Shown here in pieces: positions 1-64,000 of a DNA stretch of 64,000 nt. The notes under the pieces are model-generated. The model saw only the letters and a list, made by a program, of their open reading frames with translations. It made no database searches and was not told the origin of the DNA. How positions within the stretch are numbered: the first letter of the stretch is position 1; every line of letters starts with the position of its first letter. This stretch comes from Anaeromyxobacter paludicola (GTDB lineage Bacteria; Myxococcota; Myxococcia; Myxococcales; Anaeromyxobacteraceae), in NCBI RefSeq assembly GCF_023169965.1, contig NZ_AP025592.1, positions 3,596,001-3,660,000 on the forward strand, in the 5' to 3' direction. The translations under genes were made by a program, and so were the position numbers.

Positions 1-1
1 C

Positions 2-1321
2 GGCCGCGGCCAGAACGTGGCCATCGCCTTCGTGAGCCTGAAGGACTGGTCGCAGCGCAAGGCGCCGGGGCTAAAGGCCGCGGCGGTGGCGGGCCGGGCC
101 ATGGGCGCGTTCGCGCAGTACCGCGGCGCCCTGGCCTTCGCCTTCACGCCCCCGGCGGTGATGGAGCTCGGCAACGCCACCGGCTTCGACCTGCAGCTCC
201 AGGACCGGGGCGGGGTGGGGCACGAGGCGCTCATGGCCGCGCGCAACCAGCTCCTCGGCGCCGTCCGCGGCGAGGCCGGGGTGGCCGGCGTGCGGCCGAA
301 CGGGCTCGAGGACACCTCCGAGTACAAGATCGACGTGGACCGCCAGAAGGCCTCGGCGCTCGGCGTCTCGCTCGCCGACGTGAACGCCACGCTCGCCTCG
401 ACCTGGGGCACGAGCTACGTGGACGACTTCCTCGACGGCGGGCGCATCAAGAAGGTCTACATGCAGGCCGACGCGCCGTACCGGATGCGCCCCGAGGACG
501 TGAGCCGGCTCTACGTCCGCAACGCGCAGGGGCAGATGACCCCCTTCTCCGCCTTCACCACCGGCCGGTGGACCACCGGCTCCCCCAGGCTGGAGCGCTT
601 CAACGGCGTGCCCTCGCTCGAGATCCTCGGCGCGCCCGCGCCGGGCCGGAGCTCCGGCGAGGCGATGGCGGCGATGGAGCGGCTCGCGCGCCAGCTGCCG
701 CCGGGCGTGGGCTACGAGTGGACCGGCCTCTCCTTCGAGGAGCGGCTCTCTGGCTCGCAGGCGCCCGCGCTCTACGCCATCTCGCTCCTGGTGGTGTTCC
801 TCTGCCTCTGCGCGCTCTACGAGAGCTGGTCGATCCCGCTGGCCGTCATCCTGGTGGTGCCGCTCGGCGTGCTCGGCGCGGTCGGCGCCGCCTGGGCCTT
901 CGGCCTCTCGAACGACGTCTACTTCCAGGTGGCGCTGCTCACCACCATCGGCCTCTCCACCAAGAACGCCATCCTGATCGTCGAGTTCGCGAAGGAGCTC
1001 GAGGGGAGGGAGGGACGCACGCTGGTGCAGGCGGCGCTGGAGGCGGCGCGGCTCCGGCTCCGCCCCATCCTCATGACCTCGATCGCCTTCGTCCTCGGCG
1101 TGCTGCCGCTCGCCCTCTCCCGCGGCGCCGGCGCCGGCAGCCAGAACGCCATCGGCATCAGCCTCATCGGCGGCATGCTCTCGGCCACCTTCCTCGCCGT
1201 CCTGCTCGTCCCCGTCTTCTTCGTGGTCATCCGCCGCCTCGCCGGGGCGGAGCGGCCGGTCCCGGTGGCCGCGCCCCCACCGGCCGCGATCGCCGCCTCC
1301 GGAGGGCGCGCCGATGTCTAG
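2..1321 (+). CDS. RND efflux pump inner-membrane transporter, C-terminal part (5' end outside window)
   Basis: This is the C-terminal ~440 residues of an AcrB/MexB-type hydrophobe/amphiphile RND pump, which exports drugs or solvents from the inner membrane and periplasm using proton motive force. The frame is open at the window edge, and the first residues, [14 protein letters not shown], match the conserved AcrB porter-domain stretch. A periplasmic porter/docking region is followed by the C-terminal membrane bundle ([20 protein letters not shown], then [17 protein letters not shown] and the final helices). Its last bases overlap the start of the outer-membrane channel gene by 8 nt, so the two are translationally coupled. 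The adaptor subunit gene would be expected upstream. Substrate cannot be told from the sequence. Confidence 0.93.
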
Positions 1322-2786
1322 TCCCCTGTCCCGCATCGTCCCCTGCCTGCTCCTGCTCGCGGGCTGCACCCTCGCTCCCCGCTACCAGCGGCCCGACGCG
1401 CCGGTGGCGCGCGACTGGCCCGCGACCCCCGGCGCGACCGCGCCCGCGGGCGGCGTCGCCGCCGCCGACGTCGGCTGGCGCGACTTCTTCGAGGACCCCC
1501 GGCTGCAGGCGCTGGTGGCGCTGGCGCTCGAGGAGAACCGCGATCTGCGCGTCGCGGTCGAGCGGGTCGAGCTCGCGCGGGCGCAGTACCGCATCGAGCG
1601 CGCGCCGCTCCTCCCGAGCGTGGGCGGCAGCGCCAGCTTCACCCGCCAGCGCGTCCCCGCCGACCTGAGCGGCACCGGCCAGGCGGTCACCTCGAGCCAG
1701 CTCAGCGTGGGCGCCGGCGTGTCGGCGTACGAGCTCGACCTGTTCGGCCGGGTGCGGAGCCTCGCCGACGCGGCCCGGGCGCAGTACCTCGCCACCGGGG
1801 AGGCGCGGCGGGCCGCGCAGCTCGCGGTGGTCTCGGAGGTGGCGGCCCAGTACCTCGCCGAGCGCGCCACGGACGAGCAGCTCGCGCTCGCGCGGCGCAC
1901 CCTCGAGGCCGTCCAGGCCACCTGCGAGCTCACCCGGCGCGCCCACGACGTCGGGCGGCGCTCGGAGCTCGACCTGCGCGCGGCCGAGGGGCAGGTGGAG
2001 ACCGCGCGCGCCGCGGTGGCGAGCCAGGCCGAGCAGGCCGCGCGGGCCCGGAACGCGCTCGTGCTCCTCGTCGGCCGCTCCCTCCCGGACGACCTCCCGC
2101 CGCCGCGGCCGCTCTCGGAGCAGCGGCTCCTGGCCGAGCTCCCCGCGGGCGTCCCCTCCGAGGTCCTGACGCAGCGGCCCGACGTGCTGCAGGCGGAGCA
2201 GGCGCTCGTGGCGGCCAACGCCTCCATCGGCGCCGCCCGGGCCGCCTTCTTCCCGTCCATCACCCTGACCGCGTTCGGCGGGACGAGCAGCGCGCAGCTC
2301 TCGGGGCTCTTCTCGGGCGGCTCCGGGACCTGGAGCTTCGCGCCCTCGCTCAACCTCCCCATCTTCACCGGCGGCCGGAACAGGGCCAACCTCGACGCGG
2401 CGCGGTCGCAGCAGCGGCTCGAGGTGGCCCAGTACGAGAAGGCCATCCAGGTCGCCTTCCGCGAGGTGGCGGACGGGCTCGCCACGCGCGCCCTCGCCGG
2501 CGAGCAGGTGAAGGCGCAGTCGGGGGCGGTGGGCGCGGAGCGTCGCCGGCTCGAGCTGGCCGAGCTCCGCTATCGCCAGGGGCTCGACAGCTACCTCTCG
2601 GTGCTCACCGCGCAGCAGGACCTGTACCGGACCGAGCAGGCGCTCATCCAGGCCGAGCAGGCCCGGCTCACGAACCTGGTGCAGCTCTACAAGGCGCTCG
2701 GCGGCGGCTGGCGGGAGCGGACCCGCGCGGCCGAGGCGCCGCCCGCGGCCGCCTCCGCCCCGGACGGCGGCGGAGCGCGCGGGTGA
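1314..2786 (+). CDS. RND efflux outer-membrane factor lipoprotein (NodT/OprM family)
   Basis: A 490-residue TolC-like outer-membrane channel that would complete the tripartite pump with the preceding RND transporter. The N-terminus has a lipoprotein signal ending in the lipobox LAGC, followed by the OprM-like [11 protein letters not shown] start of the mature protein. Two repeated helical/strand halves are visible, including [20 protein letters not shown] in the first and [20 protein letters not shown] in the second, as expected for the duplicated OEP fold. The length is normal for the family. The ATG overlaps the end of the pump gene (same transcript). Confidence 0.95.
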
Positions 2787-2796
2787 GGAGGGGCTC

Positions 2797-2880
2797 ATGA
2801 AGCGGCGATGTCTCAAGAGCGGCCTGCAGGCGCTGCTGGCGCTCGGCGGGATCCTGTCCGCCGTGCTCGGCGCGCTCTGA
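2797..2880 (+). CDS. Possible 27-residue membrane micropeptide after the efflux operon
   Basis: A short frame, MKRRCLKSGLQALLALGGIL followed by SAVLGAL and a stop, starts 10 nt after the channel gene. It is preceded by a purine-rich gaggagggg Shine-Dalgarno-like run 2-10 nt upstream of the ATG. It has a basic N-terminus and one hydrophobic segment long enough for a single membrane span. Small accessory membrane peptides are known for RND pumps (AcrZ in E. coli), but no sequence similarity is claimed. It could be a chance frame; the good ribosome site and the basic-then-hydrophobic pattern are the only support. Confidence 0.35.
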   Translation: MKRRCLKSGLQALLALGGILSAVLGAL

Positions 2881-2972
2881 CGCGCGCTCCCCGGCGTCCG
2901 GCGTCCGTCGCGACGCAGGACGCGTAGAACGCGGCACCGCGCAAGCAACTACCCCCGCGCGCGGGGCCCGTA

Positions 2973-3004
2973 CCGACCCGGGCGGCTCCGGCCGCCCGGG
3001 TCGG
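2973..3004. terminator. Strong GC hairpin after the efflux operon
   Basis: Perfect 14-bp inverted repeat (arms 2973-2986 and 2991-3004, ccgacccgggcggc and its complement) around a TCCG tetraloop. It is followed by cctttg rather than a long T-run. It lies in the gap between the efflux operon and tag and fits a terminator of the former. Confidence 0.6.
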
Positions 3005-3084
3005 CCTTTGCGCCGGCGGTCTCGGCCGCGGCGCTCGAGACGGGCGCCGCCGCCCCCGCCCGCGCCAGGAGGCGCGCTGCTAGG

Positions 3085-3729
3085 ATGGGGGCCGTGACCA
3101 CGCCAGCCGGGCTCGCCGCGGGCCCCGACCGCAAGCTCCGCTGCTCCTGGGGAGCGTCCGCCGCCGAGTACCTGCCCTATCACGACGGCGAATGGGGCCT
3201 GCCCACCGCCGACGACGTGCGGCTCTTCGAGAAGGTCTGCCTCGAGGGTTTCCAGGCGGGCCTCTCCTGGCTCACCATCCTGCGCAAGCGCGAGGCGTTC
3301 CGGCGCGGCTTCGCCGGGTTCGACGTCGAGAAGGTGGCCCGCTTCGGCGCCCGCGACGTGGCGCGCCTGCTCGCCGACGAGGGCATCGTCCGGCACCGGG
3401 GCAAGATCGAGTCGGCGATCAACAACGCGCGCCGCGCCTGTGACCTCCGCGACGAGGCCGGCTCGCTCGCGGCCTACTTCTGGCGGTTCGAGCCGGAGCC
3501 GGCCTCGCGCCCGAGGCGGCTCACCTGGGAAGCGCTCCGGGGCATGGCGACCACGCCCGAGTCGGTGGCGCTCTCGAAGGACCTCCGCCGGCGCGGCTGG
3601 AGCTTCGTCGGCCCCACCACCCTCTACGCCTTCATGCAGGCGGTGGGCATCGTGAACGACCACCTCGACGGCTGCGCGTTCCGGGCCAGCGCCGAGCGGG
3701 CGCGGCGGGCGTTCGAGAGGCCGCGGTAG
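3085..3729 (+). CDS. tag: DNA-3-methyladenine glycosylase I
   Basis: Base-excision repair enzyme that removes 3-methyladenine from alkylated DNA in the cytoplasm. The 214-residue protein has the Tag signature: RCSW then YHDGEWG near residues 19-38, FEKVCLEGFQAGLSWLTIL, and VGIVNDHLDGC at the end. The four zinc ligands of the family are all visible (C20, H33, H193, C197). The first ~16 residues extend beyond E. coli Tag, so an internal start is possible, although no other Met or Val lies much closer to RCSW. It is monocistronic, between the efflux terminator and a convergent small gene. Confidence 0.95.
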   Translation: MGAVTTPAGLAAGPDRKLRCSWGASAAEYLPYHDGEWGLPTADDVRLFEKVCLEGFQAGLSWLTILRKREAFRRGFAGFDVEKVARFGARDVARLLADEGIVRHRGKIESAINNARRACDLRDEAGSLAAYFWRFEPEPASRPRRLTWEALRGMATTPESVALSKDLRRRGWSFVGPTTLYAFMQAVGIVNDHLDGCAFRASAERARRAFERPR

Positions 3730-3759
3730 CGCCGGAGACGAGGGCCCGAACCGGCGGCC

Positions 3760-3999
3760 TCAGCCCCAGACCGCGAACAGGAAGGCCGCCAGGGTCACGA
3801 GCCAGCCCGCGAGCAGGATCGGACCGACCGCGTAGACGTGGGGTACGGTGCGGCAGGCGTCCACGCGGGTGCACAGCAGCCTGCGCCGTCCGAGCAGCTG
3901 ACACCGGAGGCAGGAGAGGGCCGTCGGATCACGGGGGGCGCCGGGCTGTGCGGGCAGGGTGAGCAGGCCTTCCGGTCGCGAGGAATCAGAGGGAGCCAT
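3760..3999 (-). CDS. Small cysteine-rich membrane protein of unknown function
   Basis: A 79-residue protein beginning MAPSDSSRPEGLL. A central cluster of four cysteines (SCLRCQLLGRRRLLC then VDAC) precedes a single hydrophobic C-terminal segment (VYAVGPILLAGWLVTLAAFL). The ATG at 3999 has a ggaga Shine-Dalgarno; a longer frame to 4077 has none and is not preferred. The Cys spacing could bind a metal or form disulfides. It lies 138 bp downstream of the dead protease-like gene on the same strand, so it may be the last gene of that operon or a separate unit. I recognise no family. Confidence 0.55.
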   Translation of the reverse strand: MAPSDSSRPEGLLTLPAQPGAPRDPTALSCLRCQLLGRRRLLCTRVDACRTVPHVYAVGPILLAGWLVTLAAFLFAVWG

Positions 4000-4137
4000 C
4001 GTCGTCTCCGATCTTTGCTCGCACGGCGTTCGAACCGTCCAAGGCGGACGATTGCGCCCGGCTCGCTCGGCGCGCAAAGGCGCCGGTAAGAGGGGAGGCT
4101 ATGCACTGGTCGCGAGGGACCAAACGTTTACGAGTGA

Positions 4138-4752
4138 TTAAGACGGGGTCGCCACAAGGAGGCTCGCGGCGGGGAGGTGCTCGGAGAAGCGGCAGAGCGC
4201 GGCGGACGCGCCGCCGTGGCTCACGATCCCGATCGCGCGGCCGCTCTCCCCGAGGACCGGGGCGCCCGGGAGCAGCTCCGCCAGCCCCGGCGCGAAGAGC
4301 GTTGCGCCCCGGAGCTCCCCCGCGCCGAAGGCCCCACCGGGCGCGCCGAGACGGACCGGCCCTTCCCAGCTCGGCGACGGCTCCGGCAGGGCGGGCGCGA
4401 GCTCCTGGAGCAGCTCCTCGACGCGCAGGGCCGGGTTGAGCTCGTCGGGCACCGTGAGCCCGGCCGCCGTCGCGCTCCCGAGGAGCGCCAGCCCCGAGCA
4501 CGGCTCGGCGTAGGTGACGATGGCGAAGGCGCGCCGGTCGGTGCCGGGCCGGCGGATCCGCACCAGCACCAGGATGCCGGGCGCGTCGGGATCGGGGAGG
4601 GTGGCGTTCCCGGTGGGCCGGGGCAGGCACTGGCAGGAGGTGGCGACGGCGCCGCCGGGGAGCGCGACCCCCAGCCCCACCAGCCGGTCGCCGTTGAGCG
4701 CGTCGAGGATCTCGACCACCGCCCCGGCCGCGCGCGTCTCGTCGACGGTCAT
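4138..4752 (-). CDS. Catalytically dead trypsin-like protease paralogue
   Basis: A 204-residue protein clearly paralogous to the serine-protease-like protein at 17450-18106. Both share an N-terminal NGDRLVGLG/VGDRIAGMG block, a CLPR motif, LPDPDAPG, and a final G.VGLV/RAIGIV strand. The partner has a His-Asp-Ser triad; here all three positions are replaced: Gln41 in ATSCQCLPR for His, Gly87 in EPCSGLALL for Asp, and Pro162 in LLPGAPV for the GTSGAPV serine. The frame is intact and well spaced (10 bp after moeA, same strand), so it is probably a maintained pseudoenzyme, for example a binding or decoy partner, rather than a decaying gene. Function is unknown. Confidence 0.7.
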   Translation of the reverse strand: MTVDETRAAGAVVEILDALNGDRLVGLGVALPGGAVATSCQCLPRPTGNATLPDPDAPGILVLVRIRRPGTDRRAFAIVTYAEPCSGLALLGSATAAGLTVPDELNPALRVEELLQELAPALPEPSPSWEGPVRLGAPGGAFGAGELRGATLFAPGLAELLPGAPVLGESGRAIGIVSHGGASAALCRFSEHLPAASLLVATPS

Positions 4753-4762
4753 CGGCGGCTCC

Positions 4763-5980
4763 TCACCCGTGCTCCGGGGCGAACCCCGGCCGCAGGAGCT
4801 GGACCGGCACCGTGATCCCGGCCGGCGCGTCGGCGCGCCCGGGCGGCAGGAGCGCCACCCCGTCGGCGTCGAGGAAGGTGCGCAGGAAGGAGGTCTCCTG
4901 CTTCCCGGCGCTGCGGGCGTGGAGCACGCCGTTGCGCCGCTCGAGCTTCACGCGCGAGAAGGTGACCCGGCCCGGCCGGTGCGAGAGCTGCTCGTCGAGG
5001 ACGGCCGAGACGAGCGGGCGGAGCACGTGGCGGTGGCCCTGCATGCGCAGGAGCGCCGGCCGCACCAGCTGCTCGAACATCATGAGCGTCGAGACCGGAT
5101 TGCCGGGGAGCGAGAGCACCAGGGTGGCGCCGCGCGCCCCGAACGCCGTCGGGTGGCCCGGCTTCACCTCGATGGTGAAGAAGATCGGCGTGACCCCCAG
5201 CTCGGCGAGCAGCTCGCGCACCAGGTCGCGGTCGCCCATCGAGACGCCGGCGGTGGTCACCAGCACGTCGGCGCCCAGCCCGAGCGTGAGGAGCGCGCGG
5301 AGCGGCTCGGCCTCGTCGCGGGCGATCCCCAGCCCCACCGGCACACCGCCCGCCTCCCGCACCGCCGCCGCGACCGCGATGGCGTTCGAGTCGTGGATCT
5401 GGCCCGGGCCGAGCGGCGCGCCCGGCTCGACCAGCTCGTCCCCGGTGGAGAGGATCGCGACCCGCGGCCGGCGGAAGACCGGCACCGTGAGCCGCCCTGC
5501 CGAGGCGAGGAACGACACCTCCGGCGCGCCCAGCACCGTGCCGGCGCGGATGGCCACCTGGCCCGCGCCCAGGTCGGCGCCGCGGTGGCGGACGTGGGCG
5601 CCGGCGGAGAGGGCCCGCGGCAGGTGGACCGCGCCCTCCCGCTCCTCCGCGTCCTCGAGCGGCACCACCGTGTCGGCGCCGGGCGGGATGGGGGCGCCGG
5701 TCATGATCCGGACCGCGGTGCCCGGCGCGACCGGGATGGTGCCGGGCGAGCCGGCGGGCACGAACCCCGAGACCGGCAGGACCACCGGGCCGGGGGCGTC
5801 CGCCGCGCGCAGGGCCCAGCCGTCCATGGCCGAGTTGTCGAAGCGCGGGAAGTCCACCTGCGTGGTGAGGTCGGCGGCGGCCACGCGGCCGACCGCGTCG
5901 AGCAGCGGCACGAACTCGGAGGGCAGGGGCTCGGCGCGAGAGAGCACGAGGTCGCGCGCCTCGAGGAAGGTCGTCGTCAT
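4763..5980 (-). CDS. moeA: Molybdopterin molybdenumtransferase MoeA
   Basis: MoeA inserts molybdate (or tungstate in AOR organisms) into adenylylated molybdopterin in the cytoplasm. The 405-residue protein has the family landmarks in order: FDNSAMDGWALRAAD near the N-terminus, TGAPIPPGADTVVPLED, STGDELVEPG, TTAGVSMGDRDLVRELL, KPGHPTAFG and SLPGNPVSTLMMFE. I start at MTTTFLEARDLV (5980) because it has a cggag Shine-Dalgarno and matches the usual N-terminus; the longer frame adds 22 unlikely residues. It sits in the minus-strand operon with the E1-like genes. With moaA at 18426 it supplies a pterin cofactor, plausibly for the AOR at 13363. Confidence 0.95.
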   Translation of the reverse strand: MTTTFLEARDLVLSRAEPLPSEFVPLLDAVGRVAAADLTTQVDFPRFDNSAMDGWALRAADAPGPVVLPVSGFVPAGSPGTIPVAPGTAVRIMTGAPIPPGADTVVPLEDAEEREGAVHLPRALSAGAHVRHRGADLGAGQVAIRAGTVLGAPEVSFLASAGRLTVPVFRRPRVAILSTGDELVEPGAPLGPGQIHDSNAIAVAAAVREAGGVPVGLGIARDEAEPLRALLTLGLGADVLVTTAGVSMGDRDLVRELLAELGVTPIFFTIEVKPGHPTAFGARGATLVLSLPGNPVSTLMMFEQLVRPALLRMQGHRHVLRPLVSAVLDEQLSHRPGRVTFSRVKLERRNGVLHARSAGKQETSFLRTFLDADGVALLPPGRADAPAGITVPVQLLRPGFAPEHG

Positions 5981-5984
5981 GGGA

Positions 5985-6461
5985 TCACTCCGGGATGCGC
6001 ACCCCGAGCCACTCGGCCACGAGGCTCCGGGCCAGGGACTCGTCATTGGTGCCCTTGATGATGGCGCGGCCGTCGTCGAAGAGGGTCAGCTCGTGAGGCG
6101 GTGCGCGCAGGCGGACCAGGTAGTCGCTGGCGCGGACCTCGCCGTAGGCGCGGAGCCGCTCGGCCATGGGGGCGAGGCTCCGCCGCCGGTAGGGCAGCGC
6201 CCGGATCTGCACGGCGTCGCCGCAGAGCACGGTCACGAGGGCGCCGGTGTCGTCGAAGACCCGGCGGACGTTGCCGGCTACCAGCCCCTCGGCGCGGTCG
6301 AACACTTCGAACTCCACCTTCTGCCCCTCGGCGAGCTCCCGGTGGCAGCCGTCCGCCAGGATCACGCTGAAGTGGCAGAAGACGTCCTCACCGCCGGCGT
6401 CCTGCGCGAGGTAGCCGAACCCCCGCTCGAGGTCGAACCACTTGACGGTCCCCTGGACCAT
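5985..6461 (-). CDS. Cold-shock domain fused to an orphan ThiF/MoeB C-terminal domain
   Basis: A 158-residue two-domain protein. Residues 1-70 are a cold-shock nucleic-acid-binding domain with [15 protein letters not shown] (RNP1-like) and DVFCHFS (RNP2-like). Residues ~80-157 ([11 protein letters not shown]... to [20 protein letters not shown] ... EWLGV) match, from memory, the C-terminal tail found at the end of many ThiF/MoeB E1-like enzymes, which contacts the sulfur-carrier protein. The two E1-like genes just upstream in this operon both end before such a tail. The start overlaps the FKBP stop (TGATG). The domain pairing is unusual; a role as a relocated E1 tail is inference. Confidence 0.8.
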
Positions 6462-6988
6462 CAGAGGATCTCGACCAGCCGGACGTCGAAGAAGAGGTCG
6501 TGACCGGCGAGCGGGTGGTTGGCGTCGAGGGTGATGGTCTCGTCGGTCCTTGCGACCACCCGGGCCCGCACGCTCGCGCCGTCGGGGCCGCTCACCTCCC
6601 AGACGTCGCCCACCTTGGGATCGAAGTTGTTGGGGCGGTGGCGCCCCTCGGCCACGCGGAAGCGCTCCAGCCCGAGCTCCCGGGGAGTGAAGTCGTCGAT
6701 GGGCAGCACCATCACCCGCGCCTCGTCGCGCGCCCCGAAGGCCCGCTCCGACCTGATGGTGATGGTCGCCTGCTGGCCGGGCGCGAGCCCGACGAGCGCG
6801 TCCTCGAAGTCGGGCGGCATCTCGCCTTCGCCGATGACGAGGGCGGTCGGCCCGAAGGTGACCCCGGTGCCCTTGAAGTTCGCGAAGTTCGTGTTCCCGG
6901 CGTCCTCGGTGGTGTCGAAGACCGTCCCGTCGGCGAGCCTCCCCGTGTAGTGGAGCCTCACCTTGTCGCCGCGCGTCGCCGTGCTCAT
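6461..6988 (-). CDS. SlyD/FKBP-type peptidyl-prolyl cis-trans isomerase
   Basis: A 175-residue FKBP-fold folding catalyst, probably cytoplasmic as no signal peptide is seen. Landmarks are [32 protein letters not shown], and the SlyD-type end [21 protein letters not shown], with an inserted-flap region between. The ATG at 6988 has a strong aggaggg ribosome site; the longer upstream frame is rejected. SlyD-like proteins assist metalloenzyme maturation in other bacteria. A similar help in folding the Mo/W enzymes encoded nearby is suggested by its place between the E1-like and moeA genes. Unlike E. coli SlyD it has no long histidine-rich tail. Confidence 0.92.
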
Positions 6989-7044
6989 CGAACCCTCCTG
7001 TCCTGCATCCTGGCAGTCTCGTCCGGAGCGACGCTCCGGCGAGC

Positions 7045-7737
7045 TCACGACTTCCTCGTTCGCCCGCAGGCGCAGGCCGCGACCCGGACGGTCGCGGAGA
7101 CCTGGGGCATCCCAGCCTCGAGATCGATGCGCCGGCCGGCGCGCCCGTCGGCCACGCCGGCCAGGAGCTGCACCAGCTCGAGCGCGGCGAGCGCGCCCAG
7201 GGCCGCCGCCGACGCGCCCGGCCGCGCCGTCATCCCGCTCGCGAGCCGGGTGGCGCACTGGTAGCAGGGGGCGCCGGCGGGCACCGTCACCACCTCGCCG
7301 TCGTCGCCGTCGGCGAGCGCGACCACGTGCGGCAGCCCGGCCAGCCTCGCCTGCGCGGCGGCGGCGCGGGCGATGGCCGGCGAGGCGGCGCAGACGAGCG
7401 CCGCGGTCGGCTCGCTGCCGGTGGCGTACGGGCGGGCCTTGCAGAGCGAGGTCCCGGCGCGCACCGCCGCCATCGCCGCGAGGACCCGCGGCTCGCCCGG
7501 CCGGCCCGCGCCGTACAGCCAGCTCGCGGCGTCCTCGGGCCCGAGGTCCTGCGGATCGTCCACGAGCAGCGTGCCCACCCCCGCGGCGGCGAGGTAGAGC
7601 AGGGCCGGCCCGGCCACCTCGCCGGCGCCCACCACGTGGACGCGGGCGGCGCGCAGGAACTCCTGCGTCACCGGCACGAACCCGGGCAGGCTCAGGTGGC
7701 GCGCGTAGCGCGCGGCCTCGGCTTCGGAGAGGGGCAC
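7045..7737 (-). CDS. E1-like (ThiF/MoeB/HesA) protein with altered nucleotide site
   Basis: A 230-residue ubiquitin-activating-like protein. It keeps the family N-terminus ([11 protein letters not shown]) and a Rossmann glycine motif ([11 protein letters not shown]). The usual aspartate/SNLxRQ adenylation segment is degenerate: [18 protein letters not shown] stands where an acidic-then-SNLNRQ motif is expected. Zinc-type cysteines remain (PCYQC and ACACG). The GTG start at 7737 has a GGAGG site 6 nt upstream, within the end of the preceding E1-like gene. With that neighbour it may form a heterodimer in which only one subunit adenylates a MoaD/ThiS-type sulfur carrier; this is inference. Confidence 0.75.
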
Positions 7738-7739
7738 GG

Positions 7740-8456
7740 TCAGCCTCCTGCGACGGCGGAGAGGGGAGCGGCGCCGGTCCGGCAGGTGTGGCAGCCCTCC
7801 CGCCGCGGGAGCGGCACGGCGCGGACGCGCCCCCCGCGCGACTCGTAGCTCACGAGCTTGCCGGCGTAGGTGCCGGGCCGGCCCTGGAGGAGGCGGACCG
7901 CCTCCGCTCCGAGGAGCGCGCCGACGAGCCCGGCCAGGGGCCCCAGCACGCCCGAGCCGGCGGGGCCGTCGGGCGGGGGCTCCTCGAAGAGGCAGCGCAG
8001 GCAGCCGGTGGTCCCGGGCAGCACCGTGACGAGCTGCGCCGAGTAGCGCAGCGCGCCGCCGTGCACCAGCGGCCGGCCCGCCGCGACCGCCGCGTCGCTC
8101 GCCAGGAAGGCGGCCGCGACGTCGCCTCCGCCGTCCACGACGAGATCGACGGCGCGCGTGAGCTCGACGGCGCTCGCCGCGTCGAGCCGGCGGTCGAGGG
8201 GCTCGACCCGGCAGGCAGGGAAGAGCTGCCCGAGCCTGCGCGCGGCGGCCGCGGTCCTCCGCTCCCCCAGCTCGGCCTCGCCGAAGAGCGGCTGCCGGGT
8301 GAGGTCCGAGGGCTCGACGGCGCCGCCGTCCACCAGCGTGAGACGCCCCACCCCGGCGCTCGCCAGCACCAGCGCCGCCGCGCCGCCTGGCCCGCCCGCG
8401 CCGATGACGAGGGCGCTCTTCTCCGAAAGTGTGCCGCGCATCGCCGCCGCCCCCAT
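7740..8456 (-). CDS. E1-like (ThiF/MoeB) sulfur-carrier adenylyltransferase
   Basis: A 238-residue E1-fold enzyme with the GxGGxG nucleotide motif (ALVIGAGGPGG), the acidic strand LTLVDGGAVEPSDLTRQPLF that matches the family D...V..SNLxRQ signature, and zinc cysteines CLRC and CHTC. It lacks the N-terminal RYxRH helix found in its neighbour and ends soon after CHTC, without the C-terminal tail seen in long ThiF/MoeB proteins. Its activity would be adenylation of a sulfur-carrier C-terminus (MoaD or ThiS). Given moeA and moaA nearby, molybdopterin/tungstopterin sulfuration is the likeliest pathway. The start could be ATG 8456 or ATG 8441; neither has a clear ribosome site, and both lie just after the regulator stop. 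Confidence 0.85.
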   Translation of the reverse strand: MGAAAMRGTLSEKSALVIGAGGPGGAAALVLASAGVGRLTLVDGGAVEPSDLTRQPLFGEAELGERRTAAAARRLGQLFPACRVEPLDRRLDAASAVELTRAVDLVVDGGGDVAAAFLASDAAVAAGRPLVHGGALRYSAQLVTVLPGTTGCLRCLFEEPPPDGPAGSGVLGPLAGLVGALLGAEAVRLLQGRPGTYAGKLVSYESRGGRVRAVPLPRREGCHTCRTGAAPLSAVAGG

Positions 8457-8459
8457 CGC

Positions 8460-9895
<1,436 letters not shown>

Positions 9896-9899
<4 letters not shown>

Positions 9900-11332
9900 G
9901 CCGCCACCGGGGTGGGAGCCGGGCTGGGGAGCTGCACGCGGAAGATCGAGCCGCCCGCCGGGTTGGGCGCGACGCTGATGGCGCCCCCGTGCTGCTCCAC
10001 GAGCTGCTTGCAGATGGCGAGCCCGAGCCCGGTCCCCTTCGGCTTGGTGGTGAAGAACGGGAGGAAGATCTTCTCCACGTGCTCGGGGCTGATCCCCCGC
10101 CCGGTGTCGGAGATCTCGATCTGGATGGCGCTCCCGGTGGCGGAGGTCCGGACCGAGAGCGTGCCGCCTTCGGGCATCGCGTCCACGGCGTTCAGCACGA
10201 GGTTGAGCAGCACCTGCTGGAGCTGCATCGGGTCGGCCCGCAGCTCCGGGACCGGCTGCAGGTCCCGGGTGATGGTGACCGGCGCGGCGCCGGACGACGC
10301 GCCGCCGTGGGTCTTCACGTGGAAGGCGAGGATCATGTCGATGAGGGCGTTGACGTCGAGCTCGGTGAGCTGGGGCTTCCCCGGCTTGGCGAAGTTGAGG
10401 AAGTTCTTCATCAGCGACTCGAGCCGGGCCACCTCGCGGGAGACCCCGCCCACGAGGTCGCGGTCTTCCTTGGAGAGCTCCGCCTCGTCGGCCAGCACCT
10501 GCATGGCCGCCTTGATGCCGCCGAGGGGATTCTTGATCTCGTGGGCCAGGCCCGCCGCGAGCTGGCCCACCACCACCATCTGCTCGGTCCGCTGCGTCCG
10601 GAGCATGTGCTCCTTGAGCGAGCCGGCCATGTCGTTGAAGGCCTCGGCGAGCTCCTGGAACTCGTCGGAGAGCCTCGCCACGCGGTGGTCGAGGTCGCCC
10701 CCCTTGAGCTTGCGCGTCGAGGCGAGCAGGACGCGCAGCTGCCGGGTCAGGCCGGAGATGCAGAGGTAGCCGAGCAGCGCCGCCAGCACCGGGCCGACCG
10801 CCAGGAGCGCGTAGAGGACGCGCTGCGCGTGCCGGATGGCTTCGGCCGTCCGGCGCGTCTGCCGCTCCAGGCTCACGGTCGTGACGTCGACGATGTCCCG
10901 GACCTGGCCGATGAGCTTCTCGCCGATGGGGAAGGCCGGATCGTCCACCGAGGCGAGCCCCGGCGCGCGCGCCATGCTGCGCTGCAGGGCGCCCTTGTAC
11001 AGCTCGGTCTGCGCGTTCAGCGCGTTGAGCTGCTCGGTGACCGCGGCCGAGTGGTGGCACGCGAAGCAGGAGTCGACGCGCTTGCCCAGCGCGTCCACGT
11101 CGGCGATGACCACGTCGAGGTTGCGCGAGCCCTGGGTGCTCCGGAGGAGGAAGTCGAGCTCCACCTGCTTCAAATGGAGCAGGTACTGCTCGCGCAGGAT
11201 CTCGACCTGGTGGAGGGTGATGAGGTGATTGAGATCGGTCGTCGCCGCGTCGATCCGGCGGGCGATATCGACGCCGGCCAGGAGGAAGACGAGCGTGAAT
11301 ACGCTCAATGCGACGATGATCTTGCGCTTCAA
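9896..11332 (-). CDS. Membrane histidine kinase with a c-type haem motif in its sensor domain
   Basis: A 478-residue kinase. TM1 (residues ~4-22) and TM2 (~172-195) bracket a mostly helical periplasmic domain that contains CFACHH (C89, C92, H93), a CxxCH covalent haem-binding motif. HAMP follows (~197-250), then a HisKA dimerisation helix with H264 in GLAHEIKNPLGG, and an HATPase domain (NLVLNAVDAMPEGG, DTGRGISPEHVEKIFLPFFT, GTGLGLAI). It would autophosphorylate and pass phosphate to the overlapping response regulator. The haem suggests redox or gas sensing. Translation starts at a TTG with a ggggggag site upstream. It is the first gene of the minus-strand operon and is divergent from the methyltransferase. 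Confidence 0.93.
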
Positions 11333-11405
11333 CGGAGCTCCCCCCAGTACGGCGTGAGCGAATATACTCCAACCGGGGCCGGTTAGGCCGTTCGAGGGAG
11401 GAAGA

Positions 11406-12266
11406 ATGAATCACTTCACCTTCCCCGTGCGCCAGGCGAGGCGGTCCGCCGCGATGGACGACGCGCCGATCGACTGGAACGAGGCCTGGCAGGCCGCGCG
11501 GCTCCGGGCCGGGAAGCGGAGCGGCAAGGAGGTCTGGGACCGGCGCGCCCCCTCCTTCGCCCGGAACGCCTCGGCGAGCGGCTACGTGGAGCGGATGCTC
11601 GAGCTGATGCGGCCCGAGCCCTCCTGGACCGTGCTCGACGTCGGCTGCGGGGCGGGGACCCTGGCCGCGCCGCTGGCGCGCCGGGTGCGCGCGGTGACCG
11701 CCCTCGACTTCTCCCCGCGCATGCTGGAGCTCCTGCGGGAGCGCTGTGCCGCAGAGGGAATCGACAACGTCGCGCCGGTGCTCGGCTCCTGGGAGGACGA
11801 CTGGGCCGGGCTCGGGATCGGCAGCTGCGACGTGGCGCTGGCGTCGCGCTCGCTCTCGGTGCCCGACCTGCGCGCCGCGCTCCTCAAGCTCGACGCCGCC
11901 GCGCGCCATCGCGTGTTCGTCACCGCGCCGGTGGGCGACGGCCCCATCGACCGGCGGGTGCTCGCGGCGGTGGGGCGCGGCTACGTCCCCGGCCCCGACT
12001 ACGTCTATCCCGCGAACCTCCTGCGCCAGCTCGGCATCGAGGCCGCGGTCGAGCTCATCGCGGTGGAGGGGGTCCGCCAGTACGACACGCTCGACGACGC
12101 GGTGGAGCGGCTCCGCTGGATGGTGCCCGAGCCCACGCCCGAGGAGCTGGCGCGGCTGCGGGGCTGGCTCGCGCGTGAGCTCTCGCCCCGCGCCGGCGGC
12201 CTCGAGCTCTGCCCGCGGACGTTCCACTGGGCGGTCATCTCCTGGGTCCCGGCGCGCGGCCGGTGA
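11406..12266 (+). CDS. Class I SAM-dependent methyltransferase
   Basis: A 286-residue cytoplasmic methyltransferase with motif I LDVGCGAGTLAAPLA, acidic post-I ALDFSPRMLELL, and a later VALASRSLSVPDLRAAL region in place of motif II. The ATG has a gggaggaa site 6-8 nt upstream. The N-terminal ~50 residues (PIDWNEAWQAARLRAGKRSG then VWDRRAPSFA) resemble the helical lid of small-molecule methyltransferases found beside metal-cofactor operons, but substrate is unknown. It is transcribed divergently from the kinase through a 73-bp gap and away from it toward the AOR operon. Confidence 0.85.
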   Translation: MNHFTFPVRQARRSAAMDDAPIDWNEAWQAARLRAGKRSGKEVWDRRAPSFARNASASGYVERMLELMRPEPSWTVLDVGCGAGTLAAPLARRVRAVTALDFSPRMLELLRERCAAEGIDNVAPVLGSWEDDWAGLGIGSCDVALASRSLSVPDLRAALLKLDAAARHRVFVTAPVGDGPIDRRVLAAVGRGYVPGPDYVYPANLLRQLGIEAAVELIAVEGVRQYDTLDDAVERLRWMVPEPTPEELARLRGWLARELSPRAGGLELCPRTFHWAVISWVPARGR

Positions 12267-12386
12267 GCGTTCGCCGGCGCCGCGCGCTCGGCGGCGACGC
12301 ACATGGTGAGATCCCCAGGTAGTTGGGCTTAGCGCCGGAAGCCGCCGCGCGCCCACCTCGCCCCGCACCCGCAACCAAGCGTAACT

Positions 12387-12407
12387 GCCGCGCATTCGAT
12401 GTGCGGC
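12387..12407. promoter_or_regulatory. Imperfect palindrome just upstream of the AOR sigma-54 promoter
   Basis: Arms gccgcgca and tgtgcggc around ttcga (one mismatch) end 5 bp before the -24 element. This close position suits a repressor or auxiliary site better than a classical distant NtrC enhancer. Confidence 0.35.
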
Positions 12408-12411
12408 GGCG

Positions 12412-12427
12412 TGGCACGTCGAGTGCA
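12412..12427 (+). promoter_or_regulatory. Sigma-54 -24/-12 promoter of the ferredoxin-AOR operon
   Basis: TGGCACG (12412-12418), four bases, then GTGCA (12423-12427). The invariant GG and GC dinucleotides have correct spacing, with one deviation (G for the first T of TTGC). Transcription should start near 12438, about 47 nt before the ferredoxin start. The consensus is established for sigma-54; use of this site is inference. Confidence 0.7.
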
Positions 12428-12484
12428 GCTTGCGTAGCGACGACGCAACGGGACCGCCTTCGAAGCCCAGCGAGGAGAGAGCCA

Positions 12485-13318
12485 ATGGCAGGTAATGATC
12501 AGCTTCCAGTCGTGACGATCCCGGAAGAGCTTACGACCCTCGAGCAGGTTCGTGAGTTCATCCACACGACCATCAGCCGCCGCACCTTCAACAAGTCGCT
12601 GGGGATCGCCGGCCTGGGCGCCATCGCCTTCCAGTACGGCTGCAGCTCCAGTACCCAGAACGTCGCGCCGCGCCCGATCTTCGTGGCGAACGCCGACGGG
12701 CTGGTGGTGGCCGACAACACCCTCTGCGTCGGCTGCCGCCGCTGCGAGTCGGCCTGCGTGGCCTTCAACCAGGGCAACCAGGCTCCGGGGAACAACCCGG
12801 CCAATCCCACCGGCGCCGACGCCGCCGCCTCCACCATGGCGCAGCCGGCCATCTCCAACATCAAGATCAACCGGAACCTGCTCTACGGCGTGAACGGCGC
12901 CAAGGACATGACCGGCCAGGGGCTCTACGGCAACTTCACCGTCGTCCAGAACACCTGCCTCCAGTGCCCGCACCCGGTGCCCTGCCAGCTCGCCTGTCCG
13001 CACGGCGCGATCCAGGTGGTCGGACCAGTCAACGCCCGGGTGGTGAACACCGACCTCTGCCAGGGCTGCGGGGTCTGCGTGAAGGCCTGCCCCTGGCAGA
13101 TGCCCTCGCTGGACGGGGAGCCGCTCGCCAAGGGGACCAAGGCGCACAAGTGCCACCTCTGCGGCGGCGCGCCGGAGTGCGTCGCGGCCTGCACCACGGG
13201 CGCGCTGCAGTACCTGCCCTGGACCGACCAGACCTCCTACACGCCGGTGCGCCAGACGGTCCCCGCGTCGATCCAGATGCCGCCGGACGTCGCGGCCACC
13301 TGCTCCAAGTGCCACTGA
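12485..13318 (+). CDS. Tat-exported four-cluster ferredoxin subunit with terminal CxxCH
   Basis: A 277-residue electron-transfer subunit. An N-terminal extension is followed by a twin-arginine signal SRRTFNKSLGIAGLGAIAFQ and a Cys (C53) that could be lipidated. Four [4Fe-4S] cysteine sets follow: LCVGCRRCESAC, NTCLQCPHPVPCQLAC, LCQGCGVCVKAC and KCHLCGGAPECVAAC, as in DmsB/HycB-type proteins. The protein ends exactly at TCSKCH, a c-haem CxxCH motif. It lies 44 bp before the AOR gene and is its obvious redox partner; export of the folded pair on one Tat signal is known for other molybdoenzymes. The start has a gaggagag site. Confidence 0.92.
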   Translation: MAGNDQLPVVTIPEELTTLEQVREFIHTTISRRTFNKSLGIAGLGAIAFQYGCSSSTQNVAPRPIFVANADGLVVADNTLCVGCRRCESACVAFNQGNQAPGNNPANPTGADAAASTMAQPAISNIKINRNLLYGVNGAKDMTGQGLYGNFTVVQNTCLQCPHPVPCQLACPHGAIQVVGPVNARVVNTDLCQGCGVCVKACPWQMPSLDGEPLAKGTKAHKCHLCGGAPECVAACTTGALQYLPWTDQTSYTPVRQTVPASIQMPPDVAATCSKCH

Positions 13319-13362
13319 GACCTTTCCGACCAATCTGACTCAATTACCGACGAGGTAGAACA

Positions 13363-16071
13363 ATGGCAACGAGCTACGGCTGGACGGGACAGATTCTCCG
13401 GGTCAATCTCACGCTGGGCACCTGCAAGGCCTATCCGACCAACGCGTTCCCCGTGATCCTCTGGGACGAGTCGGACCCGATGGACAAGAAGGAGAAGCAG
13501 GTGGGGACGGTCGACATGACCGCCTACCTCGGCGGCCACGGCATCGGCTACCGGGTCCTCACCGACGAGGTCCCGGTCGGCTCGAAGTCCTGGAGCGAGC
13601 AGTGCCGCATCATCTTCGGCGTCGGCCCGATCACCGGCTCCGGCTCCCCGTCGTCCGGGCGTACCTCGGTCACCACCCTGCACCCGATCCACACGAACGA
13701 GCTGGTGGACGGCGGCCAGATGGGCGGCAACTGGGGCCCCGAGCTCAAGTACGCCGGGTTCGACGCCGTCGTCATCCTGGGCCAGTCGGCCAAGCCGGTC
13801 TGGCTGCGCATCGAGGACGGGAAGGCCACGCTCGAGGACGCCTCGATGATCTGGGGCTCGGGCATCTACTTCTCCAACAACTACATCGTCAACGAGATGG
13901 GGCCCGAGGCCCACGTGGCCTGCATCGGGCAGGCGGGCGAGAACCTGGTTCGCCTCTCCGCGGTCTACACCGACCGCTCCCACCGCGCCGGCGTGGTCGG
14001 CAGCGTCATGGGCTGGAAGCGGCTCAAGGCGATCGGCGTGCGCGGCACCGGCGCCGTCAACATCGCCGCCGACAAGGCCAAGTGGAAGTCGCTCGTGAAC
14101 TACTACCTGGGCCTGATGGGCTGCAACAACCAGGGCGTGGTCTCGAAGAGCCTGCAGCCCTGGTCCGAGCACTCGCCGTCCAACACGCGCTGGACCGGCG
14201 CCAAGGGCGTGTTCTGGGGCGCCGCCACCCCGATCCGCGACCTCGGCGACTGCCCCGACATCGAGCACCCGACCGACGGCGCGCCGAGCCCGATCAACAA
14301 GATCGGCCTGCGCACGCAGAAGGGCTACAACGACTACGGCGACGAGGGCATGCGGCGCACGGTGAGGATGGACGGCTGCCACGCCTGCCCCATCCGCTGC
14401 CACATCGCGGCCGACCACCCGCAGCTGCAGAACTACAACATCACCCGCTACAACATGAACACCTGCGCCGGTAACCTGGGCGTGGGCACGTCGTACACCA
14501 ACACGGCGGGCAACGATCCGACGTCGAACCCGATGATGTTGATCTACGCGGGCAACAGCCTCGAGAACGACTACGGGCTCTGGAACGACTACGCGGGGTG
14601 GATCTACGCGTTCAAGTGGGCCTACACCGCGATGGTGGACAATCCGGCGCCGCTCGGCTCGGCCGCCAACCCGTCGGGCGCGAAGATCCCGCTCTTCCAG
14701 AAGTACCTGACCGACGCCGAGTGGACCCTGCTCCGCACCACGGCGCTCTGGAACTCGGGCAAGAGCCCGTTCGGCCTGCTCGACGCCGGCGACCCGCGCT
14801 GGATCCAGTTCATCATCCCCTACATCTCGAAGAACATCAGCAGCGTGAACAACGAGCCCGTGAAGGCGCCGAACACGCCGGTGTATCCGGCGACCAACTC
14901 CTTCGGGGTGCAGGTCTACGGCACCCTCGGCTACTACCTCGGGATCGGGCCGCACCGGCTGGCGCAGGGCGACGACACCACCGGCTTCCCCGGCTGGCCC
15001 GAGCTCCTGGTCGCGCAGCAGACCAAGTCGGCCCTCAACACCTTCAAGATGGGGCACACCAAGCACCACGGCATCGAGACCAAGGGCAGCCTCGGCGCCA
15101 TGGTCAACATGCTGCAGCGCAACCGCGACGCCAACAACCACACGCTGCAGAACTTCAACACCAACGGCCTGCCCGAGAAGACGTTCAAGGTGCCGATCGC
15201 CCAGGAGCTCTTCACGAAGGGGCAGTCGATCTTCAACGGCCCCGACGAATCGGCCCAGGGCAAGTACGTCTGGTGGGACCAGAGCGGAACCAACACCCCG
15301 TTCAACATGGGACGCGCGGCCTTCGCGGCGGCCTCCCTGGTGAACATGGAGCTCCACAACGCCATCACCCAGTGCAACTACACGCTCCCGGTCTGGGCCT
15401 CCCCGCTCGCGACGCGCAAGTATCGCGGTGACCCGACGCTCGAGGCGCAGACCTTCGAGGCGGTCACCGGCAAGGACCTGAAGGCCTTCGTCCAGGCGCT
15501 CATCGGGGCGCCGGCCTACAGCCCCATCATCGACGGCGTGCCGGACAGCCCGACGCCGATGATGGCCCTCGAGACGCTGGCGCTCCGCAACTTCACCCTG
15601 CAGCGCTGCCTGACCGCCATCCAGATGCAGAAGGCCAATCCCGACAGCGTCTACACGCTCCAGCCCTCGCCTTACCAAGAGGGCGGCGTCGCCGTGTACA
15701 GCCAGTACAACCCGCTCTCGACGCTGCCGGCCAACCCTGGCGTGCCGCAGCTCGCGCCGACCGGCCTGAAGGGTGACGGGAACAACATGCGGTGGAGCCA
15801 CGACTACGCCTACCCGTGGAACTACAGCACCGTGAGCGGGGCTGGTGGCACGGTCGTCACCACCAGCGGCGCCGCCGGGAACAGCGGCTCCGCGGCGAGC
15901 TACCTCGACATCCCGGCCGTGGGCGACACCGAGGTGGCCAAGAGCATGACCTACATGCAGCTCGGCTGGGATCTCAACTCGGGCCTCCCGACCCAGAAGA
16001 CGCTCAACAAGCTCGGGCTCGGCGACCTCATCGCGAAGATGACCGCCGCGGGCATCACCGTCCCGGCGTAG
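13363..16071 (+). CDS. Aldehyde:ferredoxin oxidoreductase family W/Mo-pterin enzyme, extended form
   Basis: A 902-residue AOR-family oxidoreductase, which normally holds a tungsten bis-pterin and one [4Fe-4S] cluster. The N-terminus GWTGQILRVNLTLGTCKAYP is the AOR start; MGGNWGPELKYAGFDAVVILG and SVYTDRS-like AVYTDRSHRAGVVGSVMG are family pterin-site blocks. Cluster ligands are visible as GCHACPIRC (C339, C342, C346) with C671 (AITQCNYTLP) a candidate fourth. It is far longer than typical AORs (about 600-700 residues), with extra loops rich in Asn, Thr and Gly. It has no signal peptide of its own but follows a Tat-signalled partner. Substrate unknown: aldehyde, carboxylate or other; cofactor likely from moeA/moaA nearby. 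Confidence 0.9.
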   Translation: MATSYGWTGQILRVNLTLGTCKAYPTNAFPVILWDESDPMDKKEKQVGTVDMTAYLGGHGIGYRVLTDEVPVGSKSWSEQCRIIFGVGPITGSGSPSSGRTSVTTLHPIHTNELVDGGQMGGNWGPELKYAGFDAVVILGQSAKPVWLRIEDGKATLEDASMIWGSGIYFSNNYIVNEMGPEAHVACIGQAGENLVRLSAVYTDRSHRAGVVGSVMGWKRLKAIGVRGTGAVNIAADKAKWKSLVNYYLGLMGCNNQGVVSKSLQPWSEHSPSNTRWTGAKGVFWGAATPIRDLGDCPDIEHPTDGAPSPINKIGLRTQKGYNDYGDEGMRRTVRMDGCHACPIRCHIAADHPQLQNYNITRYNMNTCAGNLGVGTSYTNTAGNDPTSNPMMLIYAGNSLENDYGLWNDYAGWIYAFKWAYTAMVDNPAPLGSAANPSGAKIPLFQKYLTDAEWTLLRTTALWNSGKSPFGLLDAGDPRWIQFIIPYISKNISSVNNEPVKAPNTPVYPATNSFGVQVYGTLGYYLGIGPHRLAQGDDTTGFPGWPELLVAQQTKSALNTFKMGHTKHHGIETKGSLGAMVNMLQRNRDANNHTLQNFNTNGLPEKTFKVPIAQELFTKGQSIFNGPDESAQGKYVWWDQSGTNTPFNMGRAAFAAASLVNMELHNAITQCNYTLPVWASPLATRKYRGDPTLEAQTFEAVTGKDLKAFVQALIGAPAYSPIIDGVPDSPTPMMALETLALRNFTLQRCLTAIQMQKANPDSVYTLQPSPYQEGGVAVYSQYNPLSTLPANPGVPQLAPTGLKGDGNNMRWSHDYAYPWNYSTVSGAGGTVVTTSGAAGNSGSAASYLDIPAVGDTEVAKSMTYMQLGWDLNSGLPTQKTLNKLGLGDLIAKMTAAGITVPA

Positions 16072-16092
16072 GCGACAGGAAGCTTCTTCACG

Positions 16093-16129
16093 AAAGCCCC
16101 CGGGCCACGGCCGGCCCGGGGGCTTTTAC
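16093..16129 (+). terminator. Rho-independent terminator after the AOR gene
   Basis: Perfect 14-bp stem (16093-16106 with 16113-16126, aaagcccccgggcc) with a 6-base loop and a TTTTA tail. It separates the ferredoxin-AOR pair from the following repeat-protein genes, at least partly. Confidence 0.85.
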
Positions 16130-16164
16130 TTGGCTGGAGCCTCGCCCATCGGAGGTAAGATCCG

Positions 16165-17070
16165 ATGCGTTTCCAGAGCGTGGGGGTGTGCATGCCGGAG
16201 CAGGAGCTCGACCCGACCGTTTCCCCGTTCGCCGACGTCCGGGCCGTCGCCCAGGACGCGCCGCCGATCGACCCGGCGGCGCTCAAGGCGCAGATCGCCG
16301 CCACGGTCCGGTCGGACTCCGAGTCGAGGCGGGCGATCACGCCGGAGCACCTCATCCAGGCGCTGGCGCCGGAGCTGCCGGCGGACGCGCTGAGCGTCCT
16401 CCTCTCCGAGATGGCCGCCGAGGGCGGCTTCACCGACATCAAGGCGATCGTGGCCCCCTCCGGCCGCATCTACCTCTTCTCCGAGCCCCACCTCGGCCGG
16501 AACGAGGCGGCGGAGCAAGCCCTGGTCGAGGAGGCCAGGCTCGCCATCGTGGAGAAGATCCGGCGGGACTCGCAGTTCGTCGCGCTCACGCCCGCGGCCG
16601 ATCTGGAGCGGTTCTTCCCGTGGCCGGAGCCGGAGAAGCGGGCCGCGCTCCTCGCCGAGCTGCAGGCCGATCCGCGCTTCGGCGACATCCAGACGGTGAC
16701 CGGGCCGGGCGGCGAGGTCTACTACCACTCCAACGCCTACCTGAGCGGCAACTACGGCAAGATCATGATGCGCGCGAAGGCCAACGACCCGGGCTGGGCG
16801 ATCGCCGAGCTGGTGCGCGACCGCTCGCGCGTGATGCCCGCGCCGACCAGGATCACGGTGTTCGACGACCGGGTCTTCGGCCTCTCGCCGGACCAGATCC
16901 AGGGCTTCCTCGGCGCGCTCGGCGAGCCCGGCTCTCCGTTCGCCGACATCAAGAAGCTGGTCCACCCGACCACGGGCGCCGTCTACCTCTACTCCGACCA
17001 GTGGCTCCCGGAGGCGGCGGCGTTCGCGAGCATGGACTGGGACGAGGTGGGGGCCCGCCAGAACCCGTGA
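16165..17070 (+). CDS. Triple-repeat protein of unknown function in the AOR cluster
   Basis: A 301-residue soluble protein without signal peptide. Three related units end in similar strands: EGGFTDIKAIVAPSGRIYLF, DPRFGDIQTVTGPGGEVYYH and SPFADIKKLVHPTTGAVYLY, each followed by a polar loop (SEPHLG, SNAYLSG, SDQWLP). Each unit is about 80-95 residues with a helical first half, so the protein looks like three tandem copies of a small alpha/beta, possibly winged-helix, domain. The ATG has a ggaggt site. It overlaps the next small ferredoxin start (GTGA), so the two are coupled. Position suggests an AOR accessory or assembly role; no family is recognised. Confidence 0.7.
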   Translation: MRFQSVGVCMPEQELDPTVSPFADVRAVAQDAPPIDPAALKAQIAATVRSDSESRRAITPEHLIQALAPELPADALSVLLSEMAAEGGFTDIKAIVAPSGRIYLFSEPHLGRNEAAEQALVEEARLAIVEKIRRDSQFVALTPAADLERFFPWPEPEKRAALLAELQADPRFGDIQTVTGPGGEVYYHSNAYLSGNYGKIMMRAKANDPGWAIAELVRDRSRVMPAPTRITVFDDRVFGLSPDQIQGFLGALGEPGSPFADIKKLVHPTTGAVYLYSDQWLPEAAAFASMDWDEVGARQNP

Positions 17071-17405
17071 CCGCGCCCACGGCCACGTCGATGCAAGACC
17101 GCACGTCTTCGGGAGCGCCGGAGCTCGCGCCCGCGACCCGCCGGCGCGTGCCCTGCACGAGCTGCGGCGTCTGCCAGTTCTGCCCGAGCCAGCTCTTGAT
17201 CCCGATGATCCTCTCGCTCTACAACGACGCCCTGCTCGACTCGAGGGAAGACGCGGCCGAGGAGTACCGCCGGGCCTGCCTGGACGCGGAGCTGGGCGCG
17301 GATCGGTGCAGCGGGTGCGGCCTCTGCGAGACCGTCTGCCCGGCGAGGATCCCGGTTCCCGACAGGCTGCGCGAGGCGCACGCCTATCTCACCGGCGCCG
17401 CCTGA
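17067..17405 (+). CDS. Small two-cluster ferredoxin like the C-terminal domain of Fe-S aldo/keto reductases
   Basis: A 112-residue protein with two cysteine sets, VPCTSCGVCQFCPSQLLIP and RCSGCGLCETVCPARIPVPD. The spacing, the ILSLYNDALL helix between, and the RIPVPDRLREAH end are those of the C-terminal [4Fe-4S] domain of large ferredoxin-type aldo/keto reductases, here standing alone without the reductase barrel. The GTG start overlaps the previous stop (GTGA); an internal ATG at 17091 is possible. Likely a cytoplasmic electron carrier for the AOR-linked genes. The role is inferred from position. Confidence 0.82.
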   Translation: MTAPTATSMQDRTSSGAPELAPATRRRVPCTSCGVCQFCPSQLLIPMILSLYNDALLDSREDAAEEYRRACLDAELGADRCSGCGLCETVCPARIPVPDRLREAHAYLTGAA

Positions 17406-17449
17406 AACCGCCGGCACGAGCGGCTTGTGACGCGCGCGTTCGAGGTAGA

Positions 17450-18106
17450 ATGACCCCTGCAATGGCCTTTGATCGGAAGCGGGCGGAGGGCGCGCTCGTC
17501 GATGTGCTCGAGGGGCTCGTCGGCGACCGGATCGCCGGGATGGGGTTCCGGCTGCTCGACGGCGTGATCGCGACGGCCTGCCACTGCCTGCCGCGACTCC
17601 AGGGGAAGGTGGTGCTGCCCGACCCCGACGCGCCGGGCGCGCCTCCGGTGACGGTGCGGCTTCGCCATCCCGCCACGGGAGAGGTCGCGCTCGCGGCGCT
17701 GGTCGCCGCCGACCCGTGCTCCGACTTCGCGCTGCTGCGGGCCCTGCCGGAGAGCGTCCCGGTCCCGCCCGGCGCCGGCGCCTCCTTCGCCGGGATCGTC
17801 GCGGGGCTCGAGCGCCTGCCTCTCGCGCGGAGCCCGCTCGCGGAGCAACGGGTCTCGTTCTGCACGCACGAGCGGCGCTGGGTGGAGGGGCTGGCGCGCG
17901 GCGCGTCGATCACCGTCTGGGACGACGCCAGCCGGATCCGCCGGGGCACCTCGGGCGCTCCGGTGTTCGACCAGGACGGGCGCGTGGTGGGGCTCGTGGG
18001 CAGCAACGACGTGCGCCTCCCCAGCGCGACCATGTGCCTGCTCGCGGAGCGGCTCCCGGCGTGGGCGCTGCGCGAGGCCGCCGAGCTTTCGGAAAGAGGA
18101 GCGTGA
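17450..18106 (+). CDS. Trypsin-like serine protease (intact triad), paralogue of the dead protein at 4138
   Basis: A 218-residue chymotrypsin-fold protein without obvious signal peptide. The triad is readable as H45 (ATACHCLPR), D92 (DPCSDFALL) and S168 (RRGTSGAPVF, the GNSGGP-type serine loop), followed by the DQDGRVVGLVG strand. I choose the ATG at 17450, with gaggt just upstream, over ATG 17462, which has none. It starts 44 nt after the small ferredoxin and ends 7 nt before the DUF3892-like gene. It might process or guard a component of the AOR system, but that is speculation; its degenerate sister lies in the cofactor operon. Confidence 0.75.
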   Translation: MTPAMAFDRKRAEGALVDVLEGLVGDRIAGMGFRLLDGVIATACHCLPRLQGKVVLPDPDAPGAPPVTVRLRHPATGEVALAALVAADPCSDFALLRALPESVPVPPGAGASFAGIVAGLERLPLARSPLAEQRVSFCTHERRWVEGLARGASITVWDDASRIRRGTSGAPVFDQDGRVVGLVGSNDVRLPSATMCLLAERLPAWALREAAELSERGA

Positions 18107-18113
18107 GCGAACG

Positions 18114-18404
18114 ATGGCCACCTTCAACGTGACGAAGATCCGCAAGGAAGCGCCGGCCGGGAACCCGACCCACGAGCACATCGTGGGGGTGTTCACCTCG
18201 GACGGGACCTATCGCACCGTGCAGGAGGTGGCGGACAGCATCGAGGCGGGCGACGAGTGGCAGACCGCCCCCGCCGACGCGCCGCCGGCCGCGATCGGGG
18301 TGGAGCTCTTCTGCCCGAACGCCTGGTGCATGATGAAGCCGTACCTCTCGTCGTGCCCCGGCCCGTTCCTGGCGAGCGACCTCGAGAAGCTGCCCCGCGG
18401 CTGA
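18114..18404 (+). CDS. DUF3892-like small protein
   Basis: A 96-residue protein. NPTHEHIVGVFTSDGTYRTV then VADSIEAGDEWQT and the end LASDLEKLP follow the pattern I recall for DUF3892 (an HEHI start, an 'I..G' middle and a 'NL..LP' end). Two extra cysteine-bearing segments (FCPNAWC, SSCPG) are present. No enzymatic motif is visible. It follows the serine-protease-like gene by 7 bp and is convergent with moaA, so it closes this operon. Confidence 0.6.
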   Translation: MATFNVTKIRKEAPAGNPTHEHIVGVFTSDGTYRTVQEVADSIEAGDEWQTAPADAPPAAIGVELFCPNAWCMMKPYLSSCPGPFLASDLEKLPRG

Positions 18405-18425
18405 CGGCGCGCGCCGCCCAGCGGC

Positions 18426-19412
18426 TCAGCCGCCGATGGCGGCGAGGTTCCTGGCGACGCCGCAGCGCCCTTCGCGCAGGGCGTGCGACTCCGGCTTCGC
18501 CCTCACCGCGCGCTCCACCGTCCGCCAGAGCTCGGCCTCCTGATCGTCCCGCTGGAGCAGGGGACGCAGCGGCACCTGCTCCTCGCCGAAGAGGCAGAGC
18601 CGCAGGTCGCCGGTGGAGGAGACGCGGAGCCGGTTGCAGGAGGCGCAGAAGCCGGTCGAGTAGGGCGCGATGAGCCCCGCCTTCCCCTGGTGGTCCGGGT
18701 GCCGGTACATCGCGGCGGGGCCGTCGCTGGGGCTCTTCTCCTGCGGCACCCAGCCGCGCGCCGCCAGCCGCTGCCGGACCTCGTCGGCCGGGAGGTGGGC
18801 GCGCCGGAAGAAGTCGGCGTTGTCGCCGGTCTGCATGAGCTCGATGAAGCGGACCGTCACCGGCATGCGGCGGGTGAAGTCGAGGAGCCGGTCGAGCTCC
18901 GTGTCCTCGAGCCCGCGCAGGAGCACGGTGTTCACCTTGATCGACGGGATGCCCGCGGCCACCGCCGCCTCGATCCCGGCGACTACTTCGGGGAGCCGGT
19001 CGCGGCCGGTGACCTCGGCGAAGCGGGCGCGATCGAGGCTGTCCAGGCTGACGTTGAGCGCGTGGAGCCCGGCGTCGCGCAGCCCGGCGGCGAGGGAGGC
19101 GAGCCGGTGGCCGTTGGTGGTGAGCCCCACCCGGCGCACCCCCGGCGTGCGGGCGATCCGCTCCACCACCTCGCAGATGTCGGCGCGGGTGCAGGGCTCG
19201 CCTCCGGTCACGCGGACCTTCCAGAAGCCGAGGCCGGCGAAGCCGCGGACCAGGCGCGCGATCTCCTCGGCCGAGAGGGGCTGGCCGCGCGCCTTGGGGC
19301 AGCCGCCCGGGAGGCAGTAGACGCAGCGGAAGTTGCAGCGGTCGGTCACCGAGAGCCGGAGGTACTGGAGGGACCGGCCGAAGCCATCGCGTAGTGTTCC
19401 CCGGGCGCTCAT
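18426..19412 (-). CDS. moaA: GTP 3',8-cyclase MoaA
   Basis: Radical-SAM enzyme for the first step of molybdopterin synthesis. The 328-residue protein has the SAM cluster motif RCNFRCVYC (C26, C30, C33), VRVTGGEPCTRADI, the C-terminal second cluster region GFCASCNRLRVSSTGDLRLC, and the terminal Gly-Gly that the family needs for activity (AAIGG). I start at MSARGTLRDGFG (19412), which fits the family N-terminus, although its ribosome site is poor; a GTG 21 nt upstream is an alternative. It is divergent from the porin-cytochrome operon and provides cofactor for the AOR and the SUOX-fold protein. Confidence 0.95.
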   Translation of the reverse strand: MSARGTLRDGFGRSLQYLRLSVTDRCNFRCVYCLPGGCPKARGQPLSAEEIARLVRGFAGLGFWKVRVTGGEPCTRADICEVVERIARTPGVRRVGLTTNGHRLASLAAGLRDAGLHALNVSLDSLDRARFAEVTGRDRLPEVVAGIEAAVAAGIPSIKVNTVLLRGLEDTELDRLLDFTRRMPVTVRFIELMQTGDNADFFRRAHLPADEVRQRLAARGWVPQEKSPSDGPAAMYRHPDHQGKAGLIAPYSTGFCASCNRLRVSSTGDLRLCLFGEEQVPLRPLLQRDDQEAELWRTVERAVRAKPESHALREGRCGVARNLAAIGG

Positions 19413-19576
19413 GGATTGCAGCGATCGTAGCACCTCCCATGGCCATTGCGACGCGTCCGGCGCCTCACGGTGAAATGACCAGAGGGCATGGGCTTTCCAC
19501 GGTGTCCCGGCCGGCGCCGGGCGGAGGGCCGCGCTCAACCCACAGGAAACACCGGCGCTTGGAGCGGCGCAGGCCG

Positions 19577-19592
19577 TGGCACGCTCGTTGCT
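19577..19592 (+). promoter_or_regulatory. Consensus sigma-54 promoter of the porin-cytochrome operon
   Basis: TGGCACG, CTCG, TTGCT is an exact match to the sigma-54 consensus TGGCACR-N4-TTGCW. Transcription should start near 19603, 35 nt before the porin ATG. It lies in the 225-bp divergent gap with moaA. Confidence 0.85.
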
Positions 19593-19637
19593 CGCTTGGG
19601 CGGTGCCGGAAACCTTTTCTCACGGTGAGGCGAACGA

Positions 19638-20867
19638 ATGAGGATCACGACAAAAGCGGTCGCCCTGCTCTCCGTGCTATGCGCACCGTGGACGGCGCGC
19701 GCCGTGGAGGTCGATGCGACCAGCTCGACGCAATACCTCCACTATCAGGACTTCCAGAGCGGCTCGAAGGATCAGGACGACGTCGCCGAGTACTTCCGGC
19801 TGAGCCTGACCAAGATCGATCCGGCGGGGAAGATCAGCGTCCGCGGATACGGGCGGCTGGTCGGGCAGCTCACGACCAGCAACGAGTCTCGCCCCGAGCT
19901 GGTGTCGAACGTCGTCGGCCGCCTCTACTACCTGTACCTCGACTACCACGACGTCATCCAGGACCGGCTCGACCTGCGGCTCGGCCGGAGCTTCGTGAGC
20001 GTGGCCGCCGATCCGGCGACGATCGACGGCGGCTACCTGAACCTCAAGAACCTGGGGCCGGCCGGCGTGACGCTGTTCGGCGGCCGCCGGGTGGTCTTCG
20101 ACAACAAGAGCGAGCTCGACGGCAGCGACTCGGTCTGGGGCGGCAGCGTCTACCTCGACACCGTCAAGTACACCCACGTCGAGGCGAGCTACTCGCGCCG
20201 CTACGCCGACAGCGAGCTGGCCCAGGAGTACGCGGCCCTCGACGTGTCGAGCACGCCGTTCTCGATGCTGGGGCTGGTGGGACGCGCCCGGTACGACTTC
20301 GCCTCCATGCGCTGGGCCGAGCTCCTCGTGGGCGCCGACCTCACCCCCATCGCCGACCTCACGCTGCACGGCGAGTACTACAACAGCAAGCCGACCTTCG
20401 ATCAGTTCTCCTTCTACCGGTTCTTCAACGTCGACCGTTACCAGCAGTACAGCGTGGCGGCCGAGTACCGCTTCAACCCCCGGTACTCGCTGAACGCCCG
20501 GTACGCCTACGAGGACTTCAACGGGAACTCCTCGGCCAACCTGGTGGACGCCGGCGTCCACCTCGCCCCGATCGAGAACCTGACCGTCAACGCCAGCTAC
20601 GAGTGGCGCGACGGCTACGCCGGCCGGATCAGCGGGCTTCGCTTCAGCGGCGGCTACCGGCTCCAGAAGGCGCTGCTCCAGGCGGGCGCGGACTTCGACG
20701 ACTTCCGCCGCGAGGACTCGCGCGACGGCACCGCCAAGAAGTACTGGGCCGCGGTATCCTACGACGTGTGCAAGGCGGTCAGCGCCTCGCTCCGCGCCGA
20801 GAACAACCTGAACTTCTACTTCAGCCACGCCTTCCGCGGATTCCTCGCGGTCAACGTGCATCTCTAA
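19638..20867 (+). CDS. Outer-membrane beta-barrel protein, putative porin of a porin-cytochrome conduit
   Basis: A 409-residue exported protein: signal peptide (MRITTKAVALLSVLCAPWTA, cleavage near ARA), then many alternating amphipathic strands rich in Tyr, Arg and Asp (for example YRFNPRYSLNARYAYEDF), ending in the outer-membrane signature AVNVHL. It is smaller than MtrB/PioB-type barrels. The next gene, 17 bp away, encodes a heptahaem cytochrome, so the pair could form an outer-membrane electron conduit. The barrel has a single cysteine (SYDVCKAV) and no CxxCH. The ribosome site is tgagg. Expression is expected from the sigma-54 promoter upstream. Confidence 0.85.
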   Translation: MRITTKAVALLSVLCAPWTARAVEVDATSSTQYLHYQDFQSGSKDQDDVAEYFRLSLTKIDPAGKISVRGYGRLVGQLTTSNESRPELVSNVVGRLYYLYLDYHDVIQDRLDLRLGRSFVSVAADPATIDGGYLNLKNLGPAGVTLFGGRRVVFDNKSELDGSDSVWGGSVYLDTVKYTHVEASYSRRYADSELAQEYAALDVSSTPFSMLGLVGRARYDFASMRWAELLVGADLTPIADLTLHGEYYNSKPTFDQFSFYRFFNVDRYQQYSVAAEYRFNPRYSLNARYAYEDFNGNSSANLVDAGVHLAPIENLTVNASYEWRDGYAGRISGLRFSGGYRLQKALLQAGADFDDFRREDSRDGTAKKYWAAVSYDVCKAVSASLRAENNLNFYFSHAFRGFLAVNVHL

Positions 20868-20884
20868 GAGCGGAAGGGGACTCA

Positions 20885-21514
20885 ATGTCACGCAGCAACG
20901 CATCGAGACTGCTTCGTCTGCTCACCGCGGCCCTGGTCCTCGCCGGCGCGCCGCTGGCCCGGGCGACCGACCACAAGGACTACAAGGCCTCCAAGCCGTC
21001 GGAGTGCCGGGACTGCCACGGCGCGTCGGGGGTCACCGACACCCACAACGCCCCCGACTTCAAGCGCCAGCACCGGCTCGTGGCCCGCAAGGCGAACAAC
21101 AACTGCGCCGACTGCCACCAGCAGTCCTACTGCCTCGATTGCCACAACGGTGGCAACGTGGACGCCGACCTCTCCAAGACCTTCTCGCGGCGCGGGGAGT
21201 ACATGCCCAAGTCGCACGCGGCCGACTTCATCTCGACCCACGCGATCAAGGCCACCGACGACCCGCAGTCGTGCAACCGCTGCCACGAGCCGAAGTTCTG
21301 CTCCGACTGTCACGCCCGGCAGATCCAGCAGAACCGGCCCGGCATGAGCATCCGCCCGCACAAGCCGGTCTTCAGCGGCGGGCAGCCGGACCCGAGCTGG
21401 GTCTCGTTCCACAAGACGGACGCGCGCAGGAACCTGCGCTCCTGCCAGGGCTGCCACCCGTCGAAGAGCGACTGCTCGAACTTCCAGTGTCACCCGGGGC
21501 TCGGCGGAAGGTAG
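20885..21514 (+). CDS. Heptahaem c-type cytochrome
   Basis: A 209-residue secreted cytochrome. A signal peptide (to about residue 27, LARA) precedes six CxxCH sites at C41, C74, C83, C130, C139 and C187, plus one CX4CH site (C197-SNFQ-C202-H203) of the type known in cytochrome c3, giving seven haems. Many other histidines can serve as axial ligands. It is the second gene of the porin operon and would carry electrons between the periplasmic AOR/ferredoxin pool and the outer membrane; that pathway is inferred. Ribosome site aagggg. Confidence 0.93.
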   Translation: MSRSNASRLLRLLTAALVLAGAPLARATDHKDYKASKPSECRDCHGASGVTDTHNAPDFKRQHRLVARKANNNCADCHQQSYCLDCHNGGNVDADLSKTFSRRGEYMPKSHAADFISTHAIKATDDPQSCNRCHEPKFCSDCHARQIQQNRPGMSIRPHKPVFSGGQPDPSWVSFHKTDARRNLRSCQGCHPSKSDCSNFQCHPGLGGR

Positions 21515-21530
21515 GGGCGGGGACGTGGGA

Positions 21531-21572
21531 TCAGCCAGGTCCAGGCTGGACCGCCGGCTTGGACCTGGCTGA
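21531..21572. terminator. Long perfect hairpin between the cytochrome and lipoprotein genes
   Basis: 13-bp perfect arms (21531-21543 tcagccaggtcca; 21560-21572 its complement) with a 16-base loop that itself carries short complementary stretches. No T-run, so it could be a terminator, an mRNA-stability element or an operator. It ends 9 bp before the next ATG and covers that gene's ribosome-site region. Confidence 0.5.
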
Positions 21573-21581
21573 GCCGCTCCC

Positions 21582-22283
21582 ATGGCGCCGCGCGACGCCC
21601 TCTTGAGCCTGGCCGCCCTGGCCGTCGCCGCGTGCGGCGGCCAGGCGGGCCAGGCCGGTCCTGGCCACGCCGACGGTGGGACGACTCCCGCGGTCGCCTC
21701 CTGCACCGGGTCCATTCCAGCCAACGCCGTGATGTGCCCCGGCGCCGACGCCGGGCTCGTGCGCGATGCGCCCCGCGTCGTCACCGGCACTTCCTGCGAC
21801 TGCGGCGGCGCCTGCGTCCCGACCCCGTGCACCTACGTCTGCGAGGCCGGCTACACCGTCAGCGACGGTGCCTGCGTGGCCGTGCCGCCGCCGCCCGTCG
21901 TCGTCCAGAGCTTCGACAACGGCGACGGCACCGTCACCCTCCTCGACGACCTGGGCCGGACCACCTGGCTCGCCGACGGGGGCTGCTCCGGAGCGATGCC
22001 CTGGGACGAGGCGCAGGCTTGGGTGGCCGGGCTGGCGTCCGGCGCCTGCGGGCTGGCCGACGGCTCCGCGCCCGGCGACTGGCTGCTGCCCGGTCCGCTC
22101 CAGCTCCTGCGCCTCGGGTCGGTGCTGGCGGCGCAAGGCCCCTTCGTCCACGTCGGGGCCGAGGGCTACTGGTCGTCGTTCCAGCCCTGCATCGGGTACG
22201 CGGGCGCGGTGAACGTGGTGGAGGGGCGCTACCTCGACGTGCCGCCGACGGCGCTCTTCCAGGTCTGGCCGGTCCGGCGGTAG
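21582..22283 (+). CDS. Lipoprotein with Lcl/DUF1566-type C-terminal domain
   Basis: A 233-residue lipoprotein: signal with lipobox AVAACGG, a Cys-rich middle (SCDCGGACVPTPCTYVCEAG), then a DUF1566/Lcl-C-like domain (FDNGDGTVTLLDDLGRTTWL, W..A..WVAGL, CGLADGSAPGDWLLP, GYWSSF). These domains occur on surface proteins of deltaproteobacteria and others; no enzymatic role is known to me. No clear Shine-Dalgarno is present; the hairpin at 21531 precedes the start. It may be its own unit or a tail of the porin-cytochrome operon. Confidence 0.8.
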   Translation: MAPRDALLSLAALAVAACGGQAGQAGPGHADGGTTPAVASCTGSIPANAVMCPGADAGLVRDAPRVVTGTSCDCGGACVPTPCTYVCEAGYTVSDGACVAVPPPPVVVQSFDNGDGTVTLLDDLGRTTWLADGGCSGAMPWDEAQAWVAGLASGACGLADGSAPGDWLLPGPLQLLRLGSVLAAQGPFVHVGAEGYWSSFQPCIGYAGAVNVVEGRYLDVPPTALFQVWPVRR

Positions 22284-22467
22284 CCGGGGCCCCTCCGGTC
22301 ACCGGGCTTGGTCCTGCCGCCTGGAGGAGCAGCTGCTCTTCGGGGGCTGGCTGCGCGGAGTGCCGCGGGACGGCGGCGCGTCTCGACCGGGAGCGCGCGC
22401 CGAGCCCCCCGTGTGAGCCGTTGCCGGCCACGCACCGGCGCGCCACGACTCTGCGAGGGGGTGAACC

Positions 22468-22860
22468 ATGGGCTTCCTCGACAACCTCACCGGCTCACTG
22501 TCCGGCGGGTCCGCGAGCTCCGGCCTGGCGCGGTCCGTGATGGACATGATCGCGAGCGGGCAGGGCGGCGGACTCAACGGCCTCGTCCAGGCGTTCCAGC
22601 AGAACGGGCTCGGCCACCTGATGGACTCCTGGATAGGAACGGGTCAGAACCTCCCGGTCTCGCCGGGGCAGGTCCAGCAGGCGCTCGGGCCGAAGGTGCA
22701 GGAGCTCGCGAGCCAGCACGGGATGAGCACGGACGCGGTGAGCCACGCGCTGTCGCAGTTCCTCCCCGGGCTCATCGACCACCTCACGCCGAACGGGCAG
22801 GTGCCGCAGGGCGGCGTCGGCGCCGGGCTGTCGGCGCTGCGCTCGAAGCTGGGCATCTGA
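22468..22860 (+). CDS. YidB/DUF937 family protein
   Basis: A 130-residue protein starting MGFLDNLTGSLSGGSA, with a Gly/Gln-rich middle and NGLGHLMDSWIGTGQNLPVS then VQQALG, ELASQHGMSTDAVSHALSQF and LPGLIDHLTPNGQVPQ, the conserved blocks of the YidB (DUF937) family. Its molecular function is unknown. The ATG has a gaggggg site. It stands alone between the lipoprotein and the small secreted protein genes. Confidence 0.88.
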   Translation: MGFLDNLTGSLSGGSASSGLARSVMDMIASGQGGGLNGLVQAFQQNGLGHLMDSWIGTGQNLPVSPGQVQQALGPKVQELASQHGMSTDAVSHALSQFLPGLIDHLTPNGQVPQGGVGAGLSALRSKLGI

Positions 22861-23004
22861 GATCGTCACCGCCGCGGTGCGCCCGCTCCCGGCGACGCAG
22901 CCGGGCTCGGCTCGAGCGCGTCGCGGGGGCAGGCCAGGCGTGCGCCTCCTGTCGCTCAGGGACAGGAGGCGCGACGACCTTCGCCCCCGGCGCGCCGGGC
23001 GGGA

Positions 23005-23220
23005 TCACTTGTGCGCGCAGGAGCACGCGCCGTGCTCGTGCGGCTTCGGCGCGCTCGGCGCGGCCTGGGCGGGGGCCGCCTCCGGCCTGGCGGTCTGCCC
23101 CGTTGACTGGTTGCCGGACTTCTGGAGACGCCAGGCGTTCCGCTCCTCCCAGCTCGGCCCGGCGAACGCGGGGGTCACCATCATCGCGAGAGCCGCGGCG
23201 GCCACGATCTTCTTCAGCAT
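23005..23220 (-). CDS. Small secreted HEH/CxC protein A
   Basis: A 71-residue exported protein: signal peptide MLKKIVAAAALAMMVTPAFA, a Trp/Arg then Pro/Ala-rich middle, and the tail KPHEHGACSCAHK. The closely placed His and Cys residues suggest metal binding. I start at the second of two nearby Met codons (23220), which is 7 nt from ggagg; the first (23226) is too close. A sigma-54 promoter on this strand is at 23287. The divergent protein B at 23605 has a similar build and tail, so they form a pair. Family not recognised. Confidence 0.7.
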   Translation of the reverse strand: MLKKIVAAAALAMMVTPAFAGPSWEERNAWRLQKSGNQSTGQTARPEAAPAQAAPSAPKPHEHGACSCAHK

Positions 23221-23271
23221 GATCATTCCTCCGTCGGAGAGTTGGGCTTCGATTCCGACGCGAGGAGGCGC

Positions 23272-23287
23272 TGCATCCTGGGTGCCA
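23272..23287 (-). promoter_or_regulatory. Sigma-54 promoter for small secreted protein A
   Basis: Read on the minus strand: TGGCACC, CAGG, ATGCA, with correct GG-GC spacing (first T of TTGC is A). The predicted start is near 23262, about 40 nt before the ATG at 23220. Confidence 0.6.
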
Positions 23288-23535
23288 GCCGCTCGAGGCC
23301 TCGAAATGCTCAGGATGGCGCGGCGGGGCCCGCTGGCGGAGGCACCGCGGCGGTTCCGGTGTAACCCGCGATCTCACGGTCGCGGGGTCCATCGAACCGC
23401 GCCCGACCGGTGGCGCTCGTCGCCAGCGGGGGGTAACTCGCCGGGAGACATCGGCACCCGGCGCGTCACGCTTCCGCGCCCGCCGGACGAAGCCCGAACG
23501 CCGGCGAACCGCTGCGTTCAGCAGTGAGCGTCGGC

Positions 23536-23551
23536 TGGCACTCGCGCTGCA
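23536..23551 (+). promoter_or_regulatory. Sigma-54 promoter for small secreted protein B
   Basis: TGGCACT, CGCG, CTGCA with correct spacing of the GG and GC pairs (two deviations from consensus outside these). The predicted start is near 23562, about 43 nt before the ATG at 23605. Confidence 0.6.
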
Positions 23552-23604
23552 AAGTGATCCGGGGACGGCATCGAGCCGTTCCACCATCCACGGAGGTCGT
23601 TCCC

Positions 23605-23862
23605 ATGTCCCGGATCCTCAACACCACCCTCGCCGCCCTGCTCGTCGCCTCGGCCACGCCCGCGCTCGCGGCGGACCTGCCGCCCTTCGCCGGCAACTTC
23701 GACGATGCGCAGTACGGCTACGCCAACGACCCGGCCACGCCCGCCGCGGCGCCCCGCGGCGCCACCCTCGCCGCCTCGAGCAAGGACCGCGAGGCGAGCG
23801 CGACCCCGAAGCACGAGCACCGCGCCGGCTCGATGAAGAGCGACTGCACGTGCCACGGCTGA
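23605..23862 (+). CDS. Small secreted HEH/CxC protein B
   Basis: An 85-residue exported protein: signal peptide MSRILNTTLAALLVASATPA (cleavage after ALA), a short acidic/aromatic stretch (FAGNFDDAQYGY), a Pro/Ala linker, and the tail PKHEHRAGSMKSDCTCHG. The HEH...CxCxH ending mirrors protein A on the other strand (23005), but the middles differ. The ribosome site is ggaggt. Possible roles are metal buffering or haem/metal delivery in the periplasm; neither is shown by the sequence. Confidence 0.7.
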   Translation: MSRILNTTLAALLVASATPALAADLPPFAGNFDDAQYGYANDPATPAAAPRGATLAASSKDREASATPKHEHRAGSMKSDCTCHG

Positions 23863-23981
23863 GGCGGAGCTTGCTCCGGCCGCCGCGCGCGGCCGGAGCG
23901 GGGGCGGTCATCCGGCCTCGCAGCGCCCGGGCGCAGCGCAGGTGGCCAGCGCTGCGCTCGAAGCCTGAGCAGTGGAGACCG

Positions 23982-24320
23982 TCAGCGCCCCGGTGCGCCC
24001 GCGCCCGGCGGGTCGTAGTGGCGGCGCGGCGACTCCTCCGGGAAGGCGGCGATGGCGTCGAGCGAGTCCTCGTCGAGGTAGCACCAAGCCCAGTCCTCGC
24101 CCGGCTCGAACGACTTGATGACCGGGTGGCTCGTCGCGTGGTGATGGCGCGTGGCGTGGCGGTTCGGCGAATCGTCGCAGCACCCCACGTGCCCGCACGT
24201 CATGCACAGGCGCAGGTGCACCCACGGGTCGCCGGTCTCGAGGCACTCCTGGCAGCCGTGCCCGCTGGGCCGCACGGGCGCTGCCCGCTTCCGCTCGAAC
24301 TGCTTCAGGTGGTCGCACAT
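23982..24320 (-). CDS. UBP-type zinc-finger protein
   Basis: A 112-residue protein made almost wholly of a ZnF-UBP domain: MCDHLKQF, GCQECLETGDPWVHLRLCMT, CGHVGCCDDSPNRHATRH, HHATSHPVIKSFEPGEDWAW then CYLDED. The Cys/His pattern binds zinc in the family. In eukaryotes the fold recognises the ubiquitin C-terminus; bacterial stand-alone versions are of unknown function. The ATG has a ggaggg site. It is transcribed alone, away from the membrane-protein gene at 24492. Confidence 0.88.
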   Translation of the reverse strand: MCDHLKQFERKRAAPVRPSGHGCQECLETGDPWVHLRLCMTCGHVGCCDDSPNRHATRHHHATSHPVIKSFEPGEDWAWCYLDEDSLDAIAAFPEESPRRHYDPPGAGAPGR

Positions 24321-24491
24321 GGGCCCTCCGCGGCCGCGATCGGGTCCTCGGGGTCTACCGGCGCCCGGTCGTTCGCGCCGCGGATCCCGCAGACCTGACC
24401 GGCAGGTCGCCGGGCGAGTCGAAGCGCGGACCGGAGCCCACCGTTCACGCGCGCTCGCCCCGGCCCTTCCAGCATCCGGCAGGATGGCCAG

Positions 24492-24875
24492 ATGCGCCGT
24501 TCGATTCGCGCAGCGCTGCTGGGGGCGATCGCATCTCTGCTCGCCGCGAGCGCCATACCCGTCGGTGTCGCGTTCTTCCTGCGGCCCGACGGGTCGCTCG
24601 TCGGGATTCCCCGGGCCGTGCTCGCGGGCTCTCCCTTCGAGAGCTTCCGGATTCCCGGGCTCGTCCTCGCGACCGTCGTCGGCGGAAGCACCCTGTTCGC
24701 CGCGGTCCTCCTTGCGCGGCGAGCTCGCTCGGCCCGGATGGCCACGGTCGTCGCGGGTACCATCGTCGTCGGGTGGATCGCGGTGCAGGTTCTGCTCATC
24801 GGCTACGTGAGTCCGCTCCAGCCGCTGGTGAGCGTCCTCGGGGTCGTGCTGCTCGGGGGGGCGCTGGCGATGTGA
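24492..24875 (+). CDS. Small four-helix membrane protein of unknown function
   Basis: A 127-residue protein with four hydrophobic segments (about residues 8-30, 55-74, 84-104 and 109-126) and a basic loop (LARRARSAR), so inside-positive topology is likely. No family motif is visible. It begins 171 bp from the divergent UBP-finger gene. Codon use looks native. Confidence 0.65.
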   Translation: MRRSIRAALLGAIASLLAASAIPVGVAFFLRPDGSLVGIPRAVLAGSPFESFRIPGLVLATVVGGSTLFAAVLLARRARSARMATVVAGTIVVGWIAVQVLLIGYVSPLQPLVSVLGVVLLGGALAM

Positions 24876-25026
24876 GGTTCTTCCCGGGCCACGCCGGGCA
24901 CAACGAACGCCGCCCAGAAGCCTTCCCCGGCGGACCCTGTCGCATCCCGGGCGGGCACCGCAGTGTGACTGTCCGCAGATGCGAAGGCGGTCGGGCGGTG
25001 TACGCTTTCGAGCCGGGAGGGAACTC

Positions 25027-25293
25027 ATGCTGCTCGTCGCGATCATCTCCGCGGCCGCGCTCGCAGCGGAGCCGGTGTCATCTTCCTCGGAACCGCAGAT
25101 CCTCCCGGACCGGACTCTCGCGAGGCGGCCCACGGATACGCGTGCCTCCGCGTCGAACGCGGGGCGGGACCGTCCGTTCCAGGCCGACTCGCCCCCCAGC
25201 GCCACTTCAATCGTAAGGGCGGGGGGTAGATGGGGCTTCCTGCAGCAGAAGGTTGCCCAAAGGTTGCCCGAAATGATGACCGAAAGTGACTGA
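25027..25293 (+). CDS. Doubtful small secreted protein at the island edge
   Basis: An 88-residue frame with a good gggaggga ribosome site and a start that looks like a short signal peptide (MLLVAIISAAALAAEP), followed by low-complexity Ser/Arg-rich sequence without a recognisable domain. Its 3' part runs through the tandem aaggttgccc repeat (25247-25273) that recurs near the tRNA-Gly at 51.6 kb. A likely explanation is a genuine gene start whose original body was replaced at an insertion junction. Confidence 0.3.
   Translation: MLLVAIISAAALAAEPVSSSSEPQILPDRTLARRPTDTRASASNAGRDRPFQADSPPSATSIVRAGGRWGFLQQKVAQRLPEMMTESD
25247..25273. repeat. Tandem aaggttgccc repeat, copy 1
   Basis: Two adjacent copies of aaggttgccc. 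A near-identical tandem pair lies at 51603-51630 beside tRNA-Gly; they differ by single-base insertions. The two may mark the edges of an inserted block or be remnants of an integration target. Confidence 0.5.
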
Positions 25294-25334
25294 CGGGAAG
25301 GAAAGGAGAGGGGAGCCGTCGCCATCCCTCCGAT

Positions 25335-26240
25335 TCATGGCGTTCTCGTCGCAAGCTCCTTCGCCACGTCGATGAAGAGGCGCAAGGGGCCCGAACGCTG
25401 CGCCCGGCTCGGGAAGTAGAGGAAGAACCCGGGGACGGTCGGCGCGTACTCCTCGAGCACGCGCACGAGCCGCCCGGTGCGCAGCTCCTCCTTCACGGCT
25501 GGTCCGAACGCGTACGCGAGTCCCAGCCCCTGCTCGACCAACGCCTGCGTCAACCGGCGGTCGTTCGTCACCACGCTGCCTCGGACTGGCACCCGCCAGT
25601 TCCTGCGACCACGCTCCAGCTCCCACGCGAACAGCGCCCCGCTCGACGGGATGCGGAACGTGAAGCAATCGTGCCGCAGCAGGTCCTCGGGACGCCGCGG
25701 CGTGCCGTGGCGCTCGAGGTACGAGGGCGCCCCCACCACGACGAAGCGGAACGCTTCAGTGAGACGCACCTGCACCATGTCCCGCTCGATGGCCTCGTGC
25801 AGGCGCACGCCCGCGTCGTACCCCTCCGCGATGACGTCCACGAGGCGATTCTCGACGACGACCTCCGCCTCGACGCGCGGGTGGCGTGCGCGGAAAGCAC
25901 CGAGCACGGGCGTGACGACGTAGGGCACCGCGATCTCCGGCACGGTCAGCTTCAGCCGACCGACCGCCTCCCCCGGCTGCGCCGAGACCTCTTGCATCGA
26001 GGCGAGCGCCTGGCCGAGGCCTGGTCCTGCCCCGTCCAGCAGCCGGCGCCCCGCGTCGGTGAGCGCCACCCTGCGCGTGGTGCGGGTGAAGAGCACGACG
26101 CGCAGCTGCTCCTCGAGCTGGCGAACCGACTGGCTCACGGCTGCCGGTGAGACGCCGAGCTCGCGCGCCGCCGCGCTGAAGCTCCTGGTGCGGGCCGCCA
26201 CGAGGAAGGTCTGGAGCTGGGGCAGAAGTGTCGTCTTCAT
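25335..26240 (-). CDS. LysR-family transcriptional regulator 1
   Basis: A 301-residue LysR regulator: N-terminal winged HTH (FLVAARTRSFSAAARELGVS then PAAVSQSVRQLEEQL, residues 11-47) and a periplasmic-binding-like effector domain. It is divergent from the aldo/keto reductase operon at 26443, the usual arrangement for self- and target-regulation; a dyad at 26314-26330 in the gap is a candidate operator. It is closely similar to LysR 2 at 39445 throughout (for example EGYDAGVRL.EAIERDMVQV and the PG.FLYFPSRAQRS end), so the two arose by duplication. Confidence 0.95.
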   Translation of the reverse strand: MKTTLLPQLQTFLVAARTRSFSAAARELGVSPAAVSQSVRQLEEQLRVVLFTRTTRRVALTDAGRRLLDGAGPGLGQALASMQEVSAQPGEAVGRLKLTVPEIAVPYVVTPVLGAFRARHPRVEAEVVVENRLVDVIAEGYDAGVRLHEAIERDMVQVRLTEAFRFVVVGAPSYLERHGTPRRPEDLLRHDCFTFRIPSSGALFAWELERGRRNWRVPVRGSVVTNDRRLTQALVEQGLGLAYAFGPAVKEELRTGRLVRVLEEYAPTVPGFFLYFPSRAQRSGPLRLFIDVAKELATRTP

Positions 26241-26313
26241 GGAGAGGCTCGGAGGTGGGGGAGGGAGCCCGCTCCCTCGCCCGTGGAGCGTAGCGCGTTA
26301 GCGGGGGCGGATC

Positions 26314-26330
26314 TTCAAGCACAGCTTAAA
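26314..26330. promoter_or_regulatory. Candidate LysR 1 operator
   Basis: Dyad TTCAAGC-ACA-GCTTAAA (one mismatch) in the 202-bp gap between LysR 1 and the aldo/keto reductase gene. It is AT-richer than its surroundings. Confidence 0.4.
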
Positions 26331-26442
26331 AGCCCATTCCCGTCCCGCGTCTACTGCCCGGCTCACGTGGGCGCTAGTTTCCAGCCGGTCAGCGCGGAGT
26401 CTCGGCCGAAGCGAGAGACCGTGCACCCGAAAGGAAACCGAC

Positions 26443-27330
26443 ATGGGCGCAAGGAGCCCCTCCATCACCCTCAACAACGGCGTCCAGCTGCCGGCGCTCG
26501 GGCTCGGCGTCTTCCAGAGCCCGCCGGCCGAGACCGCGGGCGCCGTCGAGGCGGCCATCGCGGCCGGCTACCGGCTCATCGACACTGCCGCCGCGTACGC
26601 CAACGAGCGTGAGGTCGGCGAGGGCATCCGTCGCTCGGGCCTCCGGCGCGACGAGGTGTTCGTCGAGACGAAGGTCTGGATCAGCGACTACGGCTACGAC
26701 GCGACGCTGCATGCCTTCGACAAGAGCGCCCGCAAGCTCGGCGTCGACCACCTCGATCTGCTGCTCCTGCATCAGCCGCTGCCGTCTGCGTTCGACCGCA
26801 CCCTCGAGGCGTACCGGGCGCTCGAGAAGCTCCTCGCGGACGGCAGGGTGCGCGCGATCGGGGTCAGCAACTTCATGCCCGAGCACCTCGCCCGGCTGCT
26901 GAGCGTCGCGCCCGTCGTGCCGGCCGTGAACCAGATCGAGGTGCATCCCTACTTCCAGCAGACCGCGCTCCAGCGCATACACGCCGAGCACGGCATCGCC
27001 ACCCAGGCCTGGTCGCCGATCGGCGGCATCACCGCCTACAGGGGTCTCGAGAAGAACTCGTTCGCGGACCCGAAGCTGCTCGAGATCGCGCGCGCGCATG
27101 GGAAGTCGCCAGCCCAGGTGATGCTGCGGTGGCATCTGCAGCAGGGCCGCTCCGCCATCCCGAAGTCCGTCAAGCCCGTCCGCATCGCCGAGAACTTCGC
27201 CGTGTTCGATTTCGAGCTCACGCGGGAGCAGCTGGCCGCGATCGACGCGCTCGACACGGGCGTCCGCGCCGGACCCGAACCCGAGACCATCACCCTCGAG
27301 AACTACGGCAGGCCGATCCCCGAGGCGTGA
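26443..27330 (+). CDS. Aldo/keto reductase (2,5-diketo-gluconate reductase type)
   Basis: A 295-residue NADPH-dependent TIM-barrel reductase. The catalytic tetrad is visible: D47 and Y52 (LIDTAAAYANEREVG), K77 (VETKVW) and H110 (LLLHQP). The nucleotide-binding end PKSVKPVRIAENF is that of the AKR family. Typical substrates are small aldehydes and ketones. It opens a same-strand run of redox genes and is divergent from LysR 1. The ribosome site is aaagga. Confidence 0.94.
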   Translation: MGARSPSITLNNGVQLPALGLGVFQSPPAETAGAVEAAIAAGYRLIDTAAAYANEREVGEGIRRSGLRRDEVFVETKVWISDYGYDATLHAFDKSARKLGVDHLDLLLLHQPLPSAFDRTLEAYRALEKLLADGRVRAIGVSNFMPEHLARLLSVAPVVPAVNQIEVHPYFQQTALQRIHAEHGIATQAWSPIGGITAYRGLEKNSFADPKLLEIARAHGKSPAQVMLRWHLQQGRSAIPKSVKPVRIAENFAVFDFELTREQLAAIDALDTGVRAGPEPETITLENYGRPIPEA

Positions 27331-27363
27331 GCCCACCGGGGCATCAGGAGACAGGAGCGTGAC

Positions 27364-28124
27364 ATGAACGGAAACGTGGACGGCGCCAACATCTCGGGAA
27401 AGGTCGTGGTCATCACCGGCGCCAGCAGCGGCATGGGCGAGGCGGCGGCCCGTCATCTCGCCGCGCGGGGCGCGACCGTCGTGCTCGGCGCCCGTCGCGT
27501 GGATCGCCTGGAAGCGCTGGTGGGCGAGATCGCGAAGGGCGGCGGCAGGGCGCTCGCCGTCGCCACCGACGTGACCGACGCTGCACAGGTTCAGCGCCTG
27601 GTCGACGCGGCCGTCGAGCGGTGGGGCCGTATCGACGTGATGCTCAACAACGCGGGGCTCATGCCGAACTCGCCGCTCGAGCGCCGCAAGATCGCCGACT
27701 GGGACCGAACCATCGACGTGAACATCAAGGGCGTCCTCTACGGGATCGCGGCCGCGCTGCCCCACATGCAGCGGCAGAAGAGCGGGCACTTCATCAACGT
27801 CTCGTCGGTCGCCGGCCACCGGGTCGGTCCGGCGGGAGTCGTCTACTCCGCGACGAAGACCGCGGTGCGCGTGATCTCGGAGGGGCTGCGACAGGAGGTG
27901 AAGCCCTGGAACATCCGCACCACGATCATCTCCCCGGGCGCGGTCGCGACGGAGCTGCCGCAGAGCATCACGGAGCCGGACATCGCGAAGGGGGTCGCGC
28001 AGTTCTACGGGGCTTACGCCATCCCCCCGTCTTCCTTCGCCCGGGCCGTCGCGTTCGCGATCGAGCAACCGGAGGACGTGGACATCAACGAGATCCTCTT
28101 CCGCCCGACACGGCAGGAGATGTG

Positions 28125-28125
<1 letters not shown>
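27364..28125 (+). CDS. Short-chain dehydrogenase/reductase
   Basis: A 253-residue classical [11 protein letters not shown] cofactor motif (18-25), NNAG (95-98), serine in NVSSVA, and the YSATK catalytic pair (Y161, K165). The end [20 protein letters not shown] then LFRPT is typical of the clavaldehyde-dehydrogenase-like group. Cytoplasmic, NADP-dependent by family. It starts 33 bp after the aldo/keto reductase, and its stop overlaps the next start (TGATG). Confidence 0.94.
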
Positions 28126-30315
<2,190 letters not shown>

Positions 30316-30390
30316 CGCGAAGGCCCTTCGAGCTCTCGCGAACCGCACCGCGCGGTGTGCTTACAGGTGGTCAACGAGAGGAGTCTCCAG

Positions 30391-31449
30391 ATGAGAAGCA
30401 TGATCTTGAAGGCGACCATGTGGTCGGCGATGGGGGTGCTCATGACTGGCAAGGCCGGGGCGGCGGACAGGCAGAACCCCTTCACCTTGGTCTACGAAGG
30501 CGCGATCACGAAGAACGAGCCGGGCAAGGTCAACATTCACCCGGTCACCTACAGCCTCAACGCCCTGGAGATCTCGGCCAACGTCTACACGCCGGCGAAC
30601 TACGATCCGAGGAAGCTCTACCCGGCGGTCGTCGTGGCGCACCCGGACGGCGGTGTCAAGGAGCAGGTCGCGGGCCTCTATGCCCAGCGCCTCGCGGAGC
30701 AGGGCTACATCACCATCGCCGCGGATGCGGCGTATCAGGGCGCGAGCGGCGGTCAGCCGCGCAACGTGGACAAGCCCAGCTACCGCATCGAGGACATCCA
30801 CGGCATGGCGGACTTCGTCGCCCGGTATCCGGGGGTCGACGCCGCGCGCCTGGGGTTGCTCGGCATCTGCGGCGGCGGCGGCTATTCGTTGAAGGCGGCG
30901 CAGACGGACAAGCGCTTCAAGGCCATCGCGACCTTGAGCATGTTCAACTCGGGGCGAGTTCGTCGCAACGGCTACAACGACTCGCAGCTGTCCACCATCC
31001 AGGTACGCCTGCAGCAGGCCTCGGACGCGCGCGCCCAGGAGGCAGCCGGCGGGAACGTCCTCTATTCGGGCGACGCCAACCTGACCGATGAGCAGATCGC
31101 GAAGCTGCCGTTCGATCTGTACCGGCAGGGCTACGAGTACTACGGGAAGACGCACGCGCACCCACGCTCGACGTCCAGGTACACGACGAGCAGCTTGCTC
31201 GATCTCATGAGCTTCGATGCGACCGACCGACTGGAGCTGCTCGACAAGCCCTTGCTCATGATCGCGGGCAGCAAGGCCGACAGCCTGTACATGACCGAAG
31301 ATGCGTTCGCCAAGGCCACCGGCACGAAGGACAAGGAGCTCTTCAAGGTCGAAGGCGCCACACACATCGAGACGTACTGGGTCCCCAGGTACGTGACCAC
31401 TGCGGTCAACAAGATGACGGATTTCTACGGAAGGTCCCTCGGGAAGTGA
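30391..31449 (+). CDS. Secreted dienelactone-hydrolase-like alpha/beta hydrolase 1
   Basis: A 352-residue alpha/beta hydrolase with a signal peptide (MRSMILKATMWSAMGVLMTG, cleavage near AGAA). The nucleophile elbow is LGICGGGGY (C160), cysteine as in dienelactone hydrolases, and the late GATHIETYW supplies the histidine. It is a paralogue of the protein at 36237-37262 (shared VVAHPDGGVKEQ / VVGHPMGAVKEQ block and GICGxGxF/Y elbow). Ribosome site gaggag. The real ester or lactone substrate is unknown. Confidence 0.88.
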   Translation: MRSMILKATMWSAMGVLMTGKAGAADRQNPFTLVYEGAITKNEPGKVNIHPVTYSLNALEISANVYTPANYDPRKLYPAVVVAHPDGGVKEQVAGLYAQRLAEQGYITIAADAAYQGASGGQPRNVDKPSYRIEDIHGMADFVARYPGVDAARLGLLGICGGGGYSLKAAQTDKRFKAIATLSMFNSGRVRRNGYNDSQLSTIQVRLQQASDARAQEAAGGNVLYSGDANLTDEQIAKLPFDLYRQGYEYYGKTHAHPRSTSRYTTSSLLDLMSFDATDRLELLDKPLLMIAGSKADSLYMTEDAFAKATGTKDKELFKVEGATHIETYWVPRYVTTAVNKMTDFYGRSLGK

Positions 31450-31602
31450 TCATCTCCCGGCCCTCGAGATCCGCGGGAACACCCACCTCCTCTTCTCGGA
31501 TCTGAACAACCTGCGAATCGCGGATCTCTCTCGAGCCTCTTCGACCAGAAGCACGTGGGCAGAGAGGACTCGGAGGGGCCGCGGCGCGGGAGCGCGGCGC
31601 AT

Positions 31603-32811
31603 ATGAGATCGCTCAGGATGTCTCCGCCGGTCGTCCTCTTGGCGATGGCGGTGTTCGTGCACGGGTGCGCGCATCAGCAGGGGACTACGGGCGCAACGAC
31701 CGTGACCTCCGGCGGGCTGAGCGTCAAGCAGCAGCGGCTCGTGGCGATCGCGGCCTTCACGGCCAACGGCGACCTGCCGAAGCTGAGTACGGCCTTGGCC
31801 AGGGGGCTGGATGCTGGCTGGACCATCAACCAGATCAAGGAGGTCCTCGTCCAGCTGTACGCCTACGCCGGATTCCCGCGCAGCCTGAACGGGATCAACA
31901 CGTTCATCGACGTCCTCGATGACCGGCAGCGAAGAGGCGTCGCCGACGACGTGGGCCCCGAACCGAGCCCCATGCCGGCCCACAAGAGCAGCATCGAGCT
32001 CGGAACCGAGATCCAGACGAAGCTGGTGGGAGGGCCTGCGACCGGCCGATATGTCGCATTCAGTCCGGCGATCGACGCCTTTCTGAAAGGACATCTCTTC
32101 GGAGACATCTTCGGCCGCGACAACCTGGATGTGCAGAGCCGAGAGATCGCAACGATCTCAGCTCTGGCCACTCTCGAGGGCGTCAACCCGCAGCTGACGT
32201 CCCACTTCAACGTGGGTCTCAACACCGGCCTTACCGAGGCTCAGCTGAAGGGCGTGACCTTCGCCATCGACGACGCGGTCGGGAAGGCTCGCGGAGAGAA
32301 CGCTCGCCACGTGCTGGAGCAGGTCATCGGCAAGAGGTCGGCCGGGCCGCAGCCGGATTCAGTGCTCTCCGCCGGGAGCGGCTCGGCAGCGGAGGCGCGG
32401 ATCAGCATCTGTCCACGCCGAGAACAGTCCGTCGAGGACGCACCTCTGGATCACTTCAAGGGCTCCGTTCGAATCCAGCGGCTCTTCCAGGCCAGCGATC
32501 CGGCGAGCGCGTCGGGCGCCTCGGTCGCGTTCGAGCCTGGCGCTCGGACCGCGTGGCACGCCCACCCGCTGGGCCAGACGCTCGTGGTGACCGCTGGAGC
32601 GGGCTTGGTTCAGCAGTGGGGGGAGGCGGCGAGGACGATCAGGGAGGGCGACGTCGTGTGGATCCCTCCGGGGGTCAAGCACTGGCACGGAGCGATCGCG
32701 ACTGCAGCGATGACGCACATGGCCGTTCAGGAGCGACTCGACCACGAGACCGTGCAGTGGATGGAACAAGTGAGCGACGACCAGTATCGCGCGGCCGGGG
32801 AGGCGCCCTGA
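31603..32811 (+). CDS. Lipoprotein with two carboxymuconolactone-decarboxylase domains and a cupin
   Basis: A 402-residue protein: lipoprotein signal ([16 protein letters not shown]), a CMD/AhpD-like domain ([20 protein letters not shown] and [20 protein letters not shown]), a second CMD-like domain ([28 protein letters not shown]), then a C-terminal cupin ([29 protein letters not shown]) whose histidines can bind metal. The usual redox CxxC of AhpD is absent. CMD-cupin fusions occur beside aldo/keto reductases, as here. The ATG at 31603 has ggag upstream; a GTG at 31555 is a weaker alternative. Confidence 0.85.
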
Positions 32812-32866
32812 CCCCGCGAAGCGATGGCGCCCCCTGACCCTGCAATGCCGGGCATACCGGACCAAA

Positions 32867-34327
32867 GTGAGCCAATTGTTGACACTCCAGCGCACCGTGC
32901 GGCCAGCCAGCCCGAACACCATTCTGGTCGTCGTGCTGGTCGCCTATCTGATGATTCTGCTGGACCTGTCCATTGTCTATACCGGCATGCCGGAAATCGG
33001 TAAGTCGATGAACATGGGTCCCGTGATGCAGACCTGGGTGCAAAACGCCTATCTGCTCTGCTTCGGCGGCTGTCTTCTCCTGTCCGCCCGCCTGGGTGAC
33101 ACGTTCGGCCGTCGCCGGATCCTGCGGGTGGGCGTCATCCTGTTCACGGTGGCTTCTCTGGTGATCGGCATCGCCCAATCGCCCTACGAGCTGATCGCGG
33201 CACGAGCGGTCCAGGGGGTGGGTGCGTCGATTCTCGCTCCGAGTGTGCTGGCGCTCATTTCGACCACGTTCCCCGAAGGCGCTGAGCGGACCCGGGCGCT
33301 GGCCTGGTATTCGATCATCGCTGGAGCTGGCGCGAGCCTCGGCTTGGTGCTGGGGGGCATCTGCGCCGGTCTCCTGTCCTGGCGCATCGGCTTTCTGGTG
33401 AACATACCGATCGGTATCGGATTGCTGTTCGCCGTTGCGCGCTACATCCCCGACGGCATTCCTGAAGAGGGCGAGTTCGACGTGGTGGGTGCCATTGCGT
33501 CGACGGTGGGCGTAGGGCTGTTGGTATATGGCATGGTCAACGCCGCTGAGGCGGGGTGGCTGGATCGCGTCACGCTGGCAACCTTGGCGCTCTCGGTCGT
33601 GGTCCTCGGCCTCTTCGTGTGGCACGAGGGCCGGGTGGAAGTACCGGTCCTGCCGTTGCGGCTGCTGCGTAGCCGTGAACGGTCCGCTGCCTATCTGGCA
33701 CGCATGCTGTACGTCGGCTCGATCGTCGCCTTCTTCTTCTTCGGCACGTTGTACATGCAGCGGGTGCTGGGCTATTCGGCGCTGCAGGCCGGACTGGGCT
33801 TCCTGCCGATGACGCTGGTCCAGTTCGTCGCCGCGATGGCCGTCCCCCGAGTCACGCGCGGGCTGGGCGGGGCTCAAATGCTCATGGGGTCGCTGGCGGT
33901 CATCAGTGCCGGCCTGTTCTGGTTGGCGAAAGCGGGCGCCGACGCTTCCGTCTGGCAGCTCGCGTTGCCAATGGTCTTGATCGGCATCGGCAACGGTGGC
34001 GCCATGGCCCCGCTGACCACCTCCGGCGTGCGGGGCGTGGAAGCCGGCGACCAGGGCGCTGCGTCGGGGCTCGTCAACGTCGCGCACCAGCTGGGTGGCT
34101 CTATCGGTCTGAGCGTGCTGATCGTGGTCTTCGCCGCCAGTGCCGACCCTCGGCTGACGGGCGCGGTGGAGATGAGCCGCCAGGTGAGCGCAGTGTTCCT
34201 GGGCGCGGCGGTCATGAACGTGGTTGCTCTCGTCCTGACCGCCATCTTCATCCTGCCTGCCAACCGAACGACGCCGCTGCGCGAGCCCCTCGAGCCCGAA
34301 GTGCACGAACTGGCCTCTCGCGGATGA
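32867..34327 (+). CDS. MFS multidrug exporter, 14-helix DHA2 (EmrB/QacA) type
   Basis: A 486-residue inner-membrane drug:proton antiporter with motif A LGDTFGRRRILRVG, motif B LIAARAVQGVGASI and motif C GAGASLGLVLGG, and about 14 hydrophobic segments. It starts at a GTG with only a weak ribosome site. Third-position base use is visibly less GC-biased than neighbouring genes, so recent transfer is likely. It ends 20 bp before the broken decarboxylase-family gene on the other strand, consistent with insertion next to or into that gene. Confidence 0.92.
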   Translation: MSQLLTLQRTVRPASPNTILVVVLVAYLMILLDLSIVYTGMPEIGKSMNMGPVMQTWVQNAYLLCFGGCLLLSARLGDTFGRRRILRVGVILFTVASLVIGIAQSPYELIAARAVQGVGASILAPSVLALISTTFPEGAERTRALAWYSIIAGAGASLGLVLGGICAGLLSWRIGFLVNIPIGIGLLFAVARYIPDGIPEEGEFDVVGAIASTVGVGLLVYGMVNAAEAGWLDRVTLATLALSVVVLGLFVWHEGRVEVPVLPLRLLRSRERSAAYLARMLYVGSIVAFFFFGTLYMQRVLGYSALQAGLGFLPMTLVQFVAAMAVPRVTRGLGGAQMLMGSLAVISAGLFWLAKAGADASVWQLALPMVLIGIGNGGAMAPLTTSGVRGVEAGDQGAASGLVNVAHQLGGSIGLSVLIVVFAASADPRLTGAVEMSRQVSAVFLGAAVMNVVALVLTAIFILPANRTTPLREPLEPEVHELASRG

Positions 34328-34346
34328 GGGGATGCGGTCAGGTGGA

Positions 34347-34786
34347 TCACGGCATGGGAACACGAGGTTCGTCGTGTCCCACCACACCGGAAGCGACATC
34401 ACCGAACTGCCCCTGGATGAGCGACGCGTGCTTCGCCCCGGCCGCTTCGTCCAGCGGGAGGAGCTCGCCCGACGCCGCAGGAAGCAGATCGGCCCCGATG
34501 CCATGCTCCGCGAAGACCTGCTTCGCGACCGCAGCGGCCGCCATCGCGTTCCCCCAGCCGGAGTAGAACGCGAGGTGCGTGACGAGCTCGGAGAGCTCGC
34601 CCGGGCGAACGCCGCTGTCGAGCGCCAGGGCGAGTACCGCGCGAGCCCGGCCGTCTGCTGGCGAGACACGAGCGCCGCGACGGTCACCAAGCTACGATCC
34701 CGGGAAGAGAGGTCGGGACGCTTCCACAGGTCGCCTGCGACGACGTCAGAAGTGTACGCCGCTAGCGCCGGGGCGACCGCACCCAC
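34347..34786 (-). pseudogene. Frameshifted and truncated carboxymuconolactone-decarboxylase-family gene
   Basis: The minus strand encodes VAPALAAYTSDVVAGDLWKR then RSLVTVAALVS in one frame. A +2/-1 slip near 34640 moves the continuing family sequence (LALALDSGVRPGELSELVTH, LAFYSGWGNAMAAAAVAKQV) to a second frame. The second frame then reads GELLPLDEAAGAKHAS and FGDVASGVVG, which begins the second CMD repeat of double-domain homologues, but ends at once, beside the MFS gene. So the gene has a frameshift and has lost its second half. Confidence 0.75.
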
Positions 34787-34849
34787 GTCGCCAGTCGCGC
34801 CTCGGGGGCCCGCCTCATGAGGCGACTTCGTTGTCGTCCCGTACTCTCG

Positions 34850-36163
34850 TCAGTCACCTTGTCCATCCAGTCGACGACCTTGCCACGCGGTCACGCCCTC
34901 CGAGGTGGAGGTCGCCGCCGCAGCGAGGGGGCTGTTGCGGCCGACGCTCACCGCCAAGGACGCAAGCGCCAGCAGGACCGTGCCGCCGACGAAAGGTGCC
35001 GCGATCGAGACGTGGTCCAAGAGCGCCCCGCCGAACGCCGCCCCGAGCATGATCGCGAGCTGGATGGCCGCGACCATCAGGCCACCGCCGCTCTCCGGAT
35101 CGTCCCCGACACCTCGAGCCAGCCAGGCCGACCAGCAGACCGGAATCGCAGAGTTCACCGCGCCCCAGAGGACCATCATCGCGCCGACTCCCCAGAGTGC
35201 GTGCCCGACGGCGAGCAGCGCCATCGTCGCCGCGCCGAGCGCGAGCGGGAGGTAGCAGAGGAGGGCGTCGAGATGGCGTCCGAGCAGCGCGGTCGCGCCG
35301 TACGTCCCTGCGAACCCGGCCACCCCGAGCCCGAGCAGCAACAGCGAGAGCTGCGGCACGCTCACCCGCGTGTAGGTCTCGAGGAACGGCCGGAAGTACG
35401 TGAAGCTCGCAAAGGCGCCCGCGAAGCTGAGCATCACCGCCGCCATCGCGAGCGCGACGTGGCGTCGCGTCAGGAGGCCGAGGACCTTGCCCACGGAGCT
35501 CGCCGCGCGCGGGGGCAGCGAGGGGAGGGCCCACCATTGCCACGCGAGGTTTATGAGGACGAGAGGCGCAAGCGCCCAGAAAACGCCACGCCAGCCGATG
35601 AGCCCACCGACGTAGCTGCCGATGGGGGCTGCGAACGCGGTGGCGACCGCGTTGCCGCTGTACAGGATTCCGAGGGCGCGGGCGACGGAGCCCGGGGGCA
35701 CGAGGCGCATGATCGTCGCGGTGGCGAGCGCCCAGAAGCCACCGATCGCGACACCCAGCAGCGCGCGCGCGCCCATCAGCATCCCGAAGCTCGTCGCCGT
35801 CGCGATGAAGAGGAGCGAGGCCAGCATGAGGCCGGTCAAGGTCAGCAGGACGCGGCGGGAATCGAAGCGGCCGGCGACCGTAGGGATGAGGAGGCTGGCG
35901 ACCACGGCGAAGAGGCCCGACACCGAGATGGCCTGTCCTGCGGTGCCCTGGGTCGCGCCGAGATCGGCGGCGATCGGCGTCAGCAAGCTGACGGGCATGA
36001 ACTCGGAGGCGATCAGCATCGCGACACACAGCGCGAGCGAGCCGACCGCGCTCCAGGACTGCGGCCGCGCGGCTGCCGCGATTCGCCCGTCGAGGGACGG
36101 GACCATGTGGCAGATGACGTAGGGGCGCCGCGTGGAGCGGCCCCGTGCTGCTGTGCTCTTCAT
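34850..36163 (-). CDS. MFS transporter (12-helix) with a RibD/DHFR-like N-terminal scrap
   Basis: A 437-residue exporter of the AraJ/PbuE-like MFS group: IASEFMPVSLLTPIAADLGA in helix 1, FDSRRVLLTLTGLMLAS motif A region, RALLGVAIGGFWALATATIM, and about 12 hydrophobic segments. Before helix 1, residues ~14-28 read RRPYVICHMVPSLDGRI, which is the start of RibD-C/dihydrofolate-reductase-like proteins, not of MFS proteins. The fusion looks like a deletion that joined two genes. The start could be ATG 36163 or GTG 36193. Substrate unknown. Confidence 0.88.
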   Translation of the reverse strand: MKSTAARGRSTRRPYVICHMVPSLDGRIAAAARPQSWSAVGSLALCVAMLIASEFMPVSLLTPIAADLGATQGTAGQAISVSGLFAVVASLLIPTVAGRFDSRRVLLTLTGLMLASLLFIATATSFGMLMGARALLGVAIGGFWALATATIMRLVPPGSVARALGILYSGNAVATAFAAPIGSYVGGLIGWRGVFWALAPLVLINLAWQWWALPSLPPRAASSVGKVLGLLTRRHVALAMAAVMLSFAGAFASFTYFRPFLETYTRVSVPQLSLLLLGLGVAGFAGTYGATALLGRHLDALLCYLPLALGAATMALLAVGHALWGVGAMMVLWGAVNSAIPVCWSAWLARGVGDDPESGGGLMVAAIQLAIMLGAAFGGALLDHVSIAAPFVGGTVLLALASLAVSVGRNSPLAAAATSTSEGVTAWQGRRLDGQGD

Positions 36164-36185
36164 GTCAGCTCGGTCTGAATGTGAA

Positions 36186-36211
36186 GAGGCCACGCCTCCG
36201 GGCGTGGCCTC
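36186..36211 (-). terminator. Hairpin after the second hydrolase gene
   Basis: Perfect 11-bp stem (gaggccacgcc and complement) around a TCCG tetraloop, 25 bp past the stop of the minus-strand hydrolase gene and 23 bp before the MFS start. Likely terminator of the hydrolase transcript. Confidence 0.65.
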
Positions 36212-36236
36212 CGTGGAGGGGCTTGCGGTTCGCCGA

Positions 36237-37262
36237 CTACCGAAGGTTCGACTTGAAGAAGGCGGTCAGGCGGTCGAACGGAATGAGGCCCACGCGATCG
36301 TAGAGGTCGACGTGACCCGCGCCTGGGATGACGACGAGCTCCTTCGGCTCGGCGGCGAGCCGGTACGCCTCCTCGCTGAACTCCCTCGAGTGCGCGTCGG
36401 CGCCGGTGATGAAGAGCATCGGCCGCGGGGAGATCGTCTCGATGTCGTTGAACGGGTAGAAGTTCATGAACTTCACGGCGCTCGTCAGCGTCGGGTGCGT
36501 CGTGAGCTCCGGAGACGAGCCCTTGGGCGTGAACTCGCCGCGCGGCGTGCGATAGAAGTCGAAGAACTCGCGTTGGATGGGGTGGGTGTCGGGCTTCAGC
36601 TCGTGCACCGTCCCGCTCGTGTAGCGTGGCTTGCCGCCCGCGAACTCCACGTCGCGCTGCGCGGCGGCCTCGGCGATGAGCTGCTTGCGCTGCTCGATCG
36701 TCTGCGAGTGCCGGAGCGCGTTGCGGCTCGCCGCGCCCATGTCGTACATGCTCACCGTCGCGACGGCCTTGATCCGCGGATCGATCTTCGCCGCGCTGAT
36801 GACGAAGCTCCCGCTGCCGCAGATGCCGATCGCGCCGACGCGCTCCCTGTCGACGAACGGGCGGCTCCGCAGGAAGTCCACGGCCGCGCTGAAGTCCTCG
36901 GCGTAGAGGTCGGGTGAGACCGCGTTGCGCGGCTGACCTTCGCTGTCACCCCAAAACGACAGGTCCAGGGACAACGTCACGAACCCCTGTTCGGCCATCT
37001 TCGTGGCGTACAGGTTCGCGCTCTGCTCCTTCACGGCACCCATCGGGTGTCCGACCACGATGGCCGGGTGCCTCGCTCCACGGTCGAGCGTCTTCGGCGT
37101 GAACAGGTTTCCCGCGACCTTCATGTGGTACTGGTTCTGGAACGTGACCTTCTCGACGGTCACCTTGTCGCTGACATAGAAGTTCGCAGCGTCCTGCGGC
37201 TTGCCAGCCGCTGCGGCAGTGGTGGTGGTCAGTGCGGTGATCAGCATCACGAGCTCTTTCAT
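36237..37262 (-). CDS. Secreted dienelactone-hydrolase-like alpha/beta hydrolase 2
   Basis: A 341-residue paralogue of the hydrolase at 30391. The signal peptide is short (MKELVMLITALTTTTAAAAG), the nucleophile elbow is IGICGSGSF (C148), and GAGHVDLYDR carries the histidine. The ATG at 37262 has an aggag site; the longer frame is rejected. The promoter region (37263-37453) contains a dyad at 37346-37364 closely related to the one beside LysR 2, so joint regulation is likely. Confidence 0.88.
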   Translation of the reverse strand: MKELVMLITALTTTTAAAAGKPQDAANFYVSDKVTVEKVTFQNQYHMKVAGNLFTPKTLDRGARHPAIVVGHPMGAVKEQSANLYATKMAEQGFVTLSLDLSFWGDSEGQPRNAVSPDLYAEDFSAAVDFLRSRPFVDRERVGAIGICGSGSFVISAAKIDPRIKAVATVSMYDMGAASRNALRHSQTIEQRKQLIAEAAAQRDVEFAGGKPRYTSGTVHELKPDTHPIQREFFDFYRTPRGEFTPKGSSPELTTHPTLTSAVKFMNFYPFNDIETISPRPMLFITGADAHSREFSEEAYRLAAEPKELVVIPGAGHVDLYDRVGLIPFDRLTAFFKSNLR

Positions 37263-37345
37263 CGAGGATTCCTCTCCTTCGTCGGTCTTGACGAGAGGAT
37301 GCGCTCCCGAGCGTCGGTGAACTAGACGCCCGTCTGTCGACAGGC

Positions 37346-37364
37346 TGGTGAGCCCAGCTCGACA
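37346..37364. promoter_or_regulatory. LysR 2-type operator upstream of hydrolase 2
   Basis: TGGTGAG-cccag-CTCGACA within a 25-base stretch starting ggctggtgagcc that matches the LysR 2 intergenic site (39355-39373 and flanks) at about 20 of 25 positions. It sits ~85-100 bp upstream of the hydrolase ATG. Confidence 0.55.
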
Positions 37365-37453
37365 GCGGGGTCTCGCCGAGTGCGCCGCACCGTCGCGTCT
37401 GCAGAATTCGAACTCAACGACAGGAATCGACGCGCCACGGCATCGCGACACCA

Positions 37454-38140
37454 TCAGGGTGCGCGAACGACTGCCATGTTGAAGTCGAAGCCGAACTTTT
37501 CTGCGAGGATGAAGTACAGTTGCATGTACATCTCCGTCCCGCGAGCGGTCTGGATGCCCCCGAGATCGATGATCGCCTCCTTGGGCCAGCCGAGCTCGCG
37601 CAGCAGGCCTTCGACGGTCAGCTTGGCTGCGGCATCCTCGCCGGCGACGAAGATGTTGTGCTGTCCGGGCACACGTCTGGGGTCGATCATCACCTCCGTG
37701 AAGACGGTGTTCAGCGTCTTGACGACGCGGGCATCGGGGAAGGCCCGCTGGATCTGTTCACCGAGACTGTCGGTGTTCGCGAAGAGCAGTCGCGGCGGCA
37801 TGCCGTGCGAGAGGTCCAGAGGGACGGCGAGATCGAGGAGGACCTTGCCGGCCAGGTGGGTCTTGCCGACCGCCTCGAGCGCGGACAAGGACACGGCGCC
37901 TGCCGTCGCGTTCACCACGAGTTCGCCGTGCGCGCCTGCTTCCGGAAAGGTCGCCAGTCGCACTGCGGGGTGGGCTCGCTGCCACTCCCTGTATGGCGGG
38001 GTTCCCATCGCGTCCCGTTCGGTGCGCTGTAGCGTTTGGTCCACGTGTCGCGTGCCCACGACGACGTCATGTCCGAGGCCCCCCAGCCGGCCCGCGAGCG
38101 CGCGGCCGACCATGCCCGTTCCGATGACTGCAATCTTCAT
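37454..38140 (-). CDS. NADP oxidoreductase, F420-dependent-reductase-like
   Basis: A 228-residue Rossmann-fold protein beginning MKIAVIGTGMVGRALAGRLG, then VVVGTRHVDQT, LVVNATAGAVSLSALE, and ARVVKTLNTVF, the pattern of the NADPH:F420 reductase-like/NAD-binding-2 family. Many members outside archaea do not use F420 and are annotated by similarity only. Cytoplasmic. It lies 60 bp after the alcohol dehydrogenase on the same strand and probably shares its transcript. Confidence 0.88.
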   Translation of the reverse strand: MKIAVIGTGMVGRALAGRLGGLGHDVVVGTRHVDQTLQRTERDAMGTPPYREWQRAHPAVRLATFPEAGAHGELVVNATAGAVSLSALEAVGKTHLAGKVLLDLAVPLDLSHGMPPRLLFANTDSLGEQIQRAFPDARVVKTLNTVFTEVMIDPRRVPGQHNIFVAGEDAAAKLTVEGLLRELGWPKEAIIDLGGIQTARGTEMYMQLYFILAEKFGFDFNMAVVRAP

Positions 38141-38200
38141 TGCGATACTCCTCTTGAGGAACCTGCAGCAGCGAGAACGCGCGTACCAGCGCTCGCGTAA

Positions 38201-39238
38201 TCATTCGGGCGTGACCATCACCTTGATCGCCTCTCGCGCGTTCATCGCGCGGTAGCCATCCGGCACTCCGTCGAGCGACACGGTGCGGTCGAAGACGCGT
38301 CCCGGGTTGATCCGCCCCTCGAGGACGTCCGGCAGCAGCTCGTCGATGTAGGCGCGGACGGGAGCCGGCCCGCCGCCGACGGTCACGTTCTTGTAGAAGG
38401 TCGGCAGGGCGCCGGGGGTGGCCTCGTAATGCGGCACCCCGACGCGGCCGACGGCTCCCCCGGGGCGAGCGATCTCGACCGCCGTCGAGGTGGCATCGCC
38501 GGTGCCGACGCACTCGAGCACCGAGTGCGCGCCGTGGCCGCCGGTGAGCTGCCGGACGCGCTCGACGGCCTCAGGTCCGCGTTCCGTGACGGCGTCGGTC
38601 GCGCCGAGCTCACGCGCGAGCGCCAGACGGTCGGGTCGGTGGCCCAGGATGATGATCTGCTCGGCGCCGATACGCTTCGCGGCGATGACACCGCACAGGC
38701 CGACCGCGCCGTCGCCGACGACGGCGACGCGCTTCCCCGGCGCGACGCGCGCAACGACCGCGGCGTGGTGGCCGGTGCCCATCACGTCGGACAGGGTGAG
38801 GAGCGAAGGCATCCGCGCGTCGTTCTCGGTGACGTCGAGCGGGTAGAGGGTCCCGTCGGCGAACGGGATCCGGAGCGCCTGCGCCTGCGCGCCGTTCAGA
38901 CCCCTGTTCCCGACGAACCCGACGTGAACGCATGCGGTCGGCAGCTTCTCCCGGCAGAACTCGCAGGTGCCGTCGGAGATCGCGAATGGCATCACCACGA
39001 CCTGACCGCGCTTGACGGCGCGAACGTCCCTTCCGACCGCCTCCACCACGCCGATGGCCTCGTGGCCCATGCTCTGGCCTCGCTCGTTCTTCGGCATGTC
39101 GTTGTACGGCCAAAGGTCGCTGCCGCAGATGCAGGCGCGGACCACGCGAAGGATGGCGTCCGTCGGCTCGACGAGGGTGGGATCGGGGACGTTCTCGACG
39201 CGGACATCGCCGGCGCCGTACATGATCGTTGCGCGCAT
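38201..39238 (-). CDS. Zinc-dependent alcohol dehydrogenase (MDR family)
   Basis: A 345-residue medium-chain dehydrogenase: catalytic zinc region CICGSDLW and MGHEAIGVVE, structural lobe CEFCREKLPTAC (three of the usual four cysteines), and NAD(P)-binding VAVVGDGAVGLCGV with an LGH..R segment suggesting NADP preference. It is divergent from LysR 2 across a 206-bp gap that holds a dyad operator, and is the first gene of a two-gene unit with the F420-reductase-like gene. Confidence 0.93.
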   Translation of the reverse strand: MRATIMYGAGDVRVENVPDPTLVEPTDAILRVVRACICGSDLWPYNDMPKNERGQSMGHEAIGVVEAVGRDVRAVKRGQVVVMPFAISDGTCEFCREKLPTACVHVGFVGNRGLNGAQAQALRIPFADGTLYPLDVTENDARMPSLLTLSDVMGTGHHAAVVARVAPGKRVAVVGDGAVGLCGVIAAKRIGAEQIIILGHRPDRLALARELGATDAVTERGPEAVERVRQLTGGHGAHSVLECVGTGDATSTAVEIARPGGAVGRVGVPHYEATPGALPTFYKNVTVGGGPAPVRAYIDELLPDVLEGRINPGRVFDRTVSLDGVPDGYRAMNAREAIKVMVTPE

Positions 39239-39354
39239 CGCTCAGGCCTCGCTGTGCTCGAGACTCGCCCGCGTGACCGAACGGTCGCGCCCGGCGTGGA
39301 GCAGATATACGGGCGGGGGCGCCGGCGCCGGTAGACGCGCCGGGCCTGACAGGC

Positions 39355-39373
39355 TGTTGAGCCAACCTCAACA
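39355..39373. promoter_or_regulatory. LysR 2 operator between LysR 2 and the alcohol dehydrogenase
   Basis: Perfect dyad TGTTGAG-ccaac-CTCAACA, a LysR-box-like structure, in the divergent gap. A close relative occurs at 37346. Confidence 0.6.
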
Positions 39374-39444
39374 ACGTGCGCGCTCCGTGCGATGATGGGC
39401 GCGCGAGAGGCACCGGCGGAGCCAGTGGTGGGGAGAACCTGCGC

Positions 39445-40353
39445 ATGAACACCGTCCCGTTCGTCCCGCTGCAGACGTTCCTGGCCGTGGCGCGGTTGCG
39501 GAGCTTCAGTGCCGCCGCGCGCGAGCTGGGCGTGACGCGCTCCGCCGTGAGCCACGCCGTCCAGCAACTCGAGGGTCAGCTTCGCGTGCCGCTGTTGAGC
39601 CGGACGACGAGGAGCGTCTCGGTGACGGAGGCGGGCCGGCGTCTGGTGGAGAGCGCGGGGCCGGCGATCGGGGAGGTCCTGACCGCGCTCGGCGAGGCCT
39701 CCGCGAAGCCCGGCGAGGCCGTCGGGCGCCTGCGGCTGTCGGTGCCGCAGGCGGCGCTTCCGTTCGTCATCGACCCAGTGGTCCCGACCCTCCGCGAGCG
39801 TCACCCGCGCGTCGAGGTCGAGGTCGTCGTCGAACAGCGCCTCGTCGACATCGTAGCCGAAGGCTACGACGCCGGTGTGCGGCTCACCGAGGCGATCGAG
39901 CGCGACATGGTCCAGGTGCGCCTGACGGATCCGTTCCGGTTCCTCGTGGTGGGCTCGCCCGAGTACCTGTCGCGACGCGGCACCCCGCAGCGTCCACAGG
40001 ACCTGCTGCGTCACGAGTGCATCAACCTGCGATCGCCGACGACGGGCGCGCTCTATGCCTGGGAGCTCGAGAGGGGTCGCAAGTCGTGGCGCGTCCCGGT
40101 GCGCGGTGGGATCGTCACCACCGATGAGAAGGTCGCCCTCTCCATGGCGTCGGGAGGAGCGGGGTTGGCGTATGCGTTCGAGCCGGTCGCGAGGGAGCAC
40201 CTGCAAAGCGGTCGCCTGGTGCCCGTCCTCGAGGAGTACGCAGCGACGGTCCCCGGGTACTTCCTCTACTTTCCCAGTCGTGCACAGCGGTCGGCACCCC
40301 TGCGGCTCTTTGTCGAGGCGGCCCGCGAGCTCGCCGTGCGACAGGCGAAGTGA
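39445..40353 (+). CDS. LysR-family transcriptional regulator 2
   Basis: A 302-residue LysR protein: HTH FLAVARLRSFSAAARELGVT then RSAVSHAVQQLEGQL, effector domain and the PGYFLYFPSRAQRSAPLRLF end. Paralogue of LysR 1. It is divergent from the alcohol dehydrogenase; the dyads at 39355 and 37346 suggest control of both that unit and hydrolase 2. I start at ATG 39445 (ggggag upstream) rather than an upstream ATG that adds an unrelated 23-residue stretch. Confidence 0.95.
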   Translation: MNTVPFVPLQTFLAVARLRSFSAAARELGVTRSAVSHAVQQLEGQLRVPLLSRTTRSVSVTEAGRRLVESAGPAIGEVLTALGEASAKPGEAVGRLRLSVPQAALPFVIDPVVPTLRERHPRVEVEVVVEQRLVDIVAEGYDAGVRLTEAIERDMVQVRLTDPFRFLVVGSPEYLSRRGTPQRPQDLLRHECINLRSPTTGALYAWELERGRKSWRVPVRGGIVTTDEKVALSMASGGAGLAYAFEPVAREHLQSGRLVPVLEEYAATVPGYFLYFPSRAQRSAPLRLFVEAARELAVRQAK

Positions 40354-40375
40354 GCACGCGCGATGCTCCGCTGCT

Positions 40376-40390
40376 GGGACCGAAGGTCCC
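40376..40390. terminator. Small hairpin after LysR 2
   Basis: GGGACC-gaa-GGTCCC, 23 bp after the LysR 2 stop; no T-run. Weak terminator candidate. Confidence 0.35.
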
Positions 40391-40449
40391 GGGCAAAATA
40401 CGGCCAAAACTCTGTTGCTTCTACCGGTTGAGACTGCCGGGGGACGTCA

Positions 40450-40480
40450 GGACACCGTATCCGCCTTTCGGTCGGTGTCC
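40450..40480. promoter_or_regulatory. Inverted repeat upstream of cas3
   Basis: ggaccacc-type dyad: ggacaccg (40450-40457) and cggtgtcc (40473-40480), perfect arms 15 bases apart, in the 288-bp gap before the cas operon. Possible operator for cas transcription; no other evidence. Confidence 0.3.
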
Positions 40481-40641
40481 ACTTGGCCGGATCAAGCCCA
40501 TACCCAGCCGCCGAGCCCGAGGGACAGCTTCGGGCGGCCGAAACCGAAAACGCATGACGCCTGCCGCAATGCAGGTGGCTCGCTTTCTTGGCATGTCCGG
40601 GGTCTGGAGTAGCCTCTCTCGATTCGAAGGGGGGCCGTGGG

Positions 40642-43368
40642 GTGAGCGGATTCTTCGATTATTGGGGGAAGGCCGGAGCGGAAGGCGAGGGGCGGGTTCA
40701 CCTGCTCCCCTTCCACGGGTTCGACGTCGCCGCTGTCGGCGCCGAGATCCTCGATCGGGATACGGCCCTGTTGCCGCGAATGGCCCACCTCTCGGGCTTC
40801 CGAGCAGAGGACCTCCGCTCGGCGATCCCCTTCGTCCTCGCGCTGCACGACCTCGGTAAGTTCGCAGAGCCCTTCCAGGATCTGATGCCTGATCTTGTGC
40901 GAGAGCTGCAAGGCCCGCGGGCGGCGCGCGTGTGCGCCGTTCACCATTCGAGCCTCGGGTACCAGCTCTGGCGGAGCTGGGCCACGCTGCGACCCGCACC
41001 CGACGAGGCGCAACTCCTCTGCCAGCTGCACCAGGTCGAGCTCGCTGGGGGCGCTCGTGGCCACAGGGACTTGGGCGACCTGATGCAGCCCTGGATGGCC
41101 GCGGTCCTGGGTCACCACGGCAAGCCGCCGGAAGAGGGCACGCTCGGCCCCGGGATCCTGCAGGCGCACCCGGCTTACCGGAGCCGCCGAGACGCAACGG
41201 CCTTCGCGCTGGCAGCGAGGAAGTTGCTCGCGCCCGCACCCCTGCGCGGCTCGGAGCCGGATTTCGAGAAGCAGCTCCAGCGGATGCGCCGCTCTTCTTG
41301 GTGGCTCGCCGGCTTCGCCATCCTCTGCGACTGGATCGGCTCCGACACCGACTTCTTCCAGCCGCAGCGGACCGAGATGGACCTGGCCGAGTACTGGCAG
41401 CGCGCCAGGACCTCGGCCGCGCGCGCGGTCGAGCACAGCGGGCTGGGCCGAAGCACGCCTCGGGCGTATGCGGGCGTGGAGCACCTCTTCCCGCAGATCG
41501 CCGCGAGTCCAAGTCCGTTGCAGGGGGCGGCGGCCACCATAGAGATCGGCGATGGCCCGCAGTTCTACGTTCTCGAGGACCTGACCGGTTCCGGGAAGAC
41601 GGAGGCCGCGCTCATTCTCGCCCACCGGCTCCTCGACGCCGGCCGAAGCGACGGGATCTTCTTCGCCCTGCCGACCATGGCGACCGCCAACGCGATGCAC
41701 CGCCGGGTCGAGCCGCTCCTGAACAAGCTCTTCAAGGGGGAGCCGTCCTATCTCCTCACCCACAGCGGCCCTCGCCTGACCTGCAAGGATCGGATCGCGC
41801 TCGGTCAGCGCTCGGCAGACGACGCGGCGGGCGAGGAAGAGGCGGCCGCGACCGCCAGCGCCTGGCTCGCGGACGGGAGAAAGAAGGCGCTGTTGGCCGA
41901 GCTGGGCGTAGGCACCATCGACCAGGCGCTGCTCGCCGCTCTCCAGAGCAAGCACGCCGCGTTCCGGCTCCTGGGATTGCACCGGCACGTGCTCGTCGTG
42001 GACGAGGTCCACGCCTGCGACGTCTACATGCTCCGGGTGCTCTGCGGATTGCTCCGCGCACACGCGGGGCTCGGCGGGAGTGCCATACTCCTCAGCGCCA
42101 CGCTTCCGCTCGAGCAGCGGAGGCAACTCGCCCGGGCGTTCGCCGAAGGTGCCGGTGCGCACGGGGCGGAGTTGCCGACCAGCGAGGAGTATCCGCTGCT
42201 CACCGCCTGGTCCGGGGATCGGGTGCAGGAGCGGGCCGTGGCGGCGCGGAACGGCGCGCCGCGCACGCTCCCGATCGTGTTCCGCCGCTCGGTCGCGGAG
42301 GTCGTCGCGCGGCTCACCGAAGCGGCCCGGGCCGGGCGGTGCGCCTGCTGGGTGAGGAACAGCGTGGCGGACGCAGTGGAGGCGCGCGACCTCCTGGCCG
42401 CGATCCTGGGCGAAGACGCGGTCACCCTGTTCCACGCGCGCTTCGCCCTCGGGGACCGCCTTCGAATCGAGGACGCCGTCTTGGCCAGGTTCGGGACCGG
42501 CGGCGAGGCCGCCCAGCGGTGCGGCCGGGTCGTGATCGCGACGCAGGTGATCGAGCAGTCGCTCGACGTCGACTTCGACGTGCTCGTGTCGGATCTCTGT
42601 CCCATCGACCGGCTGATCCAGCGGGCGGGCAGGCTCCAGCGCCACGCCCGAGCGGACCTCGACCGGGATCCGCCGGCCCTCGAGGTCCTCGCCCCGCCCT
42701 GGTCCGAAGACCCGTCTGCGGGCTGGCTCTCGGCTCCGTTCCAGCGCACTGCGGTGGTCTACCCCGACCCCGCGGTCCTCTGGCGCACGCTGCGCGAGCT
42801 CAAGAATCGCCAACAGTTCGCACTGCCCGGCGAGGCGCGCGCCCTGGTCGAGGCGGTGTTCGGATCCGACGAAACGCCTGCGGCGCTGATGCCCAGATCC
42901 GGCCAGGCCGTGGGGAAGCAGCTTTCCCAGGCTTCAGTCGCACAAGGGGCGGTCCTGTGCCTCGACCTCGGGTACCTGCGTCAGGGGATGGACTGGTCGA
43001 GCGAGGCCCACACGCCCACCCGCCTCGGGGAGCCGACCGTGACCGTGCGCCTCGCCCGGGCCGAAGCGGCCGCGCCCTGGCTCGATGGCGTGGCGCGACA
43101 TCTCCAGTGGCCCTTGAGCCAGTTGAGCGTCACACGGCGGCTCGTCGCGCGTCCATCTCCGGATGAAGCCGACCTCGTTGCGCAGCTCGAGCGGACCCAG
43201 CCGTTCGTGGGCGATGACATCGTGACGGTGCCGCTGCGGCTTCAGGGGGATGGCACCTGGACAGGACGCGCGGTGGCCGAGAGAGGCCCGCCCGAGAACC
43301 CCCGCGAAGTCCCCGTCCAGATCCTCTACTCGCCCGTTCGCGGGCTGTCGGTCATCCAAGGAGCGTGA
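40642..43368 (+). CDS. cas3: Cas3 HD nuclease-helicase, type I-E
   Basis: A 908-residue CRISPR interference effector that unwinds and degrades DNA marked by Cascade. The N-terminal HD nuclease shows H25 (LLPFHGFD) and H69-D70 (ALHDLGKF), plus VHHSSLGYQ. Helicase motifs follow: Walker A GSGKTEA (~316-322), DEVH (454-457 in VVDEVHACD), LLSATLP, and QVIEQSLDVDFDVLVSD with QRAGRLQRH (motif VI). I start at GTG 40642 (aagggggg site) since the longer ATG frame adds 18 poorly conserved residues. It is first in the cas operon; Cas8e starts 4 bp after. Confidence 0.96.
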   Translation: MSGFFDYWGKAGAEGEGRVHLLPFHGFDVAAVGAEILDRDTALLPRMAHLSGFRAEDLRSAIPFVLALHDLGKFAEPFQDLMPDLVRELQGPRAARVCAVHHSSLGYQLWRSWATLRPAPDEAQLLCQLHQVELAGGARGHRDLGDLMQPWMAAVLGHHGKPPEEGTLGPGILQAHPAYRSRRDATAFALAARKLLAPAPLRGSEPDFEKQLQRMRRSSWWLAGFAILCDWIGSDTDFFQPQRTEMDLAEYWQRARTSAARAVEHSGLGRSTPRAYAGVEHLFPQIAASPSPLQGAAATIEIGDGPQFYVLEDLTGSGKTEAALILAHRLLDAGRSDGIFFALPTMATANAMHRRVEPLLNKLFKGEPSYLLTHSGPRLTCKDRIALGQRSADDAAGEEEAAATASAWLADGRKKALLAELGVGTIDQALLAALQSKHAAFRLLGLHRHVLVVDEVHACDVYMLRVLCGLLRAHAGLGGSAILLSATLPLEQRRQLARAFAEGAGAHGAELPTSEEYPLLTAWSGDRVQERAVAARNGAPRTLPIVFRRSVAEVVARLTEAARAGRCACWVRNSVADAVEARDLLAAILGEDAVTLFHARFALGDRLRIEDAVLARFGTGGEAAQRCGRVVIATQVIEQSLDVDFDVLVSDLCPIDRLIQRAGRLQRHARADLDRDPPALEVLAPPWSEDPSAGWLSAPFQRTAVVYPDPAVLWRTLRELKNRQQFALPGEARALVEAVFGSDETPAALMPRSGQAVGKQLSQASVAQGAVLCLDLGYLRQGMDWSSEAHTPTRLGEPTVTVRLARAEAAAPWLDGVARHLQWPLSQLSVTRRLVARPSPDEADLVAQLERTQPFVGDDIVTVPLRLQGDGTWTGRAVAERGPPENPREVPVQILYSPVRGLSVIQGA

Positions 43369-43372
43369 GCAC

Positions 43373-44998
43373 GTGGCCTACAACCTGATCGACGAGCGCT
43401 GGATCCCCGTGCTCCGTCGCAGCGGCAAGGTGGAGATGATCTCGCCCGCCCAGGTGGTCGAGAGGGAGGACCCTCCGCTCCGCATCGCCAGCCCTCGGCC
43501 GGACTTCGATGGGGCGCTCCTCGAGTTTCTCATCGGCCTCTTGCAGACCGCGGGCGCGCCAGCGACCGAGCGCGAATGGGAAGACGCGCTCGAGAGCCCG
43601 CCCGGCGTGGGCCAGCTCAAGAGCAGGCTGGACGCCGTCCGGGGGGCGTTCTTCCTCGACGGGGACGGGCCGAGATTCATGCAGGATCTTACTGTCGCGC
43701 AAGACCCCCGGGTCGCTCGGCTCCCTATCGGCGCGCTCCTCATCGACAGGATCGGAGAGGAAGGGCTCAGCGACTCCCCGACGCTCTTCGCCAAGCCAGG
43801 CTTGTTCGACTCCCTGAGCCTTCCAGCAGCTGCGGCCAGCCTCATGGCGCTACAGACCTACGCCCCGGCGGGCGGAAGGGGGCAGTTCACCTCGCTGCGA
43901 GGGGGCGGCCCTCTCACGACGCTGATACTCGGGGAGACCCTCTGGGCGACAGCGTGGCTCAACGTGCTGCCGAGGCGCGAGTTCGAGGCTCGTGTTCCGG
44001 GAGATGCGACGCTCACGTCGGACGCGGCCATCTTCCCTTGGATGGAGAAGACGCGCCGGGGCGATACGCCGCCGAGCAGCGTTCATCCCCTTCAGCACTT
44101 GTGGGGACTGCCACGCCGCTGCCGCCTGGAGATCGCCCAGTCGGACGAGGAGCCATGCGCCGTCTACGGCGCACAGGCCGGCCCGGCAGTCCGAGGCTAC
44201 GTCGGCCGGCCAGAGGGGATGAGTTACGACGGGGACTACCGCCATCCGTGGACGCCGTACTCCTACAGTAAGCCGGGCGAGCCCTGGAATCCGAAGAAGG
44301 GAAGCGCCGACGGTCTGCCGTACCGCGACTGGCCCCTGCTCGTCACTGGGAGCGAGAAGCGCCGTCCGGCAACAGTCGTCAGCTACTTCGCCTCGACTCA
44401 CCGTCGCGCGTTACTCGGCGGCGTCGCGCGACTCGTGGCGTTCGGATACGCGATGGACAACATGAAGCCGCTGCGCTGGTGCCGAGCAGAGACCCCGCTC
44501 GTCACCGTCGATGAGCAGCTCGCGCCAATGTTCTCCGGGCAGGTGGAGAAACTCGTTGAGGCGAGCGAGGAGGTCCGGAAGACCCTGGCGGCGCAGGTGC
44601 GCGCCGCCCTGAGCGATCGACCGGCGGACCTCGACGTCTTCGACCAGGTGAACCCGGCCTTCTGGTCCGCCACCGAACCTGCCTTCTTCCGGACGGTACA
44701 TGCGGTCAAGGCGGAGCTCGAGGCGGGGAAGACTGCCGACGAGCCGAAACAGGCCTGGCTGTCGAGCTTGCACGACTCCGCCCTCGCCCTGTTTGACCGC
44801 TTCACCGGCTCCTCGGCGGACCTCGCGGCTCCCGACCTTCGGCGGGTCGTGCTTGCCCGGCACAGCCTGATCCACTTCACGAGCCCGGACGCGACGAAGC
44901 TGCGAAAGCTGCTCGGGCTCTCCACCCCGAACGAACCTACCCCGAAGGCGCCGCGCGGGAAGAGCGCGAGCCGTCGCCCCACCCAGGAGAGCGTCTGA
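43373..44998 (+). CDS. cas8e: Cas8e (Cse1/CasA), Cascade large subunit
   Basis: A 541-residue protein that recognises the PAM and recruits Cas3 in type I-E. The start AYNLIDERWIPVLRRSGK is the Cse1 signature; later FFLDGDGPRFMQD, and WNPKKGSADGLPYRDWPLLV fit the family. The GTG at 43373 follows the aaggag site near the cas3 stop; the longer frame lies inside cas3 and is rejected. Its stop overlaps the cse2 ATG by one base. Confidence 0.95.
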   Translation: MAYNLIDERWIPVLRRSGKVEMISPAQVVEREDPPLRIASPRPDFDGALLEFLIGLLQTAGAPATEREWEDALESPPGVGQLKSRLDAVRGAFFLDGDGPRFMQDLTVAQDPRVARLPIGALLIDRIGEEGLSDSPTLFAKPGLFDSLSLPAAAASLMALQTYAPAGGRGQFTSLRGGGPLTTLILGETLWATAWLNVLPRREFEARVPGDATLTSDAAIFPWMEKTRRGDTPPSSVHPLQHLWGLPRRCRLEIAQSDEEPCAVYGAQAGPAVRGYVGRPEGMSYDGDYRHPWTPYSYSKPGEPWNPKKGSADGLPYRDWPLLVTGSEKRRPATVVSYFASTHRRALLGGVARLVAFGYAMDNMKPLRWCRAETPLVTVDEQLAPMFSGQVEKLVEASEEVRKTLAAQVRAALSDRPADLDVFDQVNPAFWSATEPAFFRTVHAVKAELEAGKTADEPKQAWLSSLHDSALALFDRFTGSSADLAAPDLRRVVLARHSLIHFTSPDATKLRKLLGLSTPNEPTPKAPRGKSASRRPTQESV

Positions 44999-45510
44999 TG
45001 AGTGAACAGCAGGCTGCATCTACACCCGAGGAGCAGCGCTCGACCCTCTGGCGGTGGTGGAAGTCCCTCGACGAGGACCGCGCCGGACGCGCCGAGCTGC
45101 GGCGCTGCGGCACCCCGGCTGAAGTGGCATTCGCGCCCGCCTACCACGCACTGCTGCGCCGCCTCGGCTCGCGCCTCGGCGAGGACGACGCGCGCCGGGT
45201 GGCAGCCGTGGCCGCGATCCTGGCGCACGTGGAACGAGAGCCGACCCAGGAGGTCTCGCTGGCTCGCCAGATGGGAACCCCCAAGGCCGAGGGGCAAGGG
45301 CCGGTGATCGGCGACAGCCACTTCCGCCACATCCTGCGCGAGGAGGATCCGGAGGTGATCATGCGTGAGGTCATCCGGGTGGTCCGCCAGCTCGACCGGT
45401 GTGCCGCGGTCGACCGGCTCTTCAAGGACCTCATGAGCTGGAACGAGCGCACCCGAGTCCGCTGGGCGCAGGACTTCTATGAGGCCGCGCCGCTGACCGA
45501 GAAGAAGTGA
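44998..45510 (+). CDS. cse2: Cse2/CasB (Cas11), Cascade small subunit
   Basis: A 170-residue helical small subunit that lines the Cascade belly and stabilises the R-loop. LWRWWKSLDEDRAGRAELRR and FRHILREEDPEVIMREVIRV are typical Cse2 blocks. It is translationally coupled to cas8e (TGATG) and 42 bp before cas7e. Confidence 0.93.
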   Translation: MSEQQAASTPEEQRSTLWRWWKSLDEDRAGRAELRRCGTPAEVAFAPAYHALLRRLGSRLGEDDARRVAAVAAILAHVEREPTQEVSLARQMGTPKAEGQGPVIGDSHFRHILREEDPEVIMREVIRVVRQLDRCAAVDRLFKDLMSWNERTRVRWAQDFYEAAPLTEKK

Positions 45511-45552
45511 CCCCAACACCGCCCTCTCAACCGCCCTGAACCGGAGACACAC

Positions 45553-46590
45553 ATGCCCACCACCTTCGTCCAGCTCCACTTCCTCACCCCCTACGCGCCG
45601 TCCAACCTGAACCGCGACGACCTCGGCCGGCCCAAGACCGCGCTGTTCGGCGGCAGCCAGCGGCTCCGTGTGAGCTCGCAGAGCCTCAAGCGCGCCTGGC
45701 GCACCTCCGATGCGTTTGCGGCGGAGCTGTCCGAGCATCTCGGCATCCGCACCAAGCGGTTCGGGGAGCTGGTGCTTCCGGTCCTCACGAGGGGGCTCGG
45801 CGAGAAGCAGGCCTCCAAGGTGGCGAGCCAGCTCGCCGAAGTGTTTGGCGCGGTGAAGGATTCGGGGCTCCGCACCGAGCAGCTCGCCCACATCAGCCCG
45901 GACGAGAAGAGGGAGCTCGAGTCGCTCGCCGCGAAGTTGGCCGAGGAGAAGCGCGCGCCGACCGAGGAGGAGCTGGAAGGGTTGCTCGGGCTGAGCGGAG
46001 GCGCCGCCGACATCGCGCTCTTCGGCCGGATGCTCGCTGCCAAGGCCAAGTTCAACGTCGAGGCGGCTTGCCAGGTCGCGCACGCCCTCTCGATCCACAA
46101 GGTCGCGCTGGAGGACGACTACTTCACAGCGGTGGACGACCTCAAGGGCGCGGAGGAGGACGCCGGCGCGGGCCACGTGGGCACGCAGGAGTTCGCCTCG
46201 GCGGTGCTGTACCACTACGTCTGCATCGACAGGAACCTCCTCTCCGAGAATTTCGGGGGCGACGAGGCGCTGGTCACGCGGACGCTGCGCGCGCTCGGCG
46301 AGGCGTGCCTCACGGTGGCGCCGAATGGGAAGCAGAACAGCTTCGCCGCGCGCTCGCGGGCGCACTTCGCTCTTGCGGAGAAGGGGCCCGCCCAGCCGCG
46401 CTCTCTGGCCTCCGCCTTCCTCCGGCCGGTCACGGGTGACGACCTGCTCGCTTCCGGCGTGGCGGCCCTGCAGCAGACGCGGGCGCAGCTCGATCGCGTC
46501 TACGGTGACGCGGCGAGCTCCTGCTCCTTCGACGTCGCGGCGGGTGAGGGCACCAAGTCCGCGCTGCTCGACTTCCTGTCGACCCCCTGA
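45553..46590 (+). CDS. cas7e: Cas7e (Cse4/CasC), Cascade backbone
   Basis: A 345-residue RAMP protein forming the crRNA-binding backbone of Cascade. The N-terminus FVQLHFLTPYAPSNLNRDDL, FGGSQRLRVSSQSLKRAWR and IDRNLLSENFGGDEAL are the Cas7e hallmarks. The ATG has an accggaga site. Cas5e starts 3 bp after its stop. Confidence 0.95.
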   Translation: MPTTFVQLHFLTPYAPSNLNRDDLGRPKTALFGGSQRLRVSSQSLKRAWRTSDAFAAELSEHLGIRTKRFGELVLPVLTRGLGEKQASKVASQLAEVFGAVKDSGLRTEQLAHISPDEKRELESLAAKLAEEKRAPTEEELEGLLGLSGGAADIALFGRMLAAKAKFNVEAACQVAHALSIHKVALEDDYFTAVDDLKGAEEDAGAGHVGTQEFASAVLYHYVCIDRNLLSENFGGDEALVTRTLRALGEACLTVAPNGKQNSFAARSRAHFALAEKGPAQPRSLASAFLRPVTGDDLLASGVAALQQTRAQLDRVYGDAASSCSFDVAAGEGTKSALLDFLSTP

Positions 46591-46593
46591 GCC

Positions 46594-47400
46594 ATGCCAT
46601 CGTTCCTCTGTTTCCGCCTGCACGGGCCGCTCGCCTCCTGGGGAGAGATCGCCGTTGGCGAGCGACGCCCATCCGCGCCGCACCCCTCCCGGTCCGCCGT
46701 GCTCGGGATATTGGCGGCGGCGCTCGGGGTGCGCCGAGATGACTCGGACGCCTGGGGATCCCTCGACGCGGGGATCGGCTTCGCGTCCCGGACCGAGGCG
46801 CCGGGCCAGTTGCTCGTCGACTTCCACACCGCCCAGGGGCCCGGCGAGAAGCTGCTCCGGGCCGATGAGCGAGAGGCCAGGAAGCGAAAGGCCCCGTGGC
46901 ACCGCCCCGCCACGAGGAAGGAAGAGCTCGCCTTCGCCCGCGCCGACCTCGACACGTTGCTGAGCAGTCGCCAGTACCGGCTGGATGCGCTCTGGACGGT
47001 GGCCCTCTGGGCGAAGGAGGGCGCTGCGCTACCCTGGTCGATCGACGCGATGAGGGATGCTTTGCGCCGCCCGACGTTCGTCCCGTACCTGGGTCGGAAG
47101 AGCTGCCCGCTCGACGTACCTCTGGAGCCGCAAGTCGTGGAGGCGCCGGATCCGGTGACTGCGATCGCCTCGGCCGGGTTCGGGACGGACGAGCTGCTGG
47201 CTATGGTGATCGCCGGCGGGCGCGGAAGCGCCACGGTGCAGTGGGAGGGCGCCTGGCCGGGCCTCGCCCCTGAGCAGACGGTCCGGCGCCGTGACCGGGT
47301 GCTGAGCAGGAGCCGCTGGCAGTTCACGGAGCGGGAGGAGCACCAGAAGGCGTGGAGCGCCGCGCCCGAGAAAGGAAATCATGTTCCTGAGCAGGGTTGA
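46594..47400 (+). CDS. cas5e: Cas5e (CasD)
   Basis: A 268-residue RAMP protein that caps the 5' handle of the crRNA. FRLHGPLASWGEIAVGERRP then SRSAVLGILAAALGVRRDD is the Cas5e start. No ribosome site of its own is obvious; it is probably translated by coupling from cas7e. It overlaps cas6e by 20 nt. Confidence 0.94.
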   Translation: MPSFLCFRLHGPLASWGEIAVGERRPSAPHPSRSAVLGILAAALGVRRDDSDAWGSLDAGIGFASRTEAPGQLLVDFHTAQGPGEKLLRADEREARKRKAPWHRPATRKEELAFARADLDTLLSSRQYRLDALWTVALWAKEGAALPWSIDAMRDALRRPTFVPYLGRKSCPLDVPLEPQVVEAPDPVTAIASAGFGTDELLAMVIAGGRGSATVQWEGAWPGLAPEQTVRRRDRVLSRSRWQFTEREEHQKAWSAAPEKGNHVPEQG

Positions 47401-48118
47401 GCTGGACGCGCGCGCGGCGGAGCACGAGGAGTTCTGGCGCGAGGTGTCGAGTCCCTACGGCTCGCACCAGGCTATTTGGAAGCTCTTGTCGCGCTCGGCC
47501 GATCAGAAGCGGGACTTCCTCTACCGGGCCGAGGAGTCCTCGCGGCAGCCCACCTTCCTCGTCCTCTCGGCCGCGCCCCCCGCCGCCCACGGGAACGGGA
47601 TGTGGCGGGTCGAGTCGAAGGAGTTCGCACCTGCGCTGAAGGAAGGGCAGCGGCTCGCGTTCAGGCTCCGAGCGAGCCCGGTAGTGCGCAGAGGCAAGCG
47701 CGTTCCGGAGAGGAAGAACCGGAAGGTCCAACGGCACGACGTGGTCATGGATCTCGCCAAGCGCCTCGAGTCCGAGGGGCGACCGGTCCCGCCGGAGCCG
47801 GTGCTGGTTGGCGAAGCGGGCACCGCTTGGCTGATCTCCCAGGGCGAGCGCGCCGGGTTCAAGCTCGCCACGACGACCATCGAGGAGCTCGCGGACGATG
47901 GGCTTTTCGAGAACCGCGAGCGGCCCTCCCTGCGGGTCGGCGGGTACCGGCAGCACCGGATCCTGCGACGCGGCGAGCAGCCGGTTCGCTTCAGCACCCT
48001 CGACTTCGAAGGTGTACTGGAAGTGACCAATCCGGCAGCGTTCCTCGCGAGAGTGGCCCAAGGGTTCGGACCCCAGAAGGCCTTCGGCTGCGGGTTGATG
48101 CTGCTCCGGAGGGCGTGA
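47381..48118 (+). CDS. cas6e: Cas6e (CasE) crRNA endonuclease
   Basis: A 245-residue RAMP nuclease that cuts the repeat hairpin of the pre-crRNA and stays bound. The start FLSRVELDARAAEHEEFWRE, SPYGSHQAIWKLL with the candidate catalytic histidine, KRDFLYRAEE, and the glycine-rich end QGFGPQKAFGCGLMLL are family features. The ATG has an aaagga site inside cas5e. cas1 starts at the base after its stop. Confidence 0.94.
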   Translation: MFLSRVELDARAAEHEEFWREVSSPYGSHQAIWKLLSRSADQKRDFLYRAEESSRQPTFLVLSAAPPAAHGNGMWRVESKEFAPALKEGQRLAFRLRASPVVRRGKRVPERKNRKVQRHDVVMDLAKRLESEGRPVPPEPVLVGEAGTAWLISQGERAGFKLATTTIEELADDGLFENRERPSLRVGGYRQHRILRRGEQPVRFSTLDFEGVLEVTNPAAFLARVAQGFGPQKAFGCGLMLLRRA

Positions 48119-49337
<1,219 letters not shown>

Positions 49338-49414
49338 ACGTCCGTCACCGAAATGCTTCGGTGAGCTAGCTCTTTGACATCAAACCCATACAATGACGTG
49401 ACTTTTGACGAAGT
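49338..49414 (+). promoter_or_regulatory. CRISPR leader
   Basis: A 77-bp stretch between cas2 and the first repeat, AT-richer than its surroundings (ctctttgacatc, ccatacaatgacg). It contains a perfect small hairpin caccgaa-atgc-ttcggtg (49346-49363) just after the cas2 stop. The intact repeats at this end and the degenerate repeat at the far end confirm the leader side. Confidence 0.75.
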
Positions 49415-51455
49415 CCGTTCCCCGCGCACGCGGGGATGAGCCGCGCCGGGTCGCGCGCGGCGTCTGCCCCTGCTGCCGTTCCCCGCGCACGCGGGGATGA
49501 GCCGGCAGCGGCGGCAGTCGCAGCCGGGAACGGGCTCCGTTCCCCGCGCACGCGGGGATGAGCCGGCGCTGAACGACTCGCGCGGTGAACACCCGCGCCG
49601 TTCCCCGCGCACGCGGGGATGAGCCGTGAGGCCCTGAGCCGTGACCCCCGGCACCCCCCCGTTCCCCGCGCACGCGGGGATGAGCCGGCTGGAACCCAGA
49701 CCGTCTGGCACGAGCGGGACCGTTCCCCGCGCACGCGGGGATGAGCCGCCCTCCTGCCGTCCCGGCCAGCGGCGAGGGCACCGTTCCCCGCGCACGCGGG
49801 GATGAGCCGCGCATCACGATCAACGGGCCGGGCACGCTGCGCCGTTCCCCGCGCACGCGGGGATGAGCCGGTGGCTGGAAGCCTCTGGGCGGGTAACGCG
49901 GCCCGTTCCCCGCGCACGCGGGGATGAGCCGTACCGGCCGAGCTCGGAGCGGAACATGGTCACCCGTTCCCCGCGCACGCGGGGATGAGCCGGCGGTCTT
50001 GGAGCCGGTGACATCGATCACCAGCCGTTCCCCGCGCACGCGGGGATGAGCCGCTCTCCGGGACCGGCCTCGGCGACGAGATGATCCGTTCCCCGCGCAC
50101 GCGGGGATGAGCCGGTCGGCAACAGCGTGTGCCCGCCGATCGCCGCCCGTTCCCCGCGCACGCGGGGATGAGCCGTTCGGGGCGACCGTCACGCAGTAGC
50201 TACCGGCCCGTTCCCCGCGCACGCGGGGATGAGCCGCTGGAGGGCGAGGCGGGTAGGGCGATGCGCGACCGTTCCCCGCGCACGCGGGGATGAGCCGCTG
50301 GAGGGCGAGGCGGGTAGGGCGATGCGCGACCGTTCCCCGCGCACGCGGGGATGAGCCGCTGGCCGCGACCACTAGCCGTGTTTTTCGGCCCCGTTCCCCG
50401 CGCACGCGGGGATGAGCCGCAGAAGAGCAGCCCGAGCCGCTCGGCCGAGCGCCGTTCCCCGCGCACGCGGGGATGAGCCGTCACCAGGGCGCCGCGCCCG
50501 GACGCGCCGGCCCCGTTCCCCGCGCACGCGGGGATGAGCCGGGAGACGGAGCGATCCGCGAAGCCAGGGGTGACCGTTCCCCGCGCACGCGGGGATGAGC
50601 CGAGGATGCTCTCGATGGCCTGCGCGCTCGCGCGCCGTTCCCCGCGCACGCGGGGATGAGCCGCGCGGGAAGATCAAGCAGAAGGCCGGGACCGACCGTT
50701 CCCCGCGCACGCGGGGATGAGCCGAGCCGCCGCTTCGTGAGAGCCGCCCTCGACGGCCGTTCCCCGCGCACGCGGGGATGAGCCGATCGACGGGACGAAC
50801 GCTCAGATCCACATCACCCGTTCCCCGCGCACGCGGGGATGAGCCGACCCCCGCCGAGTCGAAGACGCTGCCGCGCTGCCGTTCCCCGCGCACGCGGGGA
50901 TGAGCCGCACTACCGGGCCGTGCAGTCCGCCCCGGCTGACCGTTCCCCGCGCACGCGGGGATGAGCCGTCGTTCACCGCCGGACTCGCGGGCGTGGCCTC
51001 CCGTTCCCCGCGCACGCGGGGATGAGCCGGTCAAGCTGCACCGCACGATCTCGCGGCCCTCCCGTTCCCCGCGCACGCGGGGATGAGCCGACGTTCTCCG
51101 CCGGACTCTCCGGGCGCGGCCCGTTCCCCGCGCACGCGGGGATGAGCCGCTGTCGCGGTACGCGGCGTGGCCCGTGCCGCGCCGTTCCCCGCGCACGCGG
51201 GGATGAGCCGGTGATCTCGGGCGCGCTCAAGTCGAAGGTCCGCCGTTCCCCGCGCACGCGGGGATGAGCCGGTGTGCCGCACGTTCACGTTCTCGCCGGA
51301 CCGCCGTTCCCCGCGCACGCGGGGATGAGCCGCGAATTGCGCTATGCAGCGCGCGGCACGGCTCCCGTTCCCCGCGCACGCGGGGATGAGCCGGTGAGAT
51401 TGGCGGTGGCGAGCTCCGCCCGCCGACCGTTCCCCGCGTACCCAGGGATGGCCCG
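49415..51455 (+). CRISPR. Type I-E CRISPR array, 33 intact repeats plus a degenerate terminal repeat
   Basis: Repeats of 29 bases (start ccgttccccgcgcacg, end gatgagccg; internal palindrome ccccgcg/cgcgggg) recur every 61 bases, so spacers are 32 bases. I counted repeats at 49415, 49476 and so on to 51365, all apparently identical, then a decayed copy at 51427-51455 (ccgcgtacccagggatggcc replaces the centre). There are 33 spacers. Exceptions: spacer 28 (51091-51120) is 30 bases, and the last (51394-51426) is 33. Spacers 14 and 15 are identical; spacers 26 and 28 are similar. The repeat is a close relative of the E. coli type I-E repeat. Confidence 0.99.
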
Positions 51456-51602
51456 GCGCTGCGCACTCGACCATAGCCATGGACCTCGCGGGAGGCTCTG
51501 GCCGGGTCCGGCCACGCGGGTACAGTCGAAGACCCAGTTGCCTGCGCAGCTGGCCGGCGCTCCGCACTCTTGTAATTGCAGACGCGCTGCAGCCCGCTGC
51601 GA

Positions 51603-51630
51603 AAAGGTTGCCCAGAAGGTTGCCCAGAAA
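51603..51630. repeat. Tandem aaggttgccc repeat, copy 2
   Basis: aaaggttgcccag and aaggttgcccag in tandem, 44 bp from the 3' end of tRNA-Gly; matches the pair at 25247-25273. The remaining sequence from 51456 to 51673 has no gene that I can support. Confidence 0.5.
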
Positions 51631-51673
51631 CGACAAGGGGTCCCGCTTTGGCAGCGGAACCCCTTGATATTCT

Positions 51674-51749
51674 TGGAGCGGGAAACGGGATTCGAACCCG
51701 CGACCCTCAGCTTGGGAAGCTGATGCTCTACCAACTGAGCTATTCCCGC
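51674..51749 (-). tRNA. tRNA-Gly (anticodon CCC)
   Basis: Minus-strand cloverleaf: acceptor gcgggaa/ttcccgc, D-arm agctcagttggtagagc, anticodon stem-loop with loop TTCCCAA (anticodon CCC, reads GGG), T-arm with ggttcgaatcc, and an encoded CCA end (complement of 51674-51676). Its 3' end faces the CRISPR array, the side on which integrative elements usually insert. Confidence 0.95.
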
Positions 51750-51864
51750 GCGACGGCTCCCTTTCTGCCGTGAACGACCCCCGGAGTCAAGGAAGAGCGC
51801 GCGCCCCGCGAGGGCGCGGCGCGGGAGCCGCTGCGGCGGCCCGGGAGGGCGTTAGAGTCGGGGC

Positions 51865-52554
51865 ATGGACGAGTCCGAGCTCCGCCGGCTGGAGGCCTCG
51901 CGCGCCGCGCTCCTGGCCCGCTTCGCCGAGAAGATGCGCGCCACCCCGTCGCTCGCCGACCCGGCGCCGAAGGGCGAGGGGCCGCGCAACGCTCACGGGA
52001 TGCCGAGGATGCCGGTGCAGCAGGGCGAGCAGGACGAGCTCATCCCGATGGACCTGGGCCGGGTGCCGGCGGTGGCGATGGACCGCTGGAAGCTCACCGT
52101 GGACGGAGCGGTCGAGGCGCCGGTGACGCTCGGCTTCGAAGACCTCCTCGCCCTCCCGCAGGAGGACCGCACCGCCGACTTCCACTGCGTCACCGGCTGG
52201 AGCGTGCTGGGGCTCTCCTGGCGCGGCGTGCCGGTCTCGACGCTGCTCGCGCTCGCCCGCCCCACCGCCGAGGCGACGCACGCGATGTTCCACTCCCACG
52301 ACGGCTACTCCACCAACCTCCCGCTCGAGGAGGCGCTCAAGGACGACGTCCTCCTCGTCCACGCGCTCGGCGGCGCGCCGCTCACGGCGGAGCTCGGCGG
52401 CCCGGCGCGCGTGATCACGCCGCAGCTCTACGCCTACAAGGGCGCGAAGTGGGTGAACCGGATCGAGCTCCTCACCCAGGACCGGCGCGGCTACTGGGAG
52501 ATCCGCGGCTACTCCAACACCGCGTACCCCTGGCGCAACGATCGGGAGTGGTGA
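51865..52554 (+). CDS. Sulfite-oxidase-fold molybdopterin-binding protein
   Basis: A 229-residue protein with the oxidoreductase molybdopterin-binding (SUOX/MsrP) fold: WKLTVDGAVEAPVTLGFEDL, DFHCVTGWSVLGLSWRGVPV (the cysteine that can ligate Mo), HSHDGYSTNLPLEEAL, and RVITPQLYAYKGAKWVNRIE. No signal peptide, so it appears cytoplasmic, unlike MsrP. It would use molybdopterin from moaA/moeA products. The ribosome site is weak. Substrate unknown. Confidence 0.9.
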   Translation: MDESELRRLEASRAALLARFAEKMRATPSLADPAPKGEGPRNAHGMPRMPVQQGEQDELIPMDLGRVPAVAMDRWKLTVDGAVEAPVTLGFEDLLALPQEDRTADFHCVTGWSVLGLSWRGVPVSTLLALARPTAEATHAMFHSHDGYSTNLPLEEALKDDVLLVHALGGAPLTAELGGPARVITPQLYAYKGAKWVNRIELLTQDRRGYWEIRGYSNTAYPWRNDREW

Positions 52555-52564
52555 CGGTAAACGC

Positions 52565-52945
52565 CTACTTCTTCGAGAAGGCCTTGAAGAAGTCGACGAT
52601 CTCCTTCGCCGCCTGCTTCCACTCGATGGTCTCGGCGATCTCGTCCTCGTCCGGGCCCTCGAGCCAGATCCCGCCGCAGCTCTCGCAGGTGTCGTAGTGG
52701 AGCGACTTCCGCTCGCCGCCCTCGATGGCCACGAGGTCCACGTTGCACGCGGGGCACATGCCCGCGATCTCGTCCGGGTTGACCCAGCCGCCGAGCGCCG
52801 ACAGCGCGCGCAGGTTGTGGTGCAGCAGCACGCGGTTCAGGTCGGCGGCGTCGATCCAGAGCCCCCCGCAGTCGGGGCAGCGCTGGGCCGTGTTCTCATC
52901 ACCGCTGATCTCGGCCATCTCGACGTTGCACCGAGGGCAATCCAT
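52565..52945 (-). CDS. Double TFIIB-type zinc-ribbon protein
   Basis: A 126-residue protein with two zinc ribbons: CPRCNVEM...[14 protein letters not shown] and CPACNVDL...[14 protein letters not shown], followed by an amphipathic C-terminal helix ([18 protein letters not shown]). zf-TFIIB small proteins are common in bacteria but their role is unknown. It is the last gene on the minus-strand prfA-prmC-murA-hisG side, 90 bp after hisG, and is convergent with the SUOX-fold gene. Confidence 0.88.
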
Positions 52946-53035
52946 CTGAAGTCGGTTCTCCTTGGGACCTTGGGAGCTGCGGGGGGTGAGGGGGTTTACC
53001 GGACTGTGGATGATAGGCGGGAAGGTGCGCCAGGA

Positions 53036-53745
53036 TCAACCTTCTCGGGGCGACGGCCGGCAGGCCTCCCGGAGGGCCGCCACCAGCAGGCGGAGCCGCT
53101 CCGGGTGGAGCTTCAGCGCGACCCGGTTCACCACCAGCCGCGCCGACACCGGGAGCACCGACTCCTCCACCTCGAGGCCGTTGGCGCGCAGGGTCTCCCC
53201 GGTCTCGGTGATGTCCACGATGGCGTCGGCGAGGCCGAGCGACGGGGCCACCTCGATCGAGCCGTGCAGGGCGATCACCTCGGCCGGCAGCCCCTTCTTC
53301 GCGAAGTGGGCGGCGGCGAGGCTCACGTACTTGGTGGCGATCCGCGGCGTGACGCCGCGCGGCAGGGGCTTCGCGCCCCGGGGCCGCGCCACGATCACCT
53401 CGCAGCGGCCGATGCCGAGGTCGAGCGGCTCGTAGAGATCGCGCGGCTCCTCGCGGAGCACGTCGAGGCCGACGATGCCCACCTGCGCCGCGCCGTGCTC
53501 GACGTAGCTCGCCACGTCGGCGGCGCGGATCGAGATGAAGCGGAGCCCGACCTCGGGCGCGTCGGCGAAGAGCTTGCGGGTCTTGCCGAGGAGCGCCTTG
53601 GGCGAGACGCCGAGGGCGCTCTCGAACAGGAGCGACGCCTCGTCGGTGAGCCGGCCCTTGGGGACCGCCACCGTCAGGAGCGGGCCGTCGGCGAGCGCGG
53701 TGCGGGCCCGGCGGGCCAGCTCCCGGTTGGACGGCAGGCGATCGG

Positions 53746-53749
<4 letters not shown>
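53036..53749 (-). CDS. hisG: ATP phosphoribosyltransferase (HisG), short form
   Basis: First enzyme of histidine synthesis, joining PRPP and ATP. The 237-residue protein has [54 protein letters not shown] (PRPP region) and [20 protein letters not shown]. It lacks the C-terminal regulatory domain of the long form, so it should need a HisZ partner, not seen here. The N-terminus is ~20 residues longer than minimal short forms. The GTG start overlaps the murA stop (GTGA). Confidence 0.94.
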
Positions 53750-55008
<1,259 letters not shown>

Positions 55009-55033
55009 CTGGTTCTCTCGGGAAAGCGGGCCC

Positions 55034-55879
55034 TTATACCATCACCGCCACGGCGAGGCGCGGCAGGCCGGCGAGGTCCTTGCGGAGCTCCACCTCGGCG
55101 AAGCCGGCGGCGCGGCACAGGGCCGGGAGCGACTCGGCGTGGCTCTCGTGCAGCTCGACGAGGAGGGTGCCCCCGGGCGCGAGCCGGCGCGGCGCCTCGG
55201 CCACGATCCGGCGCGCCACCGCGAGCCCGTCCGCGCCGCCGTCGAGCGCGAGCGCGGGCTCCTGGCGGACCTCGCGCGACAGCCCGGCGAGCTCGCCGGT
55301 CGGGACGTAGGGCGGGTTCGAGGCGATGACGTCGAAGCGGCGCTCCGGGGGCACCGGGGCGAAGAGGTCGCCCTCGAGGAGCTCGACCGAGGCGCCGAGC
55401 GCCGCGGCGTTCGCCCGGGCCACCGCCAGCGCGTCGGGCGACAAGTCCACGGCGGTGACGCGCGCCCCCGGCCGCTCGAGCGCGAGGGTGATGCCGACGC
55501 AGCCCGTCCCGGTGCAGAGGTCGAGTGCGGCGCCGCCCTCGGGCAGCGCCGCGAGCGCCGCCTCGACCAGCAGCTCGGTCTCGGGGCGGGGCACGAGCAC
55601 GCGCCGGTCGACGGCGAACGGGCGGCCGTAGAACTCCCGCCGGCCCACGAGGTAGGCGGTCGGCTCGCCGGCGGCGCGCCGCTTCACCAGGGCGCGGAAG
55701 GCGGCCAGCTCGGGCTCGCCGAGCGGCTTGTCGAAGTCGAGGTAGAGCCGCACCCGGTCGCAGCCGAGGGCGTGCGCGAGGAGCACCTCGGCGGTGAGGC
55801 GCGGCGCGTCCACGCCGCCCCGGGCGAAGAAGCCCTGGGTCCAGGCGAGGAGCTTGAGGGGGGTCCAGGTGTCCTTCAT
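55034..55879 (-). CDS. prmC: Peptide chain release factor glutamine methyltransferase
   Basis: Methylates the glutamine of the GGQ motif in RF1/RF2. The 281-residue protein has an N-terminal helical domain, [23 protein letters not shown] motif [16 protein letters not shown], and the NPPY active-site motif ([14 protein letters not shown]). I start at [13 protein letters not shown] (55879), the usual N-terminus; the upstream extension is poorly conserved. It follows prfA, its substrate, on the same strand after 184 bp that contain a REP-like repeat. Confidence 0.95.
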
Positions 55880-55991
55880 ACCGGGGGAATGAGGCCCCCC
55901 CGGGCCCCCCGCTCGCTTCGACCCAGCCTCATCCGGCTGGGCCTGCGCTCGCCGCTGCACAACGCTGGGACGACGCCGCCCTGGCCCGCCG

Positions 55992-56040
55992 CCCCCTCCC
56001 TGACCCTCCCCCGCTCGCGCGGGAGAGGAGAGGAGGGGCG
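55992..56040. repeat. REP-like palindromic repeat, copy 1
   Basis: Imperfect palindrome in the prfA-prmC gap: ccccctccctgaccctcccc, then a cgctcgcgcg turn, then gggagaggagaggagggg. A second copy is at 58586-58632. Confidence 0.65.
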
Positions 56041-56063
56041 CTCGCAGGCGCCCCGTTCCGTCG

Positions 56064-57179
<1,116 letters not shown>

Positions 57180-57246
57180 GGGCGCTTTATACCCGAAAAC
57201 CGGAATGTGGACCGGCCGGGGGAGTCCGGTGAATATGGAGGGCTCG

Positions 57247-58563
57247 ATGCCGCCTCGCCTCGTCGTCCGCGACGCCCTGGTCGCCACCCCCGCCGCCCTG
57301 CTGGAGCGGGCCACGGTCGTGGTCGAGGGGGGCCTCGTGGCCGAGGTCGCGCCGGAGGGGACGAAGGTCGCGGCGCGCCCGGACGACTGGGACGTCGCCG
57401 GCGAGGGGCGGCTCCTCGTGCCGGGGATGGTGGACGCCCACACGCGCCTCGCCGTGGGGGCCCTCGGCCGCCTGGCCGGGCTCCCGGCGAGGAGCCCCGA
57501 GAGCGAGGCCGAGTACCGTCACCGGCTCCGGGCGCGCATCGAGGACCGGCTCGACGCCGCGGCGGTGGAGGCGCTGACCGCGGCCGGCGCCCTGGCGGCG
57601 CTCCGGGCCGGGGTCACCTGCGCCTGCGACCTCGTGCGCGGGGCGGCCGGCGACGAGGAGCGCACCCTGCCGGCGGCGGCCGCGGGGGTGCGGCGGGTGG
57701 GGCTCCGGGCGTCGCTCGCCTACGGCCCCACCGACCGGCGCGGCGGCGGCTCGGGCCGGGCCGGGGTGGCGGCCTCGGCCGCGTTCGCCGCCCTCTCGCG
57801 CGGCGACCCGCTCGTGCGCGGGGTGATCGGGATCGACGGGCTCTGCGAGCTCGGCCGCTCGAGCATCGAGGCGGCCGGCGAGCTCGGCGGGGAGCACGGC
57901 CTCCACGCCTGCCTGGCCGAGGACGAGGAGGACGTGGCCCACGCCTTCGGGATGTCGGGGCTCCACCCGGTGGCGCTCGTCGGCAGCTGCGGCGGGCTCG
58001 GCCCGGGCGCGGTGATCGCGCGCGACGCGGCGCTCACGAGCCGCGAGGTCACGCTCCTCGCCGACACCGGCTCGTGGCTCGCGCTCTCGCCGCGGGCGGC
58101 GCTCTTCTGGGGCGGCGAGTTCCCGCCGCTCGGCTACATCGCGGCGGCCGGCACGCCGATGGCGTTCGGCACGGACGGGCTCTTCCCGGACGTCGCCGGC
58201 GAGGCGCTCGCCGCGGCGATGTGCCTGCGGATGGCGGAGCACCGGGCCACGGCGTCGGGCGACGTGGTCACGAAGGAGATCTGGCCGGGCGGCGGGCACG
58301 TCGCCTCGCGCCTGTTCGGCGTCGGGCTGGGCGAGATCGCGCCCGGCGCGGCGGCGGACCTGGTCCTCCTCGACTGGCGCCCCCCGGCCCCGCTGCCCGA
58401 CCTGCTCGCCGGCGACCTCGCCATGCTCCACGCCGGCGCCCCCGCCGCCTGGGCGATCGTGAACGGCGAGGTGCGCCTGCGCGAGGGGCACCTCCTCGGC
58501 GGCGACGAGCGCGAGATCGCCGCCAAGGCGCGCGAGGCGGCGGCCCGGGTGCTGGCGGCGTAG
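57247..58563 (+). CDS. Amidohydrolase-family (SsnA-like) protein with lost metal ligands
   Basis: A 438-residue protein of the cytosine-deaminase/SsnA amidohydrolase group: [52 protein letters not shown] and the composite beta end DLVLLDW. The first metal site HxH is HTR here (second His to Arg) and the later LxHC histidine block reads GSCGGLGPG. One His (HACLAE) and the final Asp (GTDGL) remain. So it may be inactive or have a changed site. I start at ATG 57247, 4-5 nt after ggaggg; ATGs at 57178 and 57235 are alternatives. Divergent from prfA. Confidence 0.8.
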
Positions 58564-58585
58564 GCGCCGCGCGGCGCCGCGGTGA

Positions 58586-58632
58586 CCCCCTCCCTGGCCC
58601 TCCCCCGCTTCGCGGGAGAGGGGAGGAGGGCG
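58586..58632. repeat. REP-like palindromic repeat, copy 2
   Basis: ccccctccctggccctcccc, a cgcttcgcg turn, then gggagaggggaggaggg. It differs from copy 1 at a few positions, mostly in the loop and as matching changes. It lies between convergent genes and could end transcription from both sides. Confidence 0.65.
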
Positions 58633-58636
58633 CCCC

Positions 58637-60889
58637 TCACTTCCTCGCGATGAACGCCTGCAGCGCCGCCCGATCCGGGCCGACCAGCTCCTTCACCCGG
58701 GCCCGGTCCACGTCGGCGACGATGATCTCGCCGACCTCCTGGGCCACCGAGCGGAAGAGCCCCTCCGCCCGCATCCCCTCCGCCTGCCGCTCGTTGTCGG
58801 GCGTCGGCGTGACGTAGTGGGCCGAGTCCACCTTGTAGCGGTGGAACAGGTAGAGCTGCACGAGCGTCATGAGCCGCTTGCGCCGCAGCGCCAGGTCGAA
58901 GTTGTTCTGGTCGCGGATCGAGAGGATGCTCCGGCCGCGGCGGTCGTGGATGCTCGCGAAGGTAACGTCCAGCTTCTTCTCGCCGTCCGCCGAGAGGAGC
59001 GACAGCTCGAGCAGGTCCGAGCCGGCCGACACCGGCTTGAGCGCCACCCGCAGCTTGCCCGGCACGCCGTGCTGCTTCCGCCAGAGGTCGAGCCACTCCT
59101 CGAGGAGCTTCGGCGGCACCTCGGTCTGCACGAGGTGCTGGTGCTGCGTCGAGCCCTGGCCCATCGCCTTGGTGGTGGCGGTGCGGCCGGTGATCGACAT
59201 GAGCGCGGCGTCGCCCCGCGGCCCGCCCACCAGCGTCTGCGGCGTCTTGTAGCCCGACTCGAGCAGGCGGAACTTCCGCTGCAGCCGCGCCAGGGCCAGC
59301 ATGCCGTCCTGGCGGAGCGCCGTCGCGAACTCCTCCGAGGCGAGCCCGTCGATCTGGTGGCCGCCGTAGGTGATGAAGTCGAAGACGTAGCCCATCTTCC
59401 CGAGCTCCTCGGGGAAGCGGCGCATCTGCGCGTCGTCCATGCCGGTGGTGTCCCAGTTGAAGGACGGCGAGAGGTTGTAGGCGAGCATCTTGTCCGGGAA
59501 GACGGCGTGGATGGCGTCGGCGAACCGCTTCGCGTCCTTCAGGTCGGCGGTCTTGGTCTCCATCCAGAGCAGGTCGGCGAAGGGCGCCGCGGCGAGCGAC
59601 TTGGCGATGGCGTAGTCGATGCCGCCGCGCACCTGGTAGTAGCCGTCGGGCGTCTTGGCGTGCTCGCAGTCCCAGGTGACCTGCACGCCGATGGCCCGGG
59701 CCTTCTCCCGGATCCGGTAGAAGGGCGCGCGCGCCGCGAAGGCCATCCACTCGTCCCGGCTCATCGAGGGGGGATCGCCCTCGGCGGCGCGGAAGGCGAT
59801 GGCGTTGCCCACCGCCTCGGCGTAGGTGCAGACCCCGGCCTCCGCCTGCCAGGCGTCCACGAAGCCGTTGAAGACCCGGTCGAGCGCCGCGTCCACCGCG
59901 CCGAGCGCCCCCTTCTTCAGATCCGCCGCCGCGGCGGCGATCTTCTGGTCGAAGCCGGCGCGGACGAGCCAGGCGTCGGCGGCGGCGTACTCCTCGTCGC
60001 AGAGGGCGTAGAGCCGGTGCCCGCTCAGCTCCTCCACGCCGGCCGCCTGGAAGCGGCGCAGGATGGCGAGGAAGGCCGCCTTGAAGGTGGGGAGCGTGAC
60101 GTGGGTGGCGCCGAGGATGAACGGCTGGTCGCGGTCGTCGCCGCGCCCGTCGAGCAGCGTGGCCGACTCGGCGTCGGTGCGGGCCACGATGATCCCCGGC
60201 ACGCCCATGAGGTCGAGCTGGAACCGGGCCGCGGAGAGCCGCTTCAGCTGCTCGTCCTCGGAGACGAGCACCTTGCCGCCCTGGTGGCCGCACTTCTTGA
60301 CGCCCGGCTTCTGGTCCTCGATGTGGTAGCCCGGCACGCCCACCTCGACGAAGCGCCGGACGAGGTTGCGCACCTGGGCGTCGCCGCCGTGGCCGGTGTC
60401 GGCGTCGGCGATGATGAAGGGCCGGAAGTCCACCTCCGGCGTGGCGCGGCGCTGCTCCTCGGTCATGCGGGCGCGGGCGTGGAACTGGTTCCTGTCGGCG
60501 GTGAGGAGGGCGCGGACGATCGGCGCCGCCTCGTCCGGCACCTGCGAGAGCGGGTAGCTCGCGAGGTCGGGGCCCGGGTCCTCCTGCGCGGAGCCCTTGG
60601 CGGAGGTGGCCCAGCCGCCGAGGTAGATGCCCTCGATCCCCATCTTCTTCATCGCCACCGCCTGGCCGGGCGAGTACGGGCCGAAGGTGGTGATGCAGCG
60701 CCGCTCGGCGAAGAGCTGGCGGAGCCGCGCGTGGAAGGCCTCGGCCGCGGTCCGGGCCACCGGGTAGTCCGCCGGGATGGTGCCGCGCTGCTCCACCACC
60801 TCGCGGGCGGTGTGGACGCGCGTGATGCCCGCGAACCGCGGGCTCTCGAACCAGCGCCGGAGCTCGGCGACCTCGCGCTCGAAATCCAT
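58637..60889 (-). CDS. aceA: Isocitrate lyase, long (ICL2-like) form
   Basis: Glyoxylate-cycle enzyme that splits isocitrate into glyoxylate and succinate. The 750-residue protein has [40 protein letters not shown] and the catalytic KKCGHQGGK (C200), and [11 protein letters not shown]. It is much longer than the ~430-residue E. coli enzyme: it has the inserted helical region and an extra C-terminal domain (about the last 150 residues) like mycobacterial ICL2, where that domain is regulatory. The ATG has ggaggag. Transcribed alone; malate synthase is not in the window. Confidence 0.95.
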
Positions 60890-61106
60890 GTCTCCTCCAC
60901 GTGCGTCGGGGTAGGTGGGCGGCCCTCCCAAGGCGGGCCGGACGCAGGGGGAGTGCTAGCCGGCGCGTTTCGACGCGGCACGTCACGCGAATGGATCCTC
61001 CCGTCCGGACTGGTGCTCGAGGGGGATGGCCCGAGCGGGTAGGGCGGGGGCTCGCCCGGTCGCCTGTAGAGCATGTCGGGACGGGACTGCCATATTCCCG
61101 CGTCAC

Positions 61107-62504
61107 ATGATCCAGCGACGGTGGCTCCGGTTTTCGAGCGCGGCGAAGCTTCTGGTCACAGCGCTCGCCTCCCTGCTTCCCGCGCTCGCCGCCGCCTCCA
61201 CCGCCCACGCGCCGAGTCCCGTCCAGGACGCGCCCGCGATGGTCATCCGGACCACGCTGGCGGTGCTCTTCCTCGTCGGGCTCGCCTACCTGGGCGGGCA
61301 CCCGCGGGTCCGGGCCTGGGAGGAGCGGTGGCGGGTGGCGCACGTCGTCACCGCCGGGTTTCCGTTCGTGCTCCTCGGCCTGGCGGCGCGGCACCCGGCG
61401 GTCGGCGTGGTGACGGCGCCGGTGCTGGCGCAGCTGGGGACGCTCTTCGGGTTCGCGCTCGGCTGGATCGGGCTCGTGGCCGGGTTCCGCTTCGACCCGC
61501 GCCTCCTCGGCGGGCTGCCGCCGGGCGTGGCCGGGATCGTCGGGCTCGCCACCTCGATCCCGTGCGCCTGCGTGGCCTTGCTCACCGGGCTCGCGCTCCT
61601 GTCCATCTCCGGCGTCCCCGCCCACCTCCCCACCCTGGCGCGCGACGCCCTCATCCTCGGCACGGCCGGGGCCATGACGGCCAAGACCGGCGCCCGGCTG
61701 CTCGGGGCGGCCGAGTCGGCGGGGCTGGTCTCGCGCATCGCCCGCATCGAGGAGCTGGTGGGCGTGCTCGGGCTGGCGGCGGTGGCGGCCTACTTCCGGC
61801 CGCAGGCCGGCGGGTGGCAGCTGCCGGGGACGGCCTGGCTGCTGCTGACGGTGGGGCTCGGCGCGGCCGCCGGCCTCCTCATGTACGCCATGCTCTCGAC
61901 CGCGCGGAGCCGGCCGGAGCTGGTGGTGCTCACGCTCGGCTCGGTGAGCTTCGCCGCCGGCGTGGCCGGCTGCCTGCGCCTCTCGCCCATCGGCGTCACC
62001 TTCCTCGCCGGCGCGCTGCTCGCGAACTTCCCGGGCGTCCACCGGGCGGCGCTCGGGGCCGCGCTGCGGCGGCTGGAGCGGCCGGTCTACCTGCTCTCGC
62101 TCTTCGCCATCGGCGCGCTCTGGGACCCGTCCGACTGGCGGGGCTGGGTGGTCATGCCGGTGTTCATGGCGGCGCGCCTCATCGGCAAGCGGCTCGGGGC
62201 CAACGCCGCCGCGGCGTGGGGCGGGCTTCGGCTCGGTCCCCGCGAGCGCGAGGCGCTCGCGGTCGCGCCCATGGGGCCGCTCGCCATCGCCATCGTGGTG
62301 AACGCCCACCTGCTCTACCCGGACCTCGCGAGCTCGCTCATCGCCCCGGCGGTGGTGGGCGGCGGGATCCTGACCGAGGTGGTGGTGCAGCTCGTCACGC
62401 GCGGCAAGCTCTCGACGATGGAGCGGGAGGCGGGCGCGGTCGGGCGGATCGCGGCGCCGCGCCCCGCCGCGTCCGCGGCCGGCTCGCGCGAGGCGATCGG
62501 ATGA
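61107..62504 (+). CDS. Antiporter-like integral membrane protein (CPA2-related), first of a pair
   Basis: A 465-residue polytopic membrane protein with 11-13 hydrophobic segments, starting with a signal-anchor-like stretch (LLVTALASLLPALAAASTAH). The arrangement and blocks such as SPIGVTFLAGALLANFPGVH resemble cation:proton antiporter (Kef/NhaP-like) proteins, but the core is divergent and no clear charged transport motif is visible. It overlaps the next antiporter gene by 4 nt, so the two probably act together. The ATG at 61107 is chosen; its ribosome site is weak. Confidence 0.7.
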   Translation: MIQRRWLRFSSAAKLLVTALASLLPALAAASTAHAPSPVQDAPAMVIRTTLAVLFLVGLAYLGGHPRVRAWEERWRVAHVVTAGFPFVLLGLAARHPAVGVVTAPVLAQLGTLFGFALGWIGLVAGFRFDPRLLGGLPPGVAGIVGLATSIPCACVALLTGLALLSISGVPAHLPTLARDALILGTAGAMTAKTGARLLGAAESAGLVSRIARIEELVGVLGLAAVAAYFRPQAGGWQLPGTAWLLLTVGLGAAAGLLMYAMLSTARSRPELVVLTLGSVSFAAGVAGCLRLSPIGVTFLAGALLANFPGVHRAALGAALRRLERPVYLLSLFAIGALWDPSDWRGWVVMPVFMAARLIGKRLGANAAAAWGGLRLGPREREALAVAPMGPLAIAIVVNAHLLYPDLASSLIAPAVVGGGILTEVVVQLVTRGKLSTMEREAGAVGRIAAPRPAASAAGSREAIG

Positions 62505-63829
62505 ACGCGCTCCTGCTGGTGGCCCTGGGCGGGCTCATGCACGCCGCCCGCTCCTTCGGACCGGCGGGGCCCGAGGGCGGCGCGAGCACGCTCCTCGCCT
62601 TCGGGTACGTGCTCGTCACCGCGTTCTTCGCCGGCCGGCTCTTCGGCCAGCTCCGGCTGCCCCGGCTCACCGGGTACATCGTGGCCGGGGTGGTCGCCGG
62701 CCCCATGGGGCTCGGCCTGCTCTCCCGCGAGATGGTGGGGAGCCTCGACGTCGTCAACGGGATCGCGGTGTCGATGATCGCGCTCACCGCGGGCAGCGAG
62801 CTCGAGCTGCGGGCCATCCGCCCGCTGCTGCGGTCGATCCGCTGGATCGCGCTGCTCGGCGTGCTCGGCACGGCGGCGCTGCTCTCGGCCGCGGTCTGGC
62901 TCCTGCGGTCGCTGCTGCCGTTCATGGCCCACCTCGCGCCGGCGCAGGCCGCCGCGGTCTCCCTGGTGCTCGGGGTGGTGACGGTGGCCCAGTCGCCCGC
63001 GGTGGTGGTGGCGCTGCGCGACGAGCTGCGCGCCGACGGCCCGGTGGCGCGCACCGCGCTCGGGGTGGTGGTCCTCGCCGACCTGATGGTGATCGTCCTC
63101 TTCGCCGTCACCTCGACCGTCGCCAAGGCCACCTTCGGCGCCGGCGCCGACGCGGCGCACACCGCGGCGACCCTGGCCTGGGAGATCCTGGGCTCGCTCG
63201 GCGCGGGCGCGCTGGTGGGGGTGGTGCTCGCGACCTACCTGCGCAAGGTGGCCGGGGGCGCCCCGCTCTTCGTGTTCCTCACCACGGTGGTGGTCTCCGA
63301 GATCGGGCGGCGGCTCCACTTCGATCCCTTGCTGGTGGCGCTCGCCGCCGGGATGCTGGTGCGCAACGCCACCCAGGTGGCCGAGGTCCTCCACCGGGAG
63401 CTCCAGCCGTCGTCGCTCCCGGTCTCGATCGTCTTCTTCGCCGTGGCCGGCGCCAGCCTGCACCTCGACGTGCTCGCCACCGCCTGGGTGCCGGCCGGGG
63501 TGATCGTGCTCGTCCGCGCGGCCGGGCTGCTCTCCGGGGCCCGCGCCGGCGCCCGCCTCGCCCGCGCCCCGGCGACGGTGGTGAGGTACGCCGGCTTCGG
63601 GCTGCTGCCCCAGGCCGGGCTCGCGCTCGCGCTCTCCACCCTGTTCGCGAAGACCTTCCCCGAGTTCGGCGCGGCCGCGAGCGCCCTCACCCTCGGGGTG
63701 GTGGCGCTGAACGAGCTGCTCGCGCCCGCGGTCTACCGCGCCGCCCTGGTCCGCGCCGGCGAGGCGGGGCAGGGCGAGTCGCCGGCTCCGGCGGCGGAGG
63801 CTCCGGCGCTGGAGCTGCTCCGGCACTGA
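62501..63829 (+). CDS. Kef-type cation:proton antiporter (CPA2 family)
   Basis: A 442-residue inner-membrane antiporter: FFAGRLFGQLRLPRLTGYIV, AGVVAGPMGLGLLS, LALTAGSELEL-like ALTAGSELELRAIRPLL, and VVVLADLMVIVLFAV, the CPA2 hallmarks. About 12 membrane spans; no C-terminal TrkA-N/RCK domain, so no obvious nucleotide regulation. Translation is coupled to the previous gene (ATGA). Confidence 0.88.
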   Translation: MNALLLVALGGLMHAARSFGPAGPEGGASTLLAFGYVLVTAFFAGRLFGQLRLPRLTGYIVAGVVAGPMGLGLLSREMVGSLDVVNGIAVSMIALTAGSELELRAIRPLLRSIRWIALLGVLGTAALLSAAVWLLRSLLPFMAHLAPAQAAAVSLVLGVVTVAQSPAVVVALRDELRADGPVARTALGVVVLADLMVIVLFAVTSTVAKATFGAGADAAHTAATLAWEILGSLGAGALVGVVLATYLRKVAGGAPLFVFLTTVVVSEIGRRLHFDPLLVALAAGMLVRNATQVAEVLHRELQPSSLPVSIVFFAVAGASLHLDVLATAWVPAGVIVLVRAAGLLSGARAGARLARAPATVVRYAGFGLLPQAGLALALSTLFAKTFPEFGAAASALTLGVVALNELLAPAVYRAALVRAGEAGQGESPAPAAEAPALELLRH

Positions 63830-63880
63830 GGACCGGCCGGACCGCGTCGCCGGGGCGATCGAGGCGCGCCCGAGGCGCCC

Positions 63881-64000
63881 TCACCGCTCCCCGTTCAGCT
63901 TGCGCCAGAGCGTGGAGCGCCCGATCCCGAGCCGCCGCGCCGCCTCGGCCTGGTTGCCGCCGCACTCGGCCACGGTGCGGCGGATGAGGCTCCGCTCCTG
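63881..64000 (-). CDS. C-terminal end of a Fis-type (NtrC-like) transcriptional regulator, partial
   Basis: The last 39 residues of a gene that continues past the window: QERSLIRRTVAECGGNQAEA then ARRLGIGRSTLWRKLNGER. This is the Fis-type helix-turn-helix found at the end of sigma-54-dependent activators. The AAA+ part would lie beyond 64000. Confidence 0.85.
   Translation of the reverse strand, partial: QERSLIRRTVAECGGNQAEAARRLGIGRSTLWRKLNGER

Follow-up and report, generated by a model that had tools for sequence, protein, structure and literature searches.

Two very short open reading frames face away from each other across an intergenic region in the 64-kb stretch of soil myxobacterial DNA analyzed here (the window), and the question that they raise is what such small proteins do and with which genes they are switched on. 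The initial annotation had read them as a divergent pair of tiny secreted proteins with HEH...CxCxH tails, each behind a sigma-54 promoter, and had placed them in the regulon of the nearby AOR (aldehyde oxidoreductase-type)/cytochrome genes, perhaps as metal or haem carriers.

A divergent pair of small exported proteins

The minus-strand frame, P0001 (23005-23226), encodes 73 amino acids arranged as a signal peptide, a disordered-looking middle, and the tail KPHEHGACSCAHK, found by tail-pattern match and encoded at 23008-23046 (-). The plus-strand frame, P0002 (23605-23862), encodes 85 amino acids, with a signal peptide, a DLPPFAGNFDDAQYG motif, and the C-terminal end PKHEHRAGSMKSDCTCHG, closing in DCTCHG; its tail, KHEHRAGSMKSDCTCHG, is encoded at 23809-23859 (+). 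Both frames look like real genes of a GC-rich genome because of their strong coding bias, with GC fractions by codon position of 0.63/0.59/0.96 for P0001 and 0.66/0.61/0.99 for P0002. A Shine-Dalgarno GGAGG precedes the start in each, and both N termini, read by eye, resemble signal peptides. The second ATG of P0001, at 23220 (MLKK...), has the better GGAGG spacing and may be the true start. Disorder-promoting residues account for 76% of the mature chain of P0001 and 62% of that of P0002; both are probably disordered. Together, the translations, third-position GC, signal peptides, and Shine-Dalgarno sequences confirm the tailed, divergent pair as first described.

Searches of Pfam and NCBIfam returned no match above cut-off for either protein, to SilE/PcoE-type families or any other, which agrees with the earlier statement that no described family was known. 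P0001 scored 14.8 bits (E 0.045) against the NCBIfam model BRANT_His_rich (NF047414), whose curated cut-off is 44 bits. A degenerate HEH..CxC.H pattern has three matches in the 4.59-Mb host genome, namely, P0001, P0002, and one more. Across 24 genomes, its matches mostly look like chance; one in G009 that at first seemed promising was dropped as out of frame.

The family set comprised these 24 genomes, including the complete host genome; the family includes Anaeromyxobacter. P0002 homologues align end to end in G022, G013, G019, G003, and G016, and further paralogues occur in G020, G008, and G022. In the alignment of P0002 with five Anaeromyxobacter homologues, residues D24, L25, P26, P27, A29, G30, D33, D34, Y37, and G38 are invariant, as are C81 and C83, which form the C-terminal CxC, and a signal peptide is kept ahead of the DLPPxAG..DD..YG core. 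In the aligned proteins, the C-terminal CxC reads CTCHG, CKCRS, CTCCKA, CACTR, and CACMR, and paralogues end in ..ASCSCGR and ..CGCAHGCAHHG. Of the proposed tail pattern, then, the CxC is conserved among P0002 homologues and the HEH is not. P0002 has both defining features of its family, the signal peptide with DLPPxAG..DD..YG and the C-terminal CxC; P0001 has a CxC tail and lacks the DLPP core, and under this definition it is therefore not a member.

Outside the family, a P0002 profile matched nothing at E <= 0.01 among the 145 genomes searched in the order, and nothing at E <= 1e-4 among 195 in the phylum. For P0001, the search of relatives gave weak, compositional matches and no convincing homologue. 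Small exported CxC proteins whose kinship is unclear are encoded in G020 (L218), G007 (L177), and G002 (L159). Some relatives lack cysteine, such as one in G008 (L075), and repeated DD..Y[GP] units occur in Cys-free relatives at L138:5732-6154, at L139:5804-6358, and in L137 (A. oryzae, A. terrae). One of these lies behind its own sigma-54 element (L137, at 6773), with an NtrC-type regulator close by. The function of the DD..Y repeat may be separate from that of the CxC tail.

CxC pairs can act as disulfides, and the tail might on that account be a redox (disulfide-exchange) device that guards envelope thiols under copper stress instead of a metal ligand. The middles of the proteins hold no other obvious metal ligands, as would suit such a device. 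However, neither protein has a thioredoxin-like domain in Pfam or NCBIfam, and the histidines next to the CxC in the pair, like the CGCAHGCAHHG end of a relative, fit metal binding better. We regard a redox function as very unlikely and read the tails as predicted metal ligands.

Promoters and operator-like sites

Good -24/-12 elements, located by pattern search and element scoring, face outward at both genes: TGGCACCCAGGATGCA at 23272-23287 (-) for P0001 and TGGCACTCGCGCTGCA at 23536-23551 (+) for P0002. The pattern TGGCAC-N6-TGC occurs four times in 64 kb, where 0.55 would be expected and where 0 of 100 shuffles reached four; the positions are 12412 (AOR operon), 19577 (porin/cytochrome), 23273-23287 (-), and 23536-23550 (+). 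The looser YGGCAC-N6-YGCA was not enriched genome-wide (41 matches versus 78 for the reversed control), so a lone match proves little, and the regulon was delimited on more than promoter matches. The element is also conserved ahead of the P0002 homologues. The outward sigma-54 promoters of the initial annotation are thus borne out, and these predicted elements support sigma-54 control of both genes.

A candidate operator, GTGACCG-N5-RTCACAGYGTGACC, lies upstream of the sigma-54 elements of P0002 homologues and of the Cus operon of G008. Its general form is of the GTGAC-N8-TCACA type, about 60-85 bp from the sigma-54 promoters. A degenerate version of the pattern gave 150 matches in the 24 genomes versus 10 for the reversed control, and a sigma-54 element scoring at least 14 was found near 79% of 39 strong sites versus 1.7% of shuffles. 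Genes found downstream of strong sites encode cupredoxins, CusCBA, copper ATPases, and an orthologous sigma-54 two-component system. The host genome itself has a 29.2-bit site before a cupredoxin adjoining CusA (L215) and a 21.2-bit site before a copper ATPase (L133).

Because the first operator model had been built from P0002-homologue and Cus promoters, the motif model was trained anew with 47 sites drawn from many other loci, all outside the window, and the window, kept out of training throughout, then served as the test. With the retrained model, the region between P0001 and P0002 holds ranks 1, 3, and 4 of the 64 kb; Markov shuffles of this region reached the top score in 1 of 400 cases and the two-site sum in 0 of 400. 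The best match (23350-23379, -; 9.8 bits, rank 1) lies about 63 bp upstream of the -24 element of P0001. The second (23442-23471, -; 6.3 bits, rank 4), with near-palindromic GTAAC...GTCAC, lies about 66 bp upstream of that of P0002; the first model had placed it second and third. Both spacings resemble those in much of the remaining regulon. An inverted repeat noted earlier at 23365-23386 does exist, but since it overlaps one of the two copies (23350-23379), it is better described as an operator-like site. The sites are weak, at 6-10 bits with the retrained model compared with the 18-35 bits at which known sites were selected with an earlier model. Upstream of each gene there is, then, an operator-like site, albeit weak, together with a sigma-54 element, as in a regulon of the CorSR kind discussed below.

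The window also offers a regulator closer at hand. Beside the AOR cluster, at 8460-11332 (-), lies a two-component system. The sensor region of its histidine kinase carries a haem-type CxxCH motif (CFACHHS), and its regulator (8460-9899) is of NtrC type. If this local haem-type system activated all four sigma-54 promoters, the small proteins could be metal or haem carriers for the AOR/cytochrome genes. The four sigma-54-like elements do fall within 12 kb, all at promoters, and the genes concerned all fall in the 8-24 kb part of the window. However, none of the other 23 family genomes has a match to the kinase at E <= 1e-60, though several of them carry P0002 homologues with sigma-54 promoters, and the operators of the small genes do not recur at the AOR and porin promoter regions, which rank 32 and 199 in the window with the retrained model. 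The local regulator is 41% identical to the copper-linked regulator described below but just 23% identical over the last 60 residues. Control by the local system was dropped because of the missing kinase and operators, and membership in an AOR/cytochrome regulon, left unsupported by these data, seems to us unlikely. The proposed metal or haem carriage fared unevenly; the conserved C-terminal CxC and the copper-gene neighbors make metal-binding tails likely, while haem carriage found no support.

Upstream of the AOR sigma-54 element, GCGCATTCGATGTGC at 12390-12404 is one mismatch from the Myxococcus xanthus NmpR consensus, GCGCA-N5-TGCGC (PMC11841059); a match as good occurs in 7 of 245 windows of 260 bp. 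NmpR-type sites between the small genes were rejected, the best match there having three mismatches.

Copper neighborhoods and a candidate regulator

Copper genes, assigned by Pfam and NCBIfam and comprising P-type ATPases, cupredoxins, or a Cus-type efflux operon, adjoin most P0002 homologues. The homologue lies upstream of a copper ATPase in G016 (L083), faces one in G013 (L080), and in A. oryzae (L079) diverges from genes for a cupredoxin-like protein, an HMA-type ATPase, and a CsoR-type repressor. A paralogue in G008 (L136) sits between a sigma-54 two-component system and genes for a cupredoxin, CusC, CusB, and CusA. No copper gene adjoins the homologue in L135 (G020). Among small exported open reading frames, 8 of 17 near operators have a CxC, compared with 8 of 260, an enrichment that is partly circular because many of the loci were fetched via P0002 homologues. 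Members of a further family of small exported proteins, with KDHQ/E-AAWDA repeats, adjoin P0002 homologues or operators at L083:7769-8104, L082:7112-7444, and L230:5188-5511. An unexpected target was also seen directly behind strong operators, where MacB/FtsX-like permeases are paired with ATPases (ABC) at L218:4327-6233, L221:6757-8691, and L222:4173-6107.

The response regulator encoded beside the G008 paralogue has an orthologue in nearly all family genomes. In the host it is G000:C1:4352827-4354194, 71% identical to the G008 regulator (next best, 51%), with a kinase gene alongside; the host genome thus encodes a sigma-54 response regulator together with a kinase bearing HAMP and a periplasmic sensor. 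The kinase sensor domain is conserved (RDQYAHQAHTIIIGD.SHLGFY). No operator was found before the host's own copy of this two-component system.

CorSR of M. xanthus (curA operon) is described as a copper-linked two-component system whose sigma-54-dependent regulator controls, among others, a His-rich cupredoxin (PF13473) and the YHS-type copper ATPase CopA (PMC3707914). Compared by description, the Anaeromyxobacter two-component system is likewise copper-linked and of sigma-54 type, and CorSR, as excerpted from that report, appears to be the nearest described system. It differs in that the same excerpt describes no CxC-tailed small proteins in the CorSR regulon; nor does it describe a CorR binding site.

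Were the regulon instead to answer zinc, cadmium, lead, or envelope stress, the small proteins might be chaperone-like accessories in the manner of ZraP, a small periplasmic metal-binding accessory protein under the sigma-54 two-component system ZraSR. The score of the regulator against ZraR is good, although it falls far short of the cut-off; substrates vary among CusA/CzcA-type pumps, and CxC also binds Zn and Cd. The general design, a small periplasmic accessory under sigma-54 two-component control, is shared as well; however, sequence similarity to ZraP/ZraSR is undetectable, and in Anaeromyxobacter the neighbors differ and the targets are of copper type (TIGR01511 ATPases above cut-off, cupredoxins, and a CusB-like adaptor with a heavy-metal-binding domain). 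Against another metal also stands the similar myxobacterial CorSR, which is copper-induced in the excerpted description (PMC3707914). We consider such a role improbable and favor copper.

Proposed role among periplasmic metal-binding proteins

From the coding bias, export signals, promoters, operator-like sites, CxC of the P0002 homologues, and copper-gene neighbors, all of which can be read in the sequences themselves, we propose that P0001 and P0002 are probably small, likely disordered, exported proteins of a copper-responsive (possibly copper/silver-responsive), CorSR-like sigma-54 regulon that bind metal via their CxC/His tails. Their cysteine/histidine tails and apparent co-switching with copper export argue for periplasmic metal sponges, probably, rather than AOR/cytochrome helpers. 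Excess periplasmic copper (or silver) would activate the CorSR-like kinase; its NtrC-type partner would then bind the GTGAC-N8-TCACA-type operators and open sigma-54 promoters some 60-85 bp away, yielding P1B ATPases, cupredoxins, CusCBA, and the small proteins. The latter, exported and flexible, would bind Cu(I)/Ag(I) by the C-terminal CxC, with added histidines in the P0001/P0002 pair, and once loaded might either buffer the metal until efflux or hand it to efflux. Here we infer the identity of the metal, its binding, the induction, the regulator that binds, and the sponge role. The proposal is weakest at the low-scoring operators of the host and at P0001, which stands without homologues, and in its inferred induction and binding.

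Two kinds of described proteins come close in role. SilE is a disordered metal sponge (PMC5008109), and, like SilE/PcoE, P0001 and P0002 would be small exported proteins made alongside Cus/Sil-type efflux and a P-type ATPase. The resemblance appears to be one of role, since the Pfam/NCBIfam search and the description of SilE set the two apart: SilE binds by His/Met motifs, whereas P0001 and P0002 would bind by a predicted C-terminal CxC and under sigma-54 control. The bufferins (Buf1/Buf2) share Sec-dependent export, cysteine content, and a setting of copper stress (PMC12452194), so that the small proteins might be MNIO-modified copper peptides of this kind. Yet bufferins carry four or six conserved cysteines and come with the MNIO enzyme, while P0001 and P0002 have just two cysteines, both C-terminal, and PF05114 is matched nowhere in the host genome although two control genomes were matched. 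That identity was rejected as extremely unlikely, and a metal sponge with a CxC tail is the reading that we retain.

A broader and more tentative suggestion, on which we would not insist, is that small and otherwise unrelated exported scaffolds of the family (DD..YG, P0001, and those from G007, G020, and G002) bear a short CxC "metal hook," C-terminal or C-proximal, that many or all of them answer to one sigma-54 copper regulator, and that they are rapidly evolving periplasmic Cu(I)/Ag(I) sponges. Such a set would fill the role held elsewhere by SilE, CusF, or bufferins. Periplasmic copper buffering is itself known; new would be a lineage-restricted, Cys-tailed protein set, which, if the proposal is right, adds a Cys-tail solution to such buffering. 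These tiny exported proteins, whose family has no name, thereby gain a testable role. The literature searched described no sigma-54 copper regulon in Anaeromyxobacter, and here the operator, promoter type, and target set of one are defined family-wide from sequence alone. The locus also suggests that adjacency to an AOR/cytochrome cluster, even with a common sigma-54 promoter type, need not mean membership in the same regulon. Farther along the window, at 40642-51865, lies a CRISPR-Cas-like operon with Cas3-, Cse1-, Cas7-, and Cas1-like products, type I-E by eye, and the 2.5-kb gene-poor stretch that follows it is probably a repeat array.
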